Source: Syntrophomonadaceae bacterium (lineage in GTDB: Bacteria; Bacillota; DSM-12270; Thermacetogeniales; Thermacetogeniaceae). From it: a stretch of DNA of 37,803 nucleotides. A model generated the notes under the pieces. That model was not told the DNA's origin. It saw nothing but the letters and a program-made list of their open reading frames with translations, and did no database searches. This document shows positions 1 through 37,803 of the stretch, in pieces. Location of the stretch: contig DULK01000051.1 in assembly GCA_012840385.1 (NCBI GenBank), positions 1-37,803 of the forward strand. Reading direction: 5' to 3'. Made by a program: the position numbers and the translations under genes. Within the stretch, counting starts at the first letter, position 1. Every line of letters begins with the position of its first letter.

Positions 1-115
1 CATGGCGCATAGTCGCCTAGCTCAACCTCCTGTTTCGCTTCGGCTGCCGTTAGCTGCTCCTTCGTCAAGGGCGAGTAACAACCTCCGTAGGTCGCTGCGC
101 CAGCAAGGATAAACC
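1..115 (+). repeat. Repeat B, copy B1 (left part cut by the window edge)
   Basis: This is the right-hand half of the structured repeat called B here. It ends in the terminal inverted repeat GCAAGGATAAACC (103-115). The internal blocks seen in other copies are present: the right arm of the ATGGCG hairpin, CGGCTGCCGT, the CCTTCGTCAAGG hairpin and the ACCTCCGTAGGT hairpin. Complete copies at 7312-7520 and 12961-13160 define the ends. No coding frame is conserved between copies. Confidence 0.8.
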
Positions 116-124
116 GCTTTTTCG

Positions 125-173
125 TTCTCTGTTGGCACCAACGGGGGCGGCGTGGTGATCTGCCCGGAAAAAC
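125..173 (+). repeat. Repeat C, copy C1
   Basis: A roughly 50-nt block that accompanies A and B repeats throughout the window (CTGTTGG, then a G+C-rich imperfect hairpin, then GGCGTGGTGATCTGCC). It directly follows the right end of B1. Other copies are at 7259-7311 (reverse), 12901-12951, 18389-18444, 18820-18872 and 37567-37615 (reverse). Confidence 0.7.
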
Positions 174-194
174 AGCCGGCTTGAAGGTGAGTAG

Positions 195-223
195 TATAAT
201 ACCGGGCTGAACGGTGATATAAT
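195..223 (+). promoter_or_regulatory. Possible promoter region of mfd (two TATAAT boxes)
   Basis: Two TATAAT hexamers lie at 195-200 and 218-223, about 125-150 nt before the mfd start. Neither has a convincing -35 box at 16-18 nt, so the assignment rests on the -10 matches and on position only. Confidence 0.3.
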
Positions 224-344
224 GTTCATGAAGAACGGCGCAGAAATCCGTCCCGGGTTTTACAAGGGGGGTTGAAAAGCCCGCCCTCTTTTTGGCGTGG
301 CCCCGAACCGGGCCGGTTGATTGCCTGTATCTAGGTGGATATCG

Positions 345-3300
345 ATGCGCAATATTTTCAAAAAGATACCTGAATTTAGACAGACACTGGCCGCTATCGG
401 GGAGGGAAAGGTTCCTGTACTGGTTTCCGGGCTGCACGGCCCCGGCAGGGCGTTGCTAGGCGCCACCCTTTATGAAGAGTCCGGCTTCACGGGGGCGCTG
501 CTGGTGGTGGTTCCGGGACCCGACCAGGCGCGGGCCTGGCAGACCGACCTGGCAAACCTCTTCCCGGGTCGGGAGGTGCTGATCTTTGACGCGGCGGAGG
601 CGCTGCCGTTCGAGGTGGTGGCCGCCAACCGGGAACCCACCGCGGGCCGGCTGCAGGTGCTGGCGTCCTTAAAGGCGGGAGCGGTTAATCCCCCCCTTGT
701 GATCGCCCCGGTGGAGGCCTTGCTGCCCAGGCTGATTCCGTCCTCGATCTGGTGGGGGATGGCCCTGCGGTTCCGTAAGGGAGAAGAGGTGGACCACACC
801 CTCTTGACAGGCCGCCTGGTATGGGGTGGCTATGAGCGCACCGACCTCGTGGCCGGTCCCGGCCAGTTCGCCGTTCGGGGAAGCATCCTCGACATTTTTC
901 CCTTTTACGGAAAGGCGGTACGCATCGAGTTCTGGGGGGATGAGGTTACGTCTATCAGGGAGCTGGACCCGGAAACACAGCGCTCCAGATCTCATCTTTC
1001 AGAAGCCGTGATCTGGCCGGCCCGGGAATTCGTCTACGCTCCCGAGCGGGCGGATGCCGCCGCCGGGCGGATCAGGGAGGCCTACAAGGCCAGGCGCGGG
1101 CACCTTAAAGGGAGCAGGAACGCCCAGATCAGCCTGAAGCAGCGGCTGGACCGGTTCCTGGAGATGGCGGCGGAGGGTACGGCAGGTTCCCTGAACCTGT
1201 TGCAGCCTTACTTTTACCCGGAGCAGGTCTCCCTGTTGAACTACCTCCCGCCCGGTTCCCTGGTGATCCTGGACGAGCCGGGGCGCTGCCGGGAGCAGTG
1301 CCGGGCGCGCACCGCCCTGCTGGAATCGGACTACAGGCGACTTTTCCAGGAGGGCCAGTCCTTCACCCCCTGGCAGGATTATTACTTCCGTGAGGAGGAG
1401 CTTTTTAAGGAACTGGCGGAGGTTTGTCAGGTCTCTCTGGCCCAGATCCTGACACAGCCCGGTTACCTTGAGCCGAAGGCGGTGGTCAGCTTCACGGCCA
1501 AGGAAATGCAGCCCTTTCTCGCCCGGCCCGACCTCCTGGCACCGGAGCTGCACCGCTGGCTGAGAAGAGGCACCACCGTCCTGTTGCTCGCCCAGGCCGA
1601 AGACCGCCTCCCGCAGCTGGAGCGGGGCCTGAGGGAGCACGAGCTTTCCTTTTTAAAGAATAAAGAATGGCACACCCGCCTGGATGCCGGACGCCTCAAT
1701 GTCGGGATCGGCGACCTGAGCAGGGGTTTTGAGATACCCGGCAGGCTTGCGGTGATCACAGGTGAGGAACTGTACGGCAGGAAGCGGATGAGCAGGCCCG
1801 CACGGGCGGGCCGCCAGAGCGGGGATGGCCCCGGCATTTTGCCGGAACTCAGCGTGGGGGATTACGTGGTGCACGTTCACCACGGCATCGGCCGGTTCGT
1901 GGGGGTCCGGGAGATGGCCTCAGACGGCAGGAAGAGGGATTACCTGGAGGTCGCCTATGCCGGCGAGGATCGCCTCTACATCCCGGTGGACCAGGTGGGT
2001 TTGATCCAGAAGTACATTGGGCCCGACGGACAGGTGCCCCGTCTTTCCCGCCTGGGAGGCTCGGACTGGGCACGTCTGAAGCAGCGTGTTAAAAAACGGG
2101 TGAGGGAGCTTGCCCAGGACCTGCTGGCCTTGTATGCCAGACGCCTGGAGACGCCGGGCTATGCCTTTTCACCGGATACCGTCTGGCAGCAGGAATTCGA
2201 GGCGGCTTTTCCCTATGAAGAAACCCCGGGCCAGAAGCAGGCGATCGCCGAAGTGAAGGCCGACATGGAGAGCCCGCGGGCAATGGACCGCCTGGTCTGC
2301 GGGGATGTCGGGTTTGGCAAGACGGAGGTGGCGATCCGGGCAGCCTTCAAGGCGGTGCAGGACGGGAAGCAGGTTGCCGTCCTGGTGCCCACCACCGTTC
2401 TCGCCCAGCAGCACTACCGCACCTTCAAGGAGCGCTTTGCCGGCTATCCGGTGCGGGTTGACGTCCTGAGCAGGTTTCGTTCTCCCCGGGAGCAGAAAGC
2501 GGTCATCGAAGCCCTCAGCCTGGGGCTTGTGGATGTGATTGTGGGGACGCACCGCCTCCTTTCCGATGATGTCAAGTTCAAAGACCTGGGGCTGTTGATC
2601 ATCGATGAGGAGCAGCGTTTTGGTGTCGGGCACAAAGAGAAGATCAAAATGCTGCGCACAAACGTGGATGTCCTGACCCTCACGGCCACACCCATCCCGC
2701 GCACCCTCCAGATGTCCCTGAGCGGGGTGCGGGACCTGAGCATGATCGAGACCCCTCCCGAGGACCGGCTTCCGGTGCAGACCTATGTTCTGGAATTCAA
2801 TCCCGAGGTTATCCAGGATGCCATCAGGCGCGAGATCCAGCGGGGCGGGCAGGTCTTTTATGTGCATAACAGGGTCGAAACCATTGCCCGGCGCGCCGCC
2901 TACCTGCAGGGACTGGTCCCGGAGGCGACCTTCCGGGTTGCCCACGGCCAGATGAAGGAGGAGGAACTCGAAAACGTGATGTGGGACTTCCTCAACAGGA
3001 AGTTCGACTGCCTCGTCTGCACCACCATCATCGAGAACGGGCTGGACCTGCCGAACGTCAATACCCTGATCGTGGAGCGGGCGGACTGTTTCGGGCTGGC
3101 CCAGCTCTACCAGCTGCGGGGCAGGGTCGGGCGTTCCAACCGGCTGGCCTACGCCTACTTCACCTTTGACAGGGACAAGGTCTTGACGGAGGAGGCGGAG
3201 AAGCGCCTGCGCGCCCTGCAGGAGTTCACCGAATTCGGTTCCGGCTTCAAGCTGGCCCTGCGGGACCTGGAGATCCGGGGAGCAGGCAACCTGCTCGGCC

Positions 3301-3857
3301 CGGAACAGCACGGCCATATTGCCGCCGTCGGTTTCGACCTCTACAACCAGCTTCTCCAGGAGGCGGTCAAGGAGTTGAAGGGGGAGAAGGTGCCCGAGCA
3401 AAAGGTTCAGGCCCCTCCTGCCTGGGAACTCCGGGTGGATGCCTATATACCCGAAAGCTACATCCGTGACGCCAGGCAAAAGGTGGAGCTGTACCGGCGC
3501 CTTGCCCTGGTGGAGGATGTGAAGGCCCTGGAGGACCTGAGGGAAGAGGTGCGCGACCGCTTCGGCCCCCTTCCGGAGCCGGTTTCCTGTCTTTTTAAAC
3601 TTACCGGACTTCGCCTGCGGGCCCGGGAGCTGCAGATCGGGGAGGTGCAGCATACCGACCGCAGTATTGTGGTGCGCTTCAGGGACGGAGCGGGGCCCCG
3701 CGGCCGCGAACTCGACCGCTGGGCCAGGGTGTTCGGGCGCCGCCTCAGCTTTTCGGCAGTAGGCGGGCTGGAGGCCCGCATCGACACCCGAGGGCTGTCG
3801 CCCGTGCAGCTGGTGGCGATGCTCGACCAGGTCATGACAACACCAAACGGAAGATAA
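345..3857 (+). CDS. mfd: Transcription-repair coupling factor Mfd
   Basis: Mfd is a DNA translocase that removes RNA polymerase stalled at lesions and recruits UvrA. The protein is about 1170 residues, normal for the family. In order it shows a UvrB-like N-terminal module; a CarD-like RNA polymerase interaction domain near residues 502-565 (GDYVVHVHHGIGRF); a RecG-type helicase with Walker A GDVGFGKTE (about 652), DEEQ box IIDEEQRFG (about 753), TATPIPRT and QLRGRVGRS (about 923); and a C-terminal UvrA-binding domain from about 1030. ATG 345 is preferred because AGGTGG lies 7 nt upstream; a TTG at 321 has no such site. It heads the mfd-spoVT-yabM-like cluster typical of spore formers. The long reverse-strand frame over it is a shadow. 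Confidence 0.97.
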   Translation: MRNIFKKIPEFRQTLAAIGEGKVPVLVSGLHGPGRALLGATLYEESGFTGALLVVVPGPDQARAWQTDLANLFPGREVLIFDAAEALPFEVVAANREPTAGRLQVLASLKAGAVNPPLVIAPVEALLPRLIPSSIWWGMALRFRKGEEVDHTLLTGRLVWGGYERTDLVAGPGQFAVRGSILDIFPFYGKAVRIEFWGDEVTSIRELDPETQRSRSHLSEAVIWPAREFVYAPERADAAAGRIREAYKARRGHLKGSRNAQISLKQRLDRFLEMAAEGTAGSLNLLQPYFYPEQVSLLNYLPPGSLVILDEPGRCREQCRARTALLESDYRRLFQEGQSFTPWQDYYFREEELFKELAEVCQVSLAQILTQPGYLEPKAVVSFTAKEMQPFLARPDLLAPELHRWLRRGTTVLLLAQAEDRLPQLERGLREHELSFLKNKEWHTRLDAGRLNVGIGDLSRGFEIPGRLAVITGEELYGRKRMSRPARAGRQSGDGPGILPELSVGDYVVHVHHGIGRFVGVREMASDGRKRDYLEVAYAGEDRLYIPVDQVGLIQKYIGPDGQVPRLSRLGGSDWARLKQRVKKRVRELAQDLLALYARRLETPGYAFSPDTVWQQEFEAAFPYEETPGQKQAIAEVKADMESPRAMDRLVCGDVGFGKTEVAIRAAFKAVQDGKQVAVLVPTTVLAQQHYRTFKERFAGYPVRVDVLSRFRSPREQKAVIEALSLGLVDVIVGTHRLLSDDVKFKDLGLLIIDEEQRFGVGHKEKIKMLRTNVDVLTLTATPIPRTLQMSLSGVRDLSMIETPPEDRLPVQTYVLEFNPEVIQDAIRREIQRGGQVFYVHNRVETIARRAAYLQGLVPEATFRVAHGQMKEEELENVMWDFLNRKFDCLVCTTIIENGLDLPNVNTLIVERADCFGLAQLYQLRGRVGRSNRLAYAYFTFDRDKVLTEEAEKRLRALQEFTEFGSGFKLALRDLEIRGAGNLLGPEQHGHIAAVGFDLYNQLLQEAVKELKGEKVPEQKVQAPPAWELRVDAYIPESYIRDARQKVELYRRLALVEDVKALEDLREEVRDRFGPLPEPVSCLFKLTGLRLRARELQIGEVQHTDRSIVVRFRDGAGPRGRELDRWARVFGRRLSFSAVGGLEARIDTRGLSPVQLVAMLDQVMTTPNGR

Positions 3858-3939
3858 TACCTGGTTGCCGCAGCAGGATAAACGGGGCCGATGGCGAAAC
3901 CCTTTTAGGTATGGCAATAAAACAAGGAGAGGATTTGCT

Positions 3940-4653
3940 TTGGATCTACAAGGGAATGTGCAGGAAACCGGAAGGCCCGGCAGCGGAAGGACAGGCTGGA
4001 AGTACACCCCCCAGCTCGTCCTGTTCCTCCTGCTGCTGGCCGCAGGCGGGGTGTGGTTCTGGTGGTCGGAGTCGGGGGACTGGGTGCTGAAGGTGAACGG
4101 AACGAAAATCTCTAAAGCGGAGTGGCAGGCGGAGACCGACCGGGCGGTTCGGTTCTTCGGCCAGGTTTACGGCATCGACCTCCGGCAAAGCGCTGCATCA
4201 AAGCTGCGCGACCAGGTAAAGCAGCAGGTCTTGAATCAGATGATTAGCCGGGTTTTGCTGAAAAAGGCGGCCCTTAAGGCGGGAATCAGGGTGGACGAAG
4301 CAGAGGTCGACGCCCGGCTGGCGGAGGACGCAGGGCGTGTCGGGGGTGCTGCCAAGATGCAGGAAATATTGAAGGAGCAGGGCCTCTCCCTGGACAAGTA
4401 CCGCGAACAGGTCCGGGACATGCTCATCATCCAGAAGCTGCAGGACCAGGTAACCCGGAACGTAAGAGTGGAGGAGAGTGAAATCAGGATGGCCTATGAA
4501 ACAAACTTCCCGCCCGGAGTCAGGTACGAAGATGTGCGGGAAACGCTGCGGCAAAACCTCCTCTCTGCCAAAAAAAATCAAATTATTATGAGGTACCTGG
4601 AGAACCTGCGTGAGCAGGGGAGATTCTTGTATCGCACGAAAATGCCGATATAG
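3940..4653 (+). CDS. Membrane-anchored SurA-N-like chaperone lacking the rotamase domain
   Basis: This is a 237-residue protein with an N-terminal membrane anchor (LVLFLLLLAAGGVWFWW), so it probably faces outward. It is followed by a SurA/PrsA-type N-terminal region: VLKVNGTKISKAEWQAE, then helices with QQVLNQMISRVLLKKAA. The family usually carries a parvulin rotamase domain of about 90 residues after the segment matching EESEIRMAYETNFPPG. Here the chain passes almost directly to the C-terminal helix (LRQNLLSAKKNQIIMRYLE), so prolyl isomerase activity is unlikely and a holdase-type role is inferred. TTG 3940 is chosen because AAGGAGAGG lies 7 nt upstream; the same frame runs back to 3865 without an SD site. 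It sits between mfd and spoVT, where clostridia often carry a full-length isomerase. Confidence 0.75.
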   Translation: MDLQGNVQETGRPGSGRTGWKYTPQLVLFLLLLAAGGVWFWWSESGDWVLKVNGTKISKAEWQAETDRAVRFFGQVYGIDLRQSAASKLRDQVKQQVLNQMISRVLLKKAALKAGIRVDEAEVDARLAEDAGRVGGAAKMQEILKEQGLSLDKYREQVRDMLIIQKLQDQVTRNVRVEESEIRMAYETNFPPGVRYEDVRETLRQNLLSAKKNQIIMRYLENLREQGRFLYRTKMPI

Positions 4654-4725
4654 GGCTTGATTTCTTGAAATTCCAACCTTTTCAGGGCGGACAGGCCGAC
4701 TTTCAACTTTTAGCATGGAAAAAAA

Positions 4726-4756
4726 TGAATAAATCCCCCAATCCGGTTATATACTA
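4726..4756 (+). promoter_or_regulatory. Sigma-G-like promoter of spoVT
   Basis: TGAATA (4726-4731) and TATACTA (4750-4756) are separated by 18 nt. This closely fits the Bacillus forespore sigma-G consensus (TGAATA, then CATACTA), and spoVT is a known sigma-G target there. The call depends on that analogy. Confidence 0.6.
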
Positions 4757-4800
4757 TTCGTGAAGATTCCTAACTCTGAAAATGAAGGGGGGATAGGTAG

Positions 4801-5364
4801 TTGAAAGCAACAGGTATTGTTCGCCGCATTGATGATCTAGGTCGCGTTGTAATTCCTAAAGAGATCCGCCGGACCCTACGGATTCGGGAGGGTGATCCCC
4901 TCGAAATCTTTGTAGACCGGGAAGGTGAGGTTATTTTAAAGAAGTATTCACCGATTGGTGAACTGGGTGACTTTGCGAAAGAATACGCGGACTCCCTGCA
5001 CGAGGCGATTGGCCATATCGCATGTATTGCCGATAGAGACAATATCATTGCCGTGGCAGGTGCCCCGAAGAAGGAGTTCCTTAATAAACCGATTGGCCCC
5101 GCCGTTGAGCGGGTGATGGAAGAGCGCAAATCCGTTCTTATCTCAAAGGCCGGTGAGCATCCCTTCTGCCGAGGCTGCCTGAGCGAAGAAGAGGCCGAAG
5201 AGTGCAAATTCTCCAGCGAGGTGATTGCCCCGATCATCGCCGAAGGGGACCCGATCGGAGCCGTAATCATCTGCTCTAAAGAACCAAATGTCAAGATGGG
5301 TGAGCTCGAACTGAAACTTGCCGAGACGGCAGCGGGCTTCCTTGCCAAGCAAATGGAACAGTAA
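4801..5364 (+). CDS. spoVT: Stage V sporulation protein T (AbrB-type regulator)
   Basis: SpoVT is a forespore transcription factor that tunes sigma-G-dependent genes. The N-terminus is an AbrB/SpoVT swapped-hairpin DNA-binding domain (TGIVRRIDDLGRVVIPKE, then IREGDPLEIFVD). The rest is a GAF-like domain (about residues 55-185) including HPFCRGC and APIIAEGDPIGAVII. The length of 187 residues is close to Bacillus SpoVT. The start is TTG, preceded by a GGGGGGATAGG tract. It has its own sigma-G-like promoter and a strong terminator directly after its stop, so it is probably transcribed alone. Confidence 0.95.
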   Translation: MKATGIVRRIDDLGRVVIPKEIRRTLRIREGDPLEIFVDREGEVILKKYSPIGELGDFAKEYADSLHEAIGHIACIADRDNIIAVAGAPKKEFLNKPIGPAVERVMEERKSVLISKAGEHPFCRGCLSEEEAEECKFSSEVIAPIIAEGDPIGAVIICSKEPNVKMGELELKLAETAAGFLAKQMEQ

Positions 5365-5391
5365 ATCATGCCGCATGCGGCATGATTTTTT
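5364..5391 (+). terminator. Rho-independent terminator after spoVT
   Basis: A perfect hairpin begins at the spoVT stop: ATCATGCCG pairs with CGGCATGAT across a CATG tip and is followed by a T run. Confidence 0.9.
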
Positions 5392-5508
5392 GTGGCCCAA
5401 ACACGTGAAAGGTGGCGCCGCAGCCGCCTTTAATTTTTCCTGGCCGGTCTATTGCAGGTTTCTCCTTCGTAAGCATTAGTAACAGAAGATCCAACCAGGG
5501 GGAAAACT

Positions 5509-7056
5509 GTGAAGCCGGAATCCTTTTTACACGGGGCTTTCGTACTGACTGTGGCCGGAATTGTCGTCAAGGTGCTGGGGGCGGTTTACCGCATTCCCTT
5601 TACGCGGATTGTTGGAAGCGAGGGTGTCGGGCTTTACCAGATGGCCTATCCGATTTACACCGCACTGCTCGCCTTTTCCACCTCCGGCATCCCGATAGCC
5701 GTATCTTTGCTGGTTGCGGAAAAGGTCGCTTGCGGGGACAGAACGGGGGCGAGGCAGGTGTTTTACCTTTCCCTGGGGCCTTTATTTTTTTTGGGACTCT
5801 TTCTTTCGCTGGCCCTCTTCCGGGCCGCTCCCTACCTTGCCGGGGAGGTGCTCGGGGATCCCCGGGCTTATTATCCCCTCGCCGGCATCGCTCCCGCCGT
5901 TTTCGTGATCTCGATCGTATCCGCCTTTCGCGGGTATTTCCAGGGTTGGCGGTTGATGTGGCCCACCGCCCTCTCCGAGGTGGTGGATCAGGTGATCAGG
6001 GTGGGGACGGTATTCTGGGCGGCCCTCTCCCTGACGAACCGCGGTGTGGAGTTTGCGGCCGCCGGTGCGGCCTTTGGTGCGGTCACGGGAGGGTGCGGCA
6101 GCCTCTTTGTGCTGGGCTGCCTCTACCGGTGGCTGGAAAGGCGTAACTTTACCCCCGCCCCGGGGCGCCGGATGCCGGTTGGCTTCCGGGGTTCGCTCGG
6201 AATGCTCAGGCGGCTCATCGCCTACGCCCTCCCGGTCTCGGCCGGTTCAATGGTGCTTCCGCTAGTACAGACCATCGATGCCGTGATCATCCCGAAACGC
6301 CTCCAGGCGGGGGGTTATACCGTCCAGCAGGCGACATCCCTCTTCGGTCAGTTTTCCGGGATGGCAGGCACCCTGGTTTATATCCCGGCGATCTTCACCG
6401 TCTCCCTCGCCAGCAGCCTTGTCCCCCACGTTGCCGCCTCCCTGGCGCAGGGGAACCGGGAGGAAGCGGGAGAGCGCATTGCCACCGCCATGCGCATCAC
6501 CACCATCCTGTGCCTCCCCGCCGCCGCCGGCCTGATGGCCCTGGCAGCGCCGATCACTGATTTCCTGTTCGGCGATCCGGGGGCCGGGGAGGTAACCGCC
6601 TGGCTGGCGCCTGCCGCCCTTTTTTCCGGCCTGCAGCAGACAACCTCCGGTGCCCTGCAGGGGCTTGGCAACACCTGGCTCCCGGTGCTGAACCTGGCGG
6701 TGGGGTGCGCGGTCAAAACCCTGTGCAACTACTACCTGACCGTTCTTCCCGGTTTGGGAGTTAAAGGGGCGGCCCTGGGGAGCATCCTGGGGTTTGCCGT
6801 CTCCTTTTTTCTCAACTACTGGGGTGTCCGTGCCTTGACGCGGCGGCGGGCTGCCCGTCTCGGCTTGCCCCGGCCCTTGCTGGCTGCTACAATAATGATG
6901 GCAGCACTCCCCGTAGTTTACAGGCTGCTGGAGTCCCTGGGGAATGCGGCGGCGACCGGTCTGGCGGTCGTTGCCGGCGCGGCGATCTACTTTGCGGTGC
7001 TGATTCTCACAAAAGAAATCGACATCGTCGATCTGAGGCGCTTCACCCGGCGATAG
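5509..7056 (+). CDS. MOP-superfamily lipid-linked oligosaccharide flippase (SpoVB/YabM-like)
   Basis: A 515-residue polytopic membrane protein with about 14 hydrophobic segments. It belongs to the polysaccharide-biosynthesis/MurJ/SpoVB group, which flips undecaprenyl-linked precursors across the membrane. Family-like sequence includes GAVYRIPFTRIVGSEGVGLY near the N-terminus and QTIDAVIIPKRLQ midway. Its position downstream of mfd and spoVT and upstream of a YabN homologue matches Bacillus yabM, so a sporulation or cortex role is inferred; MurJ-type activity cannot be excluded. The start is GTG 5509 with GGGGGAAAA just upstream. Overlapping frames at 5412-6146 are shadows. Short palindromic repeats begin within 15 nt of the stop. 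Confidence 0.88.
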   Translation: MKPESFLHGAFVLTVAGIVVKVLGAVYRIPFTRIVGSEGVGLYQMAYPIYTALLAFSTSGIPIAVSLLVAEKVACGDRTGARQVFYLSLGPLFFLGLFLSLALFRAAPYLAGEVLGDPRAYYPLAGIAPAVFVISIVSAFRGYFQGWRLMWPTALSEVVDQVIRVGTVFWAALSLTNRGVEFAAAGAAFGAVTGGCGSLFVLGCLYRWLERRNFTPAPGRRMPVGFRGSLGMLRRLIAYALPVSAGSMVLPLVQTIDAVIIPKRLQAGGYTVQQATSLFGQFSGMAGTLVYIPAIFTVSLASSLVPHVAASLAQGNREEAGERIATAMRITTILCLPAAAGLMALAAPITDFLFGDPGAGEVTAWLAPAALFSGLQQTTSGALQGLGNTWLPVLNLAVGCAVKTLCNYYLTVLPGLGVKGAALGSILGFAVSFFLNYWGVRALTRRRAARLGLPRPLLAATIMMAALPVVYRLLESLGNAAATGLAVVAGAAIYFAVLILTKEIDIVDLRRFTRR

Positions 7057-7068
7057 GCAGACAAAGGC

Positions 7069-7123
7069 AGACAAGGGGACGGTTCTCTTGTCTAAGAAAG
7101 ACAAGGGGACGGTTCTCTTGTCT
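7069..7123 (+). repeat. Two tandem copies of a 25-nt short palindromic repeat
   Basis: Two identical 25-nt units (7069-7093 and 7099-7123) are separated by AAGAA. Each has AGACAAG and CTTGTCT arms around GGGACGGTTCT. A partial echo (GGCAGACAAA) precedes them. They resemble REP-type palindromes found between genes in many anaerobe genomes. They share the AAGAAAG...GGGACGG core with the 35-nt repeats at 24062-24140. Confidence 0.85.
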
Positions 7124-7164
7124 AAGGATGCGAAAAATCTGATCTCGCGTAATGTCTTTGCCGG

Positions 7165-7311
7165 GTCGTTCGCTCGCTTAAATTTCACCCTGTTGCGGAG
7201 TTAGGGGTTATGATCAAGGGTGCAAGTCGAGAGCATGAGCAAGGATAAACCGGAACGAATTTACAGGGCAGACCACCACGCCGCCTCCGGCGGCACCAGC
7301 AGAGCATGAAA
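7165..7311 (+). repeat. Repeat remnants and repeat C copy C2 (reverse)
   Basis: A right-half remnant of the AAATTT-type stem (CGCTTAAATTTCACCC near 7170) is followed by an isolated B right end (GCAAGGATAAACC, 7239-7251). Then comes a reverse-oriented C repeat at 7259-7311 with the stem GCCGCC-TCC-GGCGGC. The stretch from the B end through TTACAGGGCAGA (7239-7272) recurs as a near-direct repeat at 7506-7537, so the complete B2 copy is flanked by duplicated sequence. Confidence 0.65.
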
Positions 7312-7520
7312 TCTGGTTATCCTTGCGCTTGCTCCCGGACTTCGGTTGAACTCGCCCTAAGACTCGTCGCAGACGGCAGCCGACCGGCTCCTATGACGCC
7401 ATCCATGGCGCAGAGTCGCCTATCTCGACATCCTGTCTCGATTCGGCTGCCGTTGACTGCTCCTTCGTTAAGGGCGAGTAACAACCTCCGTAGGTCGCTA
7501 CGCCAGCAAGGATAACCAGA
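7312..7520 (+). repeat. Repeat B, copy B2 (complete)
   Basis: This is a complete copy of about 209 nt. The ends are perfect inverted repeats: TCTGGTTATCCTTGC (7312-7326) and GCAAGGATAACCAGA (7506-7520). The inner stems are a CCCGGACTTCGG hairpin, ACTCGCCC/GGGCGAGT, CGGCAGCCGA/TCGGCTGCCG, CGCCATCCATGGCG, GACATCCTGTC, CCTTCGTTAAGG and ACCTCCGTAGGT. The order fits one branched fold closed by the ends. A 69-codon frame inside is not conserved in other copies. The copy ends about 50 nt before the mazG start. Confidence 0.88.
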
Positions 7521-7568
7521 ACGTATTACAGGGCAGATGCAGATATTATATAAAGGAATGGTATACCC

Positions 7569-9104
7569 ATGGCTGAAAGCGGACAAGCCGGAGAAATTTA
7601 CGTGATCGGGCTCGGGCCGGGGGATGCGCTGGATCTTCCGGCTGCCAACCTCGCCCTGATGCGGGGGCGGGAAGTCTACCTGCGCACCGGCCGCCACCCG
7701 GTTGTGCAGCACCTGAAAGCCGAAGGGGTCGTCCTCCACCCCCTGGATCACTTTTACGAAGAGTCGGCCTCCTTCGACGAGGTCTACCAGAGAATGGCGG
7801 GTTTCCTGATGGGCACCGCAGAGAAGGGGAGCGCCCCCGTGCTTTTTGCGGTTCCCGGGAGCCCCCTGGTGGGGGAGACCGTGGTGCGGCTGCTGCTGGA
7901 AGCCGCCCCCGCAAAAGGGATACGGGTGCGGCTCTGGCCGGCCCCCAGCTTTCTGGAAGCAGTCTGCTCCCGGCTGCATCTGGATCCGGCACAGGGGCTC
8001 CTGGTCCTGGACGCCTTCCGGCTGGGCCCTCTTGCGGTACCGCCCGGGACGGGGGTGCTGATTGCCCAGGTTTACAGCCGCCAGATGGCATCGGAGGTCA
8101 AGCTAACGCTGATGGACCATTTTCCCGACGATCACCAGATCACCGTTGTGTCTGCGGCAGGAATAGGTGGAATCGAAAGGGTTAGAAGGATTCCCCTCTA
8201 CGAGCTGGACCGCCTGGAGGATGTCGACCACCTGACAACGGTTTACGTGCCACCGGCAGCGGGAGAGGTGGCTGCCGGCCCGGGTGTGGCCGTTAAAGGC
8301 ACCGGCACCGTTTATCCCCTCGACCCCCTTGTTGAGGTTATGGAGCGGCTGCTGGGGCCGGGCGGATGTCCCTGGGACCGCCAGCAGACCCACGCCTCTT
8401 TAAAAAAGTATCTGATCGAAGAGGCTTACGAGGTCACGGACGCCATAGACGAAGGGAATATGTATAAACTCTGCGAAGAATTGGGAGACTTATTACTGCA
8501 GGTGGTCTTTCATGCGGCGCTTGCCCAAGAGCGGGGGGATTTCACCCTCCGGGAGGTTGTCGAGGGAATTGTAGAAAAATTAAAGCGCCGCCACCCCCAC
8601 GTCTTCGGGGAGAAAAAAGTAAAAGATGCGACAGAAGTCCTAAAAAATTGGGAGGAGATTAAGCAGGAAGAGGGTGTGCATGGCGAGAAAAGTGTCGGTG
8701 AACGTTCTCTGATGGCAGGAGTGCCGCGTTATCTACCGGCACTTCAGAGGGCGCAGAAGGTCCAGGGCAAGGCGTCTCTGGTCGGGTTCGACTGGACTGA
8801 TGCCTTAAGTGCCGCAGCCAAGCTGGAAGAGGAGTGGCAGGAAGTAAAGGCCGCCTGGGAGGAGGGGGATGAGGATGCGGTACGCCGGGAGATGGGGGAT
8901 CTCCTTTTTGCCGTGGTCAATGTTTGCCGGCTGCTCCGGGTAAACGCCGAGGAAGCACTGCGTGCCGCAGTGGATAAATTTATAAAAAGGTTTCGTTACA
9001 TGGAGGCCAGGGCAGCCGATAGGGGAATTAACCTCCGGGCGCTTTCCCTCCCGGAGCTGGATCTGCTCTGGGAGGAAGCAAAACTGGAGGAACTGAAAAA
9101 ATAA
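7569..9104 (+). CDS. mazG: Tetrapyrrole-methylase/MazG fusion, YabN-like nucleotide pyrophosphohydrolase
   Basis: A 511-residue fusion. Residues about 8-225 form a SAM-dependent tetrapyrrole-methylase-type fold (VIGLGPGDALDLP, VPGSPLVGET). The rest holds two MazG modules, which hydrolyse NTPs to NMP and pyrophosphate. The first has CPWDRQQTHASLKKYLIEE and EELGDLLLQVVFH; the second has LEEEWQEVKAAWEE and EMGDLLFAVVNVCR. The EExxE and ExxD metal ligands are visible. The substrate of the methylase-like part is unknown in the family. This is the architecture of Bacillus YabN, and the position after the flippase preserves that order. ATG 7569 has AAGGA about 10 nt upstream. Confidence 0.95.
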   Translation: MAESGQAGEIYVIGLGPGDALDLPAANLALMRGREVYLRTGRHPVVQHLKAEGVVLHPLDHFYEESASFDEVYQRMAGFLMGTAEKGSAPVLFAVPGSPLVGETVVRLLLEAAPAKGIRVRLWPAPSFLEAVCSRLHLDPAQGLLVLDAFRLGPLAVPPGTGVLIAQVYSRQMASEVKLTLMDHFPDDHQITVVSAAGIGGIERVRRIPLYELDRLEDVDHLTTVYVPPAAGEVAAGPGVAVKGTGTVYPLDPLVEVMERLLGPGGCPWDRQQTHASLKKYLIEEAYEVTDAIDEGNMYKLCEELGDLLLQVVFHAALAQERGDFTLREVVEGIVEKLKRRHPHVFGEKKVKDATEVLKNWEEIKQEEGVHGEKSVGERSLMAGVPRYLPALQRAQKVQGKASLVGFDWTDALSAAAKLEEEWQEVKAAWEEGDEDAVRREMGDLLFAVVNVCRLLRVNAEEALRAAVDKFIKRFRYMEARAADRGINLRALSLPELDLLWEEAKLEELKK

Positions 9105-9112
9105 AAGGTGTG

Positions 9113-9143
9113 TTGACTGCAGGGTCGGAAAAATTTTTATCAT
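9113..9143 (+). promoter_or_regulatory. Likely promoter of the HU gene
   Basis: TTGACT (9113-9118) is a strong -35 match. The -10 is weaker: TTTATC at 17 nt or TATCAT at 19 nt. It lies just after the mazG stop and about 90 nt before the HU start. Confidence 0.45.
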
Positions 9144-9226
9144 TTGATCTCGAAAAAGCAGGAATTCCAACGCAGTTGGCGAATAAGTAGCCGATGATTT
9201 CATAACTCAAAGAAGGAGGGGTTTCG

Positions 9227-9502
9227 TTGAACAAAGCTGAACTGATCAGCAGTGTTGCCGAGAAGGCGGAATTGACGAAAAAGGACGCAGAAAAGGCTGT
9301 GAACGCGGTTTTCGAAACCATTGAGGAAGCACTGGCCGCGGGTGATAAGGTTCAGCTCGTCGGGTTTGGTACCTTCGAGGTACGGGCAAGGGCTGCACGT
9401 ACCGGCCGTAACCCTCAGACAGGAGAGGAAATCCAGATCGCGGCGACCAACGTCCCGGCTTTCCGGGCGGGCAAGGCTTTGAAAGACGCGATCAGCCATT
9501 AA
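9227..9502 (+). CDS. hup: DNA-binding protein HU
   Basis: HU bends and compacts DNA as a dimer in the nucleoid. The 91-residue length is typical. Family sequences are clear: [20 protein letters not shown] at the N-terminus, [20 protein letters not shown] leading into the beta arm, and [21 protein letters not shown] at the arm and C-terminus. The start is TTG, supported by a strong SD (AGAAGGAGGGG). A hairpin terminator downstream at 9592-9622 makes it likely to be monocistronic. Clostridia often carry HU next to mazG. Confidence 0.97.
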
Positions 9503-9591
9503 ACCTGTCCTCTAGGAGGGAAGATGATATTATTAAAGGCCTGCTGAGCAGGAGAGCTTGCGATGAAGCGGGACAATTTTATAAACCGGGT

Positions 9592-9622
9592 AAAAAGGTT
9601 CCTCGGCGGACCTTTTTTCTTT
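9592..9622 (+). terminator. Terminator after the HU gene
   Basis: AAAAAGGTTCC pairs with GGACCTTTTTT across TCGGC with one bulged base, and the 3' arm runs into T/C-rich sequence. Confidence 0.75.
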
Positions 9623-9754
9623 TTTCAGCGGGTTTAGTTTTATACCTGTTGGAAATACTACCTTCGGGAGGGTCCATAGGGCAAACTATTCCCCATCTGG
9701 AAATGCGGCGGTCGATGTAAAAACCCGGAAATTCATGCTAAAAGGAGCGATGTT

Positions 9755-10066
9755 GTGACCTGGTTGTGCGCGCTCTTTTCAGTGCTGTTCGGTTCGACCG
9801 GCCAGCTCTACCTTAAACTGGGAAGCGGCAGGCTTTTTGACCTGCACACGCTGGTTGGGATCGCCTTTTATGGAATATCCTTTTTACTCTGGCTCAAGGT
9901 TTTGGCCGCCTGGCCGCTTTCCAGAGCATATCCTTTGTTGGCCGCTAACTTTGTTCTGGTGGCGGCTTTTTCTGCGCTCTTTCTTCACGAGCCCTTTTCC
10001 CTGGGGAGCCTGGTGGGCACCGCCCTGTGCACTCTCGGGGTTTTTTTTATAGGATTGTTCAGGTAA
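9755..10066 (+). CDS. Small four-helix membrane protein, SMR/EamA-like (possible lipid-sugar flippase subunit)
   Basis: A 103-residue protein with four predicted transmembrane helices. It resembles half-size EamA/small multidrug resistance proteins: LFGSTGQLYLKLGSG in helix 1 and PLSRAYPLLAANFVLVAAFS in helix 3. Members such as ArnE/ArnF flip undecaprenyl-phosphate sugars. The neighbours are a GT-C transferase and a GtrB-like polyprenyl-phosphate glycosyltransferase, so a flippase role is more likely here than drug export; that is inferred from context only. GTG 9755 has AAAAGGAG upstream. It probably starts a three-gene operon. Confidence 0.75.
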   Translation: MTWLCALFSVLFGSTGQLYLKLGSGRLFDLHTLVGIAFYGISFLLWLKVLAAWPLSRAYPLLAANFVLVAAFSALFLHEPFSLGSLVGTALCTLGVFFIGLFR

Positions 10067-10135
10067 AAAGATCCGTTATTTCGCACCCCCGATTTTTTAT
10101 GATGCAGGTGTTAAAGTCGAGAAAAAGGAGTTCCA

Positions 10136-11536
10136 ATGGTGAAACGGTATACGGGTCGCCTCCTGTCGGCTCTCCTCTGGTTATCACTCAGTCTTGCCGG
10201 CCTGAGAGGCTGGGGGTTTCTCCGATCTCTGAGGACGGGAGACCCTCCGGTCTGGCGGATGTACGATCCTGCATCCTTTTTATATGGATCATGGCCTTAT
10301 TTTGCGGTCGTAATGGTTTTGAACGCGGGGCTTTACCTTTGGGAAGTGAAGCATTACAGGCCGGAGCCTTTGAAGCGCATCCTTTTTTGGGTGGGAATGC
10401 TTGGATTGGCAGCCCTCGCCCTGTATCCCGTCGGATCTAAAGACCTTTTCGGGTACGCTGCCTACGCCCGCCTGCATGCCCATTACGGAATGAACCCCTA
10501 TCTGGCCCGGGTTGCGGATGTGGTGGCCTTTCGCAAGGATCTCTTTCTGAAGAACATGTTCTGGGTACAGCACGGCACTCCTTACGGCCCCGTCTGGACC
10601 TGGCTGGCCTTTGCCACCTATCGCATGATCGCTCCCTTCGGTCTGCTCCCCCTGCTTTTCAGCTACAAGATTACCGGTTTGCTGGCACACCTTTCGGTGA
10701 CGGCGATGGCCTACAGGGTTGGCGAGTTGCTCTCCCCCGGACGCGGACCACAGGCAGCGGTGCTGTATGGTTTCAATCCCCTTGCCATTTTTGAACTGGT
10801 TGCCAACGGACACAACGACGGCTTGGGCATCTTGCTGCTGCTCGTCTCCCTGTGGCTGATGCTCCGGGCACGTCGGGGTGAGGGATTTCTGTTCGCCGGG
10901 CTGGCCAATGTTTACAAGCTGAGCGCAGGCCTGGTGGCCCCGTTTATATTATGGATGACGGTCAGAAAGGGGAAGTGGCGAACAGCCGTAGCCGGGGCCG
11001 GCGTGATCGTTCTTGTGTTTATAACCATGTATCTGCCCTTTTGGAACGGGGGTGCGATCTTTACCGGGTTGCTGACAACAGTTGGCGGGTATTACAGCAA
11101 CTCTCTTCCTGTCCTGCCGTATTTCCTGGGATATCCGAAAGAACTGGTCGGCGGCTTTCACCTGGCAGGCCTGCTTGCCTTCATTTTATGTTATATCTTG
11201 CTTCTCTACTGGACCGGCAGGGGAAGCAGGGATACTTTGCCGGTGGCCTCAGGCCTGGGGTTCATAGCTTATTTTCTGCTCGGGGCGGGGGTGGTGCACC
11301 GCTGGTATTACCTGTGGCCACTGGCGCTGATGGTTGCCGTTCCCCAGAGCCCGTGGACGAGGATGGTTGTCCGGCAAACGCTGCTTCTGGTGCTCAGCTA
11401 CACCTTGCTGTTTGCTTTGAAAGGGAGGGTGATCGACCTTTTCACCTATTTTTTAGTCCTGGCGCCGGTAACCATCATGGCGGTGCGCCGGTTGGGCCGG
11501 AATCCCATAGGAGGTACTCAAGAAAAGCCGGTGTAG
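10136..11536 (+). CDS. Polytopic GT-C glycosyltransferase, MptB-like
   Basis: A 466-residue integral membrane protein with roughly 11-13 hydrophobic helices. Family-like features include GSKDLFGYAAYARL with the acidic residue in the first external loop, followed by HYGMNPYL, PYGPVW and NPLAIFELVANGHNDG. These recall polyprenol-phosphomannose-dependent mannosyltransferases (MptB) and related GT-C enzymes, which take a sugar from a polyprenyl-phosphate donor on the outer membrane face. The adjacent GtrB-like enzyme would make that donor and the SMR-like protein could flip it. ATG 10136 follows AAAAAGGAG. Sugar and acceptor cannot be told from sequence. Confidence 0.72.
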   Translation: MVKRYTGRLLSALLWLSLSLAGLRGWGFLRSLRTGDPPVWRMYDPASFLYGSWPYFAVVMVLNAGLYLWEVKHYRPEPLKRILFWVGMLGLAALALYPVGSKDLFGYAAYARLHAHYGMNPYLARVADVVAFRKDLFLKNMFWVQHGTPYGPVWTWLAFATYRMIAPFGLLPLLFSYKITGLLAHLSVTAMAYRVGELLSPGRGPQAAVLYGFNPLAIFELVANGHNDGLGILLLLVSLWLMLRARRGEGFLFAGLANVYKLSAGLVAPFILWMTVRKGKWRTAVAGAGVIVLVFITMYLPFWNGGAIFTGLLTTVGGYYSNSLPVLPYFLGYPKELVGGFHLAGLLAFILCYILLLYWTGRGSRDTLPVASGLGFIAYFLLGAGVVHRWYYLWPLALMVAVPQSPWTRMVVRQTLLLVLSYTLLFALKGRVIDLFTYFLVLAPVTIMAVRRLGRNPIGGTQEKPV

Positions 11537-11569
11537 GGTGAATTTAAGAACATAGCGGAGGCTGACCTT

Positions 11570-12580
11570 ATGCACAAGACCGTCGATTTTTCCGTCGTTA
11601 TTCCGGTTTACAACGAAGAAGAGGTTATCTACCAGACCTACTGCAGGTTGAAACAGGTAATGAATGCCGCTCCAGGGAGCTATGAACTGATCTTTGTGGA
11701 CGACGGCAGCACAGACGCCTCGAGGGAGATACTGAGGGGCTTGTCGGAGCAGGACGGCGATGTCAGGCTGCTGGTTTTTTCAAGGAATTTCGGGCACCAG
11801 GCGGCCATCAGCGCCGGGATGGATTATGCCGAAGGGAGGGCCATCGTGGTCATCGATGCCGACCTGCAGGACCCGCCCGAGGTTGTCCTGGAGATGATCA
11901 AAAAGTGGAAAGAAGGATATGACGTGGTTTACGGCAAAAGGATTAAGAGAGAGGGGGAGACCTTTTTCAAAAAGGCGACGGCGGCCGTTTTTTACCGGCT
12001 GTTGAGAAGGCTGGCCGGCTACGATCTGCCTCCCGATGTCGGCGATTTCCGGCTGATTGACAGGAAGGTCTGCGATGCTTTGAAGGGGTTCCGGGAGAAA
12101 AGCCGGTACCTGCGCGGCCTCATCAGCTGGATGGGGTTCCGGCAGGGGGAGGTGGAGTATGTGAGAGAGAGGAGGCAGGCGGGGGTGACCAAATACACCC
12201 TGGAAAAGATGCTGAAGCTGGCCTTCGATGCCATTGCCTCTTTTTCTTACAAGCCCCTGAAGGCTGCTTCTTATCTCGGCGTTTTCCTTTGCTTTGCCGG
12301 ACTGGTTTTTCCGGTGGTCCTGATCAACCTCCGGTTCTTTGCCGGAGTCGCCGTCGGCGGATGGGTATACCTTGGGGCGATCAATCTGTTTTTCAACGGG
12401 GTATTATTGATAGCCCTGGGGATTATGGGTGAATACATAGGCCGGATTTACGAGGAGGCCAAGGACAGGCCGCTGTACATCGTGGCGGATCAGGCCGGTT
12501 TTTCCCGTGGGGCCGTGAGCAGGGGGAAGGAACACCGTGCCGTGCCGGGGGAGCGCCGCGGTTTCAGCCGGGTAAAGTAA
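11570..12580 (+). CDS. GT2 polyprenyl-phosphate glycosyltransferase (GtrB/DPM1-like)
   Basis: A 336-residue family 2 glycosyltransferase. It should move a sugar from a nucleotide donor onto undecaprenyl phosphate at the inner membrane face. The catalytic domain shows SVVIPVYNEEEVIYQTY, DDGSTDAS, DADLQDPPE (the metal-binding DxD region) and DVGDFRLIDRKV. Two C-terminal hydrophobic segments (about 230-255 and 265-290) match the GtrB membrane anchor. SD GCGGAGG precedes ATG 11570. It follows the GT-C gene by 33 nt and completes a donor-flippase-transferase set. The last 35 residues are basic and look unstructured. Repeat A begins about 60 nt after the stop. Confidence 0.92.
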   Translation: MHKTVDFSVVIPVYNEEEVIYQTYCRLKQVMNAAPGSYELIFVDDGSTDASREILRGLSEQDGDVRLLVFSRNFGHQAAISAGMDYAEGRAIVVIDADLQDPPEVVLEMIKKWKEGYDVVYGKRIKREGETFFKKATAAVFYRLLRRLAGYDLPPDVGDFRLIDRKVCDALKGFREKSRYLRGLISWMGFRQGEVEYVRERRQAGVTKYTLEKMLKLAFDAIASFSYKPLKAASYLGVFLCFAGLVFPVVLINLRFFAGVAVGGWVYLGAINLFFNGVLLIALGIMGEYIGRIYEEAKDRPLYIVADQAGFSRGAVSRGKEHRAVPGERRGFSRVK

Positions 12581-12637
12581 GGGGACCGGTTTGTTTCCGC
12601 TCGCTCCCGATCGCGTCCCGGACATCTGCCCTGGAAA

Positions 12638-12900
12638 TACATCAAGTTCACCCGCCGGTCTACCGCTCGACTCCCGATTCCAGGCCGGACAGGACGACGG
12701 CTCGCTTCGGGACAGCTCTGGGATGCTGCGTAACAAGTTGCGACCTGCTTCTGTCAAACGCAGCGTTTGGCCTCGCTGCAAATCCATTCCATCGCAGATC
12801 AAGAGGTGCCTGTACTCGCATCCCGACCTGTCATCCTCGCTTCGCCTGTCCTGTTACCCGGCCTTCCATAGGTCGCTCGCCGGTAGACCTGTCGGGTATT
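12638..12900 (+). repeat. Repeat A, copy A1 (complete reference copy)
   Basis: About 263 nt without a gene. The outer arms contain CCGGTCTACCG (left) and CGGTAGACC (right). An inner pair GGGACAG/CTGTCC encloses a core with hairpins CAAACGC-A-GCGTTTG and CGTAAC-AA-GTTGCG. The same sequence occurs in reverse at 37616-37803, and broken copies occur at 14718-15150 and 18173-18390. A 114-codon frame crosses A1 but is not kept in the other copies. Confidence 0.85.
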
Positions 12901-12951
12901 TTCATCCTCTGTTGGTGCCGCCGGAGGCGGCGTGATGGTCTGTCCTGAAAA
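12901..12951 (+). repeat. Repeat C, copy C3
   Basis: The sequence TTCATCCTCTGTTGG is followed by the hairpin GCCGCC-GGA-GGCGGC and GTGATGGTCTGTCCTG. It joins A1 to B3 in the order A-C-B, also seen at 18173-18819. Confidence 0.75.
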
Positions 12952-12960
12952 GTTGTCCAC

Positions 12961-13160
12961 GTTTATCCTAGCGCTTGCTCCCGGACTCCGGTTTAACTCG
13001 CTTATAACGCGTCGTAGACGGCAGCCGACCGGCTCCTATGACGCCGTCCATGGCGCAGAGTCGCCTATCAAATTCCTGTTTCGCTTCGGCTGCCGTTAGC
13101 TGCTCCTTCGTCAAGGGCGAGTAACAACCTCTGTAAGGTTGCTGCGCTGCAAGGATAAAC
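12961..13160 (+). repeat. Repeat B, copy B3 (complete)
   Basis: The ends are GTTTATCCTAGC (12961-12972) and GCAAGGATAAAC (13149-13160), which is inverted with one mismatch. Compared with B2, the outer stem reads GTTTATC/GATAAAC instead of GGTTATC/GATAACC, changed on both sides. The small hairpin CAACCT-CTGTA-AGGTTG is fully paired here, where B2 has CAACCTCCGTAGGTCG. The copy ends about 40 nt before rqcP. Confidence 0.87.
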
Positions 13161-13202
13161 CACTATGTCGGGGATAAATTAGTTATTGGGAGGGGAGAGA
13201 GA

Positions 13203-13481
13203 TTGCGGTTGGACAAGTTTTTGCAGGTAAGCCGGCTGATCAAGCGCCGGGCAAGCGCCAACGAGGCCTGCGACGCCGGGCGGGTGCAGGTCAACGGAAG
13301 GGTGGCCAAGGCGGGGAGTGCGGTTAAACCCGGGGACGTGATCACCCTCACCTGGGGAAGAAGGATGATCCAGGTGGAGGTCCTGGAGGTGCCGGAGAGG
13401 GCGATTCCCGCCGCCCAGGCCAGGAGTATTTACAGGCTTATCCGCGAAGAAAAGGCCCTGGCCGAAGACGAAGGCTTATAA
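13203..13481 (+). CDS. rqcP: S4-domain ribosome quality control protein RqcP (YabO)
   Basis: A 92-residue protein made mostly of an S4 RNA-binding domain: MRLDKFLQVSRLIKRRASAN, then ACDAGRVQVNGRVAK and VKPGDVITL. RqcP/YabO acts with RqcH on stalled 50S subunits to add alanine tails. The C-terminal extension, rich in charged residues, is normal. The start is TTG with GGGAGGGGAGAGA just upstream. In Bacillus yabO directly follows yabN; here an HU gene, three glycosylation genes and repeats A1-C3-B3 lie between them. yabP, yabQ and divIC do not follow. Confidence 0.92.
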   Translation: MRLDKFLQVSRLIKRRASANEACDAGRVQVNGRVAKAGSAVKPGDVITLTWGRRMIQVEVLEVPERAIPAAQARSIYRLIREEKALAEDEGL

Positions 13482-13515
13482 ATAAATATACTGCCTCCGG
13501 ATCATAATAAACATC

Positions 13516-13634
13516 GGGTAAATTTAAAGCTCGCCCGGCACTTAATTGAGCTTCGTTGGCCGAGACAAACACAAAGTTTATTCCCCCTGCAGTACCGTTG
13601 AGTGCCGGGTCGCTTCGCTCTTTAAATTTAACCC
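13516..13634 (+). repeat. E module E1 inside an AAATTT-type stem
   Basis: The outer arms GGGTAAATTTAAAG (13516-13529) and CTTTAAATTTAACCC (13620-13634) are complementary apart from one extra T. They enclose the E module at 13534-13609 (76 nt), bounded by CCCGGCACTTAA and TTGAGTGCCGGG. It fills the gap between rqcP and spoIID. E1 is the shortest E module found. Confidence 0.75.
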
Positions 13635-13690
13635 CACGGGCAAACCATCTTGTTATTTTAAGTGCTCTAATATGATACGGAGGTTGTGTT

Positions 13691-14668
13691 ATGGAACAGA
13701 AAAGGCGGTCGCGGATCTTAACTGTAGCAGTGCTCGGGGTTCTGGCGGTGGTGGCCTTTGCGGGAATGCTCTCCCGGTTAGGGCTCCAGGCGAGGAAGCC
13801 GCTTCCGGGCGCGGGGGAGGATGGGTTCCGTTTCAAGGAGCCTACCATAACCCTTTATGTCAGTGAAACCGGGCAGAAAAAGAGCATCAAGATCGAAGAT
13901 TACATCGCCGGGGTAGTGGCGGCGGAGACGGAGCCCGGCTGGCCGCGGGAAGCGCTGGCGGCGCAGGCCATTCTGGCCCGCACCTTTACCCTTCAGAAGA
14001 TCAAGTACGAGAAAGGGGTTCCGCAGCACGGAGCGGACGCTTCCACGAGCACCGAGGAATTCCAGGCCTACGATCCTTCCCGCATCACCACCAACATTCG
14101 CCAGGCGGTGGCCATGACCCGGGGAATGGTGATCAGGTACAAGGGGCGGTATATCCGGGCGTGGTTCCACTCGAATGCGGGCGGAAAAACCGCAACTGCC
14201 GTGGAAGGGCTGGATTTCAGAAAGGAGCCTACCCCCTACATTGCAGTAGTCTCCGACCCCGGTCAGAAGGTGGCACCTCCTGAGGAACGCCGCTGGACGG
14301 CTTATTTTCCGCTGGAAACCGTCCGCGCTGCCGTCATGAAGCAGACCGGAAAGGACCCCGGCCCGGTTACCTCTGCTGCTGTTGCCCGGCGGGGCCCCTC
14401 GGGAAGGGCAACCCTGATCCGGATCGGAAATACCACCATCAGCGGGCCCGCCCTGCGGTTGGGTTTGGGGGCCGAGCGGATGAAGTCGACTCTGCTGGAT
14501 CGCCTGGAGGTGCGCGGTGGCCAGCTGGTAATATCCGGCCGCGGGCGGGGGCACGGGGTCGGCATGAGCCAGTGGGGTGCCTACTACCTGGCGAAACAGG
14601 GAAAAACTCCGGTGGATATTATCAAATACTATTTCAAAGGGGTTACGGTAGATAAGATCTGGCGTTGA
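13691..14668 (+). CDS. spoIID: Stage II sporulation protein D (SpoIID/LytB-type lytic transglycosylase)
   Basis: SpoIID cleaves peptidoglycan with SpoIIM and SpoIIP during engulfment. The 325-residue protein has one N-terminal membrane segment (LTVAVLGVLAVVAFAGML) and an extracytoplasmic SpoIID domain. Family motifs are IEDYIAGVVAAETEPGWPRE with the catalytic-type glutamate, EALAAQAILARTF, FHSNAGGKTA, GRGRGHGVGMSQWGAYYLA and the end KYYFKGVTV. ATG 13691 has CGGAGG upstream. The length is close to Bacillus SpoIID (343). A terminator lies about 540 nt downstream, beyond nested repeats. Confidence 0.93.
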   Translation: MEQKRRSRILTVAVLGVLAVVAFAGMLSRLGLQARKPLPGAGEDGFRFKEPTITLYVSETGQKKSIKIEDYIAGVVAAETEPGWPREALAAQAILARTFTLQKIKYEKGVPQHGADASTSTEEFQAYDPSRITTNIRQAVAMTRGMVIRYKGRYIRAWFHSNAGGKTATAVEGLDFRKEPTPYIAVVSDPGQKVAPPEERRWTAYFPLETVRAAVMKQTGKDPGPVTSAAVARRGPSGRATLIRIGNTTISGPALRLGLGAERMKSTLLDRLEVRGGQLVISGRGRGHGVGMSQWGAYYLAKQGKTPVDIIKYYFKGVTVDKIWR

Positions 14669-14796
14669 CGTCGTCTCGCAGTAACCCGCCCGGCGAGTTC
14701 AACCCGGCACTGATATCATCAACAAGTTCACCGGCGGTCTACCGCCCGGTTCCCGATTCCAGGCCGGACATGACGACGAAGCCGCAACTCCGTAAC

Positions 14797-15086
14797 GGGC
14801 GAAATTTAAACACTTGCTCTCGGACTCCGGTTGAACTCGCTTATAGCGCGTCGCAGACGGCAGCCGAGCGGCTCCTATGACGCCATCCATGGCGCATAGT
14901 CGCCTGGCTCCCCCACACTCAATGGCACTTTTTCTGTAACGAGATAATTAATAACAGCCAGTTCGAATGAATGTTAAAGGGTAGATTCCCTTTGAGTGCG
15001 GGGTCGCTTCGGCTGCCGTTAGCTGCTCCTTCGTCGAGGGCGGGATAACAACCTCCGTAGGTCGCTCGTTATTTTAAATTTCGCCC
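14797..15086 (+). repeat. Repeat B, copy B4, with replaced outer stem
   Basis: B4 keeps the inner B structure, but its usual ends (TTATCCTTGC/GCAAGGATAA) are replaced by GGGCGAAATTTAAA (14797-14810) and TTTAAATTTCGCCC (15073-15086). These are perfect 14-nt inverted repeats. Both sides changed together. The E2 module lies within it, so the locus is E in B in A. Confidence 0.85.
14911..15003 (+). repeat. E module E2 (93 nt, inside B4)
   Basis: The bounds are CCCCACACTCAA (14911-14922) and TTGAGTGCGGGG (14992-15003), with one mismatch. The AT-rich core is recognisably homologous to the reverse complement of E4: both contain TTAATAACA, CGAATGAA and TTAAAGG in the same order. It occupies the place of the small variable hairpin of B between GTCGCCT and CGCTTCGGCTG. 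Confidence 0.85.
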
Positions 15087-15209
15087 TACGATCAATTTCC
15101 GCATCCCCTGTAAATCCTCACTTCGCCTGTCCTGTTACACGGTCATCCTTTTAAGTTGACCGCTGTTTTTAAATTTCGCCTCAGGATGAGATTAATTAGA
15201 CTAAAAGTG

Positions 15210-15246
15210 GCCTGTATCATGAACCCGGTGTTACAGGCTTTTTTTA
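15210..15246 (+). terminator. Terminator upstream of the SLH gene
   Basis: GCCTGTA (15210-15216) pairs with TACAGGC (15232-15238), followed by TTTTTTTA. It either ends spoIID transcription or acts as a leader terminator for the SLH gene 44 nt further on. Confidence 0.7.
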
Positions 15247-15289
15247 TTGCAGAGAAGGATTTTCTCAAAGCAATGCCGAAGTTTACAAG

Positions 15290-16105
15290 ATGATGTCGAA
15301 ACGGTTTCAATTTCTCGCAATCTGTATATTTATATTTCTGGCGGTTGCGCTCTCTATTTTCCTGCTGCGAGGGTCCGGCGAACCCGCCCGGGCCGAAACG
15401 GCGGGTACCAGGGCGCAGGCTGCGGAAGAGGAGCCCGGTTCCGCCTCCGACCCGGTCCTGACAAGGGCATCCCTGGAGCGGCGCCTGGAGGCCTTGACGG
15501 AGGGCCCCCGGCGGGGTCTGGAGGAGCTGCAGGGGCGTCTCGACCAGGTGGAGGAGGGGATCCGTGCCGTTCAGGCCCTGCTCAAGGCCTCTTTTCCGGA
15601 TCTGCGCGGGCACCGTGCCGAGCAGGCGGTTAATTTCCTGAAGGCGCGGGGCGTTATCAGCGGGTATCCCGACGGCAGGTTTCACCCCGATGATCCCGTA
15701 TCCAGGGCTGCCCTGGCGGTCATGCTTGCCAGGGCTAAAAACCTTTCGTCGAACCCCGCCGCTGCCGGGTTCAAAGACGTGCCACCCGGCCACTGGGCGG
15801 CAGGGGCGATCGGCGCGGTAAAAGCGGCCGGCTACCTGCACGGCTATCCCGACGGCAGGTTCCGTCCGGACCAGGCGGTTACCAGGGCCGAGGTGGCAGC
15901 CGTTCTGCACAACGCTTATCCGGTGCAGGGGAAGGCTCCTGCGGCCAAATTCCGCGACCTGAAGGGGCACTGGGCGGCCGGTGATATCGAACTGCTGGCG
16001 GCAGCAGGCATAGTGGAGGGCTTTGCGGACGGTACCTTTCGCCCTGACCAGGCTATGAGCAGGGCCGACGTGGCTATGGCTCTGGCACGCATTTTACAGC
16101 AATGA
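15290..16105 (+). CDS. Membrane-anchored protein with three S-layer homology domains
   Basis: A 271-residue protein with an N-terminal membrane segment or uncleaved signal (FLAICIFIFLAVALSIFLL). A charged stretch that may form a coiled coil follows (about 60-100). Three SLH domains come next: FPDLRGHRAEQAV with ISGYPDGRFHPD; FKDVPPGHWAAGAI with LHGYPDGRFRPD; and FRDLKGHWAAGDIE with VEGFADGTFRPD. SLH domains bind pyruvylated secondary cell wall polymer, so this protein probably links membrane and cell wall. ATG 15290 and ATG 15293 are both possible; neither has a good SD. It is followed after 33 nt by LCP and TagA-type genes, whose products build or attach wall polymers. Confidence 0.88.
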   Translation: MMSKRFQFLAICIFIFLAVALSIFLLRGSGEPARAETAGTRAQAAEEEPGSASDPVLTRASLERRLEALTEGPRRGLEELQGRLDQVEEGIRAVQALLKASFPDLRGHRAEQAVNFLKARGVISGYPDGRFHPDDPVSRAALAVMLARAKNLSSNPAAAGFKDVPPGHWAAGAIGAVKAAGYLHGYPDGRFRPDQAVTRAEVAAVLHNAYPVQGKAPAAKFRDLKGHWAAGDIELLAAAGIVEGFADGTFRPDQAMSRADVAMALARILQQ

Positions 16106-16138
16106 GTGGGGGCTTTGGGGAAGGGTTGGTGAGATGGA

Positions 16139-17224
16139 GTGGATTTCGATTTTCAGGATTGGGAAGAAACAAGAGAGTTGGCCGGGCTTGACCGCGCTCT
16201 CTTGAACGGTGGTGCAGGGGATCTGTCGCAGCGGCGAGGTGTGAGAAGAAAAAAAAGGCGGAAGAAAAGGGTACGGCCGGTGGCGGGAACCTTGTTGGCG
16301 ATCCTGGTCATACTGGCCCTTCTTGCCCTGGGCTACAGCCTGGCGGGAGGACGCTTCTTTAGCCGGGAAGGGAACGCCCTGCCACCCGGATTGGCGCCTG
16401 GAGAGGCTATGGCGGCGGAAAAGGTGCTGCCGGTGTTGCTGCTGGGAGTGGATCACCGCCCCGGTGATGTAGGGCGGGCCGACACCATCATCGTGGCCTT
16501 TTTAGACCTCAAGGACAAAGAGGTGCGGCTCCTGTCGGTGCCGCGAGACACCTTTGTTTACCTGCCTGGACGGAGCAGCGGGGATAAGATCAACGCCTCC
16601 TATGCTTACGGAGGGCCGGAGGAAACGGCAAAGGCGGTCGGCGATCTGCTGGGGGTCGATATCGTTTATTACATCGAGACGAATTTCAAGGGCTTTGAGA
16701 AGATTATCGACACCCTCGGCGGCGTGACCATCAATGTGGACCGGCGGATGTACCACCCGGCGGAGGGGATCAACCTGCACAAAGGGGTGCAGAGGTTAAA
16801 CGGCCGTGACGCCCTGGCCTATGTGCGTTACCGGGATTACCCGATGGGGGACATCGACCGCATCAAGCACCAGCAGGCCTTTCTCTCGGCACTGGCCGAC
16901 CAGGCTTTACAGGTGCGCAACATCTGGAAGATCCCGGCCCTGGTGGGCGAGTTGCGGGGTGCGGTGAAGACCAACCTGAGTACGGCGCGCCTGATCGAGT
17001 TGGGCAACATCTTCAGGGGGATTGACAGTTCACGGGTTGAAAGCTACCTGCTGCCGGGGAATCCGCAGTACATCAAGGGGATCAGTTACATCATACCCCG
17101 GGACGAGGAGATCAAGTCGCTTGTTGCTGCCCTGAAGAGCGGAACATCCCCCCAGGCAGAAGGGCAGGGGGATACCGCGGCCGCAGAAGGCAGTTCGGGA
17201 ACGGGGAGCAAAACCGGGCAGTAA
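16139..17224 (+). CDS. LytR-CpsA-Psr (LCP) family wall-polymer ligase
   Basis: LCP proteins transfer lipid-linked wall polymers to peptidoglycan on the outer membrane face. The 361-residue protein has a basic cytoplasmic stretch (RRKKRRKKRVRP), one transmembrane helix (about 44-66) and the LCP domain: VLLLGVDHRPGDVGRADTII, LSVPRDTFVYLPG, KINASYAYGG, INVDRRM, and ALAYVRYRDYPMGDIDRIKH with the conserved arginines. The C-terminal tail is Ser/Gly-rich. GTG 16139 is the assigned start; its SD is poor. It is probably co-transcribed with the SLH gene before it and the glycosyltransferase 32 nt after it. Confidence 0.93.
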   Translation: MDFDFQDWEETRELAGLDRALLNGGAGDLSQRRGVRRKKRRKKRVRPVAGTLLAILVILALLALGYSLAGGRFFSREGNALPPGLAPGEAMAAEKVLPVLLLGVDHRPGDVGRADTIIVAFLDLKDKEVRLLSVPRDTFVYLPGRSSGDKINASYAYGGPEETAKAVGDLLGVDIVYYIETNFKGFEKIIDTLGGVTINVDRRMYHPAEGINLHKGVQRLNGRDALAYVRYRDYPMGDIDRIKHQQAFLSALADQALQVRNIWKIPALVGELRGAVKTNLSTARLIELGNIFRGIDSSRVESYLLPGNPQYIKGISYIIPRDEEIKSLVAALKSGTSPQAEGQGDTAAAEGSSGTGSKTGQ

Positions 17225-17256
17225 TAATGAATGGCTGGCGGACAGGAGGGGATCGG

Positions 17257-18021
17257 GTGCCGGCAGTGGACTTTCCGGAAAAGAAAGAGATTATGGGGGT
17301 GGGTGTCCACCCCTTAACTTTGGGCGAAGCTGTGGCGATCATCGGCAGCTGGATCGAGCAGCGGAAAGATGATGGGGGTGCCACCCGGCAGGTGGTGACC
17401 CTCAACACGGAGATGCTCTTCCGGGCGCAGGGAGACCCGGCACTGCGGGGCCTGCTGGAGCAGGCCGACCTCGTTGTTCCCGACGGGCACGGGGTGGTTT
17501 GGGCGGGGAGGCGTTCCGGCTACCGGATCCCGGAGCGGGTCACCGGTATCGATCTGATCAACTCCCTGGCGGAAGCGGGAGAAAACAGGTGGAGTTTTTA
17601 CCTCCTGGGATCCGCCCCGGGGGTGGCCGAAGAGGCGGCGATAAACCTGCAGCGGGCATACCCTGGCCTGATCGTGGCGGGAACCGGGCACGGCTACTTT
17701 GATCCGGCGGAAACGCCCGCGGTGATCCGCCGGATCAGGGAGGCCGCGCCCGACCTGCTGCTGGTGGCCCTCGGCTCGCCCAGGCAGGAGTTTTTTATCC
17801 GGGACCACAGGCAGGAGCTTGGGGCAGCGGTGGCAATGGGGGTGGGGGGAAGCCTGGACGTCCTGTCCGGGCGGCTGCGGCGCGCCCCCGCCCTGTTCCG
17901 GGAGCTCCACCTGGAATGGCTTTACCGCCTGATCCAGGAGCCGTCCCGCTGGCGGCGGATGCTGGTACTGCCCCGCTTCGCCTGGACGGTTTTGCTAAAG
18001 GTCAGGGGCGGGAAGGGCTGA
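17257..18021 (+). CDS. TagA/WecG/CpsF-family (GT26) glycosyltransferase
   Basis: This family adds N-acetylmannosamine or a related sugar to undecaprenyl-PP-GlcNAc, the linkage unit of wall polymers. The roughly 254-residue protein shows QVVTLNTEMLFRAQ, ADLVVPDGHGVVWAGR, ERVTGIDLINSL, YLLGSAPGVAEEAA and ALGSPRQEFFI. The C-terminal arm RAPALFRELHLEWLYRLIQE is typical of TagA. GTG 17257 is preferred because AGGAGGG lies 6 nt upstream; the in-frame ATG 17227 has no SD. Together with the LCP protein it suggests secondary cell wall polymer synthesis serving the SLH proteins on both sides. The true sugar substrate is unknown. Confidence 0.9.
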   Translation: MPAVDFPEKKEIMGVGVHPLTLGEAVAIIGSWIEQRKDDGGATRQVVTLNTEMLFRAQGDPALRGLLEQADLVVPDGHGVVWAGRRSGYRIPERVTGIDLINSLAEAGENRWSFYLLGSAPGVAEEAAINLQRAYPGLIVAGTGHGYFDPAETPAVIRRIREAAPDLLLVALGSPRQEFFIRDHRQELGAAVAMGVGGSLDVLSGRLRRAPALFRELHLEWLYRLIQEPSRWRRMLVLPRFAWTVLLKVRGGKG

Positions 18022-18111
18022 ACTATTCCCCGGAGCGGCGCTGCTGCGGGGGAAATTCAACAATCGAAACGGTTTTAGGGTAGATACTAGATAAGTGAGC
18101 GATTCATGATC

Positions 18112-18139
18112 GCCGGCTTTGTCCGGCATTTTGTTTTTT
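18112..18139 (+). terminator. Terminator after the TagA-type gene
   Basis: GCCGG (18112-18116) pairs with CCGGC (18123-18127) and is followed by ATTTTGTTTTTT. It closes the SLH-LCP-TagA unit. Confidence 0.75.
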
Positions 18140-18172
18140 CCGGGGGATTTACCGTTCCGGCTGCCCTGAAAA

Positions 18173-18390
18173 TACATCAAGTTCACCCGACGGTCTACCG
18201 CTCGACTCCCGATTCCAGGCCGGACAGGACGACGGCTCGCTTCGGGACCCGGCACTCAATATGCCTTATTTAGTTTTATCTATAAAAAACGGGTTTAAGT
18301 TTTTGAATTTTTAAATTAATACTGATTCCATTGAGTGCCGGGTTACCCGGCCTTCCATAGGTCGCTCGCCGGTAGACCCGTCGGGTATTT
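18173..18390 (+). repeat. Repeat A, copy A2, core replaced by an E module
   Basis: The left A arm (18173-18246) and right A arm (18344-18390) match A1, including paired CCCGACGG-TCTACCG and CGGTAGACCCGTCGGG. The A core of about 140 nt between CGCTTCGGGA and TTACCCGG is missing, and E3 sits exactly there. Confidence 0.82.
18247..18343 (+). repeat. E module E3 (97 nt, inside A2)
   Basis: The 14-nt terminal inverted repeats are perfect: ACCCGGCACTCAAT (18247-18260) and ATTGAGTGCCGGGT (18330-18343). The core is very AT-rich (TTTATCTATAAAAAA, TTTTTAAATTAATAC) and not obviously related to the other E cores. It has no start codon with an SD site. Confidence 0.88.
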
Positions 18391-18444
18391 CATCCTCTGT
18401 TGGTGCCGCCGGAGGCGGCGTGGTGATCTGCCTTGTAAATACAT
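18389..18444 (+). repeat. Repeat C, copy C4
   Basis: TTTCATCCTCTGTTGG, hairpin GCCGCC-GGA-GGCGGC, then GTGGTGATCTGCC. It lies between A2 and B5. A matching C copy (C5) follows B5 in the same orientation, so B5 is flanked by direct C repeats. Confidence 0.75.
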
Positions 18445-18527
18445 TCTGGTTATCCTTGCAGGCGCAGCGACCTACGGAGGTTGTTACTCGCCCTTAACGA
18501 AGGGGCAGCTAACGGCAGCCGAACTGA

Positions 18528-18623
18528 CCCCGCACTCAAAGGAAATCCTGTCCTTTAATGTTCATTCGAGATTGATTGTTATTAAATCACCTAATTATAG
18601 AGAAAGTGCTATTGAGTGCGGGG
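18528..18623 (-). repeat. E module E4 (96 nt, inside B5)
   Basis: The bounds are perfect CCCCGCACTCAA (18528-18539) and TTGAGTGCGGGG (18612-18623). It lies at the same place in B as E2 does in B4, in the same relative orientation and with a homologous core, so E2 and E4 probably descend from one insertion or exchange. Confidence 0.87.
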
Positions 18624-18702
18624 GAAGTAGCCGACTCCGCTGCATGGATGCAGCGTAGGAGGCGGTCGGCTGCCGTCTGCGACGAGTTTAGGGCGAGTTA
18701 AA

Positions 18703-18796
18703 CCCGGCACTCAAAATCACTGCCATAGTATAAACAACTCAGTATCATAATTCGTTCTGGAATGGTTCAGTTGTTAAATCTGTATTGAGTGCCGGG
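18703..18796 (-). repeat. E module E5 (94 nt, inside B5)
   Basis: The bounds are perfect CCCGGCACTCAA (18703-18714) and TTGAGTGCCGGG (18785-18796). It replaces the loop of the CCCGG-ACT-CCGG hairpin present in B3 (and, with small changes, B2 and B4), next to TTGCTC and TTAACTCG in B orientation. Its core differs from E2/E4 apart from short AT-rich matches. Confidence 0.85.
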
Positions 18797-18819
18797 GAGC
18801 AAGCGCAAGGATAACCAGA

Positions 18820-18872
18820 TTTCATCCTCTGTTGGTACCAACGGAGGCGGCGTGGGGGTCTGCCGTGAAAAA
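18820..18872 (+). repeat. Repeat C, copy C5
   Basis: TTTCATCCTCTGTTGGTACC, an imperfect hairpin, then GGCGTGGGGGTCTGCC. It directly follows the end of B5 and is a direct repeat of C4. Confidence 0.7.
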
Positions 18873-18995
18873 TTCACGGATTATCCCTGCGCACGCCCGG
18901 TACCGGGAGTGTAAATATTTTATAAATTTTCACTGATCAGGGAGGAATTCTTAAATATTCCGCAAATCCCCCTATAGATGCAGATAGAAGAAATT

Positions 18996-19112
18996 GCGGG
19001 GCGGACCTTTACGTCACCTCCGGTGACACCGGCAGACCGCATCCTTGCAGCGGAGACGAGTTCGGGCTGCCGTCAGCTGCTCTCCTTCGTCAGGGGAGAG
19101 CAGCAACCGGGC
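18996..19112 (+). repeat. Divergent C/B remnant with compensated stems
   Basis: A C-like hairpin GTCACC-TCC-GGTGAC (19013-19027) replaces the usual GCCGCC-TCC-GGCGGC while keeping all pairs. It is followed by a partial B with CGGGCTGCCGTCAGCTGC and the hairpin GCTCTCC...GGAGAGC (19079-19101), longer than the CCTT/AAGG hairpin of other copies. CCGGGCACTCAC at its end resembles a broken E terminus. The remaining sequence up to the protease gene shows nothing I can name. Confidence 0.6.
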
Positions 19113-19268
19113 ACTCACTATTGCTTCGTGAGCTGAGAAAGACCAGAATAGTACTCCGCAGGTGTCGGGAAGTTGTAAGGCTGCGAAAGGAAGAGTGGTA
19201 TATTTTATCAGAGGGGCCGGTATGTGCCGGTTACCCTGACGGCAAGGCGTAAGTGGGAGGTCTTTTCA

Positions 19269-22200
19269 TTGGGCAGATGGAGGAATTTGGGGAAGCACTG
19301 CGCCCTCCTGCTGATCACCGGGGCGCTGGTTGCCGGTTCCCTGTTCTTCTGGAGGGAAAAGGGTTTTAGCGGCAATATTTCCGGTGCGGCCGCTTCAGCC
19401 TCCCGGGGGTCGGGTATCCTCAGTGCGGGAAATCAGAGAAGCGGCCTGTTTATTTTGAATCTGGAAAAAGCCGGCCAGAACAGGCGGGAGCTGCAGAGAA
19501 ACCTGGAGCGGTGGGGGGCTGAGAGCGGCGACCTCCTGGACGCGGGCTCCGTGCTCGTCCGGATTCCCCTCGAACGGCTCCCGAAGGCGGAACGCTTCCT
19601 GGGGAGCGCCCTTTCCCCCTACCCGCCGGAGGGACGGCTGGCGCCGGCGCTTCGAGCCGGGGAGAAGGATGCAGCGCCGGATCAGTCGGAACCCGTCCTT
19701 GTGGATGTTACCCTCTTCCGGCCGGAGGATAAGGCCGAGGCCGCCCGTGCCGTGGCCCGGCTGGGAGGGGCCGTGGTCAGGGGGGAGGCGGAGCCGGGGC
19801 GCGTCCTGCGGGTAAGGCTTCCCCGGGCCGGCCTGGAATCCCTGGCAGGCCAGCCGACGGTGGTTTACGTGGAACCGGTGCAGCCGGACCGGTTTTTAAA
19901 CGACCGCCTCTCGGATCTGGTCGGCGCCACACCCCTGCGGGTGTCCGGTTTTCTTGACGAAGCTGCGAAGGCCGGGTTGAGCGGTGCGGGGCAGATCGTC
20001 GGGCTTGCCGACAGCGGGCTGGACAAGGGCTCCACCGAGGACATTCACCCGGATTTAGGCAGCGCCCCCGGGAAAATGCCCAAGGTGGTGATGTTGAAGT
20101 CCTGGGCGGGCGCTCCCACCGCCTCAGACCCGAACGGGCACGGAACCCATATGGCGGCCACCATTGCGGGCACCGGTGCGGCATCCCGGGGAGAATATCG
20201 GGGCATTGCCCCGGAGGCCAGCATCTACTTTCAGGGGCTTCTGAACGCTCAAGGGGAGCTGGATCCTCCTCCGGACCTCACCGCCCTGTTTGAGCCCGCC
20301 TATGCGGCAGGGGTGCGGGTCCATGTGAACGGCTGGGGGGGCGGCACGGGCGGTTACCTGACCGCCGCCTCCCAGACCGACCGTTTTATCAGAAATCACC
20401 CCGATTTTCTGGCGGTTTTCGCCGCGGGGAACGGCGGCCCTGGGGAGGCCAGCCTGACCCCTGAGGCATACACGAAAAACGGCCTTGTGGTGGGCGCCAG
20501 TCAGAGCCCCCATCCCGTCTTTGATCCCCGGCAGTCGGATCCGACCGCAATAGCCGGGTTTTCCAGCCGGGGCCCCACCGGGGACGGGCGTCTGAAGCCC
20601 GAGCTCCTGGCGCCGGGGGCCGCCGTCTCGGCCCGCTCCAGCAAGGCTGCCGGGGGTTCCGACAGTCTCTACACCTACATGGAGGGGACGAGCGTGGCGG
20701 CGGCCGCGGCGGGAGGAAGCGCCGCCCTGCTCCGCGAGTATTTCCAAAGGTTTGAGAACCTGGCCAGGCCCACCGCCGCCCTGCTCAAGGCCGCCCTGAT
20801 CTGCGGGGCGCGCACACCGGAAGGCGGGCCCGACCGCACGGCCTTTGGCATCCTCGACCTGGGGAACACGGTGCTTTCCCTGTACCGGAAAACCCTCCGG
20901 TATGTAGAGGCAGGGGACGGGGTGGAAGAAGGCAAGGCGGAAAGCTACACCTACCGGGTTGCGGGAGGAAGCTCGCCCCTCAAGGTGACCCTGGCCTGGA
21001 CGGATCCGGAGGCTGCACCCGGTTCGGTGCGTCCCCTGGTCAACAACCTGGATCTGGTGGTCCGGGGACCCTCCGGGAAGGAGTGGCGCGGCAACTCCTT
21101 CCTCTTCCCGGACCGGGCCGACGATGTCAACAATGTGGAGGAGGTTTATATCCCGGCTCCTGAAGAGGGGGTTTACACCATCATCGTCCAAGGGACGAGA
21201 ATAAACCGCTCCGCGGTATCCGGCGCCGCCGGTAAGGCGCAGGATTACGCCCTGGTTTTCGGCCAGCCCCTCCGGAAGGATGTGGTGCAGTCTTACGGCG
21301 GCAGAGCGGCCCTGGCCTCCGGAGAGGTGCTTGAGATCGATCCGGAAAGGGTGCGGTTTGAGCAGGACGAAAGGCTTGTAGACTGGCCGGAATCTCCCGC
21401 CTCGGGGCTGCCGGCTGCCGGGGGCGGGGATCCGGCAGGGGCGGACATTTACCTTCCTCCTGATGGAGGGGACGCACCCGCCTATGCCTACGTGGCCGGT
21501 CGCACCTGGCGCGCCCAGGGGGTGCAGGTGGTCCGGACGGGGGCAGGGCTGTTTTGCACCGAGATCAACCCCGCCTACCCCGCCGCCGGGTTTTTCCTTG
21601 CCCCGGCGGAGCAGAGAACCCTGCGGGTAAACGGGGCGCCCCTTGCTTACCCGGAGGACCTCCCCCCGGGGAGCGAGGTGAGGGGATGGATCAACCCGGG
21701 CACCCAGCAGCTTTGGAAGGCAGAGTTTTCCTACACGGAAAAAGAGGGCTTCTTAAGCAAGGTGGATCTCGATCTGCACCGGCTTTACCTGCTGGGAGAG
21801 GCCGCTCCTTACCGGCTCTCCTCCCGTGCCGCCCTGGCGTACCTTGACCGCAACACCGATGTCGACCCGGCCGATTACCCCTTCAAAGGAGGGGCTTCCC
21901 CCGGCTGGGAGGATCTGCGCCCGGGCCTCAAGGTGAAATTGATGTGCAGCACCAATGGGGGGGAGGTCATGTACGTGGGAGCGCAGCGGGATCTGGTCAG
22001 CGGCACCGTTGTCGGCCTGGAACCTGCTGAAAACAGGATTGATCTGAGCACCGGTCATTCCTACACGGTTCCTTCCGGGATTTCCCTTCGGCTGGACGGC
22101 AGGGAAGCCGGCTTTTCCGAGCTCCGCCCGGGGTACCACGTGGCAGGGGTTCTGCTTCCCGGCTCGGAGGAGATCATCGCCCTCGACGCCGACAGCCGGG

Positions 22201-23486
22201 TTGTTTACGGGCGCCTGGTTTATTTCAACCCCGACCGGCAGGTGCTCTACCTGATAGACGAGAGAAACAACTTCCGGATCTTAAACTTTTCCGGGGAAAC
22301 CGCCTTTTACCGCTGGGGGATTCCCATCGAGGCAGGAACGGTGGAGGCAGGCTGCTGGGCGCGCCTCTACCTGGGCGATGACGGTTATATCCTGCGGGGG
22401 GATCTGGCCGAAGTCATGCCCGAAAAAACCGGGGTGTTTAGAGGGTACGATCCCGGACGGGGCATTCTCAAAACGGACGGCGGCACCTACCGCCTGAGCG
22501 GGAGAACCCTTGTAACCAAAAACGGCCTCCCGGTGGCCCCCGAGGACCTGGTCGAGGGGGAGGAGGTGACCCTGACCCGGTTCCTGTCCGAGACCCCCGG
22601 CGGGCCGCTGCTGGCTGCCGTTGCCGGGAAAACCAGGCCGGGCACCGCCGCCCCTCGGCTGGAAATCGCCGCTCCCTGGCGCAGCGGCTCGGTGATCATC
22701 TCCGGAGCCACCTCGGCCGACAGGCTCTACCTTTACGGCCCCATGGGAGAGCGGGAGGTGATTCCCGTGGGCAAAGGGGGCCGTTTTGTCTATGCCATGC
22801 CGCCCGAACAGATCTCAGGCGGTGCCGGCCAGGGGAATCTGACCGTTCAGGTGGTGGCGGTGGATACCGGCACCGGTGGGGTCGCCGGTCAGTTCCTGTC
22901 TGTCCCGCCGGAGAACAGCGTCACCTTCCCGGATCTGGCCGACCACTGGGCGGCCGCGGACGTTGAAGCACTGTTCGCCCGGCGCATTGTCAGCGGCTAC
23001 CCTGACGGGACCTTCCGGCCGGACATCCCGATCAGCCGTGCCGAATTTACGGTTCTTCTCACGGGAGCCGTCGGCTGGTCGGGGCTGGACGCCTCCCCCG
23101 GCTTTGCGGATGATCAGGATATCCCCGGCTGGGCCAGGCCGCTGGTGGCCCGGGCCCGGCAGCGCGGCCTGATCCACGGCTACCCGGACGGGAGGTTCCT
23201 CCCAACCCGTTCTCTTTCCCGGGCCGAGGCCGCGGTGCTGCTTGATGCCGCCCTCCTGGTGTTTAACCCGGAACCGGAGGCAGATGGCAGTTCTTCAGGG
23301 GAGACGCTGCCCTGGCAGGATCGGGAGAGGATTCCCGCCTGGGCGCACCGCGCGGTGGAGCGGGTTTATGCCGCGGGAATCATGCGCGGGCGGAGCGGGA
23401 ACACCTTCGATCCTGATGCCGAAATGACCCGTGCCGAAATGGCCTCGGCAACCTGCCGGCTCCTGGAGGCGATCCGCTCCCGGTAG
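19269..23486 (+). CDS. SLH-anchored subtilisin-family (S8) serine protease
   Basis: A predicted 1405-residue cell-surface protease. It has an N-terminal signal or anchor (HCALLLITGALVAGSLFFW), a prodomain-like region, then a subtilase domain with the triad Asp in VGLADSGLD (about 248), His in NGHGTHMAATIAG (about 291) and Ser in MEGTSVAAA (about 475). A jelly-roll-like domain follows (VTLAWTDPEAAPGS, NNLDLVV). About 600 residues I cannot assign come next, and three SLH domains (from about 1219) close the protein: FPDLADHWAAADVE, YPDGTFRPD, YPDGRFLPT, FDPDAEMTRAEMA. TTG 19269 is chosen because GGGAGG lies 8 nt upstream and the signal then starts the protein; GTG 19224 is the in-frame alternative. 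It may process the S-layer or degrade external protein. Confidence 0.9.
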   Translation: MGRWRNLGKHCALLLITGALVAGSLFFWREKGFSGNISGAAASASRGSGILSAGNQRSGLFILNLEKAGQNRRELQRNLERWGAESGDLLDAGSVLVRIPLERLPKAERFLGSALSPYPPEGRLAPALRAGEKDAAPDQSEPVLVDVTLFRPEDKAEAARAVARLGGAVVRGEAEPGRVLRVRLPRAGLESLAGQPTVVYVEPVQPDRFLNDRLSDLVGATPLRVSGFLDEAAKAGLSGAGQIVGLADSGLDKGSTEDIHPDLGSAPGKMPKVVMLKSWAGAPTASDPNGHGTHMAATIAGTGAASRGEYRGIAPEASIYFQGLLNAQGELDPPPDLTALFEPAYAAGVRVHVNGWGGGTGGYLTAASQTDRFIRNHPDFLAVFAAGNGGPGEASLTPEAYTKNGLVVGASQSPHPVFDPRQSDPTAIAGFSSRGPTGDGRLKPELLAPGAAVSARSSKAAGGSDSLYTYMEGTSVAAAAAGGSAALLREYFQRFENLARPTAALLKAALICGARTPEGGPDRTAFGILDLGNTVLSLYRKTLRYVEAGDGVEEGKAESYTYRVAGGSSPLKVTLAWTDPEAAPGSVRPLVNNLDLVVRGPSGKEWRGNSFLFPDRADDVNNVEEVYIPAPEEGVYTIIVQGTRINRSAVSGAAGKAQDYALVFGQPLRKDVVQSYGGRAALASGEVLEIDPERVRFEQDERLVDWPESPASGLPAAGGGDPAGADIYLPPDGGDAPAYAYVAGRTWRAQGVQVVRTGAGLFCTEINPAYPAAGFFLAPAEQRTLRVNGAPLAYPEDLPPGSEVRGWINPGTQQLWKAEFSYTEKEGFLSKVDLDLHRLYLLGEAAPYRLSSRAALAYLDRNTDVDPADYPFKGGASPGWEDLRPGLKVKLMCSTNGGEVMYVGAQRDLVSGTVVGLEPAENRIDLSTGHSYTVPSGISLRLDGREAGFSELRPGYHVAGVLLPGSEEIIALDADSRVVYGRLVYFNPDRQVLYLIDERNNFRILNFSGETAFYRWGIPIEAGTVEAGCWARLYLGDDGYILRGDLAEVMPEKTGVFRGYDPGRGILKTDGGTYRLSGRTLVTKNGLPVAPEDLVEGEEVTLTRFLSETPGGPLLAAVAGKTRPGTAAPRLEIAAPWRSGSVIISGATSADRLYLYGPMGEREVIPVGKGGRFVYAMPPEQISGGAGQGNLTVQVVAVDTGTGGVAGQFLSVPPENSVTFPDLADHWAAADVEALFARRIVSGYPDGTFRPDIPISRAEFTVLLTGAVGWSGLDASPGFADDQDIPGWARPLVARARQRGLIHGYPDGRFLPTRSLSRAEAAVLLDAALLVFNPEPEADGSSSGETLPWQDRERIPAWAHRAVERVYAAGIMRGRSGNTFDPDAEMTRAEMASATCRLLEAIRSR

Positions 23487-23516
23487 CTCCCTCCTTTCAG
23501 CCGTACAGGCAGGACG

Positions 23517-23546
23517 TTCACGCTCCCGGATCAAGGGGAATATACT
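23517..23546 (+). promoter_or_regulatory. Possible promoter of the ferritin-like gene
   Basis: TTCACG (23517-23522) and TATACT (23541-23546) have an 18-nt spacer and lie about 50 nt before the start. The -35 match is weak. Confidence 0.4.
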
Positions 23547-23594
23547 ACATTAAGTGGAAGCATATACCCGTACTACGAGGAAGGAGGAGCGCCG

Positions 23595-24026
23595 GTGGGA
23601 AGCCTTGACCAGTTCATCAAGCTGATGAACGTGGCCCTGTCCTGGGAATATGCCGCCATGATCCAGTACATCCAGCATGCCAGCATGCTGACGGGGCCGG
23701 AGTATTTTGCGATCATCGATGAAGAACTGCAGCATGCCCAGGAGGAGTTTAACCACGCCGTCAGGTTGAGCGATAAAATCCAGCACCTGGGCGGAATTCC
23801 GACGGTTATGGCGGCAGAGGTCAAGACCTCTTTGGATAATGCGGAGATGCTCAGACAGGACCTGCAGGCGGAGATAGATGCTCTCAACAGGTACAGAAAA
23901 CTGGTGGAGATGGCGGAGGCGATGCATTTATACGATGTGGGGCAGATGCTCAGGGAAATCGCTTTGGTTGAACAGGAGCATGTCATCGACCTGGAAAAGG
24001 CCCTCGGAATTCTGAGGGCGCGTTGA
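23595..24026 (+). CDS. Ferritin-like (bacterioferritin-type) diiron protein
   Basis: A 143-residue four-helix ferritin-like protein. Carboxylate/histidine ligands of a dinuclear iron centre are visible in sequence order: WEYAAMIQY, DEELQHAQEE, EIDALNRYRKL and VEQEHVIDLEKAL. Bacterioferritin/Dps-like members store iron or detoxify peroxide. The length is slightly below bacterioferritin (about 155), and no haem-ligating Met can be assigned. GTG 23595 has AAGGAGGA upstream. It stands alone between the protease and a convergent efflux operon. An oxidative-stress role would fit an anaerobe but is inferred. Confidence 0.82.
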   Translation: MGSLDQFIKLMNVALSWEYAAMIQYIQHASMLTGPEYFAIIDEELQHAQEEFNHAVRLSDKIQHLGGIPTVMAAEVKTSLDNAEMLRQDLQAEIDALNRYRKLVEMAEAMHLYDVGQMLREIALVEQEHVIDLEKALGILRAR

Positions 24027-24061
24027 GCGGAAGGGCTGTGAGTGTCATTTTGAGCTAACTC

Positions 24062-24140
24062 AAAGAAAGGGACGGAAATACGCACGGGGCTGCCCTAAAG
24101 AAAGGGACGGAAATACGCACGGGGCTGCCCTAAAGAAAGG
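24062..24140 (+). repeat. Tandem 35-nt repeats (about 2.3 copies)
   Basis: Units start AAAGAAAGGGACGG at 24062 and 24097, with a partial third at 24132. Each unit ends CACGGGGCTGCCCT. They share the AAAG...GGGACGG core with the palindromes at 7069-7123. Confidence 0.85.
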
Positions 24141-24154
24141 GGCAGCCCCTTCTA
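24121..24154. terminator. Bidirectional terminator between convergent genes
   Basis: GGGGCTGCCC (24121-24130) pairs with GGGCAGCCCC around TAAAGAAAG, followed by TTCTAT. It is formed by the last repeat unit and lies between the ferritin-like gene and the convergent ABC permease. Confidence 0.65.
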
Positions 24155-24188
24155 TCCTGGCCACGGAATCGCATTGCTATGGAGAGCT

Positions 24189-25409
24189 CTACTCGTAGCT
24201 CAGGGCCTCCGCCGGCCTCAACCTGGCAGCCTGGCGGGCCGGGTAATAGCCGAAAAAGATGCCTACCAGCAGGGCAAACCCCACCGCTATGAGGATGGAA
24301 GTAAAGGAAATAACGGTAGACCAGCCGGAGAAGGCGGAAAAAATCTTGGAACCGGCGATGCCCACGATGATGCCGATAAAGGACCCGCTCAGGCTCAGAA
24401 GCACCGCTTCTAAGAGAAACTGGTTGAGGATGTCCTGCCGGGAGGCGCCGATGGCCATGCGCACACCGATTTCCCTGGTGCGCTCGGTGACCGAAACCAG
24501 CATGATGTTCATCACCCCGATACCCCCTACGATCAGGGAGATGGCGGCCACTCCCGCCAGAAACAGGGTCAGGATGCCGGTGATATTTTTGGCTTCGCTC
24601 TGCAGCTGGGCCATATTCCTGATGGTGAAATCATCCTCCTGGCTGTCGTTCAGGCGGTGCCGCTTGCGCAGCAGGGAGGTGATGGCATCCTGGACGCTTT
24701 CCATCTGATCCTGGCCGGCTACCTGTACCTGCATCATGTTGATCGACCTGTCGGTGGTGCCCAGCAGCCTGAGCTGGACGGTGGTCACCGGGATGTAGAC
24801 GACATCGTCCTGGTCGCTGCCGCCGGAGGAGGCGCCGACGGTCTGGAGCAGGCCGATGACCCTGTAAGCCTCCCCCCGGATGCGGATCTCGGTGCCCACC
24901 GGATTGACGCCGGGAGTGTAGAGGTTGGTATAGACCGTCTGGCCGATGACGGCGACCGTTGCTGCACCGTTTACTTCAGACCGGCCGAAGAACCTGCCCC
25001 GTTCCAGGGTCAGGGAGGAGATGTCGACGATTTCCGGAGTGGTGCCGGTGATGGAGGTGGTCCAGGTTTTGTTGCCGCAGGTGACCAGTTGGCTCGAGCG
25101 CACCGTAGGAGCGGCCACCTGAACGCCGGGCAGCCGGTGTACCGCTTCCACATCATCAAGGGTTAAGGTGTTCACACTGCCGCTGCGCACGAACTGGCCG
25201 GCGGCTCCCGGAAAGATGGTCAGCATGTTGGTGCCCAGGCGGTTGATCCGGGACATCACCTGCTGCTGCGCCCCCTGGCCGATGGACATCATCAGGATGA
25301 CGGCCGCCACCCCGATGATGATCCCCAGCATTGTAAGGATGGAGCGCATCTTGTTGGCCTTCAGTGCTCTGAAGGCAAAGTCGCTCAAGACGCCGATTTT
25401 GACCGACAC
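24189..25409 (-). CDS. ABC transporter permease, MacB/FtsX type
   Basis: A 406-residue permease of the MacB-type mechanotransmission group. After a first membrane helix (RSILTMLGIIIGVAAVILMM) comes a large extracytoplasmic domain (about 50-270), then three C-terminal helices with GVAAISLIVGGIGVMNIMLV and SVTERTREIGVRMAIGASRQ, both strongly conserved in the family. MacB uses ATP to drive substrate through an adaptor and a TolC-like exit partner rather than carrying it across itself. Its start overlaps the ATPase gene by 25 nt. The operon order is tolC-like, macA-like, ATPase, permease. Substrate unknown: peptides, lipids or macrolide-like compounds are possible. Confidence 0.92.
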   Translation of the reverse strand: MSVKIGVLSDFAFRALKANKMRSILTMLGIIIGVAAVILMMSIGQGAQQQVMSRINRLGTNMLTIFPGAAGQFVRSGSVNTLTLDDVEAVHRLPGVQVAAPTVRSSQLVTCGNKTWTTSITGTTPEIVDISSLTLERGRFFGRSEVNGAATVAVIGQTVYTNLYTPGVNPVGTEIRIRGEAYRVIGLLQTVGASSGGSDQDDVVYIPVTTVQLRLLGTTDRSINMMQVQVAGQDQMESVQDAITSLLRKRHRLNDSQEDDFTIRNMAQLQSEAKNITGILTLFLAGVAAISLIVGGIGVMNIMLVSVTERTREIGVRMAIGASRQDILNQFLLEAVLLSLSGSFIGIIVGIAGSKIFSAFSGWSTVISFTSILIAVGFALLVGIFFGYYPARQAARLRPAEALSYE

Positions 25410-26149
25410 TGCAATGCCTCCTCTCCGGCAGAAGCAGAATTCGCCACCGGTTGATCACTGATAATCCGCCCATCCCGCAGGGTTACCTTGCGCCGGCAGA
25501 ACTCGGCGATGTGCGGCTCGTGGGTGATGATGATCACCGTTACCCCCCGCTCCTCATGCATCTTCTGAAAGACCCCCATCACCTCGGCGCTGCTGGCGGT
25601 GTCCAGGGCTCCCGTGGGTTCGTCCGCCAGAATCAGCAGGGGATCGTTGACCACGGCCCTGGCAATGGCCACCCGCTGCTGCTGCCCCCCGGACATCTGG
25701 TTCGGCAGGTGGTCTGCCAGGTGCAGGATTCCCACCTGCTCCAGGGCGGCGCGGGCCTTTTCTTCTGCAGCGGAGCCCGTGACCCCGGCATAGAAGAGCG
25801 GCAGCTCCACGTTATACAGGGCGGTGGCGCGGGGCAGCAGGTTGTAGCGCTGGAAGACGAAGCCCAGCTTCTTGTTGCGAATGGCCGCCAGCTCTTTTTC
25901 CGGGACATTGCTGACATCCACCCCGTCCAGGAGGTAACTGCCGCCGGTCTGGGTGTCCATGCAGCCGATGATGTGCATCAGGGTTGACTTCCCGGAACCG
26001 GAGGGGCCCATGACGGCCACCATCTCACCCCTTTCAACCCGGAGATCCACGCCTCTCAAGGCATGCACCTCCACCCCGGAGAGGGGGTAAACCTTGGTCA
26101 GCCCCCGGCAGTCGACGAGGGGATGGTCGTGCCTGGATACGGTACCCAT
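25385..26149 (-). CDS. ABC transporter ATP-binding protein, MacB/LolD type
   Basis: A 254-residue ATPase that powers the adjacent permease. It shows Walker [10 protein letters not shown], signature [14 protein letters not shown], Walker [14 protein letters not shown] and the H-loop [31 protein letters not shown] is typical of the LolD/MacB group. In Proteobacterial MacB the ATPase and permease are one chain; here they are separate, as is normal in Firmicutes. It lies one base from the adaptor gene and overlaps the permease gene by 25 nt, so translation is probably coupled. Confidence 0.95.
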
Positions 26150-26150
26150 G

Positions 26151-27629
26151 TTACCTGCCTCCTGCAGGCCCTGCCGGCCCCGGCCCCATCTCGGGTATAC
26201 CCGGCATCCCTGATGAAGATCTCTGGCCGCTGCTCGACCGGGAGGTTGAGGAACTGCCGCTGCCGGTGGCCGTCAGCTGCCGGACGATGATGGTGTCCCC
26301 CTGCTGCAGGCCGGTTTTGATCTCCACATTCATGTCATCGGAGATGCCGGTTTGCACCCGCTGCAGCCTGGGCTGCCCGTTTTGGAGCACCACCACGAAG
26401 CTGCTGCCGGAGGTGGAGTCGCTCTTTGCGAATGCCGGGGCGCTTTGGGAGGTGCCCCTGCTGCCGGCCTGGGTGCTCAAACGCCGGCTGCCGCCGCTGT
26501 TTTTCATCGCCGTTTCCGCCAGATAGGTCCTGGCAAAGCTGAGGGCCTCCTGGGGCACCGTGAGCACATGGCTTGCGGAATTGACGATGATCTTAATGCT
26601 GGCCGGAAGCCCGCCCTTCAGCAGGCTGTAATCATCTATGGAGATCTTGGCGTCGAACATCTGCACGTTGTTGACGGTGGTGGCCATCGGGGCGAGATAG
26701 GCGATTTTGCCCGTAAAGGTTTTGTCCGGGTAGGTATCGACGGTAAAGGTTACTTTCTGGCCGGTCTTCACCTTGCTGATATCCGCTTCGTTGATCTTGG
26801 CGGAAAGCTGCAGTTCCGTGGAGGAAAGGTAGATGTAAAACTGGCTGCTGTCGCTGCTGCTGCCGTTGGAAGATGATGCCGCGCCGCCCCCCGTCCACTG
26901 GCCGACATTTCCGTTGATCTCGGCAACGTAGCCGTCGAAAGGGGCGATGATCCGGGTGCTGTTCAGGTTCTCCCGGGCCTGTTCCAGGTTGGACCGGGCG
27001 GATTTCAGGTTGGCCAGGGCAATTTTGATATCGGCATCGTTGCTGGTAATGGCCAGGTTGCTCAGATCGCTCTGATACTTGGCCAGTGCCGACTGATAGC
27101 TCTCTCTGGCGCTTTCTACCTCGGACTGGGAGATAACCCCGGCCTCAAACAGCGCCTGACTGCGATCCAGAGTGGCCTTGGCGTTGTCCAGGGCGATTTT
27201 GTCCACCTCCAGCTGGGCATTGAGCTGGGCAATTTCATGGGGTTTGGTTGCCACCAGCTTGTCGTAGTTGGCCTGGGCGCTTGCCAGGCTTGCCTGCGCC
27301 TGTTCGTACTCGTGCTGCAGGTCGGTCTGCCGCTGCACTGCCAGCACCTGTCCGGCTTTGACCCGGTCCCCTACATGCACGCTGCAGCTTTCCACATATC
27401 CCTGGGACTTGAAGGTCAGGGTGACGGCCTGAACCGGCTCCACGTTTCCCGAAGCGCTGATGGTCTGCACGATCTCGCCGTATTCCACCCTGGCGGTTTC
27501 ATAACCGCCGTTGCTCCCCCTTTTCGCCAGGTAGTGCCAGGTGCCGGCCGCCGCCAGCAGCAGCACCACTGCAAGGCCCACCTGCCATTTGCGTTTGCTC
27601 AACAGCTGCTTCAGTTTCGTCAGGGCCAC
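26151..27629 (-). CDS. MacA/HlyD-type periplasmic-adaptor-like protein
   Basis: A 492-residue membrane fusion protein. It has one N-terminal membrane segment (WQVGLAVVLLLAAAGTW), a split lipoyl domain (ISASGNVEPVQAV and VHVGDRVKAGQVLAVQ), a long coiled-coil hairpin (about 100-230), a second lipoyl half (TRIIAPFDGYVAEINGNVGQ) and a beta-barrel region (LSAKINEADISKVKTGQKV). The C-terminal 40 residues are Ser/Gly-rich. It bridges the ABC pump to an outer partner. GTG 27629 is preferred because GGGGAGG lies about 10 nt upstream; a TTG at 27650 would start before that site. The operon includes a TolC-family gene, unusual outside diderm bacteria. Confidence 0.9.
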   Translation of the reverse strand: MALTKLKQLLSKRKWQVGLAVVLLLAAAGTWHYLAKRGSNGGYETARVEYGEIVQTISASGNVEPVQAVTLTFKSQGYVESCSVHVGDRVKAGQVLAVQRQTDLQHEYEQAQASLASAQANYDKLVATKPHEIAQLNAQLEVDKIALDNAKATLDRSQALFEAGVISQSEVESARESYQSALAKYQSDLSNLAITSNDADIKIALANLKSARSNLEQARENLNSTRIIAPFDGYVAEINGNVGQWTGGGAASSSNGSSSDSSQFYIYLSSTELQLSAKINEADISKVKTGQKVTFTVDTYPDKTFTGKIAYLAPMATTVNNVQMFDAKISIDDYSLLKGGLPASIKIIVNSASHVLTVPQEALSFARTYLAETAMKNSGGSRRLSTQAGSRGTSQSAPAFAKSDSTSGSSFVVVLQNGQPRLQRVQTGISDDMNVEIKTGLQQGDTIIVRQLTATGSGSSSTSRSSSGQRSSSGMPGIPEMGPGPAGPAGGR

Positions 27630-27686
27630 TCGATTTACGCCTCCCCACAATTTGATCTAAACTGACAAACAACGCCGGCGGGACGG

Positions 27687-28763
27687 TTAACCCCCGTATG
27701 CCCAGGGGGTTTTAAAGGCCTCCACCAGGATGGCATGCTGGCAATCGGTATCGAGCAGACTTTTTTGGACCTGTACTACTGCATACCGGGCCGCTGCCAG
27801 TTCGAGCTTGTTGGCTGTACCGTTTTTAAATTTGGCCTCGGTCATCAAGAGGTCGTTCCGAGCCTTTTCTAACTTCTGCACCAGACCGGCGCGCGTCTGC
27901 TCCAGCTGCTGGATGCTGTTGTACAGGGAACGCACCGTCTGTGCGGCCTTTTCCTCAGCCGACTTTGCGTTCTGCTCGGCAATAGACACGCTTGTTTCCA
28001 TGGAATCATAAGTATGCGCTTCACTGTTGCTGAAGCTGTAGATGTCAAGGGCAATTCTGGCCTGGGTCACGCTCTGCCGGGCCTGCCAGACCGTGGGGCT
28101 CTCGTCCAGCACCCGAGAGACTTCGGCTTCCAGGCTTGCTACGGAAAACGGGGAGTAAGCCGGCTGTTCCACCAGCTGCGGCCTTTCGTCGAGGGAAAGC
28201 CCGAGCAGCTGGTTAAACTTCATGTAGCTGTCCTCCAGAGTTTTCTGGGCTGCTGCAAGATCCGACCTGGCCAAAACCAGATCGTTCTGCTTCTGCTGAA
28301 CATTCCATTTGCTGCCGGAGCCCACCTGGTAGCTCAACTGGGCTGCGCGATACTGCAGTTCTGCATTATACACGGCTTCCCGGGCTGATTCCACCATAGC
28401 CTGGTTTTGGAGAATGCTGCAATATGCCTGGTATACAGAGAGGCGAATTGAGTCCTGCTGGGCCTGATAATTTTTCTTGGCAGCCTGCCAGTTAATATCG
28501 GCCTGCACCAGGTTATTGAAGGCGATTTCCGCCTCTGGCGAGGCCTGGCCGGTTGGGGTGTACTCCACCTTGTCGGCAGCCGCATCCCGGTCATATTTGC
28601 TCTTTTCAATGTTGTAACCCGCCGCCCGCAAAGCGCTGCTGTGGTTCCAGGCCATCTCCACCGCCTGTTGCATGGTCAGTTCCCGCCGATCACCGGCAAA
28701 GGCATAGCCGCTGTTTAAAAAAAGAAGTCCACCGACTAAAGTTAAAATTAACAGCTTCCGCAC
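27687..28763 (-). CDS. TolC-family coiled-coil protein, short form
   Basis: A 358-residue exported protein with a clear signal peptide (KLLILTLVGGLLFLNSGYAFAG). Two TolC-type helical repeats follow: LTMQQAVEMAWNHSSALRAA, QAQQDSIRLSVYQAYCSIL and QYRAAQLSYQVGSGSKWNVQ in the first; EAEVSRVLDESPTVWQARQS and AKFKNGTANKLELAAARYAV in the second. TolC proteins are usually 420-490 residues, with a two-strand outer-membrane segment in each repeat. Here those places hold only short polar linkers (KVEYTPTGQASPEAE and SFSNSEAHTYDSMETS). I infer a tunnel or wall-spanning protein without barrel. GTG 28763 has AAAAAGGAGG 7 nt upstream. First gene of the efflux operon. Confidence 0.82.
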   Translation of the reverse strand: MRKLLILTLVGGLLFLNSGYAFAGDRRELTMQQAVEMAWNHSSALRAAGYNIEKSKYDRDAAADKVEYTPTGQASPEAEIAFNNLVQADINWQAAKKNYQAQQDSIRLSVYQAYCSILQNQAMVESAREAVYNAELQYRAAQLSYQVGSGSKWNVQQKQNDLVLARSDLAAAQKTLEDSYMKFNQLLGLSLDERPQLVEQPAYSPFSVASLEAEVSRVLDESPTVWQARQSVTQARIALDIYSFSNSEAHTYDSMETSVSIAEQNAKSAEEKAAQTVRSLYNSIQQLEQTRAGLVQKLEKARNDLLMTEAKFKNGTANKLELAAARYAVVQVQKSLLDTDCQHAILVEAFKTPWAYGG

Positions 28764-28874
28764 TTACACGCCTCCTTTTTAAATTTTTAAAGCTGAGCCC
28801 GAAAAATTGTGTGATTGCCGGAATTGCCTCCTCTCCCTAAAATATGGAACGTCTTTGCGCCATCATTAATTCGC

Positions 28875-28895
28875 ACAGGCTACCACTCGGCCTGT
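28875..28895 (-). promoter_or_regulatory. Hairpin in the efflux operon leader
   Basis: ACAGGC and GCCTGT arms with a 9-nt loop lie in the roughly 160-nt leader between the promoter and the tolC-like gene. There is no T run, so it is not a standard terminator; it could bind a regulator or affect mRNA stability. Confidence 0.35.
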
Positions 28896-28925
28896 TGGCT
28901 TCAGTCGGGACGAGCTTTGGAGATA

Positions 28926-28955
28926 ATTATATTTTTTCAAAGTTAAAAAATTCAA
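28926..28955 (-). promoter_or_regulatory. Sigma-A promoter of the efflux operon
   Basis: On the minus strand TTGAAT (28955-28950) and TATAAT (28931-28926) are separated by 18 nt of AT-rich sequence. It is a near-consensus housekeeping promoter driving the tolC-like, macA-like, ATPase and permease genes. Confidence 0.7.
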
Positions 28956-29004
28956 AGGGAAAGATAACCATTTTATAAATTTTTATAAACACACTTCACA
29001 CAAT

Positions 29005-29053
29005 AAAATAAAGGGCTTTCCCCAACTATGCTTTTGGGAAAGCCCTTTATTTT
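29005..29053. terminator. Strong terminator after the anti-sigma gene
   Basis: AAAATAAAGGGCTTTCCC and GGGAAAGCCCTTTATTTT form an 18-bp stem with a 13-nt loop, flanked by A and T tracts. It lies 26 nt past the minus-strand stop at 29079 and can act in both directions. Confidence 0.9.
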
Positions 29054-29078
29054 CAATTGGGAGGCGCTTCAAACCCCT

Positions 29079-30173
29079 TTACTGCTCTTCCAGGATGAGG
29101 ATAACCACCTGTTTGTTGCTTTCTTCGTCCCAGCTCTGAAGCTGCTTTTCCAGGAAGGCGATCTGGCCGTCAAGGCGCTCTTTTTCGCCCTCCGGTGCCG
29201 CTGCCTGCTCCGCCTTCAGGGACTGGTACTCCTTCAACGTGCTGGCGAAGCTTGCCGTGATGTCCTTTCTCGAGACCTCTTGCGCCGCTACCGCCCCCAG
29301 TTCCGCCAGCCTATTTACAAAGGGCTGCGCCTGTTCGTTGGGAACCGTCAGGCGGAGGATGATGTTCTGGCGGCCCTGGTTCTGGGTGGTGTACTCCGAC
29401 TGCAGGCGTGCATCCTCGCTCCTGGCTAGGTTCAGGGCGGCGCTGCGGGCCTGCTCCAGGTTGCCGACCTCCACCTTGAGCATTGAGGTGGTGATGAACC
29501 TGGTTTTGTTCAGAAACACCTTTTGGTCGTTTCCGTTATTCCCGCCTGGCTTACCCGCTGCCACCCGGCCTGTGGTGCCCGTGGTACCGGCCACGGGTTC
29601 TTTGCCTGCGTCCCCGGCGGTCGGTGTGGGGGCCGGTTTGACCGGAGCAGTGCCGACCTCCTGCTGCCCGCCCTCCTGAACCGGGGGTTTAGGAGTGGTG
29701 GCTGTGTTCCCCGGATTCTTCTGGCCTTGGATGGTCCTGTTGTCAACGGGGGTGTTGCGGGCTATCTGCAGGCCCGGCAGCCTGGTTGCCAGGCTCACCG
29801 AACCCGTCAGGAGCGCCAGGATCACGGCGGCGGCGGCAATCCCCTTTGCCCAGACGCTGTTCTTGAAATAGCCGAGCAAGCGTGAGCCTGCGGCAGCTTT
29901 TGTTGCAGCCCTGGCTTCCGGCGCAGCCTCTGCGATCCGGGCCATGACACCTGCCGCAAAGCCGGGCGGTGGAGCAACCTTAAGCCCGGGGTTCCGCAGC
30001 GCTGAACGGAGAGGGCCCCACTCTTCAAACCGGCGCCGGCACTCCTCGCAGGATGCTTCGTGAGCACGGAGGGCATCGGCATCGCCCTTGTTCAGTGTTT
30101 TTTCCGACACGTCGAAGAAAAGCTCCCGCGCCGTATAGCAATCAATTCTGTCCTTTCCGGTTTTGCTGCCCAT
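29079..30173 (-). CDS. Anti-sigma factor: zinc-finger domain fused to DUF4349
   Basis: A 364-residue membrane protein that probably holds the adjacent ECF sigma factor inactive. The N-terminal cytoplasmic part carries an anti-sigma zinc finger (ALRAHEASCEECRRRF, the H-x3-C-x2-C pattern). One transmembrane helix follows (GIAAAAVILALLTGSVSL), then a Pro/Gly/Thr-rich external linker, and a DUF4349-like domain (about 220-364) with FITTSMLKVEVGNLEQA, LTVPNEQAQPFVNRLAELG and a helical hairpin (ASTLKEYQSLKAEQ). The external domain may sense envelope stress. ATG 30173 follows AGGAGGTGAG; the frame extends further upstream without a better start and would then overlap the sigma gene. Confidence 0.85.
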   Translation of the reverse strand: MGSKTGKDRIDCYTARELFFDVSEKTLNKGDADALRAHEASCEECRRRFEEWGPLRSALRNPGLKVAPPPGFAAGVMARIAEAAPEARAATKAAAGSRLLGYFKNSVWAKGIAAAAVILALLTGSVSLATRLPGLQIARNTPVDNRTIQGQKNPGNTATTPKPPVQEGGQQEVGTAPVKPAPTPTAGDAGKEPVAGTTGTTGRVAAGKPGGNNGNDQKVFLNKTRFITTSMLKVEVGNLEQARSAALNLARSEDARLQSEYTTQNQGRQNIILRLTVPNEQAQPFVNRLAELGAVAAQEVSRKDITASFASTLKEYQSLKAEQAAAPEGEKERLDGQIAFLEKQLQSWDEESNKQVVILILEEQ

Positions 30174-30211
30174 CCTGCTCACCTCCTCCTGGCGGGCTTT
30201 AAGATTTCGCC

Positions 30212-30820
30212 TTACATCGACCTGATCTTCTCTTTCAATGCCTGGCGTGCACGGTTCAGCCGGGATTTCACGGTACCCAGCGAACACTGCATCACTTCCG
30301 CTATATCATCATAGGAATAATCTTCTATTTCCCGTAAAACCAGCACCGTGCGGAACTCCTCCGGCAGGCTCAGCAGGGCTTTCTGCACTTTTTCCTGGAG
30401 TTCCTTGCCCTCCAAAGCCTCCACCGGATCCCCCGCCGGGTCCACTGCCGCCACCGTCCTGGTAATTTCCCCTTCCCCGGTCTGAACCGGGTCATCCAGG
30501 GAGAAGACCTGGGAATTCTTCTGGCGGCGGCGGATATTCAGCCAGAGGTTGACCGTGATCCGGTGCAGCCATGTCCCCAGGTCCGCGTCCTGACGGAAGC
30601 TTCCCAGGCTGGTATAGGCTTTCACAAACACCTCCTGGGCGAGGTCCTGGGCATCGGCATAATTCCCAGCCAGGTAGTAACTGAGGTTGTATACCTTGTC
30701 TTGATAAAGAACAACCAGCTCTTCGAAGGCCTTGACGTCTCCGGCCTGTGCCTGGCGCACCAGCAGCCTCACATCGACCGTGCCGGAGGCCGGCCTGTTA
30801 TTGCCTGGCCTTTTTTTCAA
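30212..30820 (-). CDS. ECF RNA polymerase sigma factor (SigW/RpoE-like)
   Basis: A 202-residue extracytoplasmic-function sigma factor. Region 2 shows AFEELVVLYQDKVYNLSYYL and DAQDLAQEVFVKAYTSL; region 4 shows LLSLPEEFRTVLVLREIEDY, YDDIAEVMQCSLGTVKSRL and RARQALKEKI. It directs transcription of envelope-stress genes when released by its anti-sigma partner, encoded 38 nt downstream. An RpoE-like promoter upstream suggests autoregulation. The start TTG 30820 lacks a clear SD and is the least certain part of this entry. Confidence 0.95.
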   Translation of the reverse strand: MKKRPGNNRPASGTVDVRLLVRQAQAGDVKAFEELVVLYQDKVYNLSYYLAGNYADAQDLAQEVFVKAYTSLGSFRQDADLGTWLHRITVNLWLNIRRRQKNSQVFSLDDPVQTGEGEITRTVAAVDPAGDPVEALEGKELQEKVQKALLSLPEEFRTVLVLREIEDYSYDDIAEVMQCSLGTVKSRLNRARQALKEKIRSM

Positions 30821-30860
30821 GGAGGTTCACATCCCGGTTCCGGGTTTCCCCCTTTACCTA

Positions 30861-30890
30861 ATTAGACAACAAAAGAGCCGTAAATGTTCC
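30861..30890 (-). promoter_or_regulatory. ECF-type autoregulatory promoter
   Basis: On the minus strand GGAACAT (30890-30884) and TCTAAT (30866-30861) are separated by 17 nt. This resembles the GGAAC...TCTGA pattern of RpoE-like promoters and lies about 40 nt before the sigma gene. Confidence 0.5.
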
Positions 30891-31041
30891 CGTTCCGTCG
30901 GATATTTTTACGAATAATTTAAGATTTTTCACGGGTATGCAGGAGAGGCTCTTTGTCGAGGGGGATGCCGGAGTAGGTTTTTTAGATACTTTACCTAATT
31001 TTGGGCTTTTCCGCAATGATGAATATAAGGGTTTCCGCCCA

Positions 31042-32055
31042 TTAGATGATGTGTTCCGTATCGATCCTGATCAGTTCTTCCAGTTCCGCCAGAAGGTGGG
31101 CGATCCTCTCCCGGTACTCCCTGAAGACAAGCAGGCCGTGGCCGAGGGCGATCAGATCCGGGCAGGACAGCTTTTTTAAATGGCCGGCATCCACGGGGTT
31201 GGGCTCTATTCCGGGATTCGCTCCCAGGATTGCCCGCAGCATCACCGTGATGTCCTGGATCACCATTCTTTTCGGCTTGAAGGCGTAATGAGGTTCCACC
31301 TTGAGCAGCCCGTTGATGCTGATAAAAAGGTCGCTGGCGAAAAGAACCTTGATGTTTCCGGTGTTTAAGAGGCCGTACAGGGTCCCTTCGGTCTGGCCGT
31401 AGGGGAGTTCGAAGAACTCCAGGGCGAACAGCTCGTTGCGGTAGGGCTGTTCGCCGGTCACCTCGCGGATTTTCTCCTTGAACGGGAGGAGCCGCTCGGC
31501 GTCGTTGGCGGCCCTCAGCGGAAGGGGGCGGCGGTGGTAGTCGTTCAAACGCCCTTCCACAAAAACGCTTTTCCCCGTCCTCTCCACTCCCACCATCTGG
31601 GTGAGCACCGTTTTGCACAGGGGGGAGGCGTAAAAAGGATGTCCTCTGTAGGACTCGTAACCGATCCAGTGATCCAGGTGAAAGTGGCTGAAGATCACGT
31701 CACAGGTGGTGATCCCCAGGGCCTCTTTTATCCAGTCTCCTTCCCGCAGGCCGGGATCGATCACCACGGCGTGGATCTCTTCTCCCCGTTCCGCGATCAA
31801 AAAGTAGCCCACGTTCTGGTAGTCTCCCAAATTTCGCCTCGGGTCGCAGTCCTTAATCCCGAGCAGGGAAATAATCCGATCCCGGTATGGAAGCGGATAA
31901 TCGATAATTTCCAGCCGGTGTTCCGGATTGCGCAGGGATTCCAGCGCCTGCAAGGTGTGCGCTCCATGGCGCGGCTCACTGCCGCCCACGGGGTTGTTCA
32001 AAAAACCGTCCTTTCCCTTGGATATCCGGTGAGCCTCCAACAGGTCTCCCCCCAT
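31042..32055 (-). CDS. Metallo-beta-lactamase-fold hydrolase
   Basis: A 337-residue protein with the MBL zinc-binding motif FSHFHLDHW (HxHxDH, about residues 138-146). Other probable ligands lie in a downstream VLFASDLFIS segment and near the end in DLIALGHGLL. The first 60 residues (HTLQALESLRNPEHRLEIID) precede the catalytic fold and are not typical. The family includes thiolesterases, lactonases and flavo-diiron-like enzymes; the substrate cannot be read from sequence. ATG 32055 has no SD. TTG 32040, 5 nt after GGGGGGAG, is a good alternative start. It faces a Spo0E-like gene across a 160-nt gap holding a GC-rich hairpin (GGGCCGC-G-GCGGCCC, 32095-32109). Confidence 0.82.
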   Translation of the reverse strand: MGGDLLEAHRISKGKDGFLNNPVGGSEPRHGAHTLQALESLRNPEHRLEIIDYPLPYRDRIISLLGIKDCDPRRNLGDYQNVGYFLIAERGEEIHAVVIDPGLREGDWIKEALGITTCDVIFSHFHLDHWIGYESYRGHPFYASPLCKTVLTQMVGVERTGKSVFVEGRLNDYHRRPLPLRAANDAERLLPFKEKIREVTGEQPYRNELFALEFFELPYGQTEGTLYGLLNTGNIKVLFASDLFISINGLLKVEPHYAFKPKRMVIQDITVMLRAILGANPGIEPNPVDAGHLKKLSCPDLIALGHGLLVFREYRERIAHLLAELEELIRIDTEHII

Positions 32056-32215
32056 GGATGTTTTCTGGCATATTTATTCTATTATAGCACAGGGGGGCCG
32101 CGGCGGCCCATAAAAACACGGGTGAAAAGCCGAAGCGGCACGGATTGTTGCGGAATTTGCTTAGAATGAAAAGAGCCCCAGGCCCATAGACTTAAACCGG
32201 GGTGATCAAACCACG

Positions 32216-32410
32216 GTGGAACAGGCCAGATTGATTTTTGAGATCGAGCGGCTGAGAAGGGAACTGGAGCAGAAGGGTGAACCCGGTGATTTGAAAGCCG
32301 GGGAGCTTCTCCTGATCTCACGGAGGCTGGACGAGGCGATTAACCGCTACCTCATGGCCAGCGGCAGGAACAAACCCAACGCAATTCGGAACCGGCTTTG
32401 CGGCGGGTGA
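32216..32410 (+). CDS. Spo0E-like sporulation phosphatase
   Basis: A 64-residue protein matching the Spo0E family, small phosphatases that remove phosphate from Spo0A~P and delay sporulation. The first helix is ARLIFEIERLRRELEQKG; the second carries the family core as LLLISRRLDEAINRYL, corresponding to the usual S-Q-E-L-D signature with RR in place of QE. The catalytic-type aspartate is kept. GTG 32216 has GGGGTGAT 9 nt upstream. It is divergent from the MBL gene and followed by a promoter for the selenoprotein gene, so it is probably monocistronic. Confidence 0.78.
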   Translation: MEQARLIFEIERLRRELEQKGEPGDLKAGELLLISRRLDEAINRYLMASGRNKPNAIRNRLCGG

Positions 32411-32471
32411 GCGCCGGACTCCCAATCCCCGCCTTCCGAGAACCCGCTTCTTGCTCTGTTTTTGAAAAGGT

Positions 32472-32500
32472 TTGCGCATTTTTTTTGGCCGGGTTAAAAT
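32472..32500 (+). promoter_or_regulatory. Sigma-A promoter of the selenoprotein-SCIFF unit
   Basis: TTGCGC (32472-32477) and TAAAAT (32495-32500) are spaced by 17 nt and lie 30 nt before the GTG start at 32531. Confidence 0.55.
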
Positions 32501-32530
32501 AGTAAATTGAGGTGGAAGGGAGGGAAAGTT

Positions 32531-32758
32531 GTGGCAGATCTCATCGTTTACACCCTGGCGGGTTGCCCTTACTGCAGAAACCTGCTGGAACGCTACCGCA
32601 ACGAAGGACTCTCCTTCCGGGAAATCTCACTGAGCGGCAACCCCGATCTCAGGAAGAAGATCAAGGAGGAATACGCGGCGGAACGGGTTCCGGTGGTCGT
32701 GAGGGACGGCAAGCTCGTCCAGTCCGGCGACGACCAGGGCCGCGGGTGACGCCTGTAA
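32531..32758 (+). CDS. Glutaredoxin-like selenoprotein, Uxx-star type (in-frame UGA)
   Basis: A 75-residue thioredoxin-fold protein if UGA at 32747-32749 is read as selenocysteine. It begins ADLIVYTLAGCPYCRNLLER with a glutaredoxin CPYC site, and contains the cis-proline segment ERVPVVVRDGK. The C-terminus is GRG-UGA-CGC-CTG-TAA, that is G-R-G-U-R-L-stop. This matches the glutaredoxin-like Uxx-star family known to me, in which Sec or Cys is third from the end. Conventional annotation would stop at 32749. GTG 32531 is preferred because GGAGGGAAA lies directly upstream; TTG 32507 is in frame but earlier. A candidate SECIS hairpin follows. The SCIFF gene starts 49 nt later, probably in the same transcript. 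Confidence 0.72.
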
Positions 32759-32760
32759 CA

Positions 32761-32780
32761 GAAACTGCAGTTGCAGTATC
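32761..32780 (+). promoter_or_regulatory. Candidate bacterial SECIS hairpin
   Basis: GA-A-ACTGC, loop AGTT, GCAGT-A-TC: seven pairs with one A-A mismatch. The loop G is 21 nt after the last base of the UGA, within the usual range for bacterial SelB-dependent decoding, and the loop contains GU. The structure starts just past the TAA stop. Confidence 0.5.
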
Positions 32781-32807
32781 TCAAAAGATATTCAGGGGGT
32801 TTGAAAA

Positions 32808-32963
32808 ATGGAGACCAGGAAGCATGTCCAAACTGTTGTGGCGGGAAGCCTCCGCAAACCGCTGCAGGAGAACGGCTGTGGAGAATGCCAGACCTCCTGC
32901 CAGTCGGCATGTAAAACGTCCTGCACGGTGGGGAACCAGGCTTGCGCAGTTCGGCAGAAGTAA
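32808..32963 (+). CDS. scfA: SCIFF ranthipeptide precursor (six cysteines)
   Basis: A 51-residue peptide. Its C-terminal half holds six Cys as CGECQTSCQSACKTSC followed by TVGNQAC, the SCIFF (six cysteines in forty-five residues) pattern. The leader (METRKHVQTVVAGSLRKPLQ) fits the conserved family leader. The radical SAM maturase installs thioether links from Cys sulphur to side-chain carbons of acceptor residues such as the Thr between cysteines. AGGGGG lies 8 nt before ATG 32808. The maturase start overlaps the last 22 nt. SCIFF is almost universal in Clostridia; its function is debated, with signalling proposed in some species. Confidence 0.93.
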   Translation: METRKHVQTVVAGSLRKPLQENGCGECQTSCQSACKTSCTVGNQACAVRQK

Positions 32964-34354
32964 AGTGCGGCTTTTCTCCCGACCTGCACCTTTTCCAGGT
33001 CGACGGCTGCTACCTGGCTTTTGACGTCAACAGCGGCTCCCTGCACCGGCTTGACGAAGTGGCGTGGCACTTATTGCAGCAGCTGGCCTGCGGCGGGGAC
33101 TGGGCCCTGGCCCGGCAGGAGGCCGTTCGGCATTTTCCTCCGGACGTGGTGGACGAGGCCTGCAGGGAGCTCCGGGAGCTGCAGGAGGGGGGACAGCTTT
33201 TGACAAAGGATCAGGGGTGGGAGGATTTTGCGCCGGGCGGGGAGCTCGGCCTCAAGGCCCTCTGCCTGAACATCGCCCACACCTGCAACCTTTCCTGTAA
33301 ATACTGTTTCGTCCCGGAGCAGCTGCGCTCCGGTCGGGACCTCATGCCGCCGGAGGTGATCCGGGCCGCCCTGGATTTCTTGATCCGGGAAACCCCTTAC
33401 GAATTTTTAACCGTGGACTTTTTCGGCGGGGAGCCCCTCCTCAACCTGGAGGGGGTAAAACTTGCCGTTGACTATGCTCTGGAGCAGGGGAAGGAGAAAA
33501 AGTGGAAGTTTACCCTGACCACCAACACCTCCCTGCTTGACGACGAGGCGCTGGCCTTCTGCAGGCGACACAACATCAGCCTTGTCCTGAGCTGTGACGG
33601 GAGGCCGGAGGTGCATAACCGGTACCGTGTCACCGGGAGCGGAGCGGGCACCTCCTCCCTGGTGGAAAGGCGCCTGAAAAGGTTTTTTGAAACCGGCGGG
33701 TGTGGAGAATATTTCGTGCGCGGCACCTACACCCGCTCCAACCTTGATTTTGCAGAGGATGTAAGGTACCTTGCCCGCCTGGGGGCCGGGAGCATCTCCC
33801 TTGAGCCGGTGGTTGCGCCTGCCTGCCGCCCTTACGCCCTCCGCTACGAAGATCTGGACAGGCTTCGGGAGGAGTATTTCAGGCTGGCGCGCCTCCTTCG
33901 GGAGTGGGAGGCCTCCGGCTGCCGGGTTTCCTTTTATCACTTTGATTTCGATCTTATGGGAGGGCCCTGTGTCGCCAAGCGCTTGACCGGGTGTGGTGCG
34001 GGGTACCAGTACCTTGCCGTGACACCGGCCGGGGAGATTTACCCCTGCCACCAGTTCGTCGGGCATCCTGACTACCGCCTCGGGGATGTTCGGGAGGGGA
34101 TCACCAACCCGGAGTTGCGGGAGAGATTTCGCCGGGCACACCTTTACAACAAAAAGCCCTGCCGTTCCTGCTGGGCGCGCTTTCTCTGCGGGGGAGGCTG
34201 TCATGCCCAGGCGGCACTCCTGGAGGGGGACCTGTACCAACCCTATCCGTTGTCCTGCGAGTTGATGCGGGCACGCCTGGAGGCGGCCTTGTACTACATG
34301 GCCCAGGGCCTGCCGGGAAAGGGGGCAGAGGAGGCTGCCGCCGCGAGCCGATGA
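32942..34354 (+). CDS. scfB: SCIFF radical SAM maturase
   Basis: A 470-residue radical SAM/SPASM enzyme forming thioether bonds in SCIFF. Residues about 10-90 make the peptide-recognition (RRE-like) domain (LAFDVNSGSLHRLDEVAWHL). The radical SAM cluster motif is CNLSCKYCF (Cys about 115, 119, 122), followed by DFFGGEPLLN. The C-terminal SPASM/twitch region binds auxiliary Fe-S clusters through several Cys (GPCVAKRLTGCGAG, GEIYPCHQFVG, KPCRSCWARFLCGGGCHA). The start TTG 32942 lies inside the scfA gene, giving a 22-nt overlap and probably coupled translation. The TGA stop overlaps an ATG (ATGA at 34351-34354) that seems to be the original start of the next gene. Confidence 0.96.
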   Translation: MRSSAEVKCGFSPDLHLFQVDGCYLAFDVNSGSLHRLDEVAWHLLQQLACGGDWALARQEAVRHFPPDVVDEACRELRELQEGGQLLTKDQGWEDFAPGGELGLKALCLNIAHTCNLSCKYCFVPEQLRSGRDLMPPEVIRAALDFLIRETPYEFLTVDFFGGEPLLNLEGVKLAVDYALEQGKEKKWKFTLTTNTSLLDDEALAFCRRHNISLVLSCDGRPEVHNRYRVTGSGAGTSSLVERRLKRFFETGGCGEYFVRGTYTRSNLDFAEDVRYLARLGAGSISLEPVVAPACRPYALRYEDLDRLREEYFRLARLLREWEASGCRVSFYHFDFDLMGGPCVAKRLTGCGAGYQYLAVTPAGEIYPCHQFVGHPDYRLGDVREGITNPELRERFRRAHLYNKKPCRSCWARFLCGGGCHAQAALLEGDLYQPYPLSCELMRARLEAALYYMAQGLPGKGAEEAAAASR

Positions 34355-34928
34355 AGGGTTAAGAAAGCCGGAGGAGAAAGGCCTCTGGCTTCAGCTTTTC
34401 ACGACCTTTTTTAAAATCGGCGCCTTCTCCCTCGGGGGCGGGTTTGCCATGATCTCCCTGACCTACCATGAGGTGGTGGAGCGCCGCGGCTGGCTGGACG
34501 AGGAAACCTTCCTGGCAGGCACCACCCTGGCCCAGGGGGCGCCGGGTGCGAACGCCACCAACACCGCGGTTTTTGTGGGTTACCGGGTGGCGGGTCTCTG
34601 GGGAGCGGTGGTTGCATTGACAGCTTGTCTCCTCCCACCCCTGGTTATGGTCCTGGGCCTCGGCCTGGTGGTCTTGAAGACTTCGAGGCTGCCGGTCGTG
34701 GACCGCATCTTTGAGGGGCTGCGGGCGGGGATCCTGGGGCTGCTCGCCTACCTGCTGCTCTCCTGGCTGCGGCCGCTGCGCCGGGACCTCAAGGGGGTCG
34801 CCCTGTTCGGACTCATGCTCTTTGCCCTCCTGGTCTTGAAGTGGCACCCTATCCTGGCCATTGCCTGCGGCGGGCTGCTGGGGTTTTTATCCGGCGCAGG
34901 AAGGGGTGAGGGTAATGAACCCGGCTGA
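34351..34928 (+). CDS. chrA: Short chromate transporter ChrA, first subunit, with apparent 5' frameshift
   Basis: A half-size ChrA/CHR-family membrane protein. Short CHR proteins work as pairs; known members export chromate. The intact frame from 34359 encodes LWLQLFTTFFKIGAFSLGGG, the conserved first helix, then FAMISLTYHEVVERRGWLDE and LAQGAPGANATNTAVFVGYR. No ATG, GTG or TTG exists in this frame before 34449, which would delete the first helix. However ATG 34351, overlapping the scfB stop as ATGA, reads ATG-AAG-GGT-TAA; one added base after GGG would join it to the frame (M-K-G-L-R-K-P). I infer a one-base loss, real or a sequencing error. The corrected protein is about 192 residues. Confidence 0.75.
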
Positions 34929-35439
34929 ACTGCCCCTCTTGTTCTGGACCTTTCTGAAAGTCGGCCTGTTCAGCTTCGGCGGGGGGTATCCGGTACTGCC
35001 CCTGATCGCCACCGAGGTGGTGCAGCGCCACCACTGGCTTACTGCGCCCCAATTTGCCAATCTGCTGGCCATTGCCCAGCTGGTACCGGGGCCCGTTCTC
35101 GTCAACACCGCATCCCTTGTGGGTTACCGGGTCGGCGGGTTTCCCGGAGCCCTGGTGGGGGCGCTGGGGGTCGTTCTTCCCACATTTATCATCATGTTTG
35201 TAATTACCTACTATTATCAATTGCTGTACAGGCACTCCCTTTTCAGGCGATTGATCCGGGGTTTTTACCCCACTCTGGTGGCGCTGCTTGCCGGCGCTAC
35301 GGTCTTTTTCGCCCAAAGCTCCCCTCTTTCCTGGAAGGTGGTCGTGATCGCCGGCCTCACCTGCGGGGCCCTGGCCACCCGCCGCCTGAACCCCTTCTGG
35401 ATCCTGATCGGAGCGGCGGTGCTGGGGGGATTACTCTGA
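34915..35439 (+). CDS. chrA: Short chromate transporter ChrA, second subunit
   Basis: A 174-residue CHR-family membrane protein with about five to six helices. It starts PLLFWTFLKVGLFSFGGGYP, the family signature, followed by EVVQRHHWLTAPQFANLLA and AQLVPGPVLVNTASLVGYR. It pairs with the preceding subunit. ATG 34915 lies inside the end of that gene (14-nt overlap) and has AGGGGTGAGG upstream; the frame also runs back to 34861 without a better start. Substrate specificity (chromate, sulphate or another anion) is not shown by sequence. Confidence 0.93.
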   Translation: MNPAELPLLFWTFLKVGLFSFGGGYPVLPLIATEVVQRHHWLTAPQFANLLAIAQLVPGPVLVNTASLVGYRVGGFPGALVGALGVVLPTFIIMFVITYYYQLLYRHSLFRRLIRGFYPTLVALLAGATVFFAQSSPLSWKVVVIAGLTCGALATRRLNPFWILIGAAVLGGLL

Positions 35440-35511
35440 AATATGGAGCGATATAGCTTGATTGCTGTCGGTTATTATCGAAAAATCTCATGTAGCGCCC
35501 GGAAGCTTGCC

Positions 35512-35540
35512 TTTACACTTTGCGGTGCGTGTAGTAAAAT
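35512..35540 (+). promoter_or_regulatory. Sigma-A promoter of the M23 peptidase gene
   Basis: TTTACA (35512-35517) and TAAAAT (35535-35540), 17-nt spacer, about 100 nt before the GTG start. Confidence 0.6.
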
Positions 35541-35642
35541 GAATTTGGTTTTGTTACCGCTTCTTGGCGAGAAACACAGAAGTTCGAGCGACATAAAATA
35601 TAACAGGTTTAAACGGGAAACAACCGAATGGGAGAGGGGAAA

Positions 35643-37247
35643 GTGAATTTAAAGGAGAGCAGACGGGCCTTTTATTTATTTTGCCGCAGGTGCCAACTTT
35701 GGATCTTAAAAGAGTGTGGTATTAAAGGGTGGCTTGTGCAGGTAAAGAAATCCTTCGCAACCCGGCTCTCTGATTTGCGCAGCAGTGCCCCCGACTGGTG
35801 GGCGGAGCGCTGGGAATGGATGAGGGATTCGGTAAGCGGCGGTGCAGAAAGCATCGGTTCATATATTCAGGACTGGAGAACCGGAAAGCATCGTGAACGG
35901 CTCGGCTTCCTGAGGAAACCGGGTTTTTACGCGGCGGTGCTTGCCGGTTTTTTATTGCTCTACGGAAACTTCTACCTGGTGCAGAACAGGGTGGCCTATG
36001 CCGCCTATTACCAGGGGAAGGAAATCGGCCTGGTGGCCTCGCGCCGGCAGGGCCAGGAGATCATGGCCAGTGTTCAAAAGGAGCTGGAAAACCGGCTCGG
36101 CCAGCGGGTCTATCTCCCGTCCCCCTTGACATTCAGAGCCTGTACCGCCTCACGGGTAAGCCTTGATTCCCCCGGGCAGCTGCATTCCGCCTTTTTCGGC
36201 CTTCCCTGGCTGACGGAAGGGGTGGAGGTGGTCATCGCGGGCCGCCCTGCCTTTCTCCTGCCGAACAGGGAGGCGGCCCAGCGGGTTCTCAACAGGCTAA
36301 AGGATGAATACAGGAAAAAGCTGGCCGGAGAAAAGATCGAGGCCATCGAATTCAGTGAGAAGATCTCCTTCAGGTCCCGGCCGGTTGCAGTCGGCGAAAT
36401 TTCCCGGGAGGAGGATGCTCTTTCCCTCCTGAAGCAGGGCAGGGTGCAGACCCGGAAGTACCGGGTTAAAGAGGGTGACTCCCTCTGGAGCATCGCCCGG
36501 GCCCACGGGCTGCTTGTGAAGGAACTGCTGGACGCCAACCCCAATCTCACGGAGCGCCTGGACATCGACCAGGAGATCAATCTGGCCGCAGTGCAGCCCT
36601 TGCTCCACGTCAGGATCACGAGCAGCGCGGTTAAAAGGGAAGCGATCCCCTTTGACGTACAGGTCCGCCTTGATTCCAAACTGCGCAGGGGCAGCGCCAA
36701 AGTCGTCAGGGACGGGGAGGAAGGCCAGAAAGAGGTGGTCTACCGCTTCGTCAGGGAAAATGACAGGATCGTGTCGCAGCAGGTTCTTGCCAGCCGCGTC
36801 TTGAAGGAGCCGGTGCCCAAAATAGTGGCGCAGGGTACTGCCGGCGGGCGGCTCTACGCCTTTTCCCGCGGCTCGGGCAGCGGGGTATTGAGCTGGCCGG
36901 TCGGCGGCGGCATCACCTCCGGCTACGGCTACCGCGGCGGCGAGTTTCACAGTGGTATTGACATCGCGGCAGGTGCGGGGGTGGCGGTGCATGCCGCGGC
37001 CGGCGGTCGAGTCGTGGAAGCCGGCTGGGGGGGTGGCTACGGCAGGACGGTGGTGATCGATCACGGCAACGGCCTGGCCACGCGTTACGCTCACCTCTCC
37101 CGCGTCGATGTCAGCACAGGTGAAACGGTGAGCAAGGGGGAAGTAATCGGCGCCGTCGGTTCCTCGGGAAGGGCGACGGGCCCCCACCTGCACTTCGAGG
37201 TAATGAGCAACGGGGGAAGTGTGAATCCACTCAATTATCTTCGTTAG
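35643..37247 (+). CDS. Membrane-anchored LysM/M23 peptidoglycan endopeptidase
   Basis: A 534-residue cell wall hydrolase. A cytoplasmic N-terminal stretch of about 95 residues precedes one membrane helix (FYAAVLAGFLLLYGNFYLV). A poorly conserved region follows, then a LysM domain binding glycan (YRVKEGDSLWSIARAHGLLV, about 272-316), a G5-like domain (about 320-395) and a C-terminal M23 peptidase (about 420-534). The M23 zinc ligands are visible in HSGIDIAAG and in HLHFEVMS, with YAHLSRV between them. The domain order is that of clostridial SpoIIQ/DipM-like wall proteases. GTG 35643 is preferred for its SD (GGGAGAGGGG); ATG 35628 is in frame but before that site. It may act in sporulation or growth. 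Confidence 0.92.
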   Translation: MNLKESRRAFYLFCRRCQLWILKECGIKGWLVQVKKSFATRLSDLRSSAPDWWAERWEWMRDSVSGGAESIGSYIQDWRTGKHRERLGFLRKPGFYAAVLAGFLLLYGNFYLVQNRVAYAAYYQGKEIGLVASRRQGQEIMASVQKELENRLGQRVYLPSPLTFRACTASRVSLDSPGQLHSAFFGLPWLTEGVEVVIAGRPAFLLPNREAAQRVLNRLKDEYRKKLAGEKIEAIEFSEKISFRSRPVAVGEISREEDALSLLKQGRVQTRKYRVKEGDSLWSIARAHGLLVKELLDANPNLTERLDIDQEINLAAVQPLLHVRITSSAVKREAIPFDVQVRLDSKLRRGSAKVVRDGEEGQKEVVYRFVRENDRIVSQQVLASRVLKEPVPKIVAQGTAGGRLYAFSRGSGSGVLSWPVGGGITSGYGYRGGEFHSGIDIAAGAGVAVHAAAGGRVVEAGWGGGYGRTVVIDHGNGLATRYAHLSRVDVSTGETVSKGEVIGAVGSSGRATGPHLHFEVMSNGGSVNPLNYLR

Positions 37248-37333
37248 ACGCTCCTGCCGCCCGGGCGGCGCCATCAGAAAGATGTAAATACATCTTCAGA
37301 CATCTGACATCATGCCTCAGACCTCTATTAGGC

Positions 37334-37370
37334 AGGGCAGCCGGCGTAGAAAAGCTGGCCGCCCTTTTTT
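37334..37370 (+). terminator. Terminator after the M23 peptidase gene
   Basis: AGGGC-A-GCC-G-GC pairs with GC-T-GGC-C-GCCCT across GTAGAAAA, followed by TTTTTT. Confidence 0.85.
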
Positions 37371-37502
37371 ATCAAAGCCTGCCTCCGAAAGCCTCCCTCC
37401 TGGTCCTGGTGGGGTAGGATGAAGGGGGTAATTTTCGCCGGTAAAATGAAAATATCGAACAAACTTCCGTTCTCGTGGTAGAATAATGTTGGCTGTCCGA
37501 AA

Positions 37503-37566
37503 TTACATCGAGTTCATCCGCCGGCCCGCCGCTCAGCTCCTGATTCCGGCCGGGAGAGAAACGCTC
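37503..37566 (+). repeat. Repeat A, left arm (copy A3a)
   Basis: TTACATCGAGTTCATCCGCC, then a CTGATTCCGGCCGGG stretch, matches the left arm of A1. It is followed by reverse C6 and then reverse A, a head-to-head arrangement. Confidence 0.6.
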
Positions 37567-37615
37567 ATGCCGCCCGGGCGGCACCATCCGCCTCCGGCGG
37601 CACCAACAGAGTATG
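37567..37615 (-). repeat. Repeat C, copy C6 (reverse)
   Basis: GCCGCCTCCGGCGGC-type hairpin followed by ACCAACAGAGTATGAAAA, the reverse complement of the C consensus. A similar CCGCCCGGGCGGC palindrome also occurs at 37258-37270. Confidence 0.65.
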
Positions 37616-37803
37616 AAAATACCCGACGGGTCTACCGGCGAGCGACCTATGGAAGGCCGGGTAACAGGACAGGCGACGCGAGGATGACAGGTCGGGATGC
37701 GAGTACAGACACCTCTTGACCTGCGATGGAATGGATTTGCAGCGAGGCCAAACGCGGCGTTTGACAGAAGCAGTTCGCAACTTGTTACGCAGCATCCCAG
37801 AGC
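37616..37803 (-). repeat. Repeat A, copy A3b (reverse, cut by the window end)
   Basis: Reverse complement of A1 12712-12900, nearly identical, including CAAACGC-G-GCGTTTG where A1 has an A in the loop. The copy runs off the window at the position matching CAGCTCTGGGATGC of A1. Confidence 0.85.

Follow-up and report, generated by a model that had tools for sequence, protein, structure and literature searches.

Nested hairpin mini-elements in a Syntrophomonadaceae genome: a mobile carrier and a family of small hairpins at the apices of other hairpins

In the draft genome of a Syntrophomonadaceae bacterium (G000; 2.70 Mb in 105 contigs), the gap separating a SpoIID-like gene (13691-14668) from an SLH-domain gene (15290-16105) holds structured non-coding DNA that the original prediction read as three repeats set one inside another, E within B and B within A, each at the tip of a hairpin. 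This locus raises the question of whether small structured elements are gathered at hairpin tips and, if they are, by what route they arrive there. The window is the whole stretch of DNA analysed, which is the entire contig carrying the locus (C39; 37,803 nt; Table 1). Because A, B, and E each recur genome-wide, the nest is not a product of chance. Folded as single-stranded DNA, the focal stretch forms concentric stems of -76.8 kcal/mol (z -3.8 against shuffled sequences). On balance it is likely that these repeats form a layered population of non-autonomous hairpin mini-elements, consisting of a mobile carrier (D), a family of hairpins sited at tips (E), and nests carried as passengers.

The predicted order of the layers was largely upheld, since A-like sequence flanks both sides, B lies between, and E is inside B. 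The hairpin of A is not split, however; the inner domain of the reference copy A1 is absent between the two A-frame parts and has been replaced. B had been placed at the tip of the CGTAAC-AA-GTTGCG hairpin of A, and the left junction fits this, but the GTTGCG arm and the part downstream of it are gone. The supposed single B element at 14797-15086 is in fact two layers, an outer GGGCGAAATTTAAA/TTTAAATTTCGCCC stem, here called the AAATTT-stem shell, and a B core that is found elsewhere within a GGTTTATCC/GGATAAACC stem. E is located as described, at the small variable hairpin of B, but this tip hairpin, which at one orthologous B is the 12-nt GGCATGGATGCC, has been exchanged for E rather than interrupted by it. 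Nor is A the outermost layer, for it is normally housed inside D, an element that had been overlooked and whose ends are absent from the focal A copy. A match to NEAT1_2 at 15069-15186 scored below the cut-off and was dismissed as chance. The same gap in relatives is empty in the congeneric G001, holds a D unit with a reversed B in G002, and holds a different multi-shell nest in G006. In G001 the element may have been lost or may never have been present, and the focal site is on its own non-decisive.

Table 1. Repeat features of the window, with positions and strand.
Feature	Position	Strand	Remarks
B right half and D right end, at contig start	1..171	+	
D unit with B	7277..7527	-	B part 7337-7493 scores RF01731, 45.9 bits against a cut-off of 43
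D unit with intact A	12626..12940	+	Missing in congeneric G002
B in TTATCC stem, in tandem after D[A]	12941..13170	+	D right end decayed
AAATTT-stem shell with E-family element (13535-13608)	13501..13660	+	
Left part of A frame, ending CGTAAC	14718..14796	+	14720-14778 88% identical to A1
AAATTT-stem shell, left arm GGGCGAAATTTAAAC	14797..14811	+	Fold pairs arm with 15073-15086
B core with E at tip 1	14813..15066	+	Against B core 12974-13143, 92% (left) and 91% (right); RF01731 family by other copies
E element, type E1, CCCCACACTCA...TGAGTGCGGGG, at B tip 1	14911..15003	+	
AAATTT-stem shell, right arm TTTAAATTTCGCCC	15073..15086	+	
Right part of A frame, TACG..., resuming with CGCATCCC	15087..15150	+	15100-15148 83% identical to A1
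D unit, inner part of A replaced by E-family element (18249-18341)	18161..18422	+	A 1-84 and 224-305 flank at 97%
D unit with reversed B carrying E1 (about 18528-18624) and E3 (about 18704-18795)	18426..18872	+	
A copy, contig ends inside	37588..37803	-	97% to A1

Genome-wide, there are 45 matches to A and 63 match pieces of B in G000. Many contigs terminate inside A, which is therefore a repeat that broke the assembly. Both repeats also occur in the congeneric G001 and G002 and in other genera of the family, and their presence in the closed chromosome of G005 (2,939,057 bases) excludes an assembly artefact. A is found intact elsewhere, and B lies within A at no fewer than five loci in the three congeneric genomes. 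In the window, C51, L140, and L113, the inner domain of A (about 94-182 of A1, with the GTTGCG arm) is absent and the AAATTT-stem shell with B stands instead; C104 has only the left half of the same arrangement and then stops, and an AAATTT-like left shell arm is present in C104, C51, L140, and L113 as well. The junction CTGGG/TTCAGGCGAAATTTAA is common to L140 and L113, and to C51 as judged by its left junction; since it is shared, these nests are likely to descend from one event. The junction in the window is different, reading CGTAAC/GGGCGAAATTTAAA...TTTAAATTTCGCCC/TACG.

The outermost mobile unit, D, consists of two hairpins, of which the second is GCCGCC-NNN-GGCGGC, and its ends (CTGCCCTGAAAATA on the left, TATTTTCATCCTCTGTTGGTGCCGCC-GGA-GGCGGCGTG on the right) enclose both A and B. 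A slot at the apex of hairpin 1 is occupied by A, by B in the GGTTTATCC/GGATAAACC stem, by a reversed B in its own stem, by another stem, or by almost nothing; reduced forms of D are present in relatives and also, holding different small contents, in two genera outside the family (G051 and G020). D is inserted directly before CTGNCNTGAAA, a sequence resembling its own left end, and its 71 unique right flanks conform to CT G [CT] C N TG AAA. Among 105 aligned flanks, 34 lead straight into another D, giving tandem arrays. Comparison between genomes demonstrates that D is mobile as a unit. For example, a 436-bp D[A[B]] nest of G001 is matched in G000 by a site without the element and with a single CTGCCCTGAAA, and a minimal D of G001 is absent at the corresponding site in G002. 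The closed chromosome G005 has 60 D ends, 33 forward and 27 reverse (reversed-pattern control, 0), with 38 of the 60 oriented towards the lagging-strand template, a bias that is suggestive only (p about 0.05). Beside the D at 7277, two near-identical 30-nt tandem units with GGGGACGGTTCTCTTGTCT were seen (7064-7123), and GGGGACGGTTCTCTTGTCT also adjoins a D in G051 (L184).

Like IS200/IS605 elements and REP/RAYT sequences, D lies beside a short target resembling its own end, is without inverted terminal repeats, and has a subterminal hairpin at each end, GCCGCC-NNN-GGCGGC at one and hairpin 1 at the other. Read on the other strand, its layout is that of IS200/IS605, with insertion after the target, an end resembling the target, and a hairpin near the end. 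The match to the target is about 11 nt in D, whereas it is 4-5 nt in IS200/IS605. The logic of REP and IS200/IS605 movement has been described (PMC6006769), and D would move as a single-strand element of one or the other type. A transposase acting on hairpins and encoded elsewhere had been suggested for the nest, a suggestion that is unproven. No Y1 transposase is encoded by or beside D, and the only Y1-type gene of G000, a single-copy RAYT-like gene of 261 aa (C101:29901-30239; L211), has neither D nor E ends beside it. There is likewise no Y1 match in the D-bearing relative G020. This gene was therefore rejected as the source of D or E, since no matching ends are adjacent and it is not in every D-bearing genome, and D is not filed as a member of IS200/IS605 or REP because no Y1 gene is linked to it.

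E elements are about 70-100 nt long and have common ends, CACTCA...TGAGTG, usually within CCN GC/GC N'GG, around interiors of several unrelated types (E1, F, E3, E4, C, and others). A search of 20 genomes of the class with the pattern GCACTCA-N(56-86)-TGAGTGC gave 29 copies in G000, 55 in G001, 10 in G002, 16 in G006, seven in G011, four in G014, and two in G010 (reversed control, 0-1); G003, G005, and G012 are among the genomes that lack E. The 106 copies with full flanks fall in 26 flank contexts, and the hosts include three tips of B, A, and other stems. Across 122 copies of B from the three congeneric genomes, an element occupies tip 1 in 29, tip 2 in 14, tip 3 in nine, and the central AYGGAY tip in none, although the loci of G001 and G002 were gathered via a B pattern and these are not unbiased genome counts. 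Interior F is common to B tip 2 and A (0.95), and interior E3 to B tip 3 and the TTATCC stem (0.93). The same interior in unlike hosts is direct evidence that elements have moved, or been copied, from one host to another.

Orthologous sites show what happens to the host. In one B copy, CTGA-GGCATGGATGCC-GAAGTAG in G001 (L121) corresponds to CTGA-CCCCGCACTCA...TGAGTGCGGGG-GAAGTAG in G002 (L120), so that the 12-nt tip hairpin has been exchanged for E1. Simple insertion into a tip, as first envisaged, does not describe this, because the host tip is replaced. Another orthologous B is without E in G000 and bears E1 and F in G001; further subfamily markers differ there too, and at this site exchange among copies of B is a reasonable alternative to insertion. 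At most sites the flanks of E are inverted (CCN.../...N'GG) and not directly repeated. Direct target-site duplication, the mark of DDE-type MITEs, is not found for E in general and was rejected as a rule, the one case being an E-family site in A, which differs from the rest in that 5 nt (GTCGC) are duplicated and nothing has been lost. In the stretches around the matches, neither a long autonomous element with E ends nor unpaired E ends pointing to one were seen.

Support for the tip position also comes from working RNAs. An Rfam scan of E-bearing loci gave 15 with a host RNA match: class A RNase P RNA (L254, 312 bits; L267, 302 bits), eight cobalamin riboswitches, four c-di-AMP riboswitches, and one FMN riboswitch. 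In all ten alignments shown, from these 15 loci, an extra 83-102 nt lies in a terminal loop. In RNase P RNA the E-bearing helix, P12, has a short tip without E in 16 relatives, often CCCNGC-loop-GCN'GGG, and carries E in G006 and G011. Likewise, the cobalamin riboswitch stem CCACTG...GGGAA reads TCCAG-TGGAAGAAA-CTGGA in G004 as against TCCAG-CACTCA...TGAGTG-CTGGA in G006, and additional copies of this stem bear E. E is found at the apex of many different pre-existing hairpins, where it stands in for the loop or tip hairpin of the host. The view that structured mini-elements gather at hairpin tips is thus better supported than could be known from the focal locus, because the structures of these host RNAs were defined independently of the source genome. 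It also withstood the refuting conditions set for it at the outset, in that A exists in intact form, B and E keep to fixed tips, and sites lacking the element are known. When the pairing energy of host flanks was compared with that of permuted flanks, there was no significant excess (p about 0.06 and 0.12), and the tip claim accordingly rests on the known RNA structures and on the comparison of relatives.

Several riboswitches have further peculiarities. Some cobalamin riboswitches have two E-like inserts (L160:2709-3076; L253; L265), one of them near the conserved GGTGCAA loop, and ligand binding may be altered in those that are doubly inserted. In the c-di-AMP riboswitch (L309-L338), the CACTCA...TGAGTG tip is present in most genera of the family and the outer stem varies, and this tip may be an old inherited insertion. 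Two mutually related E copies (L252 and L263, in G006 and G011) lie in a host that gave neither an Rfam match nor a host hairpin; possibly this host is an undescribed structured RNA.

In G006 and G011, two species of a sister genus, the 23 exact-pattern copies of E comprise 12 in RNAs, nine in palindromic repeats (partly judged by eye), and two that were unassigned. RNAs of the RNase P and riboswitch type make up around a tenth of a percent of the genome, as roughly estimated from numbers of Rfam hits, and with 12 of 23 copies in them the placement of E is far from random. These figures bear on the explanation that E is an ordinary short inverted-repeat transposon, inserting anywhere, of which only the insertions into tolerant hairpin loops survive. 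Its ends are indeed inverted repeats, and in RNase P RNA and riboswitches it is the tips that tolerate insertions. Intergenic DNA is tolerant as well and far larger, yet 12 of the 23 copies are in RNA genes and nine in palindromic repeats; the flanks are mostly inverted rather than direct repeats, and host loops have been lost. Such survivorship is therefore considered unlikely.

It is slightly less probable again that each type of nest arose once, by chance, and was then multiplied through amplification of D and gene conversion of A and B, with no insertion directed to tips. The shared junctions of A[B] nests, the subfamily differences at an orthologous B site, and the constant tip taken by E1 in B would all follow from a few captures of this kind. 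Conversion cannot, however, account for hosts of E that have no sequence in common, namely RNase P RNA, three riboswitch classes, A, B, and other stems, or for one interior in different hosts. Jointly, survival at tolerant loops and copying from few captures are allotted about a third of the probability.

The preferred explanation of the tip position, put forward tentatively, is that E was placed by a process that would recognise or need an extruded host hairpin, be it single-stranded DNA or RNA, and across whose tip a new one would be joined. The process would probably have placed the B-holding shells also, and would depend on an enzyme acting in trans. Tips would then be the target and not simply where elements survive. 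A bolder version, somewhat less likely than not, has the E family moved by a special activity for which the tip itself, of a DNA or an RNA hairpin, is the signal, and which would strip off the terminal loop and close the gap with another hairpin. Nests would afterwards travel as passengers of D and through exchange between B copies. The present distribution is in part the result of D-borne copying of ready-made nests rather than of fresh insertion at tips, and exchange between copies of B has probably shaped it too. Counting against the preferred explanation are the lack of an enzyme linked to D or E, the strand bias of D, which is suggestive only, the two loci L252 and L263, the null result with flank energies, the B pair explicable by exchange, the apparently inherited c-di-AMP tip, and the GTCGC duplication. 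A rival explanation works through RNA. E hairpins would be excised from transcripts and ligated into a loop of a different RNA, and the product would return to DNA in the manner of retroposition. The hosts are often transcribed structured RNAs in which a loop has been replaced, and an RNA route has been proposed for the hairpin elements of Allomyces (PMC2800124); many hosts of E are, however, intergenic repeats that may not be transcribed, and this rival is judged improbable, a little more so than copying from few captures.

The identity of B bears on what the nests are for. On the minus strand, B at 7337-7493 reaches the gathering cut-off of the Rfam covariance model RF01731 (TwoAYGGAY), the copy at 12983-13136 scores 24.7 bits, and the focal E-bearing copy is also below the cut-off. 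There are 29 matches to this model in G000, 23 in G001, and 19 in G013, on both strands, and the family is present in 44 of 299 genomes of the phylum, in 36 genera and often several times per genome (controls, 0 of 14). Rfam lists RF01731 as cis-regulatory; the original report, from human gut, gamma-Proteobacteria, and Clostridiales, considered it probably an RNA and probably not cis-regulatory. In contrast to the catalogued cis-regulatory RNA, B is here a dispersed repeat on both strands within D or A, and in this bacterial family TwoAYGGAY behaves as a dispersed mobile-type repeat. Its copy number and dispersal make a single regulatory role unlikely.

Binding of CsrA to TwoAYGGAY has been proposed (PMC4333381), and B might on that basis be a functional RNA, kept as a CsrA-binding sRNA or cis-regulator with the extra hairpins as regulatory modules. 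This is very improbable, given that B is present in dozens of copies, on both strands, in tandem arrays, and as partial copies, and that F stands in place of the loop bearing the ACGGAG motif and E1 in place of an AYGGAY hairpin, so that the proposed protein sites would be lost. A function of B as an sRNA was rejected as unlikely for the same reasons, the many dispersed copies and the replaced putative protein sites. By eye, RF01731 matches from other families (L223-L232) share a similar core and differ in their outer stems, and swapping of shells may be general among TwoAYGGAY elements.

Hairpins that enter other hairpins have been described before. The intervening sequences (IVS) of bacterial rRNA are stem-loops that replace a small tetraloop at the tip of a helix, and their origin and mobility are described as unclear, the origin still so more than 25 years after their discovery (PMC4990558). 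Like the IVS of 23S rRNA, E is a stem-loop standing where a helix of a working RNA would otherwise have its terminal loop; it differs in being a recognisable family with common ends, and in occupying RNase P RNA, riboswitches, and dispersed repeats, whereas IVS are in rRNA helices 9, 25, and 45. In the organelles of Volvox, palindromes are inserted within other palindromes and the composites copied (PMC2670323), and hairpin elements are known from sponge and fungal mitochondria, including the rRNA genes (PMC2800124). As far as the available text of these reports goes, the likeness extends to small palindromes within palindromes, copied composites, and affected rRNA genes, but those are organelle genomes, and that text mentions neither a carrier for which a target is defined nor hosts among riboswitches and RNase P RNA. 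The BOX, RUP, and SPRITE repeats of pneumococci are likewise small composite bacterial repeats that have come to lie one within another (PMC3049150); unlike the elements described here, BOX and RUP are bounded by terminal inverted repeats and show duplicated targets, and no tip-specific nesting is described in the accessible portion of that report. A partial search of the literature on nested bacterial hairpins and riboswitch-tip elements found no description of the present system. The nested organelle palindromes of Volvox and the tetraloop-replacing rRNA IVS are the closest known, and as far as this partial search shows, none of the systems compared combines a carrier and nesting at tips with a single family that has invaded RNase P RNA as well as riboswitches.

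It has long been asked how hairpin elements enter helix tips in ribosomal and other RNAs, and the question is now testable because there is one recognisable E family, with orthologous sites with and without E and a closed genome, within a bacterial family. If a tip-recognising activity is responsible, it or its kind would explain the spread of rRNA IVS and of organelle palindromes. TwoAYGGAY, catalogued in Rfam as a 'regulatory RNA', is in these bacteria at least a dispersed repeat of mobile type, and selfish hairpins, once acquired, can enlarge peripheral stems in RNase P RNA and in riboswitches. Two minor observations were made in addition. About 500 bp at L079:1146-1644 (compared with L168) are present in G000 and absent in G001, apparently within a coding region, and the window contains a 35-nt exact tandem duplication at 24062-24131 (AAAGAAAGGGACGGAAATACGCACGGGGCTGCCCT).
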